In this document: positions 1-64,000 of the stretch, piece after piece | Numbering within the stretch: the stretch's first letter is position 1 | Layout: each line of letters begins with the position of its first letter | Assembly (NCBI RefSeq): GCF_001421535.1 | Contig: NZ_LMKN01000001.1 | Span: 1,276,267-1,340,266 of the forward strand | Direction: 5' to 3' | Length of the DNA stretch: 64,000 nt | Origin: Sphingomonas sp. Leaf20 | Lineage (GTDB): Bacteria; Pseudomonadota; Alphaproteobacteria; Sphingomonadales; Sphingomonadaceae | Position numbers and translations under genes: made by a program | Notes under the pieces: generated by a model | Told to the model about the DNA's origin: nothing | What the model saw: the letters and a program-made list of their open reading frames with translations, nothing else | Database searches by the model: none

Positions 1-677
1 GCTACGTCCCTGCGAGCAAGGCGACGCTTGGGCTCGTCGATCGGCTGTTCAGCCGTGTCGGGGCATCGGATAATCTTGCACGCGGCCGATCGACATTCAT
101 GGTCGAAATGGTCGAGACTGCCGCGATCCTCGCGCAGGCGACGCCGCGCTCGTTCGTGATCCTCGACGAGGTCGGGCGCGGTACATCGACCTATGATGGA
201 CTCGCGATCGCATGGGCGGTGGTGGAGGCGATCCACGAGGATAATCGCTGCCGATGCCTGTTCGCCACGCACTATCATGAGCTGACGCGTCTTGCCGAGC
301 GATGCGACGCGCTTTCGTTGCACCACGTCCGTGCGCGCGAATGGAAGGGCGAGCTCGTCCTGTTGCATGAACTCGCCGATGGTCCCGCCGACCGCAGCTA
401 TGGTCTTGCGGTCGCGCGGTTGGCGGGCATGGCGCCGGTCACGGTGCAGCGGGCCAAGGCCGTTCTCGCCAAGCTGGAGGCGGGCCGTGCGAAGACGGGC
501 GGACTTGCCGCCGGCCTCGACGACCTCCCGCTGTTCGCCGCAGCCGCGCAGGTCGAGGAGGTGGCGTGCGACCTGCTCCGCGAGGATCTGGCGAACCTTG
601 ATATCGATGCGATGAGCCCGCGCGATGCGCTCGAGGCGCTGTATCGCCTCAAGGCGCTCGCCAGGGAGGAAGCTTAA
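1..677 (+). CDS. mutS: DNA mismatch repair protein MutS, C-terminal part (5' end outside window)
   Basis: The open frame enters from the left edge (first full codon at base 3) and ends with TAA at 675-677. It encodes the end of the MutS ATPase domain: YVPAS, then [23 protein letters not shown], the signature loop before Walker B, then [15 protein letters not shown] (Walker B and switch) and FATHYHEL. After that comes the short helix-turn-helix dimerisation tail. MutS binds mismatches and starts methyl-directed or strand-directed repair with MutL. Only about 225 residues are present, so the mismatch-binding and connector domains are not visible. The identification is certain from the ABC-ATPase motifs. 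Confidence 0.97.
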
Positions 678-696
678 GCAACCCTATCGGTGCATA

Positions 697-772
697 TGGT
701 GGGCGCTGACGGGTTCGAACCGCCGACCTACTCGGTGTAAACGAGCCGCTCTACCAGCTGAGCTAAGCGCCC
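697..772 (-). tRNA. tRNA-Val (anticodon TAC)
   Basis: On the minus strand a 76-nt cloverleaf can be drawn. The 7-bp acceptor stem GGGCGCT pairs with AGCGCCC. The D arm contains AGCTCAGCTGGTAGAGC. The anticodon stem GCTCG/CGAGT carries loop TTTACAC with anticodon TAC, and the T arm contains GGTTCGAACC. The CCA end is encoded (697-699). It reads GUA/GUG valine codons. It lies just after mutS and on the opposite strand. Confidence 0.96.
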
Positions 773-850
773 TCACGAGGACCAGGCCCCGGAGACCCAT
801 GCCCGATGCCAAAGCGCGGGCCTGGGGGCAACCCCCAATGCGACCATCTG

Positions 851-1813
851 TCAGGCAATCCGCAATTCCTCGCGCAGGACGCTCGTCATATAGCCGTGCA
901 TCGCGGCGCGCGCTTGCGACGACAGCGCCATATAGGCGCGGCGGCGGTCGTGCGGGTCGCGCTCGCGTTCGAACAGGCCGTCGTCGGTCATCCGCGCGAT
1001 CCAACGTAACGCCGTCGTCGCCGCTACGGCGGATGCGATGCACAGACTCGACACCGATACGCGCCGGCTTTCGAGTTCGGCTGCATAGAGATCGAGCAGC
1101 ATGTCCCAGCCCGGATCCTCGAACAATGTCTTCGTGAAGAACTGGTCGCGCATTCGCCGCGTGCGGATGGCGCGGCGGATTTCGGGGGCGCCATGCGACG
1201 GAATGGCGGGTGGCGCACCGTACCGATCGATGCGGTCCCCGACGATCGACGGCGGCCGGCGATCGCTTTCCTGTTCGGTCCGCGTAAGGCGCGCCAGCGC
1301 CTCGGCGATACGGCTCACCTCGACGTTCAGTCGCTCGAGGCGGGCGCTGTCGCTTTCGCGATTGATATCGAACACGCTGTCGGGACCCCGCGCCTGCTCG
1401 ATCGCCTGCGCCACCGCGCCGACGCATTCGCCGATCCCGGGGTTCACCAGCAGTGCGGTTCCGCCACCGAGCGTTACCGCGGCGATCGCGTCGATCTGCT
1501 CGGGTGCAAGCGCGATGACCAGCGCGGCGCGGTCGCCGGCAGCCCAGGCAACGATCGCACCGAGACGCTCGGCGATCGTCCCGGGTTCGATCCCCGCCGC
1601 ATCGACGAGCACGACCCGCGGCACGGGCTGTCGTTCCAGCGAATCATGCCAGCCGATCCGCCCCACCATCCGCCCGCCCAGCGCGGTGAACGCCGTCGCC
1701 AGCCGGTCGCTCCCGGCATCACGCGAAGACAGAAACGTGGACGGGTCGGCGATCAGAACCGCTTCGACACCGTTTTGGTACCGAATGTCGTTCGCTGGCT
1801 CGTGCATCGCCAT
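851..1813 (-). CDS. MarR-like winged-helix regulator with a receiver-like N-terminal half
   Basis: This encodes 320 residues. I chose ATG 1813 because GGAAGGGG lies 5 nt upstream; an open frame extends to 1846. The C-terminal third (about residues 210-320) looks like a MarR winged helix: LYAAELESRRVSVSSLC, then a recognition-helix region ATTALRWIARMTDDGLFERERDPHDRRRAYMALS, which is the typical MarR wing and its DxRDRR-like turn. The N-terminal half alternates hydrophobic strands ([34 protein letters not shown]) like a receiver fold but without a convincing phosphoacceptor site. It is monocistronic and divergent from nothing obvious. The regulated genes are unknown. Confidence 0.72.
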   Translation of the reverse strand: MAMHEPANDIRYQNGVEAVLIADPSTFLSSRDAGSDRLATAFTALGGRMVGRIGWHDSLERQPVPRVVLVDAAGIEPGTIAERLGAIVAWAAGDRAALVIALAPEQIDAIAAVTLGGGTALLVNPGIGECVGAVAQAIEQARGPDSVFDINRESDSARLERLNVEVSRIAEALARLTRTEQESDRRPPSIVGDRIDRYGAPPAIPSHGAPEIRRAIRTRRMRDQFFTKTLFEDPGWDMLLDLYAAELESRRVSVSSLCIASAVAATTALRWIARMTDDGLFERERDPHDRRRAYMALSSQARAAMHGYMTSVLREELRIA

Positions 1814-1944
1814 GGCCGCCCCTTCCGTCTCAGTCCAAACGGGCAATAGGCCATGAAACAGGCCGGCGTTACACCCGAACTGGATCAGATCCCGGCGGAC
1901 TTCGCGATGCCCGGGCCGGGACCGCGCCCGACGTCGTCAGCGCG

Positions 1945-3378
1945 TCAGTCGAGCGCCTTGACGATTTCCTCGACCATCTTCTTCGCGTCGGCGAGCAACA
2001 TCATCGTATTGTCGCGGTAGAACAACTCGTTATCGACGCCGGCATAGCCGACACCGCCCATCGACCGCTTGATGAACAGCACCGTCTTCGCCTTCTCGAC
2101 GTCGAGAACGGGCATGCCGTAGATCGGCGAGGCCTTGTCTGTCTTCGCAGCCGGATTGGTCACGTCGTTCGCGCCGATCACGAACGCGACGTCGGTCTGC
2201 GCGAATTCACTATTGATGTCCTCGAGTTCGAAGACGTCGTCATAGGGCACGTTCGCCTCGGCGAGGAGCACGTTCATGTGCCCCGGCATGCGCCCCGCAA
2301 CCGGGTGGATCGCGTATTTCACGCGCACTCCCTCGGCCTTCAGCTTGTCGCCCATCTCGCGCAGGACGTGCTGGGCCTGCGCCACCGCCATGCCATAGCC
2401 GGGAACGATGACGACCTGCTCGGCCTGGCTCATCAGGAACGCCGCATCCTCCGCCGAGCCGCGCTTCCAAGGCCGATCGCTCGCGGCCGCGGGTCCGCCG
2501 GCATCGGCGGATTGTCCGAAGCCGCCCGCGATCACGCTGATGAAGCTGCGGTTCATCGCGCGGCACATGATGTAGCTGAGGATCGCACCCGACGATCCGA
2601 CCAGCGCGCCGGTGATGATCATCGCGGTGTTGTGCAGCGTGAAGCCCATCGCCGCGGCCGCCCACCCCGAATAGGAATTGAGCATGCTGACGACCACCGG
2701 CATGTCCGCGCCGCCAATCGGCACGATCAGCAGGAAACCGATGACGAAGCTGAGCACCGTGATCGTCCAGAAGATCCACGGCGCCTGGTCGGTCACGAAA
2801 TAGGCGATGAGCCCGAGGATGCCGGCGAGCAGCGCGATGTTGATGACGTGGCGGCCGGGCAGCATGATCGGCTTGCCGCCCATGTTGCCGTTGAGCTTTA
2901 GGAACGCGATGACCGATCCCGAGAAGGTGATCGCGCCGATCGCGACGCCAAGGCCCAGTTCGATCCGGCTGACGGGACGGATGATCGCGACCGGATCGCC
3001 GAGCAGCGGGATCATCAGGTCGGAAATGCCGAACGCCTGGGGATTGAGATAGGCAGCGATTCCGACCAGCACCGCGGCGAGCCCGACGAGCGAATGGAAC
3101 GCGGCGACGAGCTGCGGCATCGCGGTCATCGCGATCCGCCGCGCGGTCACAAGCCCGATCGCGGCACCGATCCCGATCGCGACGACGATTTCCCAGATCC
3201 CGACGTTGAGATGCGTGACGAGCGTCGTGACGACCGCGATCGTCATGCCGATCATCCCGAACCGGTTGCCGCGCTGGCTCGTCGCCGGGCTCGACAGACC
3301 GCGCAGCGCGAGGATGAAGCACACGCCTGCGACAAGATAGGCCAGCGCCACCCACGGGTTTACCGCCACGTCATGCAT
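1945..3378 (-). CDS. pntB: NAD(P) transhydrogenase subunit beta
   Basis: About 477 residues. Subunit beta of the proton-translocating transhydrogenase, which transfers hydride from NADH to NADP+ using the proton-motive force. The N-terminal two thirds are membrane helices (domain II), for example the glycine-rich IGAAIGLVTARRIAMTAMPQLVA. The C-terminal ~180 residues form NADP-binding domain III with VIVPGYGMAVAQAQ and the end DAKKMVEEIVKAL. A GTG directly precedes the chosen ATG 3378; GAGGGG lies upstream of both. It follows pntAB by 28 nt and is the last gene of the pnt group. Length and motifs fit the family. Confidence 0.96.
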   Translation of the reverse strand: MHDVAVNPWVALAYLVAGVCFILALRGLSSPATSQRGNRFGMIGMTIAVVTTLVTHLNVGIWEIVVAIGIGAAIGLVTARRIAMTAMPQLVAAFHSLVGLAAVLVGIAAYLNPQAFGISDLMIPLLGDPVAIIRPVSRIELGLGVAIGAITFSGSVIAFLKLNGNMGGKPIMLPGRHVINIALLAGILGLIAYFVTDQAPWIFWTITVLSFVIGFLLIVPIGGADMPVVVSMLNSYSGWAAAAMGFTLHNTAMIITGALVGSSGAILSYIMCRAMNRSFISVIAGGFGQSADAGGPAAASDRPWKRGSAEDAAFLMSQAEQVVIVPGYGMAVAQAQHVLREMGDKLKAEGVRVKYAIHPVAGRMPGHMNVLLAEANVPYDDVFELEDINSEFAQTDVAFVIGANDVTNPAAKTDKASPIYGMPVLDVEKAKTVLFIKRSMGGVGYAGVDNELFYRDNTMMLLADAKKMVEEIVKALD

Positions 3379-3406
3379 CACTCAGTTCCCCTCGGATCCG
3401 TGACGG

Positions 3407-3700
3407 TCACTTGGCGACCGGCCGTTCCTTTTTCTTGTACATCGCCAGCATCCGCGCGGTGACCGCAAAGCCGCCGAAGATGTTGACGCTCGCCAGCACG
3501 ACCGCGAGCAGCCCGAGATATTTGGCCACGGGCGAGCCGGCGGCAGCCGATGCGATCAGCGCGCCGACGATGATCACGCTCGAGATCGCATTGGTCACCG
3601 CCATCAGCGGCGTGTGGAGCGCCGGCGTCACCGACCAGACGACGTAATAGCCGACGAAGCAGGCCATGACGAAGATCGACAGGATCCCGATAAAGTCCAT
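3407..3700 (-). CDS. pntAB: NAD(P) transhydrogenase alpha subunit, membrane part (PntAB)
   Basis: A 97-residue protein with three hydrophobic helices (FIGILSIFVMACFVGYYVVW, AISSVIIVGALIASA, LGLLAVVLASVNIFGGFAVT). It corresponds to the C-terminal membrane domain of the fused enterobacterial PntA. In many alphaproteobacteria the alpha subunit is split in two, and this is the second half. It lies between pntA (164 nt upstream) and pntB (28 nt downstream), which supports the assignment. It ends in a lysine-rich cytoplasmic tail, MYKKKERPVAK. Confidence 0.95.
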   Translation of the reverse strand: MDFIGILSIFVMACFVGYYVVWSVTPALHTPLMAVTNAISSVIIVGALIASAAAGSPVAKYLGLLAVVLASVNIFGGFAVTARMLAMYKKKERPVAK

Positions 3701-3864
3701 GTCAGCTCCCGCGCCGCGCGCTTAAGTTGAGGAAGTTGAGGGTCTGGCACTGTCTCAACATTCGATACCTCTCATCCGGCCTGCCGCATGAGGAGGTAAG
3801 CAGAACCGGCCGATGTAGGACAGCATTATCGTATCCCCGTGCACCCGCCAGCCGAAGCGCGGGG

Positions 3865-5001
3865 TCATGCGAGCAGTCGCGCATTGACCACCTTGCCGTC
3901 CCTGGTCAGCCGGATCGCGTCGCCGATCTCCGCGTCGAGGACCGGGCGGCCCGTGCCCTTGTCCCAGAATGCACTGAGAAAGTTGAACAGGTTTCGGCTG
4001 AAGAGCGCGCTGGCATCGGCGGCAAGGCGGCTCGGCACGTTGCGGTGACCGACGATCCTGACGCCGTTCACGTCCACGATCTCGCCGGCGATGGCGCCCT
4101 CGACATTGCCACCCTGTTCGACCGCGAGGTCGACGATGACCGAACCGGGCTTCATGCTCGCGACCTGCGCCGCCGAAATCAGCCGCGGCGCGGGGCGGCC
4201 GGGGATCAGCGCGGTGGTGATCACGATATCCTGCTTGGCGATATGCCCCGACACCAGTTCGGCCTGCGCCGCCTGATATTCGGCGCTCATCTCGCCGGCA
4301 TAGCCGCCCGCCCCCTCGCCCTCGATCCCGGCAACGGTCTCGACGAAGATCGGTTTGGCCCCCAGCGACTGGATCTGTTCGCGTGTCGCCGCGCGGACGT
4401 CGGTGGCGGACACCTGCGCGCCGAGCCGGCGGGCGGTCGCGATCGCCTGGAGCCCTGCGACTCCAACCCCCATCACGAACACCCTTGCTGCGCTGATCGT
4501 GCCGGCCGCGGTCATCATCATCGGAAACGCACGGCCGTATTCGGCAGCGGCGTCGAGCACCGCCTTGTACCCCGACAGGTTCGACTGCGAGGAGAGGATG
4601 TCCATCGACTGCGCGCGCGTGATCCGCGGCATGAACTCCATCGCCAGTGCCTCGTAACCCGCCGCGGCATAGTCGTCGACGCGCGCGCGTCCGCGATCCG
4701 GCCCGGTGCCGAACGGATCGAGGCTGGCGACAATCCAGGCGCCGCGCGAAACGCCCGTCAGCGATGACGCGGCCGGCCCCTGCACCCCGAGCACGATGTC
4801 GGCACCTGCGAGAGTCTCGGCACGGTCCCCGACGGTCGCGCCCGCATCGCGGTACGCGGCATCGGCGATCGAGGCGGTGTCACCGGCGCCCGTCTCGACC
4901 GCCAGCGTCGCGCCCAGCGCCGCGAATTTCCGGACGGTTTCCGGCGTTGCGGCAACCCGCCGCTCGCCGTCCGCATGTTCTTTCAGGACGGCGATTTTCA
5001 T
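3865..5001 (-). CDS. pntA: NAD(P) transhydrogenase alpha subunit, soluble NAD-binding part (PntAA)
   Basis: 378 residues from MKIAVLKEHADGERRVAATP, the standard N-terminus. A TTG start at 5013 would add four residues. It is the NAD(H)-binding domain I of transhydrogenase and belongs to the alanine dehydrogenase/PNT family. Visible are MEFMPRITRAQSMDILSSQ and the Rossmann motif GVGVAGLQAIATARRLGA followed by the acidic D of ATDVR. The chosen start lies 4 nt after the stop of the upstream oxidase peptide gene and has no clear ribosome binding site, so translational coupling is likely. The 164-nt space to pntAB holds no gene. Confidence 0.95.
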   Translation of the reverse strand: MKIAVLKEHADGERRVAATPETVRKFAALGATLAVETGAGDTASIADAAYRDAGATVGDRAETLAGADIVLGVQGPAASSLTGVSRGAWIVASLDPFGTGPDRGRARVDDYAAAGYEALAMEFMPRITRAQSMDILSSQSNLSGYKAVLDAAAEYGRAFPMMMTAAGTISAARVFVMGVGVAGLQAIATARRLGAQVSATDVRAATREQIQSLGAKPIFVETVAGIEGEGAGGYAGEMSAEYQAAQAELVSGHIAKQDIVITTALIPGRPAPRLISAAQVASMKPGSVIVDLAVEQGGNVEGAIAGEIVDVNGVRIVGHRNVPSRLAADASALFSRNLFNFLSAFWDKGTGRPVLDAEIGDAIRLTRDGKVVNARLLA

Positions 5002-5005
5002 CGGG

Positions 5006-5128
5006 TTATGCAATCAGCCAGATGACAATCGCGACAAGCAGCGCGCAGGCCATCGCGCCCCATTTCATTACGCCGATCATGCTGCCATAGGTCGCCACAT
5101 GGCTCTTCATATTCGTATCGTCAGCCAT
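5006..5128 (-). CDS. aa3-type cytochrome c oxidase subunit IV-like small membrane protein
   Basis: This encodes 40 residues: a short polar head MADDTNMKSHVATYGSM, then one transmembrane helix (MACALLVAIVIWLIA). The pattern matches the tiny fourth subunit of alphaproteobacterial aa3 oxidases, which packs beside subunits I and III. The open frame reaches 5191, but the Met at 5128 fits the family length. Its stop is 4 nt before pntA, so it probably leads the pnt transcript, although no other oxidase genes are nearby. The function is inferred from family resemblance only. Confidence 0.75.
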   Translation of the reverse strand: MADDTNMKSHVATYGSMIGVMKWGAMACALLVAIVIWLIA

Positions 5129-5311
5129 GATCCCGTCCCTTGCGCCATTTTGCTCTGCGCAGACCTTATCCGGGCAAACCCTGAGCCTCAACCCCTACCC
5201 CGGCAAAGCACTCGCCATCGGGCGAGAGGGCGGGCATGAATCGTTCATGCGCTTAAGGCGGCCTTTACCTGTCCCGTTTAGGGACCGTCCTGCTATGGGA
5301 CGGGATATGCC

Positions 5312-6727
<1,416 letters not shown>

Positions 6728-6781
6728 TTTTCGCGGCCGCGGTTCCGGCGCGATTGCCCAGGAACCGTCGCCACCCGCGTT

Positions 6782-7666
6782 CTACCAGAGCACGCCCTTG
6801 ACCGGGGTCAGCGGCTTCGGCGCCTCGTCGCCGATCGACTGAAGCAGATCAATCTCGATGGTGCGGCACATCGCGTTGAGCGGCACGTCGTGAATCGTGT
6901 CCGCGAACGGATCGACCAGATCGTCACCGATCTGCAGCACGGCAAGGAACATCAGCCCTGCGATCGTCGAGCCGATCGGCGTCGCGAAGCCCAGCGTCTC
7001 GACCAGGCCGATCGGCAACAGCACGCAGAACAGTCGCGTGAACAGGCTGGGGAAGAAGCGAAACTGGTTGGGCAGCGGCGTGTTCTTGATCCGCTCCATC
7101 CCGCCCTGTGCATTCGCGATATCGACGAGGATGCTTTCGAACTGGGTCTGCTGGATGGTATCGATCCAGCCGTTGCGGCGCGCGATGTCGATCCGGCGAC
7201 CGGTGCCGTCGAGCAGGCCGTTGGCGGGATTGGTCCGGGCCAGCGCATAGGCCGCCTCGTCCTCCGACAGGAAGCGCAGCACCTCGGGCGCGATCGGCTG
7301 GCGGCGGAGTTGGCACCGCAGTGCGTTCACATAGGCGATCTGGCGGAGCACGATCGTGCGCTTGAGATCATGCCCCTCGGGCTCGGGCAGCATGTTGCGC
7401 GTCATACGCGCAAGACTGCGCGAGGCATTGGTCATCAGCCCCCAGAGCCCGCGGCTTTCCCACCAGCGCTGATAGGCGGAGTTGTCGCGAAACCCGAGAA
7501 ACAGCGCGAGCGCGGTACCAAACAGCGTCAGCGGCAGCGACGGCGCGTGAAATGGCAGGACATAATAGGTGACCGTCACGATCACGTCCCAGACGAACAG
7601 TCCGAGCAGCGGGCGCCACACCTCGCTGAGGATCTGACTTAAGCGAGGGGTTGCGGTGACGATCAA
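6782..7666 (-). CDS. Bestrophin-family ion channel (UPF0187)
   Basis: 294 residues starting at TTG 7666, which has AAGGAG 7 nt upstream. Typical bestrophin features are LPLTLFGTALALFLGFRDNSAYQRWWESRGLWG in the N-terminal membrane region, and the conserved helices around LLPIGLVETLGFATPIGSTIAGLMFLAVLQIGDDLVDPFAD near the end. Bacterial bestrophins are pentameric inner-membrane ion channels; ion selectivity cannot be read here. The gene is convergent with the sigma-54 regulator and alone in its transcript. The confidence is for the family, not for the physiological role. Confidence 0.93.
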   Translation of the reverse strand: MIVTATPRLSQILSEVWRPLLGLFVWDVIVTVTYYVLPFHAPSLPLTLFGTALALFLGFRDNSAYQRWWESRGLWGLMTNASRSLARMTRNMLPEPEGHDLKRTIVLRQIAYVNALRCQLRRQPIAPEVLRFLSEDEAAYALARTNPANGLLDGTGRRIDIARRNGWIDTIQQTQFESILVDIANAQGGMERIKNTPLPNQFRFFPSLFTRLFCVLLPIGLVETLGFATPIGSTIAGLMFLAVLQIGDDLVDPFADTIHDVPLNAMCRTIEIDLLQSIGDEAPKPLTPVKGVLW

Positions 7667-7799
7667 CGGGCAGCTCCTTGTTTACGCGCCTCTAATGCGC
7701 GAAGACCGGTTTCGCTGCAATGCAGCGGTGACCAGCCCCAGCCAAGCGACTGGCCGCGGAATCGCGCCACGTCGCCGGGCCCCGGACACGCCGCGGCGA

Positions 7800-8858
7800 T
7801 CAGCCCCCGCTCAACGACTGGTCGCGCAGTCCACGCCACACCTTGAGCGCCTGAACGGTCTCGGCGACGTCGTGAACGCGCAGGATCTGCACCCCGGCAT
7901 CTGCCCCCTTAATCGCCAAGGCGAGCGATCCAGCCAGCCGCTCCCCGACCGGCGCCTCGTTCGACAGCGCACCGATCAGCCGCTTGCGACTTGCCCCCAG
8001 CATGATCGGGCAACCCAGGCCGTGGAACAGCGCGAGCCCGTTGAGCAGCGCGAGATTATCGGCAAGCGTCTTGCCGAAGCCGATGCCCGGATCGACGAGG
8101 ATCCGCGCCCGGTCGACCCCGCCCGCGACGACCGCGGCGATCCTCGCCTCAAGCCAGTCGAACACGTCGGTGACGACGTCGCGGTAACCGATCCGGCCAT
8201 GGCCGCCGTCCTTGGGATCGGGCGAGTGCATCAGCACGACGGGGCAGCCGCTCGTCGCGACGACCTCGAGCGCGCGGTCGTCCCACAGCAACGCGGCGAC
8301 GTCGTTGACGAGATGCGCCCCGGCGGCGAGCGTCGCCTCCATGACGCCCGCCTTGCGCGTGTCCACCGAGACGATCGCGCCCGCGCGCGCGAGCCGGGTG
8401 ACGACGGGGACGAGCCGCGCGATCTCGTCGCCCTCCCATATGGCGGGTGCGCCGGGCCGCGTCGATTCGCCGCCGACGTCGATCATCGTCGCGCCCGCCG
8501 CGGCCATGTCGATTCCCGCGGCGGCGGCAGCGGCGGGATCGCCGACATGCTTGCCGCCGTCCGAAAAGCTGTCGGGGGTGATATTGAGGATGCCCGCGAC
8601 GAGTGGCTGGTCGAAACGCAGCGTCCGCTCGCCGAGCCGGAGCGCGGGGCGCGGGGCGGTGATGGCGGCGTGGAGATGCGCGGCGCGCGCGCCCAGCGCC
8701 GCGACGTTGGCGACCGCCACCGTGCGCCGGTCACGCCCCTCGATCACCTCATAGGCGGCGAACCACTGCATCCCGCCCGCGAGCCGCGCGACGCTGCCGT
8801 CGGGGTGGCCGATCGGCGTGTCGACGAACTGGACGGGGCGGAGGTGGAGGCTGGTCAT
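7800..8858 (-). CDS. folP: Dihydropteroate synthase
   Basis: 352 residues, with AAGGGG before ATG 8858. The enzyme joins 4-aminobenzoate to 6-hydroxymethyl-dihydropterin diphosphate in folate synthesis. The TIM-barrel signatures are clear: GILNITPDSFSDGG (near residue 89), MIDVGGESTRPGA, VSVDTRKAGV, LVNDVAALL, ILVDPGIGFGKT and GASRKRLIGAL. About 85 residues precede the first barrel strand, more than in the ~280-residue enterobacterial enzyme; this leader contains no motif I recognise. folK, the preceding pathway step, is also in the window (26.5 kb) but not linked. Confidence 0.97.
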   Translation of the reverse strand: MTSLHLRPVQFVDTPIGHPDGSVARLAGGMQWFAAYEVIEGRDRRTVAVANVAALGARAAHLHAAITAPRPALRLGERTLRFDQPLVAGILNITPDSFSDGGKHVGDPAAAAAAGIDMAAAGATMIDVGGESTRPGAPAIWEGDEIARLVPVVTRLARAGAIVSVDTRKAGVMEATLAAGAHLVNDVAALLWDDRALEVVATSGCPVVLMHSPDPKDGGHGRIGYRDVVTDVFDWLEARIAAVVAGGVDRARILVDPGIGFGKTLADNLALLNGLALFHGLGCPIMLGASRKRLIGALSNEAPVGERLAGSLALAIKGADAGVQILRVHDVAETVQALKVWRGLRDQSLSGG

Positions 8859-8899
8859 GATCCCCTTTTCCCCAAATCCGTCGCTCGATCAAACCCACG

Positions 8900-9004
8900 C
8901 CGTTCGTCTCGAGTAGACATCGAGCTTGTCGAGATGGCGTATCGAAGGACATGTCCCTCGATACGAGCCCTCGACTATGCTCGGTCTCTACTCGCCACGA
9001 ACGG
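8900..9004. repeat. Long imperfect palindromic element (CCGTTCG family), complete copy
   Basis: The 105-nt space between folP and ccrM is almost entirely one palindrome. The left arm begins CCGTTCGTCTCGAGTAGA and the right arm, read backwards, begins CCGTTCGTGGCGAGTAGA. The arms are about 50 nt each and meet at the centre GGACATGTCC. Single arms of the same family occur at 34536, 34890 and 34978. It could form a large hairpin and may act as a bidirectional transcript end. Confidence 0.9.
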
Positions 9005-9012
9005 AACTTTGC

Positions 9013-10302
<1,290 letters not shown>

Positions 10303-10331
10303 TCAAGCCCTTGGGGTGTGGCGCGAAAGAC

Positions 10332-10970
10332 TCAGCTCGTCGTTTCCTTTGCGAAGAGTCCCTCGCGCGTCCGATAGGCCGCGGCGACGGGCGCAAAACT
10401 GCGGCGGTGAATCGGCGTGGGGCCGTGGTCGCGCAGCGCCTTCATGTGGTGCGCACAGCCGTAACCCTTGTTCGAATGCCAGTTATATTCGGGGTGGACG
10501 TCGGCGGCGGCGACCATGATCAGGTCGCGCGTGTGCTTGGCGACGATCGAGGCCGCAGCGATCGACAGCGATTTGGCATCGCCGCCGACCAGCGGGGTGG
10601 CGGGGTAGGTCCAGCGCGGCAGGCGGTTGCCGTCGACGAGGACGTGGCCGGGCGCGTGGCCGAGTTCGGTCGCGAGCGCATCGACCGCGAGCGTCATCGC
10701 CTTCATCGTCGCCCAGTAGATGTTGAGCGTGTCGATCTCGTCGGGCTCGACGATGCCGATACCGACGATCGCACAGCCCTTCAGCCGCGCGCAGAGCCGT
10801 TCGCGTTCGGAGGCGGAGAGCTTCTTCGAATCGTCGATGCCGCGGGGGACGCCTTTGGCGGGCAGGATCACCGCGGCCGCGACCACCGGGCCGGCGAGCG
10901 GACCGCGGCCGGCTTCGTCGACGCCGGCGACGGGGCCGACGCAGAGCTTTTCATGTTTCATGCCGGGCAT
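10332..10970 (-). CDS. rnhB: Ribonuclease HII
   Basis: 212 residues beginning MPGMKHEKL, with GAAGGA 6 nt before ATG 10970. An internal ATG at 10961 overlaps the thiD stop as ATGA and is an alternative start. The enzyme cleaves RNA in RNA-DNA hybrids and removes single ribonucleotides. The active-site signature VAGVDEAGRGPLAGPVVAAAV gives the D and E residues. ILPAKGVPRGIDDSKKLSASERE and HVLVDGNRLPR follow, as does KHTRDLIM. It overlaps the end of thiD and is probably coupled to it. Confidence 0.96.
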   Translation of the reverse strand: MPGMKHEKLCVGPVAGVDEAGRGPLAGPVVAAAVILPAKGVPRGIDDSKKLSASERERLCARLKGCAIVGIGIVEPDEIDTLNIYWATMKAMTLAVDALATELGHAPGHVLVDGNRLPRWTYPATPLVGGDAKSLSIAAASIVAKHTRDLIMVAAADVHPEYNWHSNKGYGCAHHMKALRDHGPTPIHRRSFAPVAAAYRTREGLFAKETTS

Positions 10971-11818
10971 TTGCGGTCCTTCAGCTGGTCGAACGGGCTG
11001 ACACCGAGTGCATGCCCCATCGGCCCGTGCCCTGCACCCAGCCCCGGCGGCTGTGCAAGCGCGGCGCGGACGAACGCGATCGCGCGCGCAATTGCCGCGT
11101 CGAGCGGCATGCCCTGTGCCAACCCCGCGGCGATGCCGCTGGCGAGCGTGCAACCGGTGCCGTGCGCGTGGCGGGTTTCGATGCGGGGGTTGGTCCAGCG
11201 CGTTTCGCCGGCGTCGGTGACGAGGCGGTCGGTGATCTGCTCGCCCTCGCCGTGCCCGCCCTTGATCAGCATGGCCGGCCCGAGCGCGCGCACCGCCGCC
11301 TCGCCGCCGAGGGCGGCGAGCTCGGGGAGGTTGGGGGTGACGAGCGTAGCGACCCGCATGAGGCGGGCGAACGCGGCAATGGTCGCCGGGTCGGCGAGTA
11401 CGGAGCCGCTGCTGGCGATCATCACCGGGTCGAAGATTATGGGGATGCGTGCTTGGTGATGTCGCCCTGCCCCTCCTTGTTCTCCCGCGAAGGCGGGAGT
11501 CCAGTCTGGGCTCCCGCCTTCGCGGGAGAACAATGTGGTCAGGCGGTCGGCTACGGCGTTGGCGGTTTCTGCCGAGCCGATCATGCCGATCTTTACCGCG
11601 TCGACGCCGATGTCGGACACGACCGAGTCGATCTGCGCGAGGACGATGTCGGTGGGCACTGGGTGGACCGCCTGAACGCCGAGCGTGTTCTGCGCGGTGA
11701 TCGCGGTGATGGCGGTCATCGCATGGCCGCCAAGCATCGTCACGGTCTTGATGTCCGCCTGGATGCCGGCGCCGCCGCCTGAATCCGAGCCGGCAATGAT
11801 GAGGATTCTGGCGGTCAT
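10958..11818 (-). CDS. thiD: Hydroxymethylpyrimidine/phosphomethylpyrimidine kinase with an in-frame palindromic insertion
   Basis: 286 residues from MTARILIIAGSDSGGGAGIQADIKT. The enzyme phosphorylates HMP and HMP-P in thiamine synthesis and belongs to the ribokinase fold. GGHAMTAITAITAQNT, FDPVMIASSG, LITPNLPE-like TLVTPNLPELAAL and the catalytic GTGCTLASGIAAGLAQG are all intact. Residues 96-114 are encoded by a 57-nt perfect palindrome (11477-11533), and a further Gly/His-rich stretch follows before IPIIFDPVM. In homologues this place is a short loop, so the enzyme probably tolerates the insertion. An upstream ATG at 11902 is less likely to be the start. Confidence 0.95.
   Translation of the reverse strand: MTARILIIAGSDSGGGAGIQADIKTVTMLGGHAMTAITAITAQNTLGVQAVHPVPTDIVLAQIDSVVSDIGVDAVKIGMIGSAETANAVADRLTTLFSREGGSPDWTPAFAGEQGGAGRHHQARIPIIFDPVMIASSGSVLADPATIAAFARLMRVATLVTPNLPELAALGGEAAVRALGPAMLIKGGHGEGEQITDRLVTDAGETRWTNPRIETRHAHGTGCTLASGIAAGLAQGMPLDAAIARAIAFVRAALAQPPGLGAGHGPMGHALGVSPFDQLKDRKCPA
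11477..11533. repeat. 57-nt palindrome inside thiD
   Basis: Two 23-nt arms, starting TTGTTCTCCCGCGAAGG and perfectly complementary, flank an 11-nt centre, tccagtctggg. The length is 19 codons and the thiD frame reads through it without a stop, giving FSREGGSPDWTPAFAGEQ. The core CGCCTTCGCGGG also occurs in the intergenic element at 15906-15998, so this is one member of a dispersed family. Confidence 0.93.
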
Positions 11819-11899
11819 TGGCGGTGCCGGGCGGGGTTGGAGGTCATGGGTTGAGCTATGCCATAGTCGGTGCGGTGCGGGACAGGGCCATGCCTTCAC

Positions 11900-12003
11900 C
11901 ACCGCCCCGCCGGAGGCCGGGGCCCAACTGGGGGCTGCTGGCAGAGGGCAGATCCGTTACCGACGCCTTTCCAATTGGGCCCCGGCCTTCGCCGGGGGTG
12001 GTA
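11900..12003. repeat. Palindromic element (CCAATTGGGCCCCGG family) between thiD and DUF1272
   Basis: The left arm ends GGCCGGGGCCCAACTGG and the right arm begins CCAATTGGGCCCCGGCC and ends GCCGGGGGTGG. The arms are separated by about 37 nt. The same arms are found inside tsaC at 22463-22561. The element fills most of the 200-nt space upstream of thiD and downstream of the DUF1272 gene. Confidence 0.85.
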
Positions 12004-12019
12004 GAGGTTGGAAAGGTGT

Positions 12020-12235
12020 TTAGTGCCGCCTACCCGACGCCGGCCTCTGCGGGGGCGCTTCGCCCAACCGCGTCGGGCGGTCGAGCAGTTCGCCGCCGCA
12101 ATTGGGGCAACGCTCGTCGAGCGCGTCTGCACAGGTCGCGCAGAAGGTGCATTCGAACGAGCAGATGAACGCGCCAGGCGCATCGGCCGGAAGCTCGGCG
12201 GCGCAGCGTTCGCAGCTGGGGCGCATCTCCAGCAT
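12020..12235 (-). CDS. DUF1272 zinc-ribbon-like small protein
   Basis: 71 residues. Cysteine pairs CERC, CSFEC, CATC and CPNC make two probable zinc knuckles, in the order MRPSCERCAAELP, FICSFECTFCATCADAL, RCPNCGGELLDRP. This is the DUF1272 family, whose function is unknown. The C-terminal PPQRPASGRRH runs towards the neighbouring repeat and is unlike the family core. Its ATG overlaps the glmM stop by one base, so it is probably cotranscribed with glmM. Confidence 0.88.
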   Translation of the reverse strand: MLEMRPSCERCAAELPADAPGAFICSFECTFCATCADALDERCPNCGGELLDRPTRLGEAPPQRPASGRRH

Positions 12236-13575
12236 CAGGCGGCCACCTTGCGCACCGCGTCGCAGATCCGGTCGACGACGCGCTCGACCTGACCGGGATC
12301 ATCGCCCTCCGCCATCACGCGGATCACGGGTTCGGTGCCCGACGGGCGGATGACGAGCCGTCCCTTGCCGACAAGCTCGTCCTCCGCTTGCGCGATCACT
12401 GCTTTCACCGATTCGTCGTCGAGCGGCTTGCCGCCGCCGAACCGGACGTTCTTGAGCAACTGCGGCAGGGGCTCGAAGCGGTGCAGCACTTCGCCCGCGG
12501 GCGCGCCCGAGCGCTTGACCTCGGCGAGGATCTGGAGCGCCGCAACGAGCCCGTCGCCGGTCGTCGCATAATCCGACAGGATGATATGCCCCGACTGCTC
12601 GCCGCCGACATTATAGCCGCTCGACCGCATCTTCTCGAGCACATGGCGATCGCCCACCTTGGTGCGGATCAGACCCAGTCCCTGCGCGGCGAGATGCCGT
12701 TCGAGGCCGAGGTTGGACATGACCGTGGCGACGAGGCCGCCGCCCGCGAGCCGCCCCTGGCGCGCCCAGCTGGCGGCGATCGTCGCCATCAGCTGGTCGC
12801 CGTCGACGATCGTGCCGGTCTCGTCGACGACGATCAGCCGGTCCGCGTCGCCGTCGAGCGCGATGCCGATGTCCGCGCCGCTCGCCACCACCGTCTCGGC
12901 GAGCGCCTGCGGTGCGGTCGAACCGACGCCGTCGTTGATGTTGATGCCGTTGGGGGTGACGCCGATCGCGACGACGTCCGCGCCGAGCTCCCAGAGCGCG
13001 GACGGCGCGACCTTGTAGGCGGCGCCGTTCGCGCAATCGAGCACGATCCGCATCCCGTCGAGCCGGAGATTTTCGGGGAAGGTCGACTTGGCGAAATGGA
13101 TATAGCGTCCCTGCGCGTCGTCGATCCGGCGTGCGCGGCCGATGGCGCTCGACGCGACGAGTGGCACGTCGCCGTCGATCAGCGCCTCGATCGCGGTCTC
13201 CGCCTCATCAGACAGCTTGTAGCCATCGGGGCCGAACAGCTTGATCCCGTTATCGGCATAGGGATTGTGGCTGGCGGAGATCATCACGCCGATATCCGCG
13301 CGCATCGACTGCGTCAGCATCGCGACCGCGGGCGTCGGCATCGGCCCGACCATGACCACGTCCATGCCGACGCTGGTAAAGCCCGCGACCAGCGCGGATT
13401 CGAGCATATAACCCGACAGCCGCGTATCCTTGCCAATCACCACCCGGTGGCGGTGATCGCCGCGCAGGAAATAGGCGCCCGCCGCCATGCCGACCTTCAT
13501 CGCCATCTCCGCGGTCATCGGCGACAGGTTGGTGGCGCCACGAATGCCATCGGTGCCGAAATATTTCCTTGCCAT
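12235..13575 (-). CDS. glmM: Phosphoglucosamine mutase
   Basis: 446 residues, the usual length. It converts glucosamine-6-phosphate to glucosamine-1-phosphate for UDP-GlcNAc, peptidoglycan and LPS synthesis. The N-terminus [10 protein letters not shown], the phosphoserine loop [17 protein letters not shown], the metal loop [13 protein letters not shown], the sugar-binding GGEQSGHII and the phosphate loop [14 protein letters not shown] are all present. MISASHNP rather than the general TGSHNP separates it from the phosphomannomutase at 49.4 kb. Confidence 0.97.
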
Positions 13576-13644
13576 TCGTTATGCTTTCCGTCCGGTATCG
13601 GGGTCTGGCGGCGTTGATAGCGCGGTGTCACACGAAGGGCGAGC

Positions 13645-14886
13645 ATGTCGCAGGCTACACGGATTCTTCTCTCCCTGATCATCGGGCTGGCCGCGGGCAT
13701 CGCGCTCGCCGCGTTCGCACCCGGCAGCGTCGGTCCGGTGATCACCGTCGCACAGCCGATCGGAAGTGCCTGGCTGAACGCGTTGCAGATGACGATCGTC
13801 CCGCTGGTCGTTTCGCTGCTGATCACCGGCGTCGCCGCAACCGCGGAGGCGGCGCAGGCCGGGCGGCTCGCGGGGCGGGCGATCGCGCTGTATGTCGCGC
13901 TGCTCGCGCTGTCGGCGACCGCAGCTGCGCTGGTGACGCCGCTGCTGCTCGCGCTGTTCCCGATTCCCGCCGACTCCGCCGCCAGCCTGCGCGCGGCGAT
14001 CCCAGGGCTGCATGCGATGAGCGCGGCGCCGCCGCTAGGCGAGTTTCTGGCCGCGATCATCCCGACCAACATCGTCAAGGCGGCGGCCGAGAACGCGTTC
14101 ATCTCGCTCATCATCTTCGCGCTGATCTTCGCGTTCGCGATGACGCGGATCGATGCGAAGGGTCGCGCGCTGCTGACCGCGTTCTTCACCGCGGTGCGCG
14201 ACGCGATGCTGGTGGTGATCGAATGGATCCTGTGGATCGCACCCGTCGGCGTCTCTGCGCTCGCGCTCGTCGTCGGCGCACGCGCGGGCACCGGCGCGTT
14301 CGGCGCGCTGGTCCATTATATCCTGATCGTCGCCGGCGTGGGCGTCATCGTGTCGCTTGCCGCCTATCCGATCGCGGTGTTCGGCGGACGCGTGCGGATC
14401 GGCGACTATGCACGCGCCGCGCTGCCGAGCCAGGCGGTCGCGATCAGCACGCAGTCGTCGATCGCCTCGCTCCCATCAATGGTCGAGGGGGCGAGCGCGC
14501 TCGGCGTCCCGGTCGCCACGTCGGGGATCACGCTGCCCCTGGCGGTGGCGATCTTTCGCGCGACCGGGCCAGCGATGAACCTTGCTGTCGCGATCTATGT
14601 CGCCTTCTGGTTCGGCGTGCCGCTGTCGCCCGCGGTGCTTGCGGTCGGCGTCGTCGTCGCGACGCTGACCTCGCTCGGGTCGGTCAGCCTGCCGGGCACG
14701 ATCAGCTATGTCAGCGCGATCGCGCCGATCGCGGCGGCGATCGGGGCACCGGTCGCGCCGCTGGGGCTGCTCGTCGCGGTCGAGACGATCCCCGACATCA
14801 TCCGGACGCTGGGGAACGTTATGATGGATCTCGCGACCACGGTGACGCTTTCGCGCCGGAATGGCGGCCGCGACAGCGAAGGATGA
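13645..14886 (+). CDS. Dicarboxylate/amino acid:cation symporter (DAACS family)
   Basis: 413 residues, with GAAGGGCGAG before ATG 13645. This is an inner-membrane secondary transporter of the GltP/DctA type. Diagnostic segments are [26 protein letters not shown] in the second helix region, the serine-rich re-entrant loop [15 protein letters not shown], and the substrate-site helix [16 protein letters not shown]. The usual NMDGT of DctA is replaced by GPAMN, so the substrate may differ and is left open. The aldo/keto reductase start lies 4 nt after its stop, suggesting one transcript. Confidence 0.9.
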
Positions 14887-14890
14887 CCCG

Positions 14891-15883
<993 letters not shown>

Positions 15884-15905
15884 CCGGGTCCTACCCTCTC
15901 ATAAT

Positions 15906-15998
15906 CGTCATCCCCGCGCAGGCGGGGATCCAGACTGGCGAACCGTGGTCTATCACGAACCACAGAGTGTCTGGATCCCCGCCTTCGCGGGGATGACG
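15906..15998. repeat. Palindromic element (GTCATCCCCGC family) between convergent genes
   Basis: The left arm CGTCATCCCCGCGCAGGCGG..ATCCAGACT and the right arm, AGTGTCTGGATCCCCGCC..GGGGATGACG, form a 93-nt element. Each arm can also fold on its own (CCCCGCGCAGGCGGGG and CCCCGCCTTCGCGGGG). It fills the space between the aldo/keto reductase and the POT transporter, which converge on it, so it may end both transcripts. Confidence 0.92.
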
Positions 15999-16054
15999 GA
16001 TCGTTTAGGCGATGACGGATCATGGGGAATGATCCGTCGGTAGGTCCAGCAGCC

Positions 16055-17848
16055 TTACTGAACCCCGTGCATCCACTTCTTGATCAGCGGCGAGATCAGC
16101 AGCAGCAGCACGCCGATCCCCGCCGAGACCAGCCCGATCGTCCAGAACACGCCCGCATAGGTGTCGAGGCTGACCTTCAGATTGGTCACCTGACCGCCGA
16201 CCGTCTCGACGCTGGCGACCTGTGCGACGATGCCCGCGACATATTGCGCGACCGAGATCGACAGGAACCAGACGCCCATCATCAACCCGACGACGCGCGC
16301 GATCGACAGCTTGGTGATCATGCTGAGACCGACCGGCGAGATGCAGAGCTCGGCGAACGAGTGGATGAAGTAGAGCCCGGCCAGCCACCAGATCGCGACC
16401 TTGAACGTGGGGCCCACCATGCTCGCGCCCCAGACGAGGAACAGGAAGCCGACGCCGACGCCGATCAGCGCGATGCCGAACTTGACCGGGATCGACGGCT
16501 CGATGCCCCGGGCGGCGAGCTTGGTCCACAGGATCGACATCACCGGCGCGAGCGCGACGATAAAGAAGGCGTTGAAGAACTGCGTCTGCCCGGCCGAGAT
16601 GCTGAACAGCCCGAAGACGCTGAGATCGGTGTTGCGATCCGCAAACAGCGTGAGGCTCGAGCCTGCCTGCTCGAACAGCGTCCAGAACACGACGTTGAAC
16701 ACGATCAGCACCATCGCCGCGAGCATCATCTGGAACTCGCGCCGCTCGCCATTGACGAACGACCAGATCAGGATGCCCGGCACCGCGACCAGGAACGTGC
16801 CGAACAGCAATTTGCCCATCAGCGACAGCGAGACGATGTAGCCGATGATCCCCGACCCCGGCACCGGCGGCTCGGCGTTCATCAGGTTGACGAACAGCAG
16901 ATAGAAGATCGGGATGCCGAGCAGCGCGAGCGCATAGATGCCGAGCGCGCGATCGGGACCGCTGCGCACCGGCGGCTCGCCATATCCGTTCAGTTTGCCG
17001 CCATCGAACTGGATCAGCGTCCACGAGAACAGCATGCCGATCGCCGCCAGCCCGAAGCCGGCCCACCAGCCGAACGCGACCGCGAGGAACGGGCAGAGCA
17101 GCTGCGAGAACAGCGAGCCGAGGTTGATCCCCATGTAGAAGATCGTGAACCCGGCATCGCGCCGCTTGTCGCCCTGTGCGTAGAGCTCGCCGACCATCGT
17201 CGAGATGTTGGGCTTGAAGAAGCCGTTACCGACCGAGATCATGCACAGAGCGAGCAGCATGATCGTGACGTAGAACTCGCTGCGTTCGGCACCCGACGCG
17301 AAGCCACCCTTCTCGACGGTGCGCGCGACCGAGCCGTCGGCGGCGAGCAGCGAGACGGTGCCGTCGTCGTTCCCCTTGATCTGAAGGCGCCCGGCGGGAT
17401 CGGCGAGATAGCGGACCTCGCTGCCGTTGCGCTCCTCGACCTGGATCTCGTAGCGCTGGCTGGCGATCGTCGCATAGGGCTTGGCGGTCTCGCCGCCGAA
17501 GCAGAGCAGCAGATACCCCATCGCCATGATGATCGCGCCGAACTTCACCGCGCGCTTCGAACCCAGATACTGATCCGCGAGATAGCCGCCGACGAGCGGC
17601 GTCAGATACACCAGCGCGGTGTAGCCGCCGTACAGCCCGGTCGCCTCGCGGTCGCCGAACACGAAATGCTTGGTGAGGTACAGCGTGAGCAGCGCGCGCA
17701 TGCCGTAATAGCCGAAACGCTCCCACATCTCGGTGGTGAACAATCGCGCGAGCTGGCGGGGATGGCCGAACCAGGTCTCCCCGCTGGCGGGGTTCACGTG
17801 GGTGATATCCGGCTCTCGCGGTGTATCCGCGGTCGGGGTGTCCACCAT
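16055..17848 (-). CDS. Proton-dependent peptide MFS transporter (POT family) with a periplasmic insert
   Basis: 597 residues, with GGGAG 8 nt before ATG 17848. POT signatures are TEMWERFGYYGMRALLTLYLT at helix 1, GGYLADQYLGSKRAVKFGA, and GNGFFKPNISTMVGELY. The transporter imports di- and tripeptides with protons. About 80 residues between helix 3 and helix 4 (YATIASQRYEIQVEERNG to GAERSEF) are inserted relative to the standard ~450-500-residue proteins. By topology this insert faces the periplasm. It is the only gene of its transcript. Confidence 0.94.
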   Translation of the reverse strand: MVDTPTADTPREPDITHVNPASGETWFGHPRQLARLFTTEMWERFGYYGMRALLTLYLTKHFVFGDREATGLYGGYTALVYLTPLVGGYLADQYLGSKRAVKFGAIIMAMGYLLLCFGGETAKPYATIASQRYEIQVEERNGSEVRYLADPAGRLQIKGNDDGTVSLLAADGSVARTVEKGGFASGAERSEFYVTIMLLALCMISVGNGFFKPNISTMVGELYAQGDKRRDAGFTIFYMGINLGSLFSQLLCPFLAVAFGWWAGFGLAAIGMLFSWTLIQFDGGKLNGYGEPPVRSGPDRALGIYALALLGIPIFYLLFVNLMNAEPPVPGSGIIGYIVSLSLMGKLLFGTFLVAVPGILIWSFVNGERREFQMMLAAMVLIVFNVVFWTLFEQAGSSLTLFADRNTDLSVFGLFSISAGQTQFFNAFFIVALAPVMSILWTKLAARGIEPSIPVKFGIALIGVGVGFLFLVWGASMVGPTFKVAIWWLAGLYFIHSFAELCISPVGLSMITKLSIARVVGLMMGVWFLSISVAQYVAGIVAQVASVETVGGQVTNLKVSLDTYAGVFWTIGLVSAGIGVLLLLISPLIKKWMHGVQ

Positions 17849-18012
17849 CTCTTACGCTCCCTGCTACGCTGGGCCGCCGTCGAACGCGGCGGCTTCATTG
17901 CCGCCTTACCTAGCGGCAAAGCCGGGACTGTAAATATCGGTGGCCGTGGGACCACCTGCTAAATCGCGGATGCGGCTGTAAATCGCCGCGCTACGTGCCT
18001 ATCTGCGGGGCG

Positions 18013-18588
18013 ATGTTCAACGACACTTCCAGTCCGCTCGCACTGCTCGCGACCCGCCGCTCGGGCAAGCCGCGCGACCTTGCCGCCCCTGGTCCCGACG
18101 CCGACCAGTTCGCGCAAATTCTCGCGATCGCCGCGCGGACCCCCGATCACGGCAAGCTGGCGCCCTGGCGTTTCGTCGTGGTCGGGCAGGACCAGCGGAC
18201 CGCGCTGGCTGCGCTGATCATCGATGCGTACCGCGTCGAGCGCCCCACCGCGTCGCGCACCGAGATCGAGGCGCTCGACCAGTTCGCACATCAGGCGCCC
18301 GCGCTCGTCGTCGTGCTGTCGTCCCCAAGGCCGAGCCACATCCCGGTATGGGAGCAGGAATTGTCGGCGGGGGCCGCGTGTATGAACCTGCTCCACGCGG
18401 TGCATGCGCTCGGCTTTGCCGGCGGCTGGCTGACCGGGTGGCCGAGCTTTTCGGACGCGGTTCGCGATGCGTTCGGAGAACCGCACGAGCGCATCGCCGG
18501 ATTCATGTTCATCGGCACGCCATCGCGCGCGCTCGACGAACGGCCCCGCCCCGATATGGAACGCGTCGTCTCGCGCTGGCGGCCGTAG
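18013..18588 (+). CDS. Nitroreductase-family FMN oxidoreductase
   Basis: 191 residues from MFNDTSSPLALLATRRSGK. It has the flavin-binding start RRSGKPRDLAAPGP, the region RTPDHGKLAPWRFVVVG, and the C-terminal GGWLTGWPSFSDAVRDAFG with FIGTPSRALDERPRPD. It resembles the YdjA branch of nitroreductases, which use NAD(P)H and FMN. The physiological substrate is unknown. It is divergent from the POT gene, and the GntR regulator follows 37 nt downstream on the same strand. Confidence 0.92.
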   Translation: MFNDTSSPLALLATRRSGKPRDLAAPGPDADQFAQILAIAARTPDHGKLAPWRFVVVGQDQRTALAALIIDAYRVERPTASRTEIEALDQFAHQAPALVVVLSSPRPSHIPVWEQELSAGAACMNLLHAVHALGFAGGWLTGWPSFSDAVRDAFGEPHERIAGFMFIGTPSRALDERPRPDMERVVSRWRP

Positions 18589-18625
18589 GACTCGACGAAT
18601 CGCCGAATTGCTGTATTAGGGGAGC

Positions 18626-18982
18626 ATGACAGCGCTCAGCAGCGACGACAGCCCGGTATATCTCCGCCTCCGCAGCACGATCGCGGCCGGGATCCTGCGT
18701 GGCGACTATCGCACGGGCGACCAGCTGCCATCGGTGCGCGCCTTTGCGGCGGAACACGGCGCCAATCCGCTGACGGTGGCCAAGGCCTATCAGAGCTTTC
18801 AGGACGACGGCTATGTCGAGGTGCGCCGCGGCGTCGGCATGTTCGTAATGCCGGGCGCCGCCGAAGCGCTGCGCGTCGCCGAGCGCGAGAACTTCGTGAC
18901 GACGCAGTGGCCGCGCATTCTCGGGCATATCGAATTGCTCGGGCTCGACGCGCACGATCTGCTGGAGCGCGAGCGGATCTGA
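18626..18982 (+). CDS. Short GntR-family regulator (YtrA-like)
   Basis: 118 residues. The N-terminal winged helix is canonical: PVYLRLRSTIAAGILRGDYRTGDQLPSVRAFAAEHGANPLTVAKAYQSFQDDGYVEVRRGVGMFV. The effector domain is only ~40 residues, as in the YtrA subfamily, which often regulates ABC transporters. No transporter of that type is adjacent; the close upstream neighbour is the nitroreductase. The targets are therefore unknown. Confidence 0.93.
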   Translation: MTALSSDDSPVYLRLRSTIAAGILRGDYRTGDQLPSVRAFAAEHGANPLTVAKAYQSFQDDGYVEVRRGVGMFVMPGAAEALRVAERENFVTTQWPRILGHIELLGLDAHDLLERERI

Positions 18983-19010
18983 CCTGCCGCGCCCGTCCCG
19001 GGTGGCCGGC

Positions 19011-19826
19011 CTAGAAGATTCCGAGTGCGGCGACGTCCTCGACGCTGAGGTCGATCCCGAACAACAGGCTCATCCGGATCCGGTACACGCGCGGATCGGT
19101 GATCTCGCCAGCGGTCGTGTCGGTGCCCGACCGGCGGCGATAATTGCGGCCGATCAGCGAGGCAAAGCCGTTCGGAAGGACGATGCTCGCGATCGGCGTA
19201 TGCGTGAAGCGGCTGGCGGGCGCGGTCGAGGTCCAGTGGTTCCCCATCGCCAGATCCGCGTCGAACACCTCGCCGAGCGTGAAGCTGTATTGCGGCTGGA
19301 ACCCGCCCGTCTCGCCGCGGCCATCGGTGGACATCGGATCGCCGTCACGCAGCAACAGCCAGCCCTGCTCGGTCGCGTCGAGCCGGAAACGCGCGCCGTC
19401 CGGCGCGGTCGCCTCGGCGCCGTCCGCCAGCGGAAGAACGGGCGTGTAGCTGCCGCCGAAACCGGTGTCGGCGATCCAGTCCTGCCCGTCGATCGTCACC
19501 AGCGCGAACGTATGCGTCAGCGGCGGAACGTCGGTCGCGGCAATCCAGACGCGCGCGAGGAGCGGCCGCGCAGTAAAACCGAGTTCGGCGAGCGCATCGA
19601 GGAACAGCCGGTTATGCTCGAAACAATAGCCGCCGCGGCGCGCGGTGACGAGCTTGGCGAAGACCGGGGCGCTGTCGATCGCGACACCGCGCCCGAGCAC
19701 GACGTCGAGATCCTCGAACGGGATCGCCAGCCGGTGCGCCTGTTGCAGGCGACCGAGCCCGATCGAATCGAGCGTCGGCCGCGCGGGCATGGCGACACGG
19801 GTGAGATAGGCGTCGAGGTCGAACAT
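19011..19826 (-). CDS. Arylamine N-acetyltransferase
   Basis: 271 residues from MFDLDAYLTRVAMPARPTLDSIGLGRLQQAH. An open frame continues upstream to 19970, but that part is the translated palindrome at 19860-19930 and is not family sequence. The Cys-His-Asp triad is visible in RRGGYCFEHN, LTHTFALV and IADTGFGG. The enzyme transfers acetyl groups from acetyl-CoA to aromatic amines. It is convergent with the GntR gene, 28 nt away. Confidence 0.93.
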   Translation of the reverse strand: MFDLDAYLTRVAMPARPTLDSIGLGRLQQAHRLAIPFEDLDVVLGRGVAIDSAPVFAKLVTARRGGYCFEHNRLFLDALAELGFTARPLLARVWIAATDVPPLTHTFALVTIDGQDWIADTGFGGSYTPVLPLADGAEATAPDGARFRLDATEQGWLLLRDGDPMSTDGRGETGGFQPQYSFTLGEVFDADLAMGNHWTSTAPASRFTHTPIASIVLPNGFASLIGRNYRRRSGTDTTAGEITDPRVYRIRMSLLFGIDLSVEDVAALGIF

Positions 19827-19859
19827 CTGGTTTTCTGTATCCCTTTTCCGCCCCCTATA

Positions 19860-19930
19860 CCGTTCGTGTTGAGCGAAGTCGAAGCACCTAAGGTTGAGAC
19901 GTGCCCCTCGACTTCGCTCAGGGCGAACGG
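19860..19930. repeat. Palindromic element (CCGTTCG family, short form)
   Basis: The left arm CCGTTCGTGTTGAGCGAAG..CGAAGCAC and the right arm GTGCCCCTCGACTTCGC..GGGCGAACGG form a 71-nt inverted repeat with about 15 nt in the centre. It lies in the 263-nt region upstream of the acetyltransferase, next to a second element of another family. Confidence 0.92.
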
Positions 19931-19988
19931 ACGGTGGAGGATCGAACGGGGGGTAGAGGAGAATGGACAAGCGCCGGCCCTACCCCCT

Positions 19989-20073
19989 CCGTCATCCTGG
20001 GCTCGACCCAGGATCCAGAGCCACAGACGCCGGCGCGCGTGACTTTGGATCCTGACTTTCGTCAGGATGACGG
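19989..20073. repeat. Palindromic element (CCGTCATCCTG family)
   Basis: Outer arms CCGTCATCCTGG and CAGGATGACGG enclose two small hairpins: CCTGGGCTCGACCCAGG on the left and CCTGACTTTCGTCAGG on the right. Inner boxes are GGATCCAGAGCCAC and TTTGGATCC. Near-identical copies lie at 22861 and 33703, and a half copy at 25828. It sits just downstream of the acyl-CoA dehydrogenase stop. Confidence 0.92.
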
Positions 20074-20089
20074 GGCTTGATCGCGCGGC

Positions 20090-21802
20090 TCAGGCGGCGA
20101 ACAGGTCCGCCTCGATCGAATAGAGCACCGCCGCGCTGGCATTGGCGGCCGCGTTGAGCCCCATCGCCTCGGGGACGATCTGGTCGAGGTAGAACCGCAC
20201 CGCGGCGGTCTTCATCCGGCCGAAGTCGTCGGTGCCGGCGACGCCGCCCTGCCGCTCCATCAGCCAGCCGCAGGTCGCGACCGACAGCATCGTCAGGAAC
20301 GGATAGCTTGCCGCGAGCTTGTCGTCGGCGTCCGCGGTCGCCAGGCGACGCCCGATCGCCTCGCACGCGTCGACCAGCGCCAGCAGACGCTCGTCCTTTG
20401 CCTCCGCGCGGATGTCGGCGATCAGCGCGGCAAACGCGCCGCCATTGTCGAGACCGAGCTTGCGGCCAACCAAGTCCGCGGCCTGGATGCCGTTCGTCCC
20501 CTCGTAGATCGGCGTGATGCGCGCATCGCGGAAATACTGTGCGGCGCCGGTCTCCTCGACATAGCCCATGCCGCCATGCACCTGGATGCCGAGGCTTGCG
20601 ACCTCGTTGCCGAGATCGGTGCCATGCGCCTTGGCGAGCGGCGTGACGAGTTCGAGGCGGTTGCGCGCGGCGTGATCGCCCAGATTGGCGCGATCGACCT
20701 GCCCCGCGGCGTAATAGACGAGCGCACGCGCCGCCTGCGTCTGCGCCTTCATCCGCATCAGCATGCGGCGGACGTCGGGATGCTCGACGATCTTGACCGA
20801 CTCCTTGTTCGGCGAACCCGCGCGTGCCGACTGGACTCGGTCGAGCGCATAGGCGACCGCGCCTTGCGTCGCGCCCTCGGCGACCTGCACGCCCTGAAGC
20901 CCGACGTTGAGCCGCGCATTGTTCATCATCGTGAACATCGCGCGGATGCCGCCCAGTTCCGCGCCGATCAGCTCGCCGACGCAGTCGTCACTGTCGCCGA
21001 AGCTCAAGACGCAGGTCGGCGAGGCGTGGAGCCCCATCTTGTGCTCGATCGAGACGACACGGACGTCGTTGAAGTCGCCCGGCGTGCCGTCGTCCTGAAG
21101 CCGGTATTTGGGCACGAGGAACAGCGAGATGCCCTTGGTCCCGGCCGGTGCGCCCGGCGTCCGTGCGAGGACGAGGTGGACGATATTCGGCGCCATGTCG
21201 TGATCGCCGAACGAGATGTAGATCTTGGTGCCCTTGATCGACCATTTGCCGTCGCCGAGTGGCGTCGCGGTCGCGCGGAGCGCGCCCACGTCGGAGCCGG
21301 CCTGCGGTTCGGTCAGGTTCATCGTGCCGGTCCATTCGCCGGTCGCGAGATGCGGGAGGTAGAGCGCCTGCTGTTCGGGACTGCCGTGATGCTGGAGCGC
21401 CTCGATCGCGCCGACGGTCAGCGTCGGGCAGAGCGCGAAGCCCATGTTCGCCGAACCCAGCGTGTCGAGCACCGCGGTCTGGATCGCGAAAGGAAGGCCC
21501 TGCCCGCCCCATTCTTCCTCGACGCCGATTCCGCCCCAGCCGCCCTCGACATAATCCTTGTACGCCTGCGCGAAGCCGTCGGGCATGACGACGCCCTCGG
21601 GGGTCCATTTCGCGCCGACGGTGTCGCCGGTGCGGTTGAGCGGCGCCCATTCGCCGGCGGCGAGCTGCCCGACGCCTTCGAGCACCGCGTCGACGACGTC
21701 GCCGCTCGCGGCGGCATAGCGTTCGGTGTCTGCAAGGTCGCCGATCCGTACGACGTGATCGAGCACGAAACGCTGTTCGGTGGTTGCCGGTGTGAAGGCC
21801 AT
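20090..21802 (-). CDS. Acyl-CoA dehydrogenase (long form)
   Basis: 570 residues, with AAGAGG before ATG 21802. It is an FAD-dependent dehydrogenase for the first step of beta-oxidation. Family segments are WTGTMNLTEPQAGSDVGALRATA, KGTKIYISFGDHDM, SIEHKMGLHASPTCVLSFGD, GIQVHGGMGYVEETGAAQYFRDARITPIYEGTNGIQA (catalytic glutamate) and a C-terminal ~120-residue extension typical of the ~590-residue subfamily. The chain-length preference is not readable. It is divergent from tsaC, 46 nt away. Confidence 0.95.
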   Translation of the reverse strand: MAFTPATTEQRFVLDHVVRIGDLADTERYAAASGDVVDAVLEGVGQLAAGEWAPLNRTGDTVGAKWTPEGVVMPDGFAQAYKDYVEGGWGGIGVEEEWGGQGLPFAIQTAVLDTLGSANMGFALCPTLTVGAIEALQHHGSPEQQALYLPHLATGEWTGTMNLTEPQAGSDVGALRATATPLGDGKWSIKGTKIYISFGDHDMAPNIVHLVLARTPGAPAGTKGISLFLVPKYRLQDDGTPGDFNDVRVVSIEHKMGLHASPTCVLSFGDSDDCVGELIGAELGGIRAMFTMMNNARLNVGLQGVQVAEGATQGAVAYALDRVQSARAGSPNKESVKIVEHPDVRRMLMRMKAQTQAARALVYYAAGQVDRANLGDHAARNRLELVTPLAKAHGTDLGNEVASLGIQVHGGMGYVEETGAAQYFRDARITPIYEGTNGIQAADLVGRKLGLDNGGAFAALIADIRAEAKDERLLALVDACEAIGRRLATADADDKLAASYPFLTMLSVATCGWLMERQGGVAGTDDFGRMKTAAVRFYLDQIVPEAMGLNAAANASAAVLYSIEADLFAA

Positions 21803-21848
21803 CGCATCCTCTTATCGCTACGGTTTGGACCCGCTATAAGCCTGTGAA

Positions 21849-22853
21849 ATGACCCGTCCACACCCTCGGATTTTACCCTACGGCACAGCCGCGATCGCCG
21901 AGGCCGCAACGCTGATTCGCGCAGGCGGTATCGTCGCGGTGCCGACCGAGACGGTCTATGGCCTCGCCGCGGACGCGACCAATGCCGAGGCGGTGGCGCG
22001 CATCTATGCCGCCAAGGGCCGTCCGAGTTTCAACCCGCTGATCGTGCATGTCGCCGATCTGGCGGCGGCGGAGCGGATCGCGTTGCTCGACGCGGATGCG
22101 TTGGCGCTGGCCGCGGCGTTCTGGCCGGGGCCGCTCACTTTGGTGCTGCCGGTGCGCCACGATTCGGGGATTGCGGCGCTGGTGACCGCGGGGCTCGATA
22201 CGATCGCGATCCGGGTGCCGCGCCACCGCGCGATGCAGGGCCTGATCGCAGCGTCGGGCCGGCCGCTCGCGGCGCCGTCTGCCAATGCGAGCGGGGGGAT
22301 CAGCCCGACCAGCGCGGTGCATGTGGCAGCGAGTCTGGGAGGGAACGTGCCGCTGATCCTCGACGACGGCGCGACCGAGGCGGGGCTGGAATCGACGATC
22401 GTGGCGGGGCGGTCGGTGTTGCGGCCGGGGCCGGTGACGGCCGACGCTCTCCGCCAGCACCTCCCCGGCGAATGCCGGGGCCCAATTGGCACGTCTCCTG
22501 TAATGGAGCGCGGTGCGGATCATGACCGTCCCCCAATTGGGCCCCGGCCTTCGCCGGGGGGGCGTGCGGTGACGGCGCCGGGACAGCTTGATAGCCACTA
22601 CGCGCCGAGCAAGGTGCTCCGGTTGAACGCGATCGATGCGGAACGCGATGAGTGGCTGATCGGGTTTGGCGACGTCGCGGGCGACGTATCGCTCTCCGCA
22701 TCGGGAAACCTCGTCAAAGCCGCCGCGAGGTTATTCGACCTGCTCCACGCCGCTGACGCAAATGCGAGCGCGCGGATTGCTATCGCGCCGATCCCGTTCG
22801 ACGGCATCGGCGAAGCAATCAACGACCGCCTCCGCCGCGCTGCGCATCGCTGA
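21849..22853 (+). CDS. tsaC: Threonylcarbamoyl-AMP synthase, Sua5 type, with an in-frame palindromic insertion
   Basis: 334 residues. It makes threonylcarbamoyl-adenylate for the t6A37 modification of ANN-decoding tRNAs. The YrdC domain (residues 10-200) has the KxR and SxN motifs in GLAADATN, AAKGRPSFNPLIVHV and LAAPSANASGGISPTSA. The Sua5 extension begins APGQLDSHYAPSKVLRL near 243. Residues ~206-238, in the interdomain linker, come from a repeat element (22463-22561) read in frame. The catalytic domain is untouched, so the gene is probably functional. Confidence 0.95.
   Translation: MTRPHPRILPYGTAAIAEAATLIRAGGIVAVPTETVYGLAADATNAEAVARIYAAKGRPSFNPLIVHVADLAAAERIALLDADALALAAAFWPGPLTLVLPVRHDSGIAALVTAGLDTIAIRVPRHRAMQGLIAASGRPLAAPSANASGGISPTSAVHVAASLGGNVPLILDDGATEAGLESTIVAGRSVLRPGPVTADALRQHLPGECRGPIGTSPVMERGADHDRPPIGPRPSPGGRAVTAPGQLDSHYAPSKVLRLNAIDAERDEWLIGFGDVAGDVSLSASGNLVKAAARLFDLLHAADANASARIAIAPIPFDGIGEAINDRLRRAAHR
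22463..22561. repeat. Palindromic element inside tsaC
   Basis: The arms CCCCGGCGAATGCCGGGGCC..AATTGG and CCCAATTGGGCCCCGGCC..GCCGGGGG are separated by about 40 nt. The total is about 99 nt, a multiple of three, with no stop in the tsaC frame. It belongs to the same family as the intergenic copy at 11900-12003. Confidence 0.9.
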
Positions 22854-22860
22854 CGCTCTC

Positions 22861-22942
22861 GTCATCCTGACGAACGTCAGGACCCAGAGCCACGAGCGAC
22901 ACCCCCCGAAACCCTGGATCCTGACTTTCGTCAGGATGACGG
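22861..22942. repeat. Palindromic element (GTCATCCTGACG family) between tsaC and msrA
   Basis: The left arm GTCATCCTGACGAACGTCAG and the right arm CTGACTTTCGTCAGGATGAC enclose the inner boxes GACCCAGAGCCAC and CCCTGGATCC. It fills the gap between the convergent tsaC and msrA genes and is closely similar to the elements at 19989 and 33703. Confidence 0.92.
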
Positions 22943-22972
22943 GGGGTGTGGCTCGTCCGGCCGGTTCAAGGC

Positions 22973-23515
22973 TTACGCGCTGACCGCCGCCTTCGACCGT
23001 GCGGCGAAGCTCTTGCGCAGCTTCTGCAGCTTTGGCGGGATCACCGCCATGCAATAGGGGTTGGAGCGCCCCGAGGTTTCCCAATAATCCTGGTGATAGC
23101 CTTCGGCCTCGTACCAGGTGGTCATCGGCTCGATCGTCGTGACGATCGGCTTGGCGCTGTCCGCCTGCGCGCGCTCGAGCGCCGCCTGCATCTCCGCCTT
23201 CTGCGCATCGTCGGCAGGGAACATTGCCGAACGATATTGCGTGCCGACGTCGTTGCCCTGCCGGTTGAGCGTCGTCGCGTCGTGCGTCGCGAAGAAGATG
23301 TCGAGCAGGTCGCCAAGTTTCAGCTGTTCGGGATCGAAGCCGATCCGGATCGCCTCGGCATGGCCGGTATCGCCGCCGCACACCTGTTTGTACGTCGGAT
23401 CAGGCACATGCCCGCCGATATAGCCGCTCTCGGCGCTTTCGACGCCGATCACGTCCTTGAACACGGCCTCGGTGCACCAGAAGCACCCGCCCGCCAGCGT
23501 TACATAATCCGTCAT
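22973..23515 (-). CDS. msrA: Peptide-methionine (S)-S-oxide reductase
   Basis: 180 residues from MTDYVTLAGGCFWCTEAVFKDV. The catalytic GCFWC motif contains the nucleophilic cysteine. GYIGGHVPDPTYKQVCGGDTGHAEAIRI and TVEPMTTWYEAEGYHQDYW-like segments follow. It repairs the S form of methionine sulfoxide with thioredoxin. The frame is open upstream to 23590, but the family start is at 23515 with AAGGAGATCG upstream. msrB is also in the window, 32 kb away. Confidence 0.97.
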   Translation of the reverse strand: MTDYVTLAGGCFWCTEAVFKDVIGVESAESGYIGGHVPDPTYKQVCGGDTGHAEAIRIGFDPEQLKLGDLLDIFFATHDATTLNRQGNDVGTQYRSAMFPADDAQKAEMQAALERAQADSAKPIVTTIEPMTTWYEAEGYHQDYWETSGRSNPYCMAVIPPKLQKLRKSFAARSKAAVSA

Positions 23516-23574
23516 CACGATCTCCTTTCCGCCAAGATAGGAAGCCGCTACCCCGCAACAAAGAGGAGACACAT

Positions 23575-24588
23575 GTGATCGACGGTCCAAGGCTTGATGG
23601 CAGGGTGATGGTAACGGGCGGCGCCGGCTATATCGGCAGCCATGCGGTCCTGGCGCTGCTCGACGCGGGGCATGAGGTGGTCGTGGTCGACAATCTGGTC
23701 ACCGGCTTCGACTGGGCGGTCGATCCCCGCGCGACGCTGGTCGAGGCGAATGTCGCCGACGATGCGAAGGTCCGCGCGGCGATCCGCGATCACAAGGTCC
23801 GCGCGATCATGCATTTCGCAGGCTCGGTCGTGGTGCCCGAATCGGTCAGCGACCCGCTCAAATATTACCGCAACAACACCGCCGCCAGCCGGTCGCTGAT
23901 CGAGAGCGCGGTGGCGGAAGGGGTGCCGCACTTCATCTTCTCGTCGACCGCGGCGACCTATGGCACGCCCGAAAAGGTGCCGGTCGCCGAGGGCGATCCG
24001 ACGGTGCCGATCAATCCCTACGGCATGTCCAAGCTCATGACCGAGGCGATGCTGCGCGACGTCGCGGCGGCGCACCCGATCAACTATGCCGCTTTACGCT
24101 ATTTCAACGTCGCGGGCGCGGATCCACAAGGGCGCAGCGGCCAGTCGACGGTCGGCGCGACTCACCTGATCAAGATCGCGGTCGAGGCGGCGACGGGCAA
24201 GCGCAGCCATGTCGGGGTCTACGGCACCGATTTCGACACGCCAGACGGTACGGGCGTGCGCGACTATATCCATGTCAGCGACCTTGCCGCTGCGCATGTC
24301 GCCGCACTCGACCTGCTGGTCGCCGATCCGGGCAAGAGCCACACGCTCAACGCGGGCTATGGGACGGGCTTCTCGGTGCTGCAGGTGCTCGACGCGGTCG
24401 ACAAGGTCACCAACATGACGATCGATCGCCGCCTCGAGGGGCGCCGCGCAGGCGATCCGGCGATGCTGATCTCGGACAACAGCGCGATCCTCGCGACGCT
24501 CGACTGGACGCCGCGCCATGCCGATCTCGACGGCATCGTCCGCGACGCACTGGCCTGGGAGCGCACGCTCGCCGAACGCCAGCGCTAG
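23575..24588 (+). CDS. galE: UDP-glucose 4-epimerase
   Basis: 337 residues. The start is GTG 23575, with AGAGGAG 6 nt upstream; an ATG at 23608 is the alternative. This NAD-dependent epimerase interconverts UDP-glucose and UDP-galactose for polysaccharide synthesis. It has the Rossmann motif VTGGAGYIGSHAVLALLDAGH, the catalytic FSSTAATYG and YxxxK (NPYGMSKLM), then LRYFNVAGADPQGRSGQ and GTGVRDYIHVSDLA. It is divergent from msrA, whose start is 60 nt away. Confidence 0.96.
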   Translation: MIDGPRLDGRVMVTGGAGYIGSHAVLALLDAGHEVVVVDNLVTGFDWAVDPRATLVEANVADDAKVRAAIRDHKVRAIMHFAGSVVVPESVSDPLKYYRNNTAASRSLIESAVAEGVPHFIFSSTAATYGTPEKVPVAEGDPTVPINPYGMSKLMTEAMLRDVAAAHPINYAALRYFNVAGADPQGRSGQSTVGATHLIKIAVEAATGKRSHVGVYGTDFDTPDGTGVRDYIHVSDLAAAHVAALDLLVADPGKSHTLNAGYGTGFSVLQVLDAVDKVTNMTIDRRLEGRRAGDPAMLISDNSAILATLDWTPRHADLDGIVRDALAWERTLAERQR

Positions 24589-24604
24589 GGTCTCCATCCT
24601 TAGT

Positions 24605-24622
24605 CCTCCCCGCCGGGGGAGG
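24605..24622. terminator. GC-rich hairpin between convergent galE and PAP2 gene
   Basis: CCTCCCC and GGGGAGG form a 7-bp stem around GCCG. There is no T run. It lies in the 48 nt between two convergent genes and may end both transcripts. A similar small hairpin lies after topA at 46992. Confidence 0.4.
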
Positions 24623-24636
24623 GCTGAAGAAGGAGA

Positions 24637-25299
24637 TCAGGCGTCGGCCGGCGGCGTACCAAAGGCGTGACGTTCGCCGCCGATCGCCTCGCGTGCGCGC
24701 GCGGTCGCAAGCCACCAGCCAAGCGCCCATAACGTCCCGAAACTCCAGCCGGCGAGCACGTCGCTTGGCCAGTGTACGCCGAGATAGACGCGGCTGCAGC
24801 CGATCGCTCCGACCATGATGATCGCCATCACGAGGATATAGCGGCGCGCGGCGGCGGATACGGTGACCTGCGAGGCCAGCCCGGCGAGCGTCAGATAGAC
24901 GATCGCGCTGTTTGCCGAATGGCCGCTGGGGAAACTCATGTTCGACACCTGAACAAGGTGGTCGACGAGATCCGGGCGCGGACGTGCGACCTCGGTCTTG
25001 ACCAGGCTGACGACGAGGCCGCCGCTGATGCTCGCCGCAAGCGTCGCCGCTGCGCTTAGCCAGAGCCGCTGAACGGCGAGCAGACCCGTGGCAAGCAGGA
25101 CGACGATCGTCAGGATGACGCCGCCGCCAAGCGCAGTGACGTCCGCGGCGACCTTGGGCAGCCACGACGGGCTACCCCAGTCGCGCAGACCGACGATGAT
25201 CGCGCGGTCGAACGCAAACGGCCAGTGACCGATGGCCAGACCAATGAGCAGGACGACCGCGATCCCCGCCGCGCCGACCGACGCGCCCGCCAGCACCAC
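24637..25299 (-). CDS. PAP2-family membrane phosphatase
   Basis: 220 residues. Five or six membrane helices carry the type-2 phosphatidic acid phosphatase motifs: KTEVARPRPDLVDH (KxxxxxxRP), SFPSGHSANSA (PSGH) and SRVYLGVHWPSDVLAGWSFG (SRxxxxxHxxxD). The active site faces the periplasm and acts on lipid phosphates, for example phosphatidate or undecaprenyl diphosphate. The start is uncertain: GTG 25299 is the first codon of the frame and has no clear ribosome binding site. Confidence 0.93.
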   Translation of the reverse strand: MVLAGASVGAAGIAVVLLIGLAIGHWPFAFDRAIIVGLRDWGSPSWLPKVAADVTALGGGVILTIVVLLATGLLAVQRLWLSAAATLAASISGGLVVSLVKTEVARPRPDLVDHLVQVSNMSFPSGHSANSAIVYLTLAGLASQVTVSAAARRYILVMAIIMVGAIGCSRVYLGVHWPSDVLAGWSFGTLWALGWWLATARAREAIGGERHAFGTPPADA

Positions 25300-25358
25300 G
25301 GGCAGGCGACGACGATGCGGACCGTCGTCCGCGCCGTTTTGCTGGCTAACGACGGAGC

Positions 25359-25628
25359 TTACTCCAGATCGCCCTCGTCGATCACGACGAGCGACGCCGA
25401 TGGCTTCTTCATCGCTGCCTCGGCGCAGACGTCGATGATCTCGTCGCTGAAGCGTTCGAACAGTTCGAGCGCATCATCCTCGGGCTCATCGCCGCTCAGT
25501 TCCTTGAGCACGGCGTATTTCACCGCGAAGTCGCGGTCGTCGCCATCGATCTCGGCGGTAAATTCGACCTGCCGCTCGCGGTCGTTGTCGGTAAGGCTGT
25601 TCTGGTCGATTACGAGGCTGCTGGCCAT
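25359..25628 (-). CDS. DUF1488-like small acidic protein
   Basis: 89 residues from MASSLVIDQNSLTDNDRERQVEFTAEIDG. The pattern D..R.VEF.A..DG...F.V.Y..L..L, an F..R.. helix and an ...IDE.DLE end fits the DUF1488 family, of unknown function. A paralogue with the same layout lies at 55196-55468. No operon partner is seen; the PAP2 start is 59 nt downstream. The Met was chosen by comparison with the paralogue. Confidence 0.8.
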   Translation of the reverse strand: MASSLVIDQNSLTDNDRERQVEFTAEIDGDDRDFAVKYAVLKELSGDEPEDDALELFERFSDEIIDVCAEAAMKKPSASLVVIDEGDLE

Positions 25629-25827
25629 GTCTGTGGACTCCCGGGGGTTGCGCGAATGTCCCTGCCCGCGCCCCTCGCATGGGGCAACCCCGGAAAACGC
25701 CTTCGCGCGTCGCCGGTGCGGGGTAGGTATGGCAGCGATAACCCGTGACTGCCGGCTTTGATCCGGATGACCGGGACGGTACGCGCGGATAGCGCCGTAC
25801 GCCTGGATTACGCGCGCTGGCGCGACT

Positions 25828-25860
25828 GGCTCTGGATCCTGACGTTCGTCAGCATGACGG
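25828..25860. repeat. Half copy of the GTCATCCTG repeat family
   Basis: Only the right arm is recognisable: GGCTCTGGATCCTGACG followed by TTCGTCAGCATGACGG, with one mismatch to other copies in the last box. The rest of the 262-nt region 25629-25890 shows no gene and only weak traces of a left arm. Confidence 0.8.
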
Positions 25861-25890
25861 AAAGGGGCTCGGGCGGGAGACCGGCAGCGC

Positions 25891-26310
25891 TCAGGCGCCC
25901 CATTCGGGCCCGTCCTCGTCGGGATAGAAGCCGTCGCTCCGGTCCGGCGCGGGTGGGGCGGCCCGGCGACCCGTATCCGCGACCGGAGGGGGCAGCGTCG
26001 GGTCGCCGCCACCGAAGCGGATGCGGATATACGCGCCGCCGCCATGCATCGCCTGGAACACCGCGACCGTTTCGTCAGCCTGCATGCGCTGGCCGATCAG
26101 CGGCGCGCGCTCGGCGCTGATATAGCCCATCTGGATGTCGCGCTCGCTCCACACGCCGACCGCATTCGGATCATGCGGGTTCTTGGGCTCGCGGCGCAAG
26201 GTCACGCGGTCGCCGGACGCGCAGAGCAGGATTTCCATCCGCCGGTTGCTCCGGCTCTTGTCGGTATTGGGAAAGTCGATCCCGACGATCGACGTGGTGA
26301 GTTCGTCCAT
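25891..26310 (-). CDS. Stand-alone HIRAN-domain protein
   Basis: 139 residues. Residues 1-95 match a HIRAN domain: SIVGIDFPN, RRMEILLCASGDRVTLRREPKNPHDPNAVGVW, then DIQMGYISAERAPLIGQRM. HIRAN domains bind single-stranded DNA 3' ends and are usually fused to SNF2 helicases such as HLTF or Rad5. Here the domain is alone, followed by a proline-rich acidic tail ending DEDGPEWGA. It is near tRNA-Lys. A DNA-repair role is inference. Confidence 0.85.
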   Translation of the reverse strand: MDELTTSIVGIDFPNTDKSRSNRRMEILLCASGDRVTLRREPKNPHDPNAVGVWSERDIQMGYISAERAPLIGQRMQADETVAVFQAMHGGGAYIRIRFGGGDPTLPPPVADTGRRAAPPAPDRSDGFYPDEDGPEWGA

Positions 26311-26385
26311 CGCGCGACGATGCGCGCACCGCCGCCGCGGTGCAACCGGTGCGAATCGGGAGTCTGCGAGAGGATAAGGTGCCGA

Positions 26386-26461
26386 TGGTGGGTCCGCCGG
26401 GGCTCGAACCCGGGACCTCTCGATTAAAAGTCGCTTGCTCTACCAACTGAGCTACGGACCC
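26386..26461 (-). tRNA. tRNA-Lys (anticodon TTT)
   Basis: A 76-nt minus-strand cloverleaf. Acceptor GGGTCCG pairs with CGGACCC, the D arm has AGCTCAGTTGGTAGAGC, and the anticodon loop CTTTTAA holds TTT. The T arm contains GGGTTCGAGCCC and the CCA end is encoded at 26386-26388. Its sequence closely follows the E. coli tRNA-Lys pattern. Confidence 0.96.
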
Positions 26462-26480
26462 GTATATCGGCTGCGAGCCA

Positions 26481-26957
26481 CTAGGGGCGCAGCCGCGGTC
26501 GGTCAACCTTGTGCGCGAGATGACGGACGCTTTGCCCGGTCAGCGGGTCGCGCCACCGCGGCGCGATGCGCGCGAGCGGGGCCAGCACGAAGCCGCGGTC
26601 CCGATAGGCGGCATGCGGCACGCTCAGCCCCGGCCCCCGCCATGCGCCGCCGGACCACAGGATGATGTCGAGATCGATCACGCGCGATCCCCAGCGGCGG
26701 CCGCGCCGCCGACCGAACGCGGTCTCGATTCGCTTCAGCCGCGCAAGCAGCACGGGCGGCGAGTCGTGCGTCTCGACCAGCGCGACCGCATTGGCGTAGC
26801 GCCGGATCGACGGCCCGAGCGGCGCGCTCGCGATGATCGGCGACACGGCGACGACGCCCCCGACCGCCGCCAGCGCGGCGCGGATCGTCGCGGCGGGCGC
26901 ACCGTGGATTCCGCGCCGATTCGATCCGAGCGCGATCGCATAGGTTGTCCGCTCCAT
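26481..26957 (-). CDS. folK: 2-amino-4-hydroxy-6-hydroxymethyldihydropteridine diphosphokinase
   Basis: 158 residues, the normal HPPK length. It pyrophosphorylates the pterin that FolP then uses. Motifs are YAIALGSNRRG at the start, ASAPLGPSIRRYANAVALVET, LLARLKRIETAFGRRRGRRWGSRVIDLDIILWSG (ATP and Mg2+ loop) and LSVPHAAYRDRGFVLAPLARIAP. It is divergent from the glycosylase gene, only 22 nt apart, so the promoters overlap. Confidence 0.96.
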   Translation of the reverse strand: MERTTYAIALGSNRRGIHGAPAATIRAALAAVGGVVAVSPIIASAPLGPSIRRYANAVALVETHDSPPVLLARLKRIETAFGRRRGRRWGSRVIDLDIILWSGGAWRGPGLSVPHAAYRDRGFVLAPLARIAPRWRDPLTGQSVRHLAHKVDRPRLRP

Positions 26958-26979
26958 CCGACCCGCCTAACGCACCGCG

Positions 26980-27633
26980 ATGAACTTCGCACCCTCCCCG
27001 CTGCCCGAAACCGAGCCGCCGCACGACTGTCCCAATTGCCCGCGTCTCGTCGCCTTCCGCAACGAATTGCGCGCCGAATTTCCGACCTGGTGGAATGCCC
27101 CCGTCCCCGCGTTCGGCGATCCCGATGCGTGGCTCGGCATCATCGGCCTCGCGCCCGGCAAGCACGGCGCCAACCGCACCGGGCGTCCGTTCACCGGCGA
27201 TTTCGCGGGGCAATTGCTCTACGACACGCTCGGCAAGTTCGGGCTGGCAGACGGCGTGTTCGCAGCGAAACCCGATGACGGGCTAAAGCTGAACGGCGCG
27301 ATCATCATCAACGCAGTCAAATGCCTGCCGCCGCAGAACAAGCCGACGCCGGAGGAAATCCGCACCTGCCGCCCGTTCGTCGAGAACCAGCTCGCGGAGT
27401 TGCCTAAGGCGCGAGTTTTCATCGCCCTCGGCCAGATCGCGCACCAGACCAGCGTGAAACTGCTCGGCGGGCGGCTGCCCAAGGCCAAGTTCGGGCATCT
27501 CGCCGAGCATGTCATGCCCGACGGCCGCATCCTGATCGATAGCTATCACTGCTCGCGCTACAACCAGAACACCCGCGTCCTGACCCCCGACATGTTCGAA
27601 GCCGTGTTCGCGCGGGCGCTGGAGTTGCGCTAA
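26980..27633 (+). CDS. Family-5 (UDGb-type) uracil-DNA glycosylase with 4Fe-4S cluster
   Basis: 217 residues. DCPNCPRLVAFRNELRAEFPTWWNAPVPAFGD gives the first cluster cysteines. Motif A is GLAPGKHGANRTGRPFTGDFAG, which lacks the polar catalytic residue of family 4, as in family 5. INAVKCLPPQNKPTPEEIRTC supplies the other cysteines, and motif B is YHCSRYNQNTR. The enzyme removes uracil and some other damaged bases. Its stop overlaps the convergent hypothetical gene by four bases. Confidence 0.9.
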   Translation: MNFAPSPLPETEPPHDCPNCPRLVAFRNELRAEFPTWWNAPVPAFGDPDAWLGIIGLAPGKHGANRTGRPFTGDFAGQLLYDTLGKFGLADGVFAAKPDDGLKLNGAIIINAVKCLPPQNKPTPEEIRTCRPFVENQLAELPKARVFIALGQIAHQTSVKLLGGRLPKAKFGHLAEHVMPDGRILIDSYHCSRYNQNTRVLTPDMFEAVFARALELR

Positions 27634-28544
27634 CCCTTGTCTGCGGGGATCAGTGAGGCGACGTTGCGCGCTGCGACTGCCCAACGATAAACCGCATCCG
27701 CAATATAAATCCGGAACTGGGTAGGATCGACCTGAACGTTCTTCGCGCCGCCAACACAGGGCCTTGCCTGATCGATCAAAGCAGCCTGAAGATCGCCAAA
27801 CAGTGCGGGACCGTCACCTAACGCCAACTGCACGGATAGTTTGGGCTGCAGCCGCACCATGCACGCTGCAATACGATAATAGGCTTGGTCGACCGGCGAA
27901 CGAAAGCGGTTACGCGGAATCTCCCGGAGATCGAATCGGCGTTCGACCTCCGGATCACGCGTCTGCTCCGTGGTGAGTTCCAAGTCTGGTACGAACATCT
28001 TCAATGCTTGGATCGTGAACGCGCCGCGATCATAAATGGAATGGCCGAGCGGCGCGGCCTCGATATTTGGTGAAATACCTTTCTGCCCACCATTCATAGC
28101 AGTGGCAGCCTCGAGTTCCGTGGCATCGCGCCCCTGACGTCCGAGTGCATTGGCCCCTTCGCCACACGTCGCATAGATCCGAGCCAGTCTATCCTGCGCG
28201 TAGGCGTGACGAACACTATTGAACTCGCCATCAACAACCTTGTGCAGCCAGGCATACTCGCTCAAATTGCTACGCGCGGCACATTTTGCCATTCGCTCGC
28301 TGGCGTCGTAGCGCGCACGAATATTGATCGTTGAGATTGCCGTTGGATAACGCGCAGTCGTATCGATATCTTTACGCAGCCTGTATCCTTGAATGACAAT
28401 ATCATTCTCAGATGCTGCCGCGGGAGGTAATGCCGTTTGCCCCGCGGGTGGCTCAACGTCCGGCTGGCGAGCCAACTTGTCCTGCGCATTTGCCATGGTC
28501 GAAGCACCGATCGCCAGCAAGATAACCCGCGAAGTTCTGTTCAC
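27630..28544 (-). CDS. Secreted hypothetical protein, low GC
   Basis: 304 residues from MVNRTSRVILLAIGASTMANAQ, a clear signal peptide with an ANAQ cleavage site. The mature part begins with a proline-rich stretch, then NDIVIQGYRLR, a phrase that resembles the N-terminal start of sphingomonad TonB-linked proteins. Four conserved-looking cysteines are spread through the chain. I recognise no catalytic motif. Its base composition is visibly lower in GC than the neighbours. It overlaps the glycosylase stop tail to tail. Confidence 0.7.
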   Translation of the reverse strand: MNRTSRVILLAIGASTMANAQDKLARQPDVEPPAGQTALPPAAASENDIVIQGYRLRKDIDTTARYPTAISTINIRARYDASERMAKCAARSNLSEYAWLHKVVDGEFNSVRHAYAQDRLARIYATCGEGANALGRQGRDATELEAATAMNGGQKGISPNIEAAPLGHSIYDRGAFTIQALKMFVPDLELTTEQTRDPEVERRFDLREIPRNRFRSPVDQAYYRIAACMVRLQPKLSVQLALGDGPALFGDLQAALIDQARPCVGGAKNVQVDPTQFRIYIADAVYRWAVAARNVASLIPADKG

Positions 28545-28582
28545 CATAGCACATGTCTCCGCCACGAAGAACTTCACGATAG

Positions 28583-29443
<861 letters not shown>

Positions 29444-29451
29444 GCGAATTC

Positions 29452-29802
29452 CTATAGCGTCACGCCGAAGCGCGCCGCGATTGCGACGACCGCGAGATAG
29501 AGAAGGATCGTCAGGACGCAACCGGCAGCAAGCGAAACCCAGAATCCGACACCGTGCCGCAACAGCGCCGGGATCAGCAGGAACATCGGCAGCGAGGGCA
29601 GCACGTACCAGAAGGTCGCCTCGGCATGCGCGGCCAGCCGGACGCGGTCGCCGGTGTCGTGCCACAGCCAGATCATGCCGAGCACCGACAGCAGCGGCAG
29701 CGACGCGACGAGCGCCCCTGCCGCCGGACTCCGCCGGGCGATGGCCGCGATCAGCGCGACGATGATCCCGGACAGGACCGCGCGGACCGCGAAGGCGAGC
29801 AT
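29452..29802 (-). CDS. DUF3147-family membrane protein
   Basis: 116 residues with four hydrophobic helices (MLAFAVRAVLSGIIVALIAA; AAGALVASLPLLSVLGMIWLW; FWYVLPSLPMFLLIPALL; FWVSLAAGCVLTILLYLAV). The layout and length fit DUF3147, whose function is unknown. Its ATG overlaps the aguA stop (ATGA), and aguB follows 8 nt later. A role in transport or sensing linked to polyamines is possible but is only inferred from position. Confidence 0.85.
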   Translation of the reverse strand: MLAFAVRAVLSGIIVALIAAIARRSPAAGALVASLPLLSVLGMIWLWHDTGDRVRLAAHAEATFWYVLPSLPMFLLIPALLRHGVGFWVSLAAGCVLTILLYLAVVAIAARFGVTL

Positions 29803-30770
29803 CAGCCGGGGATTTGCTGGCTGATGCAGTGGAAGCTGCCGCCGCCGGTCAGGATATGATCCGCACGCTGCCCGACAACCTGACGGTCGGGGAAGATCGC
29901 CTGGATCGCCGCGACCGCGGCGCCGTCATTCTCCGCGCCGTAGAGCGGCACGACGACGGCGGCATTGCCGATGTAGAAATTCATGTAGCTGGCGGGCACG
30001 ATCTCCTCGTCGCGCAGCACGCGGCCGGGCGACGGGATGCCGACCACCGTCAGGCCGGCGCGTTCCGCATCCCGCTTCGCCAGCTGATAGACCTGCCAGT
30101 TGGGGTCGTTCTCGGCCGCCTCGGGGACCGCGACGCGACCCTCGCCGACGAAGCGCGCGAGATTGTCGACATGGCCGTCGGTATGATCGTTGACGAGCCC
30201 GTCGCCGAGCCACACGACCTGGCTGAAGCCGAGGTCGGACTTCAGCCGCGCCTCGATCTCCGCCTTGTCGAGGTCGGGGTTGCGGTTGCGGTTGAGCAGG
30301 CACTGCTCGGTCGTGACGACCACGCCCGTGCCGTCGCCATCGACCGCGCCGCCTTCGAGCACCCAGTCGAATGCCGAGAGCGTCTTGCCGCGGCCCTCGG
30401 CCAGACGGCGGCCGATCGTGTCGTCGCCGGGCAGGTCGTATTTGCCGCCCCAGCCGTTGAAGACGAACTGGTGCGCGGTGCCGTCGCCAACGATGATCGG
30501 CGCGGTGTCGCGCAGCCAGATGTCGCCGAACGGCTCGACCACGACCTCGGCGAACGGGGCGAGCCGACGCGCGGTCCGCGCCGAGCCCTCGTCCGCGGCA
30601 ACCAGGATCACCGTCTCGCCCTTGCCGTCGGCATGGACTGCGGACGCAAAGGCGACGACCTCGTCACGCGCGGGTTCAAGATCGTCGAGCCACAGATCGG
30701 CATGGCTTGGAAAGCCGATCCAGACGGCCTTGTGATGCGCCCATTCGGCGGGCGGGGGGAGTGTCGTCAC
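29802..30770 (-). CDS. aguA: Agmatine deiminase
   Basis: 322 residues. The start is GTG 30770, directly after the peptidase stop (TAAGTG). It converts agmatine to N-carbamoylputrescine. Guanidine-modifying fold signatures are EWAHHKAVWIGFPSHADLW, DIWLRDTAPIIV, NGWGGKYDLPGDD, LEGGAVDGDGTGVVVTTEQCLLNRNRNP, NDHTDGHVDNLARFV and the catalytic cysteine near the end in LTGGGSFHCISQQIPG. All key residues are present. It is translationally coupled on both sides. Confidence 0.96.
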   Translation of the reverse strand: MTTLPPPAEWAHHKAVWIGFPSHADLWLDDLEPARDEVVAFASAVHADGKGETVILVAADEGSARTARRLAPFAEVVVEPFGDIWLRDTAPIIVGDGTAHQFVFNGWGGKYDLPGDDTIGRRLAEGRGKTLSAFDWVLEGGAVDGDGTGVVVTTEQCLLNRNRNPDLDKAEIEARLKSDLGFSQVVWLGDGLVNDHTDGHVDNLARFVGEGRVAVPEAAENDPNWQVYQLAKRDAERAGLTVVGIPSPGRVLRDEEIVPASYMNFYIGNAAVVVPLYGAENDGAAVAAIQAIFPDRQVVGQRADHILTGGGSFHCISQQIPG

Positions 30771-32402
30771 TTACTTGGCTCCTGCGCGATCTTTGTCGCG
30801 GATGTTGCGGAATTCGGCGGTTTTGTACCAGTTCGGCCACAGCGCCGTGTCGTCGGCGAGCTTGCGGCCGAGCCCGTAATAGATCGTCAGATCCTCGACC
30901 GCACCCGACCAGTCCCATTTGGCGTCATATTCGTCGGCGGGCTTGTGATAGCGGTTGGCGACATAGTCCTCGCGCGCGGCATGACCCGCCGCGGTGCCGC
31001 CGACCACCAGGTCCTCGCCGCTGCCGCCATCGAGCATCGGCACGCCGAGCTTGGCGAAGCTGAAATGATCCGAGCGATAATAGCCGCCGCGTTCGGGGTT
31101 GGCCTCGACGCCGATCACGCGGCCCTGCGCGGCGACGAACGGCTTGACCAGATCCTCGATCTCCGACTTGCCGGCCCCCGTCAGCACGAAGTCCTTCACG
31201 CGCCCGTCGACGTTCAGCACGTCCATGTTCACGCCGCCGACCGTCCGCGCGAGCGGATAGATCGGATGCTCGGCATAATAGCGCGAGCCGAGCAGCCCCG
31301 ATTCCTCCGCGGTCACCGCGAGGAACGCGATCGAGCGCTTGGCAGGACCCGCCTTCACATGCGCCTGCGCGAGCGCGATCAGCCCCGCGGTGCCCGTCGC
31401 ATTGTCCGCGGCGCCGTTGCAGATGTCGTCGCCACCCACCGCATCGCAGCGGCCGAGATGATCCCAGTGCGCCGAATACAGCACGTAATCGTTCGGTACG
31501 GTCTTCCCCGGCAGCACGCCGATGACGTTCCTCGACGCCTGGCGCCGGATCGTGTTGGCAAAGCCGGTCGACAGCTTGAGCCCGAGCGGTACCGCCTTGA
31601 AGCCCTTCACCTTGGCCGCCGCGGCGAGCGCCGCATAATCCTTGCCCGCACTCGCGAAGACGCGCTCGGCGGCAGGCTTCTGCATCCAGCCGATGACCTG
31701 CGACTGGTCGAGATGATCGCCCTTCTCGTCGAGCTCGAGCTGCGGCCCGGTCCAGGACGACTGCACCACCGCCCAGGGATAGGCCGCGGGCTCGGTATCG
31801 TGGACGATGATCGCCGCCGCCGCGCCGTGCTTCGCCGCATTCTCGAACTTGTACGGCCAGCGGCCATACCAGGTCATCGCGCGGCCCTCGAACGGTCCTT
31901 CGCGGCCCATCGTCTGCCAGTCGGCGTCGTTGATGAGGATGACGACGGTCTTCCCCTTCACGTCGACGCCCGCATAATCGTCCCAGCCCTTTTCGGGGGC
32001 GGTGATGCCGTAGCCGACGAAGACGACGTCGCTGTTCGTCACGGTCGAGGTCGGTGCGACGCGGTAGGTCCCCGCGACCATGTCGGTGCGATAGGCGAGG
32101 CTGACGGGGGTCTTGCCGCCGGTGAAGACGAAGGGCTTCACGTCCTTTGCGGTGATCTCGACCATCGGCACGTCCTGGGTCCAGCTGCCCCTGTTGCCGG
32201 GTTTCAGCCCCGCGGCCTTCATCTGCGCGACGAGATAGGCGACGGTCTTCGCCTCGCCGGGCGTAGTCGGCGCGCGGCCTTCATAGGCGTCGGACGACAA
32301 TGTCTGCGTCACGGTCTTCAGCGTCTCGACCGAGATCGCGGGCGCGGTCTGCGCCGAGGCGGCGGTGCCGAGAAGGAGCAGGGACAGAAGGGCAGCGCGC
32401 AT
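30771..32402 (-). CDS. M28-family metallopeptidase with PA domain, secreted
   Basis: 543 residues from MRAALLSLLLLGTAASAQTAP, a signal peptide; the longer frame to 32525 is rejected for that reason. A protease-associated domain lies at about 130-250. The zinc peptidase core has YSAHWDHLG, NGAADNATGTAGLIALAQA, AVTAEESGLLGSRYYAEHP, NMDVLNVDG and YRSDHFSFAKLGVPMLDGG, which supply the His, Asp, Glu and Asp metal ligands. It should be an exported aminopeptidase. It abuts aguA with no gap and opens this operon. Confidence 0.94.
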   Translation of the reverse strand: MRAALLSLLLLGTAASAQTAPAISVETLKTVTQTLSSDAYEGRAPTTPGEAKTVAYLVAQMKAAGLKPGNRGSWTQDVPMVEITAKDVKPFVFTGGKTPVSLAYRTDMVAGTYRVAPTSTVTNSDVVFVGYGITAPEKGWDDYAGVDVKGKTVVILINDADWQTMGREGPFEGRAMTWYGRWPYKFENAAKHGAAAAIIVHDTEPAAYPWAVVQSSWTGPQLELDEKGDHLDQSQVIGWMQKPAAERVFASAGKDYAALAAAAKVKGFKAVPLGLKLSTGFANTIRRQASRNVIGVLPGKTVPNDYVLYSAHWDHLGRCDAVGGDDICNGAADNATGTAGLIALAQAHVKAGPAKRSIAFLAVTAEESGLLGSRYYAEHPIYPLARTVGGVNMDVLNVDGRVKDFVLTGAGKSEIEDLVKPFVAAQGRVIGVEANPERGGYYRSDHFSFAKLGVPMLDGGSGEDLVVGGTAAGHAAREDYVANRYHKPADEYDAKWDWSGAVEDLTIYYGLGRKLADDTALWPNWYKTAEFRNIRDKDRAGAK

Positions 32403-32464
32403 AGGGATCTCCCGAGTGAATGCCGCGCGTTCTGGCAAAGCGCGGTCGCTATGTCCACGCAACG

Positions 32465-32496
32465 AAAAAGGGCGGCCCCGAAGGACCGCCCTTTTC
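32465..32496 (-). terminator. Rho-independent terminator of rpsD
   Basis: Read on the minus strand, GGGCGGTCC and GGGCCGCCC (one wobble pair) form a 9-bp stem around a TTCG tetraloop, followed by TTTTTCG. It lies 79 nt after the rpsD stop and before the peptidase operon. It is the clearest intrinsic terminator in this half of the window. Confidence 0.9.
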
Positions 32497-32574
32497 TGTT
32501 TCGGACCGCGCCGTGGCGAAGCCACGTCGTCGGACGTCGCTTGAGCGACGCCGGCCGGTCTCGTTACTCTCGAC

Positions 32575-33189
32575 TCAGCGCGAATAGAACTCGACGACGA
32601 GGTTCGGTTCCATCTTCACCGGGTAAGGCACTTCGTCGAGCGTGGGCACGCGCGTGAAGGTTACCTTGGCCGCACCATCGGGAGCGACATAGTCGGGGAT
32701 CTCGCGCTCGGCGAGGCTCTGTGCTTCCATCACCAGCGCCATTTCCTGCGCCTTCGAACCCAGCGTGATCTCGTCACCGACGAAGCAGCGACGCGACGCG
32801 ATGTTGCACTTCACGCCGTTGACGCGGATGTGGCCGTGCGAAACGATCTGACGGGCTGCGAAGATCGTCGGCGCGAACTTGGCGCGGTAGACGATCATGT
32901 CGAGACGCTGCTCGAGCAGGCCGATCAGGTTCTGCGAGGTATCGCCCTTCAGACGAGCCGCCTCATGGTAGCAGGCGCGGAACTGCTTCTCGGTCACGTC
33001 GCCATAATAGCCCTTGAGCTTCTGCTTGGCGCGCAGCTGGATACCGAAGTCGCTGACCTTGCCCTTGCGGCGCTGGCCATGCTGGCCCGGGCCGTATTCG
33101 CGCTTGTTGACCGGCGACTTGGGGCGGCCCCAGATGTTCTCGCCCATACGGCGATCGAGTTTGTACTTCGCGCTTTGACGCTTCGACAT
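32575..33189 (-). CDS. rpsD: 30S ribosomal protein S4
   Basis: 204 residues from [38 protein letters not shown]. It is a primary 16S rRNA-binding protein that starts assembly of the 30S body. The S4 RNA-binding domain is [46 protein letters not shown]. The N-terminal zinc-type cysteines are absent, as in the zinc-free form. The frame continues to 33405, but the family start is unambiguous. It is a single gene with its own terminator. Confidence 0.98.
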
Positions 33190-33370
33190 GATAAAACCTT
33201 TGCAAATGCAAACAACGTTGGTCCCGGTATCGCTCTGCTGGTCGTCGTTTAGGACAAGGCAGGGCCACCGCTTCACCGGGGTGCAGGGCCATTGCGAAGG
33301 CGGGCGCCTAGACGGGGGGAGCGCCAGAGTCAAGCTGGACAGGCTGCGGGTCGCTCGGCAAGAGGCGCGC

Positions 33371-33670
33371 ATGACCATCCTATCCGGACCCGACTGCACC
33401 ACCATGACCGAGGTCCGCGCGGGCGTCGACGCGCTCGATCGCGAACTCGTCGCGCTGCTGGCCAGACGCTTTGCCTATATGGACGCCGCCGCGCGCATCA
33501 AGCCCGAGCGGGGGCATGTGCGCGACGAGGCGCGCAAGACGCAGGTTATCGAGAATGTGCGGGCGGAGGCGGCGAAGCTCGGCGTTCCGGAAGCTGTGGT
33601 GGCAGATCTGTGGGAGGGGCTGGTCGAGGCCTCGATCGCGTATGAGCTGGCGGCGTTCGACCGGCGCTGA
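33371..33670 (+). CDS. Chorismate mutase, AroQ type
   Basis: 99 residues from ATG 33371. The all-helical fold is recognised by [72 protein letters not shown]. It converts chorismate to prephenate in phenylalanine and tyrosine synthesis. The protein is monofunctional, with no prephenate dehydratase or DAHP synthase fused. It is divergent from rpsD and followed by a repeat element. Confidence 0.94.
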
Positions 33671-33702
33671 GACGGGCTGCGGAGGACGCCGCCACCCCGC
33701 TC

Positions 33703-33788
33703 CCGTCATCCTGGACTTGATCCAGGATCCAGAGCCACAAACGCCGCCCTCTCTGGCTCTGGATCCTGGGTCGAGCCCAGGATGACGG
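33703..33788. repeat. Palindromic element (CCGTCATCCTGG family), near-perfect copy
   Basis: Arms CCGTCATCCTGG..CCAGGATCCAGAGCCA and TGGCTCTGGATCCTGG..CCAGGATGACGG enclose about 16 nt. It is the most symmetrical member of the family in the window. It lies between the convergent chorismate mutase and TrmJ-fusion genes, 3 nt after the latter's stop. Confidence 0.94.
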
Positions 33789-33791
33789 AGA

Positions 33792-34877
33792 TCAGGCTCT
33801 AGGCTTCTTCCCCGCCAGCGACGACAACACCCCGCGCATCGTCCGGATCTCCTGGCTCGACCAGCCGGGCTTGGTCAGCAGCGTACGCAGCGTCCGCCGC
33901 GTCGTCTGGATCTTGTCGGGCGGATAGAAGAACCCCGCCCCCATCAGCATCGTATCGAGCTGGCCGATCATCCCGTCGAGCTCCTCCTGCAGTGCGGGCG
34001 GCATGATCGGATTGATCGACGGCTGGCTGAGCTCGCGCTCCGCGGTCAGCCCCTTCGACCATTCATACGCGACTAGGATCACCGCCTGGGCGAGGTTCAA
34101 GGACCCGAATTCGGGATTGATCGGCACCGTGATGATCGTCCGTGCGACCGCGACGTCGTCGGTTTCGAGGCCCGAGCGCTCGGGTCCGAACAGGATCGCT
34201 GAGCGGCCGGGGGCGGCGTGGATTTCGGTCGCGGCCTGTTCGGGGGTGACGACCGGCTTGGTCACGCCACGCTTGCGGACCGTAGTGGCGAAGACCTGCG
34301 CGCAGTCGGCGGTGGCGGCGGCGACGCTGTCGAAGACCTGCGCGTTTTGCAGGACGATGTCGGCACCACTGGCGGCGGGACCAGCAGAGGGGTTGGGCCA
34401 GCCGTCGCGCGGGGAGACGAGGCGCATCTCGACGAGCCCGAAGTTGAGCATCGCGCGCGCGGCCTTGCCGATGTTCTCGCCGAGTTGGGGGCGGACGAGG
34501 ACGATCACCGGGGGTGGGGCTGCGACACCCCCATCCCGTTCGTCCCGAGTAGAGGTCGAGCTCGTCGAGACCTCGTATCGAGGGACAGGTTCGGCGCGCT
34601 CCGGCTTGCGCGCCGCCGCGGACACCGCCGCCCAGTCGTCGCGGAACAGCGCCTCCTTCTTCTTGCGCGACCAGTCCTTGACCTGAAACTCGGCCGCGAG
34701 CGCCTCCTGCCGCGAGGGGAATTCCTGGCTCCACATCAGCTCGACCGGGCGTCTTGTCTGCGTGTACCCCGGAATCTCGCCAAGGTTATGCTGGCCGACC
34801 CGGCGCTCCAGATCGTCCGTATGTCCGGTATAATAACTGTCGTCGGCGCAGCGCACCACATAGGCCCAGAATGTCAT
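33792..34877 (-). CDS. GIY-YIG nuclease domain fused to TrmJ-type SPOUT RNA methyltransferase
   Basis: 361 residues. Residues 1-85 are a compact GIY-YIG domain (WAYVVRCADDSYYTGHTDDLERRVGQH, then PSRQEALAAEFQVKDWSRKKKEAL with the catalytic glutamate). Residues 97-114 are encoded by a repeat element. From residue 123 follows a TrmH/TrmJ methyltransferase (VIVLVRPQLGENIGKAARAMLNFGL, ILFGPERSGLETDDVA, INPEFGSLNLAQAVILVAYE, the knot) with the C-terminal helical tail seen in TrmJ, which 2'-O-methylates tRNA position 32. No ATG separates the halves; a GTG at VIVLV could start a separate methyltransferase. This looks like a real or recent fusion. Confidence 0.85.
   Translation of the reverse strand: MTFWAYVVRCADDSYYTGHTDDLERRVGQHNLGEIPGYTQTRRPVELMWSQEFPSRQEALAAEFQVKDWSRKKKEALFRDDWAAVSAAARKPERAEPVPRYEVSTSSTSTRDERDGGVAAPPPVIVLVRPQLGENIGKAARAMLNFGLVEMRLVSPRDGWPNPSAGPAASGADIVLQNAQVFDSVAAATADCAQVFATTVRKRGVTKPVVTPEQAATEIHAAPGRSAILFGPERSGLETDDVAVARTIITVPINPEFGSLNLAQAVILVAYEWSKGLTAERELSQPSINPIMPPALQEELDGMIGQLDTMLMGAGFFYPPDKIQTTRRTLRTLLTKPGWSSQEIRTMRGVLSSLAGKKPRA
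34536..34588. repeat. Half palindromic element (CCGTTCG family) at the fusion junction
   Basis: CCGTTCGTCCCGAGTAGAGG..CGAGCTCGTCGAGACC..CGTATCGAGGGACA matches the left arm of the element at 8900-9004. It is read in frame by the fusion gene on the other strand as PRYEVSTSSTSTRDERDG. Confidence 0.93.
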
Positions 34878-34889
34878 CGGCGGGGCTTA

Positions 34890-34940
34890 TCCCTCGATAC
34901 GCCGTCTCGACAAGCTCGACGTCTACTCGGGACGAACGGG
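34890..34940. repeat. Half palindromic element (CCGTTCG family), reverse orientation
   Basis: It begins CCCTCGATACGCCGTCTCG and ends GACGAACGG. It is the reverse complement of the 34536 copy with few differences. It starts 12 nt upstream of the GIY-YIG start codon, so it lies in the leader of that gene. Confidence 0.92.
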
Positions 34941-34977
34941 AAGGGGCAGGTCGCGGGCGATACTGGTGCAATGCAGC

Positions 34978-35030
34978 CGTTCGTCCCGAGTTGGGATCGC
35001 GCGAAGTCGAGAGCGCGTATCGACGGACAC
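34978..35030. repeat. Half palindromic element (CCGTTCG family), diverged copy
   Basis: CCGTTCGTCCCGAGTTGGG..GCGAAGTCGAGAGCG..CGTATCGACGGACA shares both ends with the family but has a changed middle, closer to the copy at 19860. With the 34890 copy it forms an inverted pair 37 nt apart. It ends 7 nt before the nrdR stop. Confidence 0.88.
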
Positions 35031-35037
35031 GCCCGGA

Positions 35038-35502
35038 TCACTCCGCCCGCCCGACCTCCTCGACACTCCCGGCAAACGCCTCGAAGTCCTTCGCCTCGCT
35101 GAAATCCCGGTACACACTCGCAAACCGGATATACGCGACCGAATCGAGCCCCTTGAGCCCGTCCATCACCATCTCACCGATCCGCTTCGACGTGACGTCG
35201 TTCTCGCCGAGCGTCTCGAGCCGCCGCTGGATCCCGCTCACAAGCTTCTCGATCCGCCCCGCCTCGATCGCCCGCTTGCGCGTCGCGATCGACAGCGACC
35301 GCAACAGCTTCTCGCGGTCGAACGGCTCTCTACGCCCCTCGCTCTTCAAGACGAACAGTTCGCGCAGCTGGATGCGTTCGAACGTCGTGAAACGCGCGGC
35401 GCAGCCTTCGCACTGGCGCCGGCGCCGGATCGCCGCCCCGTCTTCGGTAGGGCGGCTGTCCTTTACCTGGCTGTCGTCATGTCCGCAAAAAGGGCAGCGC
35501 AT
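35038..35502 (-). CDS. nrdR: Transcriptional repressor NrdR
   Basis: 154 residues. The zinc ribbon [42 protein letters not shown] and the ATP-cone domain ([20 protein letters not shown]) are complete. NrdR senses ATP/dATP and represses ribonucleotide reductase genes by binding NrdR boxes. Its ATG follows the stop of the 59-aa gene immediately (TGAATG). It is the usual neighbour of glyA in alphaproteobacteria. Confidence 0.97.
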
Positions 35503-35682
35503 TCAGACCTTCTTCTTGCCCTTGTAATAGGCGTAGCCCGCGCCGGCGAGCGCACCGAAGATCGGGCCGATCACCGGCACCGGGATCGCCACGACTGCGC
35601 CGAGCGCGCTCCACTTGGCCATGCTCTTGCCGAGGCCGGGGGTCGCCTTGATGTCGTTCTGGATTTCGTCGATCTTCGACAT
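35503..35682 (-). CDS. Small glycine-rich membrane-associated protein
   Basis: 59 residues from MSKIDEIQNDIKATPGLGKSMAKWSALGAVVAIPVPVIGPIFGALAGAGYAYYKGKKKV. The amphipathic head, one or two hydrophobic segments with spaced glycines (GPIFGALAGAGYAYYKG) and a lysine tail suggest membrane association. AAGGA lies 8 nt before ATG 35682. It sits exactly between glyA (5 nt) and nrdR (0 nt), so it is surely translated if the operon is. I do not recognise a family beyond glycine-zipper-like small proteins. Confidence 0.75.
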   Translation of the reverse strand: MSKIDEIQNDIKATPGLGKSMAKWSALGAVVAIPVPVIGPIFGALAGAGYAYYKGKKKV

Positions 35683-35687
35683 GCTCA

Positions 35688-36998
35688 TTATCCTTGATAG
35701 ATCGGGAAGCGTGCGCACAGCGTGCGAACACGCGTCCGAACGTCCGCCTCGACCTCCGGGTCCCCATGCTCGCCCTTTTTCGCGAGCCCGTCCAGTACGT
35801 CGGCGACCATGTTACCGATCTCGCGGAACTCGGCCGGGCCGAAGCCGCGCGTCGTGCCGGCAGGGCTGCCGACGCGGATGCCGCTGGTCTTCATCGGCGG
35901 CAACGGATCGTTGGGGATGCCATTCTTGTTGCAGGTGATCCCCGCGCGCTCGAGCGCCTCGTCCGCATCGCGGCCGGTGATGCCGAGCGGCGTGAGGTCG
36001 ATCAGCGCCAGATGCGTGTCGGTGCCGCCCGAAACGACGTCCGAGCCGCGCTCCTTCAGCGTCGCCGCCAGCACCTTCGCATTCTCGACGACGGCGGCGA
36101 TATAGCTCTTAAAGTCGGGCTGGAGCGCCTCGCCAAATGCGACCGCCTTCGCTGCGATCACGTGCATCAGCGGACCGCCCTGGAGGCCCGGGAACACCGC
36201 CGAGTTGATCTTCTTCGCGACGGCCTCGTCATTCGTCATGATCATGCCGCCGCGCGGGCCCCGCAGCGTCTTGTGCGTGGTGGTCGTCACGACATGCGCG
36301 TGGCCGAACGGCGTCGGGTGCAGCCCGGCTGCGACGATCCCGGCGAAATGCGCCATGTCGACCATGAAATACGCGCCGACCTTGTCCGCGATCGCCCGGA
36401 AGCGCGCGAAGTCGATGACGCGCGGATAGGCCGAGCCGCCCGCGATGATCAGCTTTGGCTGATGCTCGACCGCCAGCGCCTCGACCGCGTCATAGTCGAT
36501 CAGGTGCGTGGTCGCATCGACGCCGTACTGGATCGCGTTGAACCACTTGCCCGACTGCGCGGGCTTGGCGCCGTGAGTCAGGTGGCCGCCGGCATCGAGG
36601 CTCATCCCGAGGATCGTGTCGCCCGGCTTGACCAGCGCGAGCATCACTGCGCCGTTCGCCTGCGCGCCCGAATGCGGCTGGACGTTGACGAAGCCGCAGC
36701 CGAAGATCTGCTTGGCGCGCTCGATAGCTAACGTCTCGACCGTGTCCGACGGCGCGCAGCCCTGGTAATAGCGCTTGCCCGGATAGCCCTCCGCATATTT
36801 GTTGGTGAACACCGAGCCCTGCGCCTCGAGCACCGCCTTCGAGACGATGTTCTCGGACGCGATCAGCTCGATCTGCGTCTGCTCGCGGCCGAGCTCGGCG
36901 GCGACGCCGGCGAACACCGCGGCATCCGCATCGGCGAGACCACGGGTGAAGAAGCCGTCCGGCTGGACGTCATGGAGCGTGTTGGGCTGGGTGCTCAT
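35688..36998 (-). CDS. glyA: Serine hydroxymethyltransferase
   Basis: 436 residues from [31 protein letters not shown]. It makes glycine and 5,10-methylene-tetrahydrofolate from serine. Motifs are [65 protein letters not shown] and the PLP lysine in [18 protein letters not shown]. The frame runs further upstream but that part is rpiB in another frame. Its ATG overlaps the rpiB stop. Confidence 0.98.
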
Positions 36999-37453
36999 GC
37001 GGGGACCTTTGCTGAAACGCTGTCGATGGCGGAGAGCTTGTCGACACGATGTTGATGACGGCCGCCGGCGAAATCGGCGGACAGGAAGGCTTCGACGCAC
37101 GCCTTGGCCATTTCTTCGCCGATCAGCCGCGCGCCCATCGCGATGGCGTTGGCGTCGTTGTGGATCCGCGCGAGGCTCGCCGACAACGGCTCGGAGACGA
37201 GCGCGCAGCGGCAGGCGGGGTTGCGGTTCGCGGCGATCGAGATGCCGATCCCCGAGCCGCACAGCGCGATCCCGCGCTCGGCGCGACCGTCTTCGATCGC
37301 GGCGGCCAGCGCATAGCCATAATCGGGATAATCGACGCTCGCGGTGCCCTGGGGTCCGAGATCGAGCACGTCGTGCCCTGCCTCGGTCAGCCACGCGGCA
37401 AGCACCGCTTTCAACGAAACGGCGGCGTGGTCGGACGCGATGGCGATGCGCAC
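36995..37453 (-). CDS. rpiB: Ribose-5-phosphate isomerase B
   Basis: 152 residues. [82 protein letters not shown] are the RpiB/LacAB signatures, with the active cysteine in CGSGIG. It interconverts ribose-5- and ribulose-5-phosphate. It is the first gene of the rpiB-glyA-59aa-nrdR transcript and overlaps glyA by four bases. Confidence 0.97.
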
Positions 37454-37584
37454 CTGGCGTATTCCTGTGATCGGGATCGGGTGCCCAGCCCCTTACCCAC
37501 CCGAGCCGGAATTTGCCACACCTGTTCGCGCGATGCGCCTGGAGGCGCGAACGATCCTCCCCCCCTGCCGGAGGAGGATTGCAA

Positions 37585-37604
37585 TGACCGCCCTGCTGCG
37601 GTCA
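37585..37604. promoter_or_regulatory. Palindrome before the lipoprotein/sigma operon
   Basis: TGACCGC and GCGGTCA are perfect 7-nt arms with six bases between them. The palindrome ends just before AAGGA, the ribosome binding site of the lipoprotein gene at 37615. It could be an operator or a leader hairpin. No binding protein can be named. Confidence 0.45.
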
Positions 37605-37614
37605 AGGATACGCC

Positions 37615-38061
37615 ATGAACGCCTTCCCCCTGCCCGCCGCCCCTGCCCTCGCTTTGGCGCTCGCGCTTGCCGCATGCTCTGGCCCTGCGCCCGAGACACG
37701 TAGCGAGCCGGTCGCGACGTCGGCGGGCGCGACCGAGACCACGCGCCCGGAAAAGGTCGTCGCGCCGCAGACGCGCGACCTGTCGGGGCGGTGGATCGGG
37801 GTCGAGGGCATGGTCCTCGACATCACCCCCGCAGCGGCCCCGGGGCGCTTCCGTCTCGCGATGCAGTGGGATCTCGACAACAAGGGCGAGTTCGACGGGC
37901 AGGCGGTCGGCGACACGATCGTCTTCACGCGCGGCGGCGTGCGCGAAATCCTGCGCCCGACCGATGGCAACGCTACGGGTCTGAAATATCTGGCCGGCAA
38001 GACCGACTGCCTGACGGTCAAGACCGGCGAAGGCTATTGTCGCAACGGATCAGCACGCTAG
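37615..38061 (+). CDS. Hypothetical lipoprotein
   Basis: 148 residues. The signal peptide ends with lipobox LAAC (MNAFPLPAAPALALALALAACSG), then comes a low-complexity Thr/Ala/Pro linker. A small domain follows (RDLSGRWIGVEGMVLDITPAAAPGRFRLAMQWDLDNKGEFDGQAVGDTIVF) that could be a lipocalin-like beta fold. Two cysteines near the end (TDCLTV, GYCRN) may form a disulfide. The sigma factor gene begins 10 nt downstream, so it may belong to the same stress regulon. The function is unknown. Confidence 0.8.
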   Translation: MNAFPLPAAPALALALALAACSGPAPETRSEPVATSAGATETTRPEKVVAPQTRDLSGRWIGVEGMVLDITPAAAPGRFRLAMQWDLDNKGEFDGQAVGDTIVFTRGGVREILRPTDGNATGLKYLAGKTDCLTVKTGEGYCRNGSAR

Positions 38062-38071
38062 TGTCCGCTGC

Positions 38072-38641
38072 GTGACACTGTCCAAGCCCCAGGCCGATGC
38101 CGCCCGCGCCCATCTCTCCGCCGTCCTCATCCGGACCGGACAGGAAGACCGTGATGCCTTTCGCGAGCTTTATGCGCTGACCCAGGCGAAGCTTTTCGGC
38201 ATCACCCTGCGTATCTGCGGCAACGCTCAAGCCGCGGAGGATGTGCTGCACGACGTCTATCTCACGATCTGGAAGCGCGCGGGGGCGTGGGAGCCCGGCC
38301 GTGCGAGTCCGATCACCTGGCTGGCAACGATCGCCCGCAACCGCGCGATCGACTGGCAGCGCGCGCAGACGCTGCGCCGTGCAGCGCCGCTCGAGGACGC
38401 ACCCGAGATTGCCGATCCAACACCGACCGCGGAAACGCTGTTGCTCGCGGACGAATCGACGCGCCGGCTGCATGGCTGCCTCGATGGTCTGGATGCGCAG
38501 CACCGCGATGTCATCCGTACCGCGTTTTTCGACGGCGTGACCTATGCCGAGCTCGCGATCCGGCGCGCCGTCCCGCTTGGCACGATGAAAAGCTGGGTCC
38601 GCCGCGGGCTCGCGCGACTGAAGGACTGTCTTGGTGCCTGA
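38072..38641 (+). CDS. ECF-type RNA polymerase sigma factor (SigK-like)
   Basis: 189 residues starting at GTG 38072. Region 2 is RDAFRELYALTQAKLFGITLRICGNAQAAEDVLHDVYLTIWKRAGAWEPGRASPITWLATIARNRAIDWQR. Region 4 is LDAQHRDVIRTAFFDGVTYAELAIRRAVPLGTMKSWVRRGLARLKDCL. Regions 1.1 and 3 are absent, as in ECF factors. The anti-sigma gene overlaps its end. The set resembles the SigK/RskA pairs that respond to oxidative or membrane stress. Confidence 0.95.
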   Translation: MTLSKPQADAARAHLSAVLIRTGQEDRDAFRELYALTQAKLFGITLRICGNAQAAEDVLHDVYLTIWKRAGAWEPGRASPITWLATIARNRAIDWQRAQTLRRAAPLEDAPEIADPTPTAETLLLADESTRRLHGCLDGLDAQHRDVIRTAFFDGVTYAELAIRRAVPLGTMKSWVRRGLARLKDCLGA

Positions 38642-39344
38642 TCGCGACCCCCTTGCCGGCGAATTCGCGCTGGGCCTGCTCGAGGGCGAGGACCGCGCGG
38701 CGGCGCTGCGCCGCGTGCTCGCCGATCCCGATTTCGCCGCCGACGTCGAATGGTGGCGCACGCAGTTCGCCGCGTTGTTCGACCTGTGGCCCGAACACGA
38801 CGCGCCACCGCACCTCGTCGCGCGGATCGAGGCCAGCCTCGACGCGGTACGCCGCGCCGAGGCGACCGGAACCGTGTCCGCGATACCGACGCGCCGGTCG
38901 CCATGGCCGTGGCTCGCCGCGGCAAGCAGCGCGGTCGCGGCCTGCCTGCTCGTGTTCATCGCGGTCGAACCCCGCGAATCGGCGCCCGTCTCGCAGCCGA
39001 TCCCGGCGGCCCGCCCGAGCAGCGTGCTCGTCGCGATGCTGGGCGACGCGAAGTCGCCCGTCGCGGCGGTGTTCGATCCCGCGACCGGCGCGTTGCGCGT
39101 CGCGGCGGGACCGGGCGTCCCCGATGCGCGTGTCGCGCAGCTCTGGGTGATCGGCGGCGACGGCGTGCCGCATGCGCTCGGCCTGCTCGCAGCGCAGCCG
39201 ACGGTGCTTGCACCGGCAGGCGTTGACCGCCGCCGCATTGTCGCGGGCGCGACGCTTGCGATTTCGGTCGAGCCGCTGGGTGGTTCGCCGACCGGCCTGC
39301 CGACCGGTCCGGTCGTCGCGACGGGCGTCGTCGCGCGCGTATGA
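38634..39344 (+). CDS. RskA-type anti-sigma factor
   Basis: About 236 residues. GTG 38634 is preferred (AAGGA 8 nt upstream), with TTG 38631 as an alternative. The cytoplasmic head (DPLAGEFALGLLEGEDRAAALRRVLADPDFAADVEWWRTQFAALFD) matches the anti-sigma helical domain. One transmembrane helix follows (WPWLAAASSAVAACLLVFIAV), then an extracytoplasmic RskA C-terminal domain (QLWVIGGDGVPHALGLL). It should hold the upstream sigma factor inactive at the membrane until released. The overlap with sigma supports coupled synthesis. Confidence 0.93.
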   Translation: MPDRDPLAGEFALGLLEGEDRAAALRRVLADPDFAADVEWWRTQFAALFDLWPEHDAPPHLVARIEASLDAVRRAEATGTVSAIPTRRSPWPWLAAASSAVAACLLVFIAVEPRESAPVSQPIPAARPSSVLVAMLGDAKSPVAAVFDPATGALRVAAGPGVPDARVAQLWVIGGDGVPHALGLLAAQPTVLAPAGVDRRRIVAGATLAISVEPLGGSPTGLPTGPVVATGVVARV

Positions 39345-39805
39345 TGACCAAGCCGGCCGCGCCGGGCGGTATCCCGCGGATCGCAGCTTTGCTCGGTCTC
39401 TCGGGGCTGTTGCCGCAGTTCGGCGCGGTCGCGCTCCTGCTCGGCAATGATCCCGCCAGCCGGTTTTCCGCGCTCGCCGTCGCCTATGCCTATGCCGCGC
39501 TGATCCTGAGCTTTCTCGGCGGGCTGTGGTGGGGGCTTGCCGCCCGGACCGAGGCGGCGCCGCGCTGGCTGTGGTTCGCGAGCGTTGCGCCTTCGCTGAT
39601 CGCACTCGTGACGGCATGGCCGTGGATGGTCGGGCTGCGCTGGCCGGGGCCGTCGCTGGTCGTGCTGGGAATCAGCCTGATCGGTGCGCTGCTGGTCGAC
39701 CGCGCGCTCGTCCGCGCCGGGATCGCGCCGCCGGGATGGATGGCGCTGCGCGTGCCGCTGTCTCTTGGACTCGGCGTCGTGACCCTCGCGGCGGCGGCAC
39801 TCTAG
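39341..39805 (+). CDS. DUF3429 membrane protein
   Basis: 154 residues with five predicted helices, including IPRIAALLGLSGLLPQFGAVALLL, YAYAALILSFLGGLWWGLAA and WFASVAPSLIALVTAWPWM. The sequence fits DUF3429, of unknown function. ATG 39341 overlaps the anti-sigma stop. Its place in the sigma operon suggests it is part of the same response. Its stop is only 11 nt from the convergent hemA stop. Confidence 0.87.
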   Translation: MMTKPAAPGGIPRIAALLGLSGLLPQFGAVALLLGNDPASRFSALAVAYAYAALILSFLGGLWWGLAARTEAAPRWLWFASVAPSLIALVTAWPWMVGLRWPGPSLVVLGISLIGALLVDRALVRAGIAPPGWMALRVPLSLGLGVVTLAAAAL

Positions 39806-39816
39806 GCCGGTCCGGC

Positions 39817-41085
39817 TCAGGCCGCCTTGCGCAGGTCCAGCCGACTCCAGATTTCCACCAGCGCGTCGGTCAGTTCGCGCATCATCGCCTCGGTATGCGC
39901 AGGACCCGGCGTGAAGCGGAGCCGTTCGCTGCCACGCGGCACGGTCGGGTAGTTGATCGGCTGCACGTACACGCCGTATTCGGCGAGCAGCACGTCACTG
40001 ATCTTCTTCGCCTTGACCGGATCGCCGACCATCAGCGGCACGATATGCGTGTCGCCGATCATCACCGGCAGCCCGGCGTCCTTCAGCATCGCCTTGAGCA
40101 TCGCTGCCGACGCCTGTTGCCCGTCGCGCTCGACGCTCGACGCCTTGAGGTGCCGCACGCTGGCAAGCACGCCCGCGACGAGGACCGGCGACAGCGAGGT
40201 CGTGAAGATGAACCCGGGAGCATAGCTGCGGATCACGTCGACGATCGTGCGATCGGCGGCGATATAGCCCCCCATCACCCCGAACGCCTTGCCCAGCGTC
40301 CCCTCGAGGATCGTGATCCGGTGCGCGACCTGATCGCGCTCCGAAATGCCACCGCCGCGCGCGCCGTACATCCCGACCGCATGGACCTCGTCGCAATAGG
40401 TCAGCGCGTTGTACTGGTCGGCGAGGTCGCAGATCGCCGAGATCGGCGCGATGTCGCCTTCCATCGAATAGACGCTCTCGAACGCGATCAGCTTCGGCGC
40501 GCTGGGGTCCTCGGCGGCGAGCAGTTCCTCGAGATGCGCGAGATCGTTGTGACGGAACACGCGCTTTTCGCAGCCCGAATTGCGGATCCCCGCGATCATC
40601 GACGCGTGGTTCAGCTCGTCCGAAAAGATGATGCAGCCCGGCACGACCTTGGCGAGAGTCGCGAGCGTCGCCTCGTTCGAGACATAGCCGCTGGTGAACA
40701 GCAAGGCCGCTTCCTTGCCGTGGAGATCGGCGAGTTCGCCTTCCAGGTCGACATGATAATGCGTGTTGCCGCCGATGTTGCGTGTGCCGCCGCTCCCTGC
40801 GCCGACATCGTGCAGCGCCTCTTCCATCGCGGCGATGACCTTGGGGTGCTGGCCCATTGCGAGATAGTCGTTCGAACACCACACGGTGATCGGCTTGGGG
40901 CCGTTATGCCCGGCAAAGCAGCGCGCGTTCGGAAACGCGCCCTTGTTGCGCAGGATGTCGATGAAGACGCGGTAGCGGCCTTCGGCGTGCAGGCGATCGA
41001 TGGCCTGCGTGAACACGCGCGAATAATCGACTCGCGGTTCCAGACCATGCGTCTTGGTGGCGTCCGTACTCATGACCTTGGGCAC
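39817..41085 (-). CDS. hemA: 5-aminolevulinate synthase
   Basis: 422 residues from GTG 41085, or 418 from ATG 41073. It condenses glycine and succinyl-CoA in the first step of C4 haem synthesis. Motifs are [75 protein letters not shown] and the PLP lysine in [15 protein letters not shown]. This is ALAS and not glutamyl-tRNA reductase, which also uses the symbol hemA. A small frame ends exactly on its first base. Confidence 0.97.
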
Positions 41086-41159
41086 TACGCCTCACCTTCG
41101 CTCATTTCCAGTGCGATCCCGTGATAACGGTGATCGCTTTCCCCGTCCTTATAGAACAT
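41085..41159 (-). CDS. Possible short peptide gene between murI and hemA
   Basis: A frame ending [24 protein letters not shown] stops at TAG 41087-41085, sharing one base with the hemA GTG. The murI stop lies 62 nt upstream. The start is not certain: the ATG at 41159 gives 24 residues, while an in-frame TTG upstream ([17 protein letters not shown]) would lengthen it. The codon use looks protein-like. It could be a leader peptide for hemA or a tiny unrecognised protein. Confidence 0.4.
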
Positions 41160-41220
41160 TGCCACGAGACCGCGCCGAAGCAAGCGGGCATATTGTCCCA
41201 GCGTGCTGTTCCGTGTCGGC

Positions 41221-42015
41221 TCAGAGCTGTTCGAGCGTTGCGAACCCGTGCGCGGCGAGCGCCGGCGCCAGCGCGCGGTCTTCGTCACCCAGCCGCGTGA
41301 CGACCGCGATCCCCGCGCCTGCCCCGCCCGACGGCCAGGACTGCCCCTGCGTCAGATGGGTGATGCGGGCGGCGATGCCGGGGCCGCCGTCGACGAACGC
41401 GATACCGGGCGCGACGGCGGCGAGCTCGCGCTCGACCAGCGGGAAATGCGTGCAGGCGTTGACGATCACGTCGATCCGGTCGCCGCCCGGCTGTGTGAAC
41501 AGCCCGTCGAGCACCGCACGGTACCGCTCCGCCGCGACGGGGCGTCCGTGCAGCTTGGCCTCCGCCATCTCGACCAGGGCCGCCGATCCGTGTCGCAACA
41601 CCGTGCAGTCGCCCGCGAAGCGCGCCGCAAGGTCGTCGACATAGGCCTGGCGCACCGTCGCCTCGGTGCCCAGCACGCCGATCGTCCGCGTGACGGACAG
41701 CGCGGCGGCGGGCTTGATCGCCGGGACCGTGCCGACCACCGGCAGGTCGAGCGCCGCGCGTACCACGGGCAGCGCGATCGTCGAGGCGGTGTTGCACGCG
41801 ATCACGATCAGCCGCGGGCGATAGCGTTCGGCGAGCCGCCCGAGCAGCACGGGCACGCGCGCGGCGATCTCCGCCTCGCTCCTGGTGCCATAGGGGAAGC
41901 CCGCGGTGTCGGCGGCGTAGACGAACGGCGCATCGGGAAGCGCGGCGCGGGCGGGCGCGACGATCGACAGGCCGCCGACGCCCGAATCGAAGAACAGGAT
42001 GGGGCGCTGGTCCAT
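41221..42015 (-). CDS. murI: Glutamate racemase
   Basis: 264 residues, the standard length. It supplies D-glutamate for peptidoglycan. Catalytic cysteines are in VIACNTASTIALP and VNACTHFPLVE. Further markers are PILFFDSGVGGLSIV, DTAGFPYGTRS and TIGVLGTEATVRQAYVDDLAARFAGD. It lies upstream of hemA on the same strand. The 182-nt divergent space to plsY contains no gene. Confidence 0.97.
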   Translation of the reverse strand: MDQRPILFFDSGVGGLSIVAPARAALPDAPFVYAADTAGFPYGTRSEAEIAARVPVLLGRLAERYRPRLIVIACNTASTIALPVVRAALDLPVVGTVPAIKPAAALSVTRTIGVLGTEATVRQAYVDDLAARFAGDCTVLRHGSAALVEMAEAKLHGRPVAAERYRAVLDGLFTQPGGDRIDVIVNACTHFPLVERELAAVAPGIAFVDGGPGIAARITHLTQGQSWPSGGAGAGIAVVTRLGDEDRALAPALAAHGFATLEQL

Positions 42016-42197
42016 CTGGCTGCCTTAGGACGGATCACGCGTCGTAAACCAGCGCCATGCGCGCTATCGCCGGCAACGCGGGGTTCGGGGTTCGGGCGGT
42101 CGGGATGCGGGTGGCACAGGCGCGGTCGTCGCCCGTCGCAGGCCATTTGCCGTCTGCCCCGCGTCGTTTATAAGCACCGGCGAAACGGGGGAGCAGT

Positions 42198-42815
42198 TTG
42201 CAGACGGAAATACTCTGGGTCGCGCCGACGCTCTCGCTCCTGCTCAGCTATCTGCTCGGCGCGATCCCGTTCGGCGTCATCCTGACGCGGCTCGGCGGCG
42301 CGGGCGATCTGCGGACGATCGGGTCGGGCAATATCGGCGCGACCAACGTCCTGCGGACGGGGCGCAAGGGGCTGGCGGCCGCGACGCTGCTGCTCGACAT
42401 GGCCAAGGGTGCGGTCGCGGTCCTGCTGGTCGCGCACCTGTTCCCCGGCAACGCGCTGCTGGCGGCGGCGGGCGCGTTCGTCGGGCATTGCTATCCGGTC
42501 TGGCTCAAGTTCCGCGGCGGCAAGGGCGTTGCGACGCTGATGGGTATCGTCGTCGCGCTCCATTGGCCGCTCGGGCTGGTCTATGCGGTGGTCTGGCTCG
42601 GGCTGCTCGGGGGGCTGCGGATCTCGTCGGTCGCGGGCATCGCCGCGGCGCTGAGCGCGCCGTTCTCGGCGGCGCTGTTCGGGCGGTTCGACCTCGTCCT
42701 GCTGCTCCTCGCGCTCGCGCTGATCGTGCTGTTCAAGCACCGCGACAACATCGAACGCCTGTTCGCGGGGACCGAGCCGCGGATCGGCCGTTCCAACCGG
42801 CAACCGGGTGGCTGA
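42198..42815 (+). CDS. plsY: Glycerol-3-phosphate acyltransferase PlsY
   Basis: 205 residues. The start is TTG 42198 with GGGGAG 4 nt upstream. It transfers acyl groups from acyl-phosphate to glycerol-3-phosphate, starting phospholipid synthesis. Membrane motifs are SYLLGAIPFGVILTRLGGAGDLRTIGSGNIGATNVLRTGRKGLA, FVGHCYPVWLKFRGGKGVATLMG and FKHRDNIERLFAGTEPRIG. dprA overlaps its last eight bases. Confidence 0.96.
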   Translation: MQTEILWVAPTLSLLLSYLLGAIPFGVILTRLGGAGDLRTIGSGNIGATNVLRTGRKGLAAATLLLDMAKGAVAVLLVAHLFPGNALLAAAGAFVGHCYPVWLKFRGGKGVATLMGIVVALHWPLGLVYAVVWLGLLGGLRISSVAGIAAALSAPFSAALFGRFDLVLLLLALALIVLFKHRDNIERLFAGTEPRIGRSNRQPGG

Positions 42816-43899
42816 CCCGAGGCTCGCACGGCTTCGGCTCATCCGAACGACCGGGATCGGACCGGTCACCTATCGCCAGTTGATGACGCGGTTCGGCGGC
42901 GCGGATGCCGCGATCGCGGCGCTGCCGATGCTGGCCGCGCGCGGCGGTGGACGCACGCCACCGCTCGCTGACATCGCGACGATCGAGCGGGAGATCGCTG
43001 CCACCGACCGGTTGTCGGCGCGCTATCTGTTCGTCGACGATGCGGACTATCCGCGGCTGCTCGGCGAGATCGAGACGGCGCCGCCCGCGCTCATCCTGCG
43101 CGGTGACCTCGCGCTTGCGACACGCCCGTGCGTCGCGCTGGTCGGCGCGCGCAATGCATCCGCGGCGGCATGCCGGTTCGCCCGACAGCTCGCATACGAA
43201 CTCGCCGAGCAAGCGACGACGGTGGTGTCGGGGCTGGCGCGCGGGATCGACACCGCGGCCCATATCGGCGCGCTCGGCAGCAGGCCCGACGGGGCAACGA
43301 TCGGGGTCATCGCGAGCGGGATCGACATCGCCTACCCGCCCGACAACAGCGCGCTGCAGGAGCGGATCGCCCGCGAAGGCCTGCTGATCGCCGAACAGCC
43401 CCCGGGGACCGAGCCCAAGGCGCGCAATTTCCCCTCGCGCAACCGCATCATCGCAGGGCTGGCGATCGGCACCGTGGTGGTCGAGGCGGTGCCGAAATCC
43501 GGGTCGCTGATCACCGCGCGCCTTGCGAACGAGGCTGGCCGCGAGGTGATGGCGGTCCCCGGCAGCCCGCTCGATCCGCGCGCACAAGGGTGCAACCTGC
43601 TCATCCGCGAGGGCGCGACGCTGGTGCAGAGCGCCGCCGACATCCTCGAACAGATCCGTCCGTTCGATGCGCGCTCCGTCCGCGTCCCGGGCAATGCCTA
43701 CGACGCACCCCCGCCGGCGGACGCGAGCGATGCCGACCGGCGCGCGGTCATCGACCTGCTCGGTCCCGTCCCCGTCGCGGTCGACGAACTCATCCGCCAG
43801 TCGCACCGCCCCCCGGCGGTCGTGCAGTTGGTGCTGCTCGAACTCGAGCTCGCGGGTCACATCGACCGCCACGCGGGCGGTCGCGTCAGCCTGATCTAG
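42808..43899 (+). CDS. dprA: DNA-processing protein DprA
   Basis: 363 residues from GTG 42808. It loads RecA on incoming single-stranded DNA in transformation. The N-terminal SAM-like part (RLIRTTGIGPVTYRQLMTRFGGADAAI) is followed by the Rossmann-fold core (VALVGARNASAAACRFARQLAYELA, VVSGLARGIDTAAHIGAL, FPSRNRIIAGLAIGTVVVEA, KSGSLITARLANEAGREVMAVPG) and the C-terminal winged helix. It is the usual partner of plsY and topA in this order. Confidence 0.96.
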   Translation: MADPRLARLRLIRTTGIGPVTYRQLMTRFGGADAAIAALPMLAARGGGRTPPLADIATIEREIAATDRLSARYLFVDDADYPRLLGEIETAPPALILRGDLALATRPCVALVGARNASAAACRFARQLAYELAEQATTVVSGLARGIDTAAHIGALGSRPDGATIGVIASGIDIAYPPDNSALQERIAREGLLIAEQPPGTEPKARNFPSRNRIIAGLAIGTVVVEAVPKSGSLITARLANEAGREVMAVPGSPLDPRAQGCNLLIREGATLVQSAADILEQIRPFDARSVRVPGNAYDAPPPADASDADRRAVIDLLGPVPVAVDELIRQSHRPPAVVQLVLLELELAGHIDRHAGGRVSLI

Positions 43900-44351
43900 C
43901 CGCGGCGGCGGATCAGCACGGGTCCACCATGATCGGCGTGCACCGCCAAACCCGCTGCAAACATCGTCGATCGTCTCGGAAACCAGTCGGCAGCACGAAA
44001 CCGGCCGGTGACAGGCGCGAGGAATGCGATGTCCGCCCGTCCTGCCGTCGCAGACCCTGTCTGGTCGAAACGCAGGCGCACCGGCAAGGAACATTGATCG
44101 CTCATGATGATGGAAACTAGGTTCGCCGCGGCTTGCGCAAAATCCGGGAAATACCCTGGCTCTGGCCCGTCGTTTGAACGGAAACGGGCGGATCGTGCAG
44201 GCCGGCGCTGCGGCGTTCGCTGCATCCAGCGCCTGACATTCGGGCATCGCGTCCCCATCTGACGCGTCGACACCCGCCAACCCCACGCTTGACGGCACCG
44301 CCCCGACGCCGTCACGCTCGTACGCGTACACGTAAGGACCCCGGTTACCCC
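43900..44351. other. 452-nt intergenic region upstream of topA
   Basis: There is no gene I can support here. A 50-codon frame from 44104 has no ribosome binding site and Arg/Cys-rich shadow composition. TTGACGG at about 44289 could be a -35 box for topA, but no clear -10 element follows. No repeat family member is present. The antisense frame that crosses the region is a topA shadow. Confidence 0.5.
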
Positions 44352-46976
44352 ATGCAGCTTGTCATCGTCGAATCGCCCGCAAAGGCGAAAACCATCGAGA
44401 AGTATCTCGGCAGCGACTATCGCGTGCTGGCCAGCTACGGCCATGTCCGCGACCTGCCGCCCAAGGACGGCTCGGTGGATCCCGACGATCAGTTCGCGAT
44501 GACGTGGGAGAATTACGCCGACAAGTCGAAGCAGCTGAAAGCGATCACCGATCTCGCGAAGACCGCCGACCGCCTGATCCTCGCGACCGATCCGGATCGC
44601 GAGGGCGAGGCGATTTCGTGGCACGTCCGCGAGGTGCTGCGTGCGCGCAAAGCGCTGCCGAAGGAGGTCGAGCGCGTCACCTTCAACGCGATCACCAAGG
44701 CCACCGTCACCGAGGCGATGAAGAACCCGCGCGAGCTCGACGACGATCTGATCGATGCGTACCGCGCCCGCCGCGCGCTCGATTACCTCGTCGGCTTCAC
44801 GCTCTCGCCGGTGCTGTGGCGCAAGCTGCCCGGCGCAAAGTCCGCCGGCCGCGTCCAGTCCGTATCGCTCCGCCTGATCGTCCAGCGCGAGCGCGAGATC
44901 GACGTGTTCAAGCCGCAGGAATATTGGTCCGTCACCGCCGAGATGGAGCATGACGGCACCGCATTCCAGGCGCGCCTGACGCAGTTCGAGGGCGCCAAGC
45001 TCGACCGCCTGTCGATCGGCAACGAAGGCGACGCGCTGCGCGCCAAGCAGGCGGTGCTCGACGGCAATTTCTCGGTCCAGTCGGTCGAGACCAAGCCCGC
45101 CGGGCGCAACCCGCCGCCGCCGTTCACGACCTCGACGCTCCAGCAGGAGGCGTCGCGCAAGCTCGGCTTCTCCGCCGATCACACGATGCGGATCGCGCAG
45201 GGCCTCTACGAGGACGGCGCCATCACCTATATGCGTACCGACGGCGTCCAGATGGACGGCAGCGCGATCAGCGCCGCACGCCTCGCGGTCGCGAACCGCT
45301 TCGACGCGAGCTACGTCCCCGACAAGCCGCGCCAGTATCAGTCGAAGGCGAAGAACGCGCAGGAAGCGCACGAGGCGATCCGCCCCACCGACTTCTCGAA
45401 GGACAAGGCCGGGGGCGGCGATCATGCGCGCCTCTACGACCTGATCTTCAAGCGCGCGCTCGCCAGCCAGATGGCGTCGGCGCGGATGGAGCGCACCACG
45501 GTCGAGATGGCCGACGGGACGGGGCGCAACATCCTGCGCGCCACCGGCCAGGTCGTGCTCTTCCCCGGCTATCTCGCATTGTACGAGGAAGGCGCCGACG
45601 ACACGCAGGACGAGGATGCACGCCGCCTGCCGCGGATGAAGGAGGGCGATGCCCCCGCCAAGAAGAAGGTCGACGCCGAGCAGCACTTCACGCAGCCGCC
45701 GCCGCGCTTCTCGGAGGCCTCGCTGGTCAAGCGGATGGAGGAGCTCGGCATCGGCCGCCCGTCCACCTACGCCTCGATCATCAAGACGCTGAAGGACCGC
45801 GCGTACGTCCGGATCGAGAAGAACCGCTTCTTCGCCGAGGAGAGCGGGCGTCTGGTGACGGCGTTCCTCGAACGCTTCTTCGAGAAATATGTCGGCTATG
45901 ATTACACCGCCGAGCTCGAGGAGGAGCTCGACGACGTCTCGGGCGGTCGCGCGCAGTGGCAGTCGGTGCTCGACGCGTTCTGGCGCGATTTCAAGCCGCG
46001 CACCAACGAGGTGATGGAGCAGCAGCCCAGCGCGATCACCGCCGAGCTCGACACCTTCCTCGCGCCGTACCTGTTCCCGGCCAAGGCGGACGGCGGCGAT
46101 CCGCGGCTCTGCCCGAATTGCGGCGAAGGACAGCTTGCGCTGCGCGGCGGCAAGTTCGGCGCGTTCATCGCGTGCTCCAACTACCCCGAATGCAAATACA
46201 CCCGCCGCTTCGCGCAGCCGGGCGGCGAGGCGGAGGGCGACACCGGCCCTTCGACGCTCGGCGTCGATCCGGAAACGAACCTGCCCGTCGAGCGCAAATC
46301 GGGACGCTTCGGCCCGTATATCCAGATCGGCGAGGGCGAGGCGCGCAAGATGGCGTCGATCCCCAAGGACATCGGCGAGCTCGACCTCGAATGGGCGCTC
46401 AAGCTGCTGAGCCTGCCGCGGACGATCGGCGTGCATCCCGAAACCGGCGAGCCGATCACCGCGGCGATCGGCCGCTATGGTCCGTATCTCAAGCACGCCG
46501 GCAAATATGCCCGGCTCACCTCGACCGCCGACGTGTTCGAGACGGGGATGAATGCGGCGGTGGTCAAGCTCGCCGAGGCGGCGGCCGGGGGCGGACGCCA
46601 GCAGCGCGGCGCGCAGGCTCCGCTGAAGGTGCTCGGCAACCATCCGCGGACCGAGGCGGAGATCAAGCTGATGGAAGGCCGCTACGGCCCTTACGTCACC
46701 GACGGCACGACGAATGCGACGTTGCCCAAGTCGATCGAGAAGGACCAGCTGACGCTGGAAGAGGCGGCGTCGCTGATCGACGCGCGTGCGGCCGCGGCAC
46801 CGGCGACGAAGAAGAAGAAGGCGCCCGCCAAGAAGCCCGCGGCGAAGAAGGCCCCCGCGGCGAAGGACGGCGAGGCGAAACCGGCGGCCGCGAAGAAGGC
46901 GCCGGCCAAGAAGGCCCCCGCGAAAAAGGCCGCCCCGAAGAAGGCCGCCCCGAAGAAGAAGGCCGCAGCCGAATAA
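44352..46976 (+). CDS. topA: DNA topoisomerase I with Lys/Ala-rich tail
   Basis: 874 residues from MQLVIVESPAKAKTIEKYLGSDYRV. It relaxes negative supercoils. It has TOPRIM acidic residues in ILATDPDREGEAISWHVREVL, the active-site tyrosine in ITYMRTDGVQM, EEAHEAIRPTDF-like AQEAHEAIRPTDFSKD and GIGRPSTYASIIKTL. One C-terminal zinc ribbon (CPNCGEGQLALRGGKFGAFIACSNYPECKYTRRF) remains, then two more repeats with KSGRFGPYIQIG and GRYGPYLKHAGK. The last ~60 residues are KKKAPAKK-type repeats, which probably bind DNA non-specifically. Confidence 0.97.
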   Translation: MQLVIVESPAKAKTIEKYLGSDYRVLASYGHVRDLPPKDGSVDPDDQFAMTWENYADKSKQLKAITDLAKTADRLILATDPDREGEAISWHVREVLRARKALPKEVERVTFNAITKATVTEAMKNPRELDDDLIDAYRARRALDYLVGFTLSPVLWRKLPGAKSAGRVQSVSLRLIVQREREIDVFKPQEYWSVTAEMEHDGTAFQARLTQFEGAKLDRLSIGNEGDALRAKQAVLDGNFSVQSVETKPAGRNPPPPFTTSTLQQEASRKLGFSADHTMRIAQGLYEDGAITYMRTDGVQMDGSAISAARLAVANRFDASYVPDKPRQYQSKAKNAQEAHEAIRPTDFSKDKAGGGDHARLYDLIFKRALASQMASARMERTTVEMADGTGRNILRATGQVVLFPGYLALYEEGADDTQDEDARRLPRMKEGDAPAKKKVDAEQHFTQPPPRFSEASLVKRMEELGIGRPSTYASIIKTLKDRAYVRIEKNRFFAEESGRLVTAFLERFFEKYVGYDYTAELEEELDDVSGGRAQWQSVLDAFWRDFKPRTNEVMEQQPSAITAELDTFLAPYLFPAKADGGDPRLCPNCGEGQLALRGGKFGAFIACSNYPECKYTRRFAQPGGEAEGDTGPSTLGVDPETNLPVERKSGRFGPYIQIGEGEARKMASIPKDIGELDLEWALKLLSLPRTIGVHPETGEPITAAIGRYGPYLKHAGKYARLTSTADVFETGMNAAVVKLAEAAAGGGRQQRGAQAPLKVLGNHPRTEAEIKLMEGRYGPYVTDGTTNATLPKSIEKDQLTLEEAASLIDARAAAAPATKKKKAPAKKPAAKKAPAAKDGEAKPAAAKKAPAKKAPAKKAAPKKAAPKKKAAAE

Positions 46977-46991
46977 CCCTGGCCTCCGATT

Positions 46992-47009
46992 CTCCCCCGC
47001 CAGGGGGAG
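46992..47009. terminator. GC hairpin between convergent topA and Sel1 gene
   Basis: CTCCCCC and GGGGGAG form a perfect 7-bp stem around GCCA. No T run follows on either strand. It is 16 nt after the topA stop and 19 nt before the Sel1-protein stop. It may serve as a bidirectional end or be a minimal member of the hairpin repeats. Confidence 0.4.
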
Positions 47010-47027
47010 GATCGCGTGGGAGATGGC

Positions 47028-47324
47028 TTATGCCGCGCGGCGCTGCGTCAGCTGCAGCCAGTCGCGCGCGGCGCGCTGTGCGACCGAAATCTCGCGGGCG
47101 GTCATGTCCTCGGCGATCTGCGCGCGGCATTCCTGTGCGGCGATGTTGCCCGACACGGCCGCGAGGTTGAACCACTTGTGCGCTTCGATCAGGTCGAGCA
47201 CGACGCCCGCGGTTCCCGTCGAATACACCATCCCGAGCTCGTAACAGGCCCGCCCGTCGCCGCGCGCGGCATCGGCGAGACGCCGTTCGATCAGGAAATT
47301 CGTGGTCTTGAGCCTGCTAGCCAT
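47028..47324 (-). CDS. Small Sel1-repeat protein
   Basis: 98 residues. ACYELGMVYSTGTAGVVLDLIEAHKWFNLAAVSGNIAAQECRAQIAEDM carries one to two Sel1-like repeats (tetratricopeptide-related), with the typical LG..Y..G....D...A..W...AA..G...A pattern. There is no signal peptide. Such proteins are scaffolds; the partner is not evident. It is convergent with topA and 80 nt downstream of nothing else on its strand except panC's direction. Confidence 0.85.
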   Translation of the reverse strand: MASRLKTTNFLIERRLADAARGDGRACYELGMVYSTGTAGVVLDLIEAHKWFNLAAVSGNIAAQECRAQIAEDMTAREISVAQRAARDWLQLTQRRAA

Positions 47325-47404
47325 GGTCGGTCCCCAATGTTCATGCGGACAGACTGGACCGATTCGCCCTGCGAAATGGTTAATGGGTTAATGCGTAGAA
47401 CTGC

Positions 47405-48241
47405 CTATTCGACGGCAATATTGTCGATGAGCCGCGTCGACCCCATCCGCGCCGCCGCGAGCAGCCGTCGCGGACGATCCGCTGCGGGGTTGCCGGCCAG
47501 AGTCTCGGCATCGGCGAGCGCGACATAGTCGATCGCAAACCCCGCCCCCACCAGCGTCGTGCGCGCATCGTCGAGCACCGCCTCGACATCCTCGCCCTTC
47601 GCGATCGCACGCGCGGCGACACCGAGCGCACGCGGCAGCGCGACCGCCTGACGGCGCTGGTCGTCGTCGAGATAGATGTTGCGCGACGACATCGCGAGCC
47701 CGTCGTCGTCGCGTTGCGTCGGCACGCCGACGATCTCGAGCGCGAAGTCGAGGTCGGCGACCATCCGGCGGATCACCGCAAGCTGCTGGAAATCTTTCTC
47801 GCCGAAATAGGCGGCGTCGGCCCCCACCTGATTGAACAGCTTGGCGACGACGGTCGCGACGCCGTCGAAATGCCCCGGCCGCGCGGCACCGTCAAAGCCC
47901 TCGCTGACGCCCGCGACAGCGATGTTCGTCGCGAAGCCCTCGGGATACATCACGTCGACGCCCGGCGCCCAGAGCAGGTCGCAGCCGACCTCGTTCAGCA
48001 GGCGCACGTCCGCCATTTCGCGCCGCGGATAGCGCGCGAGATCCTCGTTCGGGCCAAACTGCTTGGGGTTCACGAAGATCGACGTGACGACCTTCGTCCC
48101 CGGTCGTTTTGCCGCCTCGATCAGCGCGACATGGCCGGCATGGAGCGCGCCCATCGTCGGGACAAGCGCGACGCGCTGCCCCGCCGCGCGGAAGGCGGCG
48201 ACGCTTTCGCGAAGCATATTCAGGTCCCGAACGGTCTGCAC
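47405..48241 (-). CDS. panC: Pantothenate synthetase
   Basis: 278 residues from GTG 48241, with AGGAG 6 nt upstream. It joins pantoate and beta-alanine with ATP in coenzyme A synthesis. The nucleotidyltransferase motif is LVPTMGALHAGHVALIEAAK. SIFVNPKQFGPNEDLARYPR, YPEGFATNIAVAGVSEGFDGAARPGHFDGVATVVAKLFNQVGADAAYFGEKDFQQLAVIRRM and LAMSSRNIYLDDDQR complete it. It is divergent from mipZ. Confidence 0.97.
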   Translation of the reverse strand: MQTVRDLNMLRESVAAFRAAGQRVALVPTMGALHAGHVALIEAAKRPGTKVVTSIFVNPKQFGPNEDLARYPRREMADVRLLNEVGCDLLWAPGVDVMYPEGFATNIAVAGVSEGFDGAARPGHFDGVATVVAKLFNQVGADAAYFGEKDFQQLAVIRRMVADLDFALEIVGVPTQRDDDGLAMSSRNIYLDDDQRRQAVALPRALGVAARAIAKGEDVEAVLDDARTTLVGAGFAIDYVALADAETLAGNPAADRPRRLLAAARMGSTRLIDNIAVE

Positions 48242-48316
48242 GTCAAACTCCTACTCGATAAGTGCGGTCGCGGCTTCTATGAAGGGTGACACTGTCGATC
48301 AATAAGGAAACGCGCG

Positions 48317-49171
48317 TTGGCCACGGGCCCGGATTCCCCTCATGCTGCCCCCCAGACGTCCCCGCACGTCATCGTGTTCGCCAACGAGAAGGGCGGCACG
48401 GGCAAGTCGACGACCGCCGTCCATGTCGCGATCGCGCTGGCCGCACGCGGTGCGCGCGTCGCCTGCCTCGATCTCGATCATCGCCAGCGGACCGTCGGCC
48501 GCTATCTCGACAATCGTGCAGAGACGATCAAGCGGACGGGGTCTCCGCTGCCGATGCCACGTCACGCCACTCTGTCCGCGCAGACCGAGGACCAGTTCGA
48601 GGATCTGTGGCATTCGCTGTGCGAGGGGTCGGATTTCCTCGTCGTCGACACGCCGGGTCGCGACGACCCGTTCGCGCGCACCGCGGCGGCGCTCGCGAAC
48701 ACGCTGGTCACGCCGATGAACGACAGCTTCGTCGACTTCGACCTGATCGGCCAGGTCGATCCCGAGACGTATCAGGTTACGCGCCCGAGCTTCTATTCCG
48801 AACTCATCTGGGATGCGCGCAAACAGCGCGCGCGCGCCGACGGCACGACGATCGACTGGGTCGTGCTGCGCAACCGCCTCCAGCATATCGAGGCGCGCAA
48901 CATGCGCCGCGTGTCGGATGCGCTCGCGCAACTGTCGAAGCGCGTCGGCTTCCGGATCATCCCCGGCCTCGGCGAGCGCGTGATCTACCGCGAGATGTTC
49001 CCCGCCGGCCTGACGATGATCGATTCGAAGGCGTTTGGCAGCATGGGCCTCGCGCATGTCGCCGCGCGCCAGGAACTGCGCGAGATGATGGCCGCACTGC
49101 AATTGCCCGACGATGTCGGCGAGCAGGCGCAGACGGCCGCGACAGGCCCCGTCGCCGGCGTCGCTGCGTGA
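48317..49171 (+). CDS. mipZ: Division-plane positioning ATPase MipZ
   Basis: 284 residues. The start is TTG 48317 with AAGGAAA upstream. It is a ParA/MinD-type ATPase that forms a gradient from the poles and inhibits FtsZ near ParB. The deviant Walker A is FANEKGGTGKSTTAVHVA, and the next signatures are CLDLDHRQRTVGRYLDNR and LVVDTPGRDDPFARTAAALAN. FVDFDLIGQVDPETYQVTRPSFYSELIWDARKQRA is specific to MipZ. The DnaJ-like gene overlaps its stop. Confidence 0.96.
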   Translation: MATGPDSPHAAPQTSPHVIVFANEKGGTGKSTTAVHVAIALAARGARVACLDLDHRQRTVGRYLDNRAETIKRTGSPLPMPRHATLSAQTEDQFEDLWHSLCEGSDFLVVDTPGRDDPFARTAAALANTLVTPMNDSFVDFDLIGQVDPETYQVTRPSFYSELIWDARKQRARADGTTIDWVVLRNRLQHIEARNMRRVSDALAQLSKRVGFRIIPGLGERVIYREMFPAGLTMIDSKAFGSMGLAHVAARQELREMMAALQLPDDVGEQAQTAATGPVAGVAA

Positions 49172-49425
49172 AGCTGATCGCCGTCGCGGTCCTGCTCTGG
49201 CTGGCCTGGCATTATCTGCGTCCCAAGCCGAAGTCGAAGCGCGTGACGGACGAGGCAGAGGCACGGTCGATCCTCGGGCTCGATCACGATGCCGACGCGG
49301 ATGCGATCCGCAGCGCGCACCGCCGGCTGATCGCCTCGGTCCATCCCGACCGCGGCGGGTCGAGCGATCTGACGCGGCGGGTCAATGCGGCACGTGACCT
49401 GCTGCTCAAGCGCGCGCCGAAATAA
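49168..49425 (+). CDS. Membrane-anchored J-domain protein
   Basis: 85 residues from GTG 49168, overlapping the mipZ stop as GTGA. An N-terminal hydrophobic segment (KLIAVAVLLWLAWHYL) precedes a basic linker and a short J domain (EARSILGLDHDADADAIRSAHRRLIASVHPDRGGSSDLTRRVNAARDLLL) with the HPD motif needed to stimulate Hsp70 ATPase. It resembles TIM14/DjlC-like anchored J proteins. The link to MipZ is only by operon position. Confidence 0.88.
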   Translation: MKLIAVAVLLWLAWHYLRPKPKSKRVTDEAEARSILGLDHDADADAIRSAHRRLIASVHPDRGGSSDLTRRVNAARDLLLKRAPK

Positions 49426-49441
49426 GTCGATACGCAAGCGG

Positions 49442-50824
49442 ATGACGCATCAGTTCGACCCGACCTCGCTGCGCGAATATGACATTCGCGGGATCGTCGG
49501 CAAAAGTCTGGGCCCAGGCGATGCCACCGCGATCGGTCGAGGTTTCGCCACGCGGGTCCGCGCGATCGGCGGCACGCGCGTCGCGGTCGGCTATGACGGG
49601 CGCACGTCGTCCCCCGATCTCGAGGCCGCGCTCGTCGCGGGGTTGCGTGCGGGCGGCATCGACGTCGTCCGGATCGGCCTCGGCCCCTCGCCGATGCTCT
49701 ATTATGCGGAGGCGACGCTAGAAGTGGATGGCGGCATCCACGTAACCGGCAGCCACAATCCCGCCGAGTATAACGGCTTCAAGATGGTACTTCGTCATGC
49801 GCCATTTTTTGGCGATGACATCACCGATCTCGCCCGGCTGGCCAAGGCGGGCGACTGGTCGACCGGCGACGGCGCCGTGACCGATGTCGCGATCATCGAC
49901 GCATATGTCGCGCGTCTCTTTGCGGGCTATGCGGGCTATGCGGGCGGCCGCTACCGGATCGGCTGGGACACCGGCAACGGCGCCGCGGGACCGGTGATCG
50001 AGAAGCTCGTCAAGCTCCTCCCGGGTGAGCATCATCTGCTGTTTACCGATGTCGACGGCAAGTTTCCGCATCATCATCCCGACCCCACTATCGAGGCAAA
50101 CCTGGCGCATCTGAAGCGCCTGGTCACGGACAACAAGCTCGATTTCGGTATCGCGTTCGACGGCGATGGCGACCGGATCGGCGTCGTCGACGCGCTGGGA
50201 CGCGTGCTCTGGGGCGATCAGATCCTGTCCATTCTGGTCGAACCTCTGCTCCGCGAGCGACCCGGCGCAACCGTCGTCGCGGACGTGAAGTCGAGCCAGG
50301 CGCTGTTCGACCGCATCACCGCGCTTGGCGGCACCGCGGTGATGGCGCCGACCGGGCACAGCCTGATGAAGACCGCGATGACGCGCACCCGCGCGCCGCT
50401 GGGCGGCGAGCTCAGCGGGCATCTGTTTTTCGGCGGCGAATATTACGGATTTGACGACGCGCATTACGCCGCCGTCAGGCTGATCCGCGCGGTGCATCTG
50501 TCGGGACGGTCGCTGACCGAACTGCACGACGCCATGCCCGCGCTGGTGGCGACCCCTGACCTGCGGTTTCCAGTCGACGATGACCGCAAGTTCGCGATCG
50601 TCGACGCGGTGATCGACCGGCTGACGTCGGAGGGCGCGCAGATCGACCGCACCGACGGCGCGCGCGTGGCGACGCCCGATGGCTGGTGGCTGCTGCGCGC
50701 ATCGAACACGCAGGCGATGCTGACGGTGCGCGCGGAGGCCCGGGATGCGGCCGCGCTCGACCGGTTGCTCGCGCAAGTCGACGCGCATCTCGCGATCGCC
50801 GGAGTGACGCGTCAGGACGATTGA
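49442..50824 (+). CDS. Phosphomannomutase/phosphoglucomutase
   Basis: 460 residues from MTHQFDPTSLREYDIRGIVGKSLG, the start of the PMM/PGM (AlgC) family. Motifs are GGIHVTGSHNPAEYNGFKMVL (phosphoserine), FDGDGDRIGVVDALGRVLWGD (metal), GGELSGHLFF (substrate) and LLRASNTQAMLTVRAEA (phosphate). It provides mannose-1-phosphate or glucose-1-phosphate for exopolysaccharide (sphingan-type) and LPS. It follows the J-domain gene by 16 nt. Confidence 0.95.
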   Translation: MTHQFDPTSLREYDIRGIVGKSLGPGDATAIGRGFATRVRAIGGTRVAVGYDGRTSSPDLEAALVAGLRAGGIDVVRIGLGPSPMLYYAEATLEVDGGIHVTGSHNPAEYNGFKMVLRHAPFFGDDITDLARLAKAGDWSTGDGAVTDVAIIDAYVARLFAGYAGYAGGRYRIGWDTGNGAAGPVIEKLVKLLPGEHHLLFTDVDGKFPHHHPDPTIEANLAHLKRLVTDNKLDFGIAFDGDGDRIGVVDALGRVLWGDQILSILVEPLLRERPGATVVADVKSSQALFDRITALGGTAVMAPTGHSLMKTAMTRTRAPLGGELSGHLFFGGEYYGFDDAHYAAVRLIRAVHLSGRSLTELHDAMPALVATPDLRFPVDDDRKFAIVDAVIDRLTSEGAQIDRTDGARVATPDGWWLLRASNTQAMLTVRAEARDAAALDRLLAQVDAHLAIAGVTRQDD

Positions 50825-50871
50825 CAGGGTGGACCCGACGGCTACCTTCGCGCCGTCCCTGGGAGTGCGAC

Positions 50872-51327
50872 GTGGAACGGCAAGTCGATGAATTCCGCTC
50901 GAGCACGCGCCGCTGGCTGCTCGGCAGCTTTGCCGGCTGGGGCACGATGCTCGCCTGTGTCGTCGGCGTCGGGTTCGTGCTCATCGCGCTGCGCTGGCTC
51001 AGGAACCGGAGCGCGCACTATGCGGTGACCGACCAGCGGCTGATCGTCAGGCGCGGCATCCTGTTCAAGACGATCGACGAGATCGAGCTGTACCGGATCA
51101 AGGACGTCCGCCTCGGCTATTCGCTGCTCAACCAGATGACCGACATCGGCACGATCACGCTGACGTCGAGCGACCGGACGACCGGGGGCGGCGAATTTGT
51201 CCTGCGCGACGTGCCGATGGCGCGCGACCGCCGCGAGGGGCTGCGCACGCTGGTCGATCGCGCGCGCGCGCGCCGCGGTGTGCGCGAGGTCGATATCGAC
51301 GATGCGCACGCGTACGCGCTGGATTAG
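50872..51327 (+). CDS. Bacterial PH-domain (YdbS-like) membrane protein
   Basis: 151 residues from GTG 50872, with GGGAG upstream. After a short head comes one hydrophobic segment (LGSFAGWGTMLACVVGVGFVLIAL), then a bPH2 domain: YAVTDQRLIVRRGILFKTIDEIELYRIKDVRLGYSLLNQMTDIGTITLTSSD. A charged tail (MARDRREGLRTLVDRARARRGVREVD) ends the protein. The family function is unknown, perhaps membrane-stress related. It is probably cotranscribed with the mutase. Confidence 0.85.
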   Translation: MERQVDEFRSSTRRWLLGSFAGWGTMLACVVGVGFVLIALRWLRNRSAHYAVTDQRLIVRRGILFKTIDEIELYRIKDVRLGYSLLNQMTDIGTITLTSSDRTTGGGEFVLRDVPMARDRREGLRTLVDRARARRGVREVDIDDAHAYALD

Positions 51328-51345
51328 GCGCGACTTTATCCCCAC

Positions 51346-52134
51346 ATGGCGGGAATGGCGCCATCCTATTCCAAGCCCAAGCCCCAGTCGCAGCTCGTCC
51401 GGGTCATCGATCTCGAGACGACAGGGTCGGCCCCGCCCGCGCACGGCGTCTGCGAGATCGGCTGGCAGGACGTCGCGCTTGGCGAAGACGGGCGCTGGGA
51501 GCTTTACGGCGAAGGCGGCAATCTGCTCGTCAATCCGGGCCGGCCGATCCCGCCCGTCACGCAGGCGATCCACCATATCCTCGACGAACATGTCGCGGAC
51601 TCGCCGTGGTGGCACGATTGTGCGCGGCCGGTGCTCGATCCGTGGCCCCGCCGGCTTGCACTGGCGGCGCACCGCGCGGATTTCGAGCAGAAATTCTGCA
51701 CCCCCGCGCTGACGCGCGATGCGGAATGGATCTGCACGTGGAAATGCGCGCTGCGGCTGTGGCCCGATTCGCCGAGCTTTTCGAACCAGGTGCTGCGCTA
51801 TTGGCGCAAGCCCGAGGGGATGGAGCACGAACGCGGGCTGCCCGCACACCGCGCCTTTCCCGACGCCTATGTCACCGCGTTCCACCTGCGCGACATGCTC
51901 AACGAGGCGAGCCTTGCACAGCTGATCGAATGGTCGCGCGATCCGGGGCTCATCCCACGCGTCCGCTATGGTCCCGACCGCGGCAAGGAATGGTCCGAGC
52001 TCGATCATGAGACGCTGATGGCGTTCCTGACCGATCGCGATCCCGATATCCGGTTCACCGCCAATCACGAGATGGATCGTCGCAGCGGCGGCGGGCGGGT
52101 CGGCAAGGCCAGCGCGCAGGACCTGCTGCTCTAG
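51346..52134 (+). CDS. DEDDh 3'-5' exonuclease
   Basis: 262 residues; ATG 51355 is an alternative start. ExoI signature VRVIDLETTGSAPPAHGVCEIGW gives the first D and E. LALAAHRADFE supplies the second D. GLPAHRAFPDAYVTAFHL gives H and the last D, so it is of DEDDh type. The C-terminal 70 residues contain a short domain of unknown role (VRYGPDRGKEWSELDHETLMAFLTDRDPDIRFTANHEM), which is often found in ExoX-like nucleases. It likely degrades single-stranded DNA in repair. Confidence 0.92.
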   Translation: MAGMAPSYSKPKPQSQLVRVIDLETTGSAPPAHGVCEIGWQDVALGEDGRWELYGEGGNLLVNPGRPIPPVTQAIHHILDEHVADSPWWHDCARPVLDPWPRRLALAAHRADFEQKFCTPALTRDAEWICTWKCALRLWPDSPSFSNQVLRYWRKPEGMEHERGLPAHRAFPDAYVTAFHLRDMLNEASLAQLIEWSRDPGLIPRVRYGPDRGKEWSELDHETLMAFLTDRDPDIRFTANHEMDRRSGGGRVGKASAQDLLL

Positions 52135-52193
52135 ATCAGGTTTTCAGCGGTATCGCTGGCGTAACGACCGGGCATCGCATAGACCGGTCGCCT

Positions 52194-53702
52194 ATGGTTC
52201 GCGTACAATTGCACTTGCCCCAGTCCGAGGGCCGCGTTGCGCGGTGGCTCGTCGCATTCATGACGCTGGGATTCGTGGCGCTGGTGGCGGCGTCGGTGGC
52301 GATCGCGTGGATCACTGTCCGCAACCGCGCCTATACCAACGAGATGTCGCATACGCAGGACGTCCGCCAGACGATCGCGGCGGTCCAGATCCAGATGGAA
52401 CAGTCCGAGACTGCGCGGCGCGGCTATATGCTGACGGGCCTGCCGCTGTTCAGCCAGGCCTATGACCGGACCGCGCGCAATCTGTCGCCGTCGATCGCGG
52501 CGCTGCGCCGGCTGACGCAGGACAATCCGACGCAGACCGCGCGGACCGACCTGATCAACGCGCGGTTCGATGCGCTGCTGGCGCTTCGCACCCAGTCGAT
52601 GGAACTGGTCGCGGCGGGGCGCATCACCGAGGCCCGCCGGCGTTTCAGGATCGACGCGAGCGTCCCGCTGATGCGGAGCATCCGCTACCGGTTGCAGGCG
52701 ATGGCGGCCGAAGAGGTGCGGCTGCTCGCGATCCGCAGCGAGCGGCAGCAATGGTCGAGCGTCCTGTTCCTGTCAGTTGCCGCCATCGCCGCGCTGCTGC
52801 TGTTCGCCGTCGCCATCCTCGCGGTCCTCGTGGTCCGCCGCTACACCGCGGACATCGGCGCGTCGCGCGACCGGCTGCACGAACTGAACGAGACGCTCGA
52901 GGATCAGGTCGCCGAGCGCACCGCCGATCTCAGCCGCGCGAACGAGGAGATCCAGCGCTTCGCCTATATCGTCAGCCACGATCTGCGCTCGCCGCTGGTC
53001 AACGTGATGGGCTTTACCGCCGAACTCGCCGAGGCGACGGTCCCGCTCGCCGCGCTGATCGACCGCGCCGAAGCGATCGCGCCCGAGATCGTCACCAACG
53101 AGGCACGGCTGGCGGCGCGCGAGGACCTGCCCGAGGCGATCGGCTTCATTCGGGCATCGACGCAGAAGATGGACAGGCTGATCAACGCCATCCTCAAGCT
53201 GTCGCGCGAGGGACGCCGTTCGATCACCCCTGAGACGGTCGATCCCGCCGCGGTCGGCGAGGCGATCGTAGCCTCGATCCAGCATCTCGTCGACGATCGC
53301 GGCGCGACCGTCACGATCGATCGCCCGCTGCCGTCGATCGTCACCGACAAGCTCGCGCTCGAGCAGATCCTGTCGAACCTGATCGAGAACGCGACCAAGT
53401 ATCTGCAGCCCGGGCGTCCCGGTCTGATCCGCCTGAGCGGCCGGCGAGAGCGGCAGCGCGTGATCCTGTCGGTGATCGACAATGGCCGCGGCATCGCCGC
53501 CAGCGACCATCAGCGTGTTTTCGACCTGTTCCGACGCGCCGGCGCACAGGACCAGGCGGGCGAAGGCATCGGACTCGCGCATGTCCGCGCGCTCGCCTAT
53601 CGCCTTGGCGGAACGGTCGACCTCGTCTCGACGCTCGGCGAAGGCTCGACCTTCGTGCTCACCCTGCCTGCCGACATACGTCACAAGGATATTCCCGCAT
53701 GA
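52194..53702 (+). CDS. CHASE3-domain sensor histidine kinase
   Basis: 502 residues. Transmembrane helix 1 spans about 18-40, a CHASE3 periplasmic domain 45-185 (QTIAAVQIQMEQSETARRGYMLTG), helix 2 about 195-217. A coiled coil (ELNETLEDQVAERTADLSRANEE) leads to the H box FAYIVSHDLRSPLVNVMGF, His262. The ATPase has N box NLIENATKY, DNGRGIA, GEGIGLAHVRALA. A ~50-residue insertion follows the H box, as in kinases paired with Rcp1-type regulators. The next gene overlaps it (ATGA). Confidence 0.94.
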   Translation: MVRVQLHLPQSEGRVARWLVAFMTLGFVALVAASVAIAWITVRNRAYTNEMSHTQDVRQTIAAVQIQMEQSETARRGYMLTGLPLFSQAYDRTARNLSPSIAALRRLTQDNPTQTARTDLINARFDALLALRTQSMELVAAGRITEARRRFRIDASVPLMRSIRYRLQAMAAEEVRLLAIRSERQQWSSVLFLSVAAIAALLLFAVAILAVLVVRRYTADIGASRDRLHELNETLEDQVAERTADLSRANEEIQRFAYIVSHDLRSPLVNVMGFTAELAEATVPLAALIDRAEAIAPEIVTNEARLAAREDLPEAIGFIRASTQKMDRLINAILKLSREGRRSITPETVDPAAVGEAIVASIQHLVDDRGATVTIDRPLPSIVTDKLALEQILSNLIENATKYLQPGRPGLIRLSGRRERQRVILSVIDNGRGIAASDHQRVFDLFRRAGAQDQAGEGIGLAHVRALAYRLGGTVDLVSTLGEGSTFVLTLPADIRHKDIPA

Positions 53703-54142
53703 ATGATCACAAGTCGGTCGGCATCGTCATGATCGAGGACGACGAGGGCCATGCGCGTCTGATCGAGAAGAACATCCGGCGCGCGGGCATCCTCAACGAC
53801 ATCCGCCATTTCACCGACGGCACCACCGCGCTCGAGTTCCTGTTCAACGCGCCCGACGGCCCCGCCAAGAGCGGCCCGGCGCTGATCCTGCTCGACCTCA
53901 ACCTGCCCGACATGAGCGGCACCGACATCCTCGCGCGGATCAAGTCGGAGACCAGCCCGCTGCGCCGCGCGCCCGTCGTCGTGCTGACGACGACCGACGA
54001 CAAGATCGAGATCCAGCGCTGCTACGACCTGGGCTGCAACGTCTACATCACCAAGCCCGTCAATTATGAGAGCTTCGCGCAGGCGATCCGCCAGCTCGGG
54101 TTGTTCCTGTCGGTCATCCAGGTCCCGTCGGTCGAGATCTGA
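53699..54142 (+). CDS. Single-domain response regulator (Rcp1-like)
   Basis: 147 residues, a receiver only. GIVMIEDDEGHARLIEKNIRRAGILNDIRHFTDGTTALEFLF is the Rcp1/phytochrome-partner type. Phosphoacceptor D66 lies in LILLDLNLPDMSGTDILARIK, with TTT and ITKPVNYESF giving the switch residues. It probably takes phosphate from the overlapping upstream kinase and passes a signal by protein contact, as it has no output domain. Confidence 0.95.
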   Translation: MNDHKSVGIVMIEDDEGHARLIEKNIRRAGILNDIRHFTDGTTALEFLFNAPDGPAKSGPALILLDLNLPDMSGTDILARIKSETSPLRRAPVVVLTTTDDKIEIQRCYDLGCNVYITKPVNYESFAQAIRQLGLFLSVIQVPSVEI

Positions 54143-55174
54143 GTGACCGGCCAACGCATCCTCTACATCGACGACGACGCGGGTATCCGGCGTCTGGTCG
54201 GGCGTGCGATGGAGCGCCGCGGCTATCGGATGACGCTCGCAGAATCGGGCGCGGAGGGCATCGAGCACGCGACGGCAGAGCAATTCGACCTGATCGCGGT
54301 CGATCATTACATGCCGGGGATGGACGGGCTCGAGACGCTCGAACGGCTCCGCCTGCTCCCCGATACCCCGCCCGTCGTCTATGTCACCGGATCCGACGAG
54401 GGCCGGATCGCGGTCGCCGCGCTGAAGGCCGGCGCGGCGGACTATGTCGTCAAGACGATCGGCGAGGATTTCTTCGATCTGCTCGACGCGGCGTTCGACC
54501 AGGTCGGTGCCCGCGCCGCGCTGCACCGTGCGAAGGTCGCCGCCGAGGCCGACCTGCGGGCGAGCAACGCGCGGCTTGAGGCGCTGCTGGCCGAGGTCAA
54601 CCACCGCGTCGCCAACTCGCTGCAACTCGTCTCGGCGATGGTCAGTCTTCAGGCGGGCGCGCTCGCCGATCCGGTGGCCCGCGAGGCACTGGCCGATACG
54701 CAGCGCCGGATCCAGGCGATCGCGCAGGTCCACCGCCGTCTCTACACGAGCAACGACGTCGAGAATGTCGACATGCAGGAATATCTCGGCGCGCTGGTCG
54801 ACGAGCTTGCGGATACCTGGTCGAGCGAGGCGCAGCCGCGCGCGCTCAGCCTGGCGGCGGAGCCGATCCGGCTTGCGACCGATCGCGCGGTATCGCTCGG
54901 CGTGATCGTCACCGAACTCGTGACCAACGCGTGCAAATACGCTTATCCCAACGGGCCGGGCGAAGTCCGCGTCGCGCTGACGCGGACCGCAGAGGGCGAA
55001 TTCCTGCTGGCGGTCGAAGACGATGGTTGCGGGATGCCCGCCGATGCCGCACCCCGCGGCACCGGGCTTGGCACCAAGCTGATCCGCGCGATGGCGCAGA
55101 GCCTGCAGTCGATCGTCGAATATGACCGCACGCACAACGGTGTCCGTGCGACGTTGCGGGCGGCGGTCCTTTAA
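54143..55174 (+). CDS. Hybrid receiver-HisKA_2 histidine kinase
   Basis: 343 residues from GTG 54143, immediately after the previous stop. A receiver (residues 4-122; D54 in LIAVDHYMPGMDGLETLERL) is fused to a HisKA_2 phosphotransfer helix with His154 in LLAEVNHRVANSLQLVSAMVSLQ, then an ATPase domain (GVIVTELVTNACKYAYP, DDGCGMP, GTGLGTKLIRAMAQSL). The receiver at the front can gate the kinase. HisKA_2/HWE kinases of alphaproteobacteria often feed the PhyR general stress response; that link here is inference. Confidence 0.94.
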   Translation: MTGQRILYIDDDAGIRRLVGRAMERRGYRMTLAESGAEGIEHATAEQFDLIAVDHYMPGMDGLETLERLRLLPDTPPVVYVTGSDEGRIAVAALKAGAADYVVKTIGEDFFDLLDAAFDQVGARAALHRAKVAAEADLRASNARLEALLAEVNHRVANSLQLVSAMVSLQAGALADPVAREALADTQRRIQAIAQVHRRLYTSNDVENVDMQEYLGALVDELADTWSSEAQPRALSLAAEPIRLATDRAVSLGVIVTELVTNACKYAYPNGPGEVRVALTRTAEGEFLLAVEDDGCGMPADAAPRGTGLGTKLIRAMAQSLQSIVEYDRTHNGVRATLRAAVL

Positions 55175-55195
55175 CAACCGCCGCCGCGACGCCGA

Positions 55196-55468
55196 TCAGT
55201 CGAGATCGTTCTCGCTGATCGTGACCCGGTCCTGATCGGGATTGCGGGCAAGCGCGCGAACGCCGATCATCGCGATCGTCTCCTGATGCGCGCGGAAGAG
55301 CGCCATTGCGTTGCTGACGGGCGGCACCGCGGCCAGCGCTTCGAGAACGTCGTACTGGACCGCAAAACGATAGCGTTCGCCGCTGACGTCGGCGTCGAAT
55401 TCAACGCGTCGCTGGTCGGTGTTGTCGTCGATCGTCGCTGTATCGATGGTCAACCGGTCTTCGGCCAT
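55196..55468 (-). CDS. DUF1488-like protein (second copy)
   Basis: 90 residues. RLTIDTATIDDNTDQRRVEFDADVSGERYRFAVQYDVLEALAA and NPDQDRVTISENDLD match the copy at 25359-25628 in layout and ends. AAGGATC lies upstream of ATG 55468. The family has no known function. It is convergent with the HisKA_2 kinase gene and followed by msrB on the same strand only upstream. Confidence 0.8.
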   Translation of the reverse strand: MAEDRLTIDTATIDDNTDQRRVEFDADVSGERYRFAVQYDVLEALAAVPPVSNAMALFRAHQETIAMIGVRALARNPDQDRVTISENDLD

Positions 55469-55524
55469 GAGGAGATCCTTGGTCGTCGCGCGGAGAGGCG
55501 CAAGTGTGTGGCGTGGTCGCCAGC

Positions 55525-55974
55525 TCAGCGCGGCGTTTCGATCTGGTCGAGATAGGCGCCATAGCCCTCGGCCTCCATCGCGTCGCGGGGCACGAACCGC
55601 AGCGATGCCGAATTGATGCAGTAGCGCAGGCCGCCACGATCGCGCGGACCGTCCTCGAAGACATGCCCGAGATGGCTGTCGGCGCCGGTCGAGCGGACCT
55701 CGGTGCGGACCATGCCATGCGTGTCGTCACGCAGCTCCTCGACATGCTCGGGCGTGATCGGCTTGGTGAAGCTCGGCCAGCCGCAATGCGAATCGAACTT
55801 GTCGGCGGACGCGAACAGCGGCTCGCCCGAGACGATGTCGACGTAGAGCCCCGGCTCCTTCGTGTGCAGATATTCGCCCGTTCCCGGACGCTCCGTGCCG
55901 CTTTCCTGCGTCACATAATATTGCTCGGGCGTCAGCTTGGCGATCGCCGCGTCGGTCTTGGTATAGTCTGCCAT
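55525..55974 (-). CDS. msrB: Peptide-methionine (R)-S-oxide reductase
   Basis: 149 residues from [54 protein letters not shown]. It reduces the R form of methionine sulfoxide. The catalytic cysteine is in [24 protein letters not shown] carries the resolving-type cysteine, and the CxxC zinc pairs of other MsrB proteins are absent. The long upstream open frame is a shadow. Confidence 0.96.
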
Positions 55975-56184
55975 GCGTTCCTCTGACGCGTTCGCCGCGC
56001 CGTTTGGCCGGTCGGGGCGGACGATGCCGCAGCCGATCGGCGGGTTGCCCGTCTGATATAGGAACCGGCCGCGCGATGGGAATGACCGCCGGACGCGTGG
56101 TCCCGTCGATCCGCGGCGCGCCGCGCCGTACCCCGAGGACGCTCCCGCGCGTTGCGGCCCCATATTCCTCTTTCGGAGACGCTC

Positions 56185-56637
56185 ATGCTCGCCTCGTTTC
56201 TCATCGGTCTTGTCGGCGGTCAGCGCGCGATGACGCCGCTCGCCGCGGTCGCGATCGCCGCCGCGCGCGACGAACTGCCCGTCGACAACGGCGCGCCACG
56301 GCTTTTGTCGAATCCCGTCGTCGCGGCGGGCGCGCTGGCGCTCGCGATCGGTGAAATGGCGGGCGACAAGCAGAAGACCGCGCCCAACCGGGTCGTGGCG
56401 ATCGGGCTCGCCGCGCGGTTCGTCACCTCCGCGATTGCGGGCGCCGCGCTGGTGCCACGCCGCCAGCGCTGGCTTGGCGCAGCGGTCGGCGGCGTTACCG
56501 CGGTCGTCGCGTCCTACCCCGGCTGGCGCGCGCGCATGGCCGCCATCCCGGGCTATGGCCAGACGCCCACCGGCTTTGTCGAGGATGCCGCGGTGCTCGG
56601 CGGCGCCGTCGCGATCGTCCGGTCGCACGCGGCGTGA
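56185..56637 (+). CDS. DUF4126-family membrane protein
   Basis: 150 residues from [70 protein letters not shown] and repeated glycine-rich helices fit DUF4126. Four or five hydrophobic segments are predicted. The function is unknown. A perfect terminator hairpin follows. Confidence 0.82.
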
Positions 56638-56642
56638 CGACC

Positions 56643-56669
56643 GGCCCGTGACGCGGGTCACGGGCCTTT
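56643..56669 (+). terminator. Terminator after the DUF4126 gene
   Basis: GGCCCGTGAC and GTCACGGGCC form a perfect 10-bp stem around GCGG, followed by TTT. It lies 6 nt after the stop and before the convergent gyrB stop at 56674. On the minus strand no T run follows, so it mainly serves the plus strand. Confidence 0.8.
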
Positions 56670-56673
56670 GGTC

Positions 56674-59428
<2,755 letters not shown>

Positions 59429-59435
59429 TTCGCGC

Positions 59436-60230
59436 TTAGAAGCGGTCGGCGCGTTGGCCGAGCAGGGTGACTTCGACCCGGCGGTTGAGGCGCATGCCGG
59501 TGACGGTCGCGTTGGTCGCGACCGGCTGGCGCTCGCCGTGGCCGACGACGCTGAAGCGTGCGCGGACGACGTCCATGTCGTCGAACGCCTGGCGGACGCT
59601 CGCCGCGCGGCGCTCGGACAGATCCTGGTTGTGCGCATCGGACCCGCGCGAATCGGTGAAACCGTCGATCGCGACGCGGACCCCCGGATTGCCGCGCAGA
59701 TAGCGCGCGAGCGGGCGCAGCTTCTCGATCGCGCCGGGGCGCAGCACCGCGCTGTCGGTGCGGAACAGCACGTCTTCCTGCAGCGTCAGCGTCGCGCCAC
59801 GAGGGGTCTGGCGGAAGCCGTAGTTGCGCATCGCGCCGCGGTCCCACGTCGTGGTGGTCTCGACGACGGTCGTACCGCCGCGATAGCCGCGCGGGTCACG
59901 GCCGTACGCGTCCCAGTCGAACCGGTCGCGCCGCGGGCCGGCGATGCGCGCGAATTCGCGGTTGGCGTCGTCGGCTTCGCGGCGGTTGATCCGGCCGTCG
60001 CCGTTCGCGTCGAAATTGGGCATCACGAACGCGCGACCGCGCGGCGTATTGCGCAGTTCGGGGAACAGGACCGGCACGCCCGCACCCGCCAGCCGGTAGC
60101 CGGGACGCGACCAGGGCGGGTTGCTCATGTCGTAGCGTGCGCGCTCGCCGGCTTGGGCAAATGCCGGTGCGGTCGTCGCCGCGATCATGACCAGCCCGAA
60201 TGCGGCGCGTGCGATTGTCGTCTTCATCAT
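59436..60230 (-). CDS. EF-hand/OmpA-domain envelope protein
   Basis: 264 residues with signal peptide MMKTTIARAAFGLVMIAATTAPAFAQ. Residues 74-85 (DANGDGRINRRE) are a perfect EF-hand loop. The C-terminal OmpA domain follows: LTLQEDVLFRTDSAVLRPGAIEKLRPLARYL, IDGFTDSRGSDAHNQDLSERRAASVRQAF, GHGERQPVATNATVTGMRLNRRVEV. It should be periplasmic, binding peptidoglycan, and possibly calcium through the EF loop. The ompA-like segment is intact. Confidence 0.92.
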   Translation of the reverse strand: MMKTTIARAAFGLVMIAATTAPAFAQAGERARYDMSNPPWSRPGYRLAGAGVPVLFPELRNTPRGRAFVMPNFDANGDGRINRREADDANREFARIAGPRRDRFDWDAYGRDPRGYRGGTTVVETTTTWDRGAMRNYGFRQTPRGATLTLQEDVLFRTDSAVLRPGAIEKLRPLARYLRGNPGVRVAIDGFTDSRGSDAHNQDLSERRAASVRQAFDDMDVVRARFSVVGHGERQPVATNATVTGMRLNRRVEVTLLGQRADRF

Positions 60231-60326
60231 CTTTCTCCGTCGCCCCCGCTGTGGACCGGGGCGCGATGGACCGGGATTTGCCCGCGTCTGCTTGAATGCC
60301 CGGTGACGGGGGTCGACAGCGCGCGT

Positions 60327-61460
60327 TCAGGCGAGCCCGACGGCGATCCGCGTCGCCTGGGGATCGATCGCCTCGAACAGCGCGTCCTCGGTACCCGTCA
60401 TCCAGACCTGCCCGCGCCCCGCGAGCCGGTCGAACAGCGCCGCGCGCCGTGCCGGATCGAGATGCGCGGCAACCTCGTCGAGCAGCAGCACCGGCGGCTG
60501 CCCGGTCCGCTCCGCCACCAGATCGGCATGCGCGAGCACGATGCCGAGCAGCAACGCCTTCTGCTCGCCGGTCGAGGCAAGCGAGGCGGCGCGCGCCTTG
60601 TCGCGGTGCGTGACGATCAGGTCGACCCGGTGCGGCCCCGACAGCGTACGCCCCGCGGCGGCATCGCGCGCACGGCCCTGCCCCAGATCGGCCTGCAGGC
60701 GCGCGGCATCGCCCGCCCATCCCTCGAGCGCGAGCCCCGCACGCGGGAAGGGACTGTCGGATTGCCCCGCAAGCCGGGCGCGGAGCAAGCCGACCGTCTC
60801 GCGCCGGGCGGCGTCGACGGCGGCACCATGCTCGGCCATCTGCGCTTCGAGCGCGGAGAGCCATTCGCCGTCGGGCCGGCCCTCGTCCGCGAGCAGCCGG
60901 TTGCGCGCGCGCATCGCCGCATCGTAGCGCGCGGCATGGTGCGCGTGCGCCGGCGCGAGCGCCAGCGTCAGGCGGTCGAGAAACCCGCGACGCTCGCCCG
61001 CGGGCGCGACGAACAGCCGGTCCATCGCGGGCGTGAGCCACAGGATGGTGAGCCACTCGGCGAGCGCGTTGGCGGTGGTGGTGGCACCCTGGACGCGGAC
61101 GATGCGGCGCTCCGGGGCGGCGGCGAGCGCGCCGGTCGCGATGTCCACCTCGTCGATCGCCGGGGCTTGCGGCGCGATTTCCTCCGGGCCCGGCGCGCCG
61201 TCGACCAGACCCTCCCCCGACCCGGCGCGGGCGGGGAACAGGCGCGCCGCGACGCCGAAACCGCCTGCCCCGCCCTGCCGCGCCATTTCGCCGAGTGCGG
61301 CCCGGCGCAATCCACGACCGGGGGCGAGCAGCGACACAGCCTCAAGGATATTGGTCTTGCCCGCGCCGTTCTCGCCGGTCAGCACGACGAACCCCGGCCC
61401 CGGCGTCAGCGTCAGGTCGGCGTGATTGCGGAAATCGGTAAGGACGAGGCGCGACAGCAT
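60327..61460 (-). CDS. recF: DNA replication and repair protein RecF
   Basis: 377 residues. Walker A is [19 protein letters not shown], the signature [40 protein letters not shown], and Walker [19 protein letters not shown]. It helps load RecA at single-stranded gaps. [18 protein letters not shown] is the usual start. In many bacteria it lies between dnaN and gyrB, as here, but coq4 and an ompA-like gene are interleaved. Confidence 0.97.
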
Positions 61461-61505
61461 CGCACCGGCCTTAGCGGCAATCTCCGCCCGCTGTCAGCCT
61501 TCGCA

Positions 61506-62300
61506 TCAGGCGGCAATCCGCTCGGGGACCGCACCCGCCCCGGTCTTCTGCGTGCTGAGATACGAGGCGAGCGCAGGGCCGAGTTCGCGTTGCGCGCGCA
61601 GATAGGCGACCGGCGTGACGATCCCGAGCCGCGCGCGCGCCACATCGAGCGGTTCGTTCAGCAGCGTCAGATAGTCTTCGCCCGAAATCCACCGTGCCTT
61701 GCGGCCGTTGCGATACCCCTCCCAGACCGCCTTGGCGAACAGCGTGCTGCCGGTGACGCGGATGCTCTTCAGCGCCGCCGCCGTGCCGATCAGCGCCCAG
61801 CCCAACCCGCCGACCTGCGCATAGCTGAACGCGACGAGCGACGCCTCGCCCATGCTCTCGTCCGCCTGATAGCCGGTGAGCACATGCCAGATGTCGTGCG
61901 TGTCGCGCACCCGCCGTCCGAACCAGGCATAGGGATGCGCGAGGTCGTCGACACTCGGCTCGACGCGCGACACTGCGACGAGGCCGTCCGCCGAATAGCC
62001 GGTCGTCTCGAGGAAATGCCGATACGCGGCGCCCACCGTCCCCGGCGCGAACCCCGCGACGAACGCCGGATCGGAGAAACGCTGCGCCAGTTCGACCCGG
62101 TCATAGGCGATCCGCCCGCCCTGCCCCGTCGCGATCAGCCGCGCGTAGTTCATCGGCGCATTGCCGACGTTGAGCGCGCGCATGATCCGGAACACCTGCG
62201 TCGTATCATCGCCGTTCGCGAGCAGTTTCCGGATCGCATCGAATGCCGTTCGCCAGTCGCGACGACCGGTGGTGCCGGGAAACGGAGGAAGTACAGCCAT
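61506..62300 (-). CDS. Coq4-family ubiquinone biosynthesis protein
   Basis: 264 residues, with AAGGAG 8 nt before ATG 62300. Coq4 takes part in ring modification of coenzyme Q in yeast and in many alphaproteobacteria. The zinc motif HDxxH is at 135-139 (DTHDIWHVLTGY) with a glutamate shortly after. LVAVSRVEPSVDDLAHPYAWFGRRVRDTHD, SFAYAQVGG-like SYAQVGGLGWALIG and YRNGRKARWISGEDYLTLLNEPLDVARARLGI complete the family pattern. A palindromic operator lies just upstream. Confidence 0.9.
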   Translation of the reverse strand: MAVLPPFPGTTGRRDWRTAFDAIRKLLANGDDTTQVFRIMRALNVGNAPMNYARLIATGQGGRIAYDRVELAQRFSDPAFVAGFAPGTVGAAYRHFLETTGYSADGLVAVSRVEPSVDDLAHPYAWFGRRVRDTHDIWHVLTGYQADESMGEASLVAFSYAQVGGLGWALIGTAAALKSIRVTGSTLFAKAVWEGYRNGRKARWISGEDYLTLLNEPLDVARARLGIVTPVAYLRAQRELGPALASYLSTQKTGAGAVPERIAA

Positions 62301-62313
62301 CGAGTCGACTCCT

Positions 62314-62333
62314 TACTGACACGATTGTCAGTA
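62314..62333. promoter_or_regulatory. Perfect palindromic operator upstream of coq4
   Basis: TACTGACA and TGTCAGTA are perfect 8-nt arms around CGAT, 13 nt upstream of the coq4 ATG and adjoining its ribosome binding site. Such TGACA..TGTCA palindromes are typical of TetR-family repressor sites. No tetR gene is present in the window. Confidence 0.65.
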
Positions 62334-62356
62334 TCAGATTCGCAAAGGGCTTCAAA

Positions 62357-62388
62357 CGAAAAAGGCCACCCCGCAGGATGGCCTTTCG
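62357..62388 (-). terminator. Terminator after dnaN
   Basis: On the minus strand AAAGGCCATCC and GGGGTGGCCTTT form a stem with a T run (CCTTTTTCG). It lies 22 nt after the dnaN stop and before the coq4 operator, so coq4 has its own promoter. Confidence 0.88.
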
Positions 62389-62410
62389 TTCGATCGTCAG
62401 CGCGTGACGG

Positions 62411-63529
62411 TCAGACGCGCATCGGCATCAGCACGTAGAGCGCGGGCGACTTGTCGTTTTCGCGGATCAGCGTCGGGGCGGCGGCGTCGGCGAGGTGGAC
62501 CTCGACCATGTCGCCGTCGATCTGCGCGAGGATGTCCATCAGATAGCGGCTGTTGAAGCCGATTTCGAACGGGAGCGCGACGTAATCGCCTGGGACCTCC
62601 TCCGCGGCGGTGCCGTTTTCGGGCGAGGTCACCGACAGCGTGATCTTGTCGCGATCGAGCGCCATCTTGACCGCGCGGGTCTTCTCGGTGGCGATGGTCG
62701 ACACGCGGTCGACGCCTTCCATGAAGCTCTTGGGATCGATCTTGAGGATCTTGTCGTTGCCGGTCGGGATCACGCGGCTGTAATCGGGGAAGGTACCGTC
62801 GATCAGCTTCGAGGTCAGGATCGCCTGGCCAAGGTCGAAGCGGATCTTGGTCGGCGACAGCGAGACGCCGACCGAGCCGTCGACCTCGTCGAGCAGCTTG
62901 CGCAGTTCGCCGATGCATTTGCGCGGCACGATCACGTCGGGCATCGATTCGGCGCCCTCGGGCCGCGGCAGCGTGACGCGCGCGAGGCGGTGACCGTCGG
63001 TCGCGGCGGCCTTCAGCACCGGGTTCGAGCTGTCGCCGTCCGCCACATGAAGGAAGATGCCGTTGAGATAATAGCGCGTCTCTTCGGTCGAGATCGCGAA
63101 GCGCGTCTTGTCGATGATCTGCTTCAAGGTCTCGGCGGGCAGTTCGAACTGAGTCGGCAGCTCGCCTTCGGCGATCACCGGGAAATCGTCGCGCGGCAGC
63201 GTGCCGAGCGAGAAGCGCGCGCGGCCCGCGACGATGCTCATCCGGCCTTCCGACGCGGCGAGCTGGACCTGGCTGCCCTCGGGAAGCTTGCGGGCGATGT
63301 CGAACAGCGTGTGCGCGGACACGGTGGTCGCGCCGGGCTGGTCGACCGCAGCGGCGATCGATTCGTTGATCTGGAGATCCAGATCGGTCGCCATCAGCTT
63401 CAGCGTACCCTCGGCGGTCGCCTCGATCAGCACGTTCGACAGGATGGGGATGGTGTTGCGCCGCTCCACCACGGACTGGACATGGCTCAGCCCCTTGAGG
63501 AGCGTTGCGCGTTCGATCGTCGCCTTCAT
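62411..63529 (-). CDS. dnaN: DNA polymerase III sliding clamp (beta subunit)
   Basis: 372 residues from MKATIERATLLKGLSHVQSVVERRNTIPILSNVLIEA. It is the processivity clamp of the replicase. Three similar domains follow one another: LATDLDLQINESIAA-like first, DGHRLARVTLPRPEG second, and DYSRVIPTGNDKILKIDPKSFMEGVDRVSTIA with the C-terminal LMPMRV third. Length is standard. dnaA is not adjacent within the window. Confidence 0.98.
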   Translation of the reverse strand: MKATIERATLLKGLSHVQSVVERRNTIPILSNVLIEATAEGTLKLMATDLDLQINESIAAAVDQPGATTVSAHTLFDIARKLPEGSQVQLAASEGRMSIVAGRARFSLGTLPRDDFPVIAEGELPTQFELPAETLKQIIDKTRFAISTEETRYYLNGIFLHVADGDSSNPVLKAAATDGHRLARVTLPRPEGAESMPDVIVPRKCIGELRKLLDEVDGSVGVSLSPTKIRFDLGQAILTSKLIDGTFPDYSRVIPTGNDKILKIDPKSFMEGVDRVSTIATEKTRAVKMALDRDKITLSVTSPENGTAAEEVPGDYVALPFEIGFNSRYLMDILAQIDGDMVEVHLADAAAPTLIRENDKSPALYVLMPMRV

Positions 63530-63599
63530 CAAAATTCCCCCGGCCTCCACAGCCGGACTCGGGGCTGGGGGCAATCCGCTAATGGCTTACCCAACAACA

Positions 63600-63630
63600 A
63601 AGGGTCGGAGCAAGCGCCCCGACCCTTCTT
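63600..63630 (-). terminator. Terminator of the outer-membrane barrel gene
   Basis: AAGGGTCGGGGC and GCTCCGACCCTT pair around GCTT on the minus strand, 32 nt after the barrel gene stop. It separates that gene from dnaN. Confidence 0.82.
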
Positions 63631-63661
63631 TGATCACGGTAAACGTCGCGTTAAAACACGA

Positions 63662-64000
63662 TCAGAAGCGGAAGCCGTAGCTTGCGACGACCTGGTGGCG
63701 ATCGGTGTCGACGTCAAATCGGCCGCTCGTGCCGCCCGTCGCGTAATCGATGTTGCTGCGCTCATAGTTCGAATAGCGATATTCGAGCTTGGCATAGCTG
63801 TTCGGGCCAACCGCATGCTCGGCACCCGCGCCGATCCGCCAGCCGTCGAGGTTGAAGTCGGTGTCGGTGGTCTGGTTCGTGTCGCCCGCCAGCACGTTCA
63901 GCTTGGCATTGGTGTAGCCGCCCTTCGCATAGAGCATCGTCGTCGGCGCGACGACATAGCCGACGCGGCCACCGACATAGATGTCACGGCCCTGCTTGAC
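63662..64000 (-). CDS. Outer-membrane beta-barrel protein, C-terminal part
   Basis: The frame enters from the right edge and ends at 63662. The last ~112 residues show alternating strands: DIYVGGRVGYVVAPTTMLYAKGGYTNAKLNVL, DGWRIGAGAEHAVGPNSYAKLEYRYSNYE, and a C-terminal RHQVVASYGFRF with the aromatic end of barrel proteins recognised by the Bam complex. It belongs to the Omp25/opacity-like porin family. The N-terminus is outside the window. Confidence 0.9.
   Translation of the reverse strand, partial: VKQGRDIYVGGRVGYVVAPTTMLYAKGGYTNAKLNVLAGDTNQTTDTDFNLDGWRIGAGAEHAVGPNSYAKLEYRYSNYERSNIDYATGGTSGRFDVDTDRHQVVASYGFRF

Follow-up and report, generated by a model that had tools for sequence, protein, structure and literature searches.

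A GIY-YIG nuclease gene inside an inverted REP pair, fused to trmJ through its 3' REP arm, in Sphingomonas

One protein of E. litoralis, ELI_05635, was described in 2007 as a COG0565 member with an N-terminal GIY-YIG nuclease domain. The same survey described bll5746, a DUF559/TrmJ protein in which a second nuclease class is attached to TrmJ, and could not say why nuclease domains attach to TrmJ (PMC1829167). The portions of that account available to us mention no repeat, mobile element or linker origin for either protein. The gene studied here has the same architecture; the first-pass annotation, made from the sequence alone, knew of no standard GIY-YIG/TrmJ architecture, but the 2007 report had already described one case.

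Palindromic repeats are also known to end up inside open reading frames, as in the case of the Rickettsia palindromic elements. In contrast to these, the repeat at our locus encloses a nuclease gene and, instead of contributing a peptide to a single gene, fuses two. RPE-6 and RPE-4 have been named CGTC-1 and CGTC-4 in a 2013 study, the available portions of which state that CGTC REPs are the prevailing kind in alphaproteobacteria and apparently have no transposase dedicated to them (PMC3733652). The REPIN-RAYT systems, as portrayed in the accessible parts of three papers (PMC3733652, PMC3116915, PMC2817692), have hairpin REPs, dispersed inverted pairs and a REP-flanked enzyme gene, and the system described here likewise has all three. 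However, the enzyme of REPIN-RAYT systems is an IS200-like Y1 transposase and their REP tag is GTAG, whereas here the enzyme is a GIY-YIG nuclease (PF01541), in many cases joined to a host gene by way of the REP, and the tag is CCGTTCG or CGTC. We found no description of the CCGTTCG-tagged REP of the fused locus in the available portions of PMC3733652, and no mention of GIY in those of PMC12306157. The link between GIY-YIG nucleases and REPs is new as far as we have seen, because a literature search, conducted by title and start of abstract among the matches listed and with subscription journals and preprints mostly outside its scope, found no paper joining the two.

The fused gene and its REP arms

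The window, a stretch of 64,000 nucleotides from Sphingomonas sp. Leaf20, holds on its reverse strand an open reading frame with an ATG start and a frame common to relatives (33792..34877), encoding a protein of 361 aa that consists of a GIY-YIG nuclease, a REP-encoded linker and TrmJ. The nuclease part comprises residues 1-93 (34599..34877, reverse strand) and the TrmJ part runs from residue 123 to the stop (33792..34511, reverse strand), in agreement with the two-domain reading of the first-pass annotation. Residues 4-74 match the GIY-YIG family (Pfam PF01541, E 9.6e-18), residues 124-271 match SpoU_methylase above its cut-off (Pfam PF00588, E 2.9e-21), and residues 125-354 match TrmJ/YjtD (NCBIfam TIGR00050) with 161 bits, just under the cut-off of 167.15. 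The second half is thus assigned, by its domain matches, to the SPOUT methyltransferases of the TrmJ/YjtD family (COG0565), and would be predicted to methylate tRNA at position 32.

The GIY-YIG motif residues Y6, Y16, R26, H30 and E63 are invariant in an alignment of 24 of 63 GIY-YIG representatives, chosen after copies below 95 bits or with stops had been dropped. By profile, the nuclease part matches PDB 1zg2 (positions 1-79 of 92, E 1.5e-22) and PDB 1ywl (positions 2-79 of 92, E 7.3e-19), both UPF0213 GIY-YIG proteins of the same family by sequence, and we assign it by family membership as a predicted UPF0213-like nuclease. The same profile matches the structure-specific nuclease SLX1 weakly (E 0.00045). 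An AlphaFold model of the whole fusion, from a shallow alignment of 16 sequences, has a mean pLDDT of 60 and a pTM of 0.41, with the TrmJ part poorly modelled; within it, GIY-YIG residues 1-60 are confidently modelled (block means 82-94) and linker residues 89-118 fall below 50. The GIY-YIG part is under constraint, with a median dN/dS of about 0.07 (86 usable of 120 pairs), a figure that refers to this part only, as that of the TrmJ part was undefined and the linker had only 2-7 changes per class. No PADLOC family matched at E 0.01 or better, and an anti-phage defence system was accordingly rejected.

The linker has no in-frame ATG, as the first-pass annotation had noted, and neither GTG nor TTG occurs in it before the TrmJ core is reached. 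A frameshift error in the assembly at 34536-34600, named there as a possible refutation, is unlikely, since the relatives G094 and G216 (94% protein identity) share this open frame, there 364 codons long; such an error was rejected on the identical frame in many relatives, these two included, and on the fusion in 108 of 166 trmJ loci read (see below).

Repeat comparison identified the linker, about residues 98-117, as the read-through 3' arm of a REP (34529..34585, reverse strand). The 5' arm lies 13-69 nt upstream of the ATG (34890..34946, reverse strand); the two arms are inverted to each other, 91% complementary over 57 nt and 304 nt apart. The linker matches a gene-less, REPIN-like head-to-head pair of the same REP at 8900..9004, found by repeat comparison and by the genome pattern search: it aligns directly with the copy at 8900 over 26 nt at 88%, while for the other arm (34882-34939) a 58-nt stretch, 8900-8957, shows 88% complementarity. 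The palindromic match to position 8900 proposed by the first-pass annotation is thereby borne out. Because the GIY-YIG start is closely preceded by a second, inverted arm, the repeat pair encloses the nuclease gene, and the 3' arm of the pair is the linker; it is this anatomy that is new. A further partial copy of the same CCGTTCG-tagged REP stands beside the 5' arm (34977..35028, forward strand; end set by eye). Pairs of the other REP class, of CGTC type, occur in the window at 15906-15998, 19990-20072, 22860-22941 and, just downstream of the fused gene, at 33704..33787.

In the genome of 4.31 Mb, the arm end CGTTCGTCCCGAGTAG has 30 matches at two mismatches or fewer, which form 14 head-to-head pairs and two singles. 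Thirteen of these pairs are gene-less, with starts 58-147 bp apart, and one, at 386 bp, holds the GIY-YIG gene. Forty more matches were found at three mismatches, and look like background because the reversed control pattern gave 35 matches at three mismatches or fewer. The gene-less copies contain the inner palindrome GTATCGAGGGACATGTCCCTCGATAC and variants of it, and by eye the GIY-YIG gene stands at the palindrome centre. Such a relation is what one expects of a gene-bearing element and its shorter derivatives, whichever came first. The arms begin with CCGTTCG; GAGTAG lies within the arm in this genome, and not as an end tag, and was found within 50 of 174 upstream arms of GIY-YIG subfamily 1.

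The nrdR/trmJ junction and the spread of the fusion

The gene upstream of the fusion (35038..35502, reverse strand) is taken by us, from its sequence, to be nrdR; in most genomes that lack the GIY-YIG gene, trmJ directly adjoins or overlaps nrdR. The 361-aa query matched 293 of 295 genomes of the genus and 60 of the 61 genomes of a first set, in which the match covered the TrmJ half in 59 and was confined to the GIY-YIG half in one. We read the trmJ locus in 166 of these 295 genomes: 108 loci are fused, 12 have GIY-YIG adjacent and unfused, and 46 are without it. Since 156 of these loci were the best-scoring among the matches listed, 108/166 is no genus-wide rate; nonetheless, this comparison with relatives, suggested in the first-pass annotation, establishes that the fusion is not private to this genome. 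The GIY-YIG search itself covered all 196 genomes not known as fused, plus seven fused ones. Five further GIY-YIG copies adjoin trmJ outside the count of 120 neighbours (L205, L207, L209, L238 and L239), and are probably unfused, because their frames extend over only 106-150 aa. In a genome scan with the GIY-YIG alignment, trmJ lies beside GIY-YIG in 27 of the best 80 named loci listed, and all 27 are fused; these come from Sphingomonas, Sphingobium, Sphingopyxis, Rhizorhabdus, Erythrobacter, Aurantiacibacter and two less resolved MAGs, and some are the same genomes as among the 166 trmJ loci of the genus.

Of the 46 loci without GIY-YIG, nrdR was seen in 41, and in 33 of these 2-26 nt separate its stop from the TrmJ core, with nrdR/trmJ overlaps of ATGA, GTGA or TTGA in examples. 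At 97 of 98 fused loci, 49-344 nt lie between the nrdR stop and the GIY-YIG start; at the remaining one the two overlap by 4. These distances place the unit where other genomes have abutting or overlapping genes. The first-pass annotation had proposed that a repeat insertion joined two genes into one frame: the repeat is indeed the linker that joins the halves, but a bare repeat arriving between pre-existing neighbours finds no support, as the nuclease gene is bracketed on both sides, at this locus and at many others. Simple repeat insertion was rejected as the only cause, since in most loci from which GIY-YIG is absent trmJ comes straight after nrdR. On an unrooted TrmJ tree, the presence of GIY-YIG at trmJ changes 16 times, gains and losses counted together, with the junction occupied or empty by species. 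This is the distribution observed in considering whether the gene behaves as a homing endonuclease, which would copy itself into an uncut allele of one site.

The linkers of the 108 fused loci are 42-291 nt long and of widely different sequence, and 96 of them contain the REP end CGAACGG or CGGACGG. There is no in-frame ATG in 71 of the 108, and in 42 there is no ATG, GTG or TTG before the TrmJ core. That 108 of 120 GIY-YIG/trmJ neighbours share one open frame, against a chance by composition of about 0.51 x 1/3 (around half stop-free, one-third in the right frame), points to selection for fused translation. In one clade (L012, L067, L073, L078, L086, L101, L118 and L119) the linker is interrupted by an in-frame TGA, which a GTG or TTG follows immediately. 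This appears to be a split or coupled form of the fusion and, judged from the reading frames, a second way of keeping trmJ translated.

GIY-YIG was found joined to further partners, giving four partner families with TrmJ. It is joined to Prok-JAB in Porphyrobacter, Novosphingobium and Erythrobacter crassostrea records (L339, L352, L360), to a pseudouridine synthase (S4 + PseudoU_synth_2) in a Citromicrobium record (L370), and to an FGGY kinase in a Gallionellaceae record, where the frame reaches the contig end (L316). The linkers to these partners look repeat-encoded by eye. Two free GIY-YIG genes, L343 and L350, have long tails (83 and 71 aa) that also seem to be repeat-encoded.

At the site of another free GIY-YIG unit, in G093 (C1:857505-860780), the orthologous sites of near relatives (L401-L423) hold DUF559 (PF04480) ORFs between a third type of inverted repeat, CCCCTCCCGC..GCGGGAGGGG. 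Inverted flanks scored at least 36 on the scale defined below in nine of ten distinct DUF559 loci, all nine at this one site. DUF559 with CCCCTCCCGC..GCGGGAGGGG may possibly be a third nuclease-repeat pairing, and the site a swap site. A clean empty site for a free GIY-YIG copy was not found, the relatives holding DUF559 ORFs or other DNA there, and no target duplication, clean single-step insertion or REP movement was seen at the sites compared.

REP bracketing, GIY-YIG subfamilies and REP types

We scored bracketing as the inverted similarity of the 160 nt before and the 200 nt after the GIY-YIG gene, with a threshold of 36; no score could be computed for the named locus L357 or for the genus loci L243 and L280. 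Of the 56 distinct genus copies located elsewhere than at trmJ, 49 reached the threshold (two of the 56, L158 and L159, belong to subfamily 2 and lie below it), as did 86 of 123 copies at trmJ, and in sliding control windows no locus did so. Among the best 80 named subfamily-1 loci listed, 57 of the 79 scored were bracketed, mostly by CCGTTCG REPs, and 22 lay below the threshold. At these same best 80 listed loci, the threshold was reached by one of 3227 sliding windows and by five of 422 other ORFs (three of 159 short ones). Ten RAYT loci, scored as a possible positive control, ranged from 15 to 31 and none was high; most of these loci look alike. Bracketing by CCGTTCG REPs was also found in Methylobacter, Nitrotoga, Gallionella and delta-proteobacterial records.

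The REP consists of the CCGTTCG tag and a hairpin. Across 240 distinct loci it lies upstream on the strand of the gene in 174, downstream on the other strand in 188 and in both positions, that is head-to-head, in 150; the reverse orientation was seen upstream in 63 and downstream in 60. The stem pairs at 3.13 of 4 positions on average, compared with 1.82 for shuffled partners (maximum 1.96, 500 shuffles). Among the arms, 237 of 362 are fully paired, with 13 different fully paired stems.

The REP core CGTTCGTSCYGAG, whose count misses some variants such as CCGTTCGGTTC, has median counts of 39 in 99 fused genomes, 20 in 63 with another GIY-YIG copy (of which nine were found fused at trmJ and one adjacent), 2 in 11 with an adjacent unfused copy and 1 in 122 without one; the p-value of this four-group comparison over 295 genomes ignores kinship. 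The highest count, 275, is that of G147. On the well-supported branches of the TrmJ tree there are nine independent pairs that differ in the gene, in which REP abundance differs the same way in 6.1 (mean), the opposite way in 0.0 and is equal in 2.9 (median p 0.03, range 0.016-0.22). There are exceptions: 22 of the 122 genomes without subfamily 1 hold at least eight REPs, and 21 of the 173 with it hold three or fewer. The former (G113, G302, G077 and 19 others), with at least eight CCGTTCG-type matches and no subfamily-1 GIY-YIG found, may harbour either orphan REP populations or a missed partner. A Y1 transposase match was found in 33 of 295 genus genomes. None (PF01797) was found in the genome of the fused locus, and a RAYT was therefore rejected as the REP mobiliser there.

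A distant GIY-YIG subfamily 2 was identified in 37 of 44 genus genomes without subfamily 1, these being the 22 of the 122 with at least eight REPs together with 22 that have none. Of its 29 scored loci in those genomes 21 were bracketed, many by repeats of the form CGTCAT...ATCCA. Subfamily 2 has matches in 129 of 385 alphaproteobacterial genomes. From these we took 70 loci, 30 from the scan and 40 chosen by hand to cover many families, of which 37 were bracketed, compared with two of 74 control ORFs, and 33 lay below the threshold. In 28 of the 70 both flanks carry a CGTC-like motif, and in one CCGTTCG. In the genome of the fused locus, two subfamily-2 copies are not bracketed by score (L158, 19; L159, 26) and a third, with CGTC-type arms, is (L432, C1:907652; score 69).

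The motif is absent from some bracketed subfamily-2 loci; arms such as CGTCATCCCCGCGAAGGCGGGGATCCA have a CGTC tag, AT stem ends and a CCA tail, and so fit the description of CGTC REPs, found mainly in alphaproteobacteria, in the available portions of PMC3733652. Where those portions say that CGTC REPs seem to have no transposase of their own, we find a GIY-YIG gene bracketed by them. After deduplication, CCGTTCG stands on both sides of 165 of 234 subfamily-1 and none of 32 subfamily-2 loci, and CGTCAT on both sides of three of 234 and 17 of 32, respectively. The contrast holds when the loci are thinned to below 70% identity (CCGTTCG, 34/51 and 0/20; CGTCAT, 0/51 and 11/20). In these counts a truncated subfamily-1 copy (L012) was moved out of subfamily 2, and five copies of intermediate score were excluded. 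GIY-YIG subfamily and REP type thus go together at these loci in a near-exclusive manner.

Explanations and implications

We give a probability of roughly 0.6 to the reading that the GIY-YIG gene, enclosed in inverted REP arms, lodged between nrdR and trmJ, was fused to trmJ via its 3' arm and mobilises its own REPs. In such a history, a REPIN with a GIY-YIG gene at its centre would have entered the nrdR/trmJ junction, formerly an overlap. There, trmJ would be left without a coupled start of its own; because the 3' arm is open in the frame needed, translation would run on from the nuclease through the linker into the methyltransferase, and TrmJ would form the C-terminal half of the product. 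Being bound in this way to a conserved gene may help the nuclease to persist. The nuclease itself most likely would recognise and cut the hairpins of its own REPs, and through this cutting gene-less REP pairs elsewhere might be copied or moved, as has been proposed for RAYT transposases and GTAG REPs. In its favour are the arms shared with the gene-less pairs, the bracketing compared with control ORFs and windows, the paired stems, the match of subfamily to REP type, the higher REP numbers in genomes with the gene, the missing Y1 match, the abutting genes at unoccupied junctions, the preserved open frame and the low dN/dS. Counting against it are that no movement, target duplication or clean insertion was seen, the loci below the bracketing threshold (two subfamily-2 copies of this genome among them), the genomes whose REP numbers do not follow the gene, the low median of the adjacent, unfused genomes and the REPs in reverse orientation. 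A broader reading, which we hold only tentatively and at somewhat less than even odds, sees in small GIY-YIG proteins throughout Proteobacteria the dedicated mobilisers of two or more large REP classes, CCGTTCG and CGTC among them. They would form a REPIN system independent of RAYTs, and would repeatedly settle before conserved genes and fuse to them through their own 3' arm, which would secure the nuclease and create multidomain proteins; DUF559 may be a third such system.

The main rival is a host-serving, domesticated nuclease, specific to structure, that processes REP hairpins or cruciforms for safe replication, while the REPs spread by other means and the arms regulate or mark the gene. 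Its fusion to conserved genes, the low dN/dS of the GIY-YIG part and the weak profile match to SLX1 all accord with such a role. We nevertheless consider it unlikely, as on its own it leaves unexplained both the position of the gene between two arms which, in the gene-less copies, form the ends and the near-exclusive pairing of subfamily and REP type. Joint action of nuclease and methyltransferase on RNA, for example in tRNA quality control, with the repeat linker incidental, would fit two enzyme families that both act on nucleic acids, and a frame kept open in 108 of the 120 neighbours read despite very different linkers. However, the same kind of nuclease is also joined to Prok-JAB, an FGGY kinase and a pseudouridine synthase, and one clade has the in-frame TGA with GTG or TTG just behind it; selection for this particular pair of enzymes is in our judgement improbable.

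The GIY-YIG gene might instead be a passenger, taken up as cargo by a REPIN that another enzyme spreads. The Y1 matches in some genomes of the genus and the 22 genomes with at least eight REPs and no subfamily-1 gene are what a passenger would predict; set against these are the absence of a Y1 match from this genome, the recurrence of the GIY-YIG/CCGTTCG pairing in Methylobacter, Nitrotoga, Gallionella and delta-proteobacterial records, and the association of two subfamilies with two REP classes, so that we give this account rather little weight. The bracketing could finally reflect chance density, since the intergenic DNA of sphingomonads is full of REPs, as the count for G147 illustrates, and small genes would often be flanked. 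Yet other ORFs at the same best-listed named loci, short ones included, seldom reach the threshold, the head-to-head orientation is preferred and the REP type is specific, and we regard chance as very improbable indeed.

If the preferred reading of REP-mobilising nucleases is correct, small GIY-YIG nucleases of this kind may supply the partner enzymes so far missing for a large class of bacterial repeats. The anatomy of the locus offers one answer to two earlier puzzles, as set out in the available portions of the reports concerned: CGTC REPs for which no dedicated enzyme was found (2013, PMC3733652), and nuclease domains that are attached to TrmJ (2007, PMC1829167). It would also provide a concrete route, seen here with four partner families, by which a repeat arm may turn neighbouring genes into one protein.
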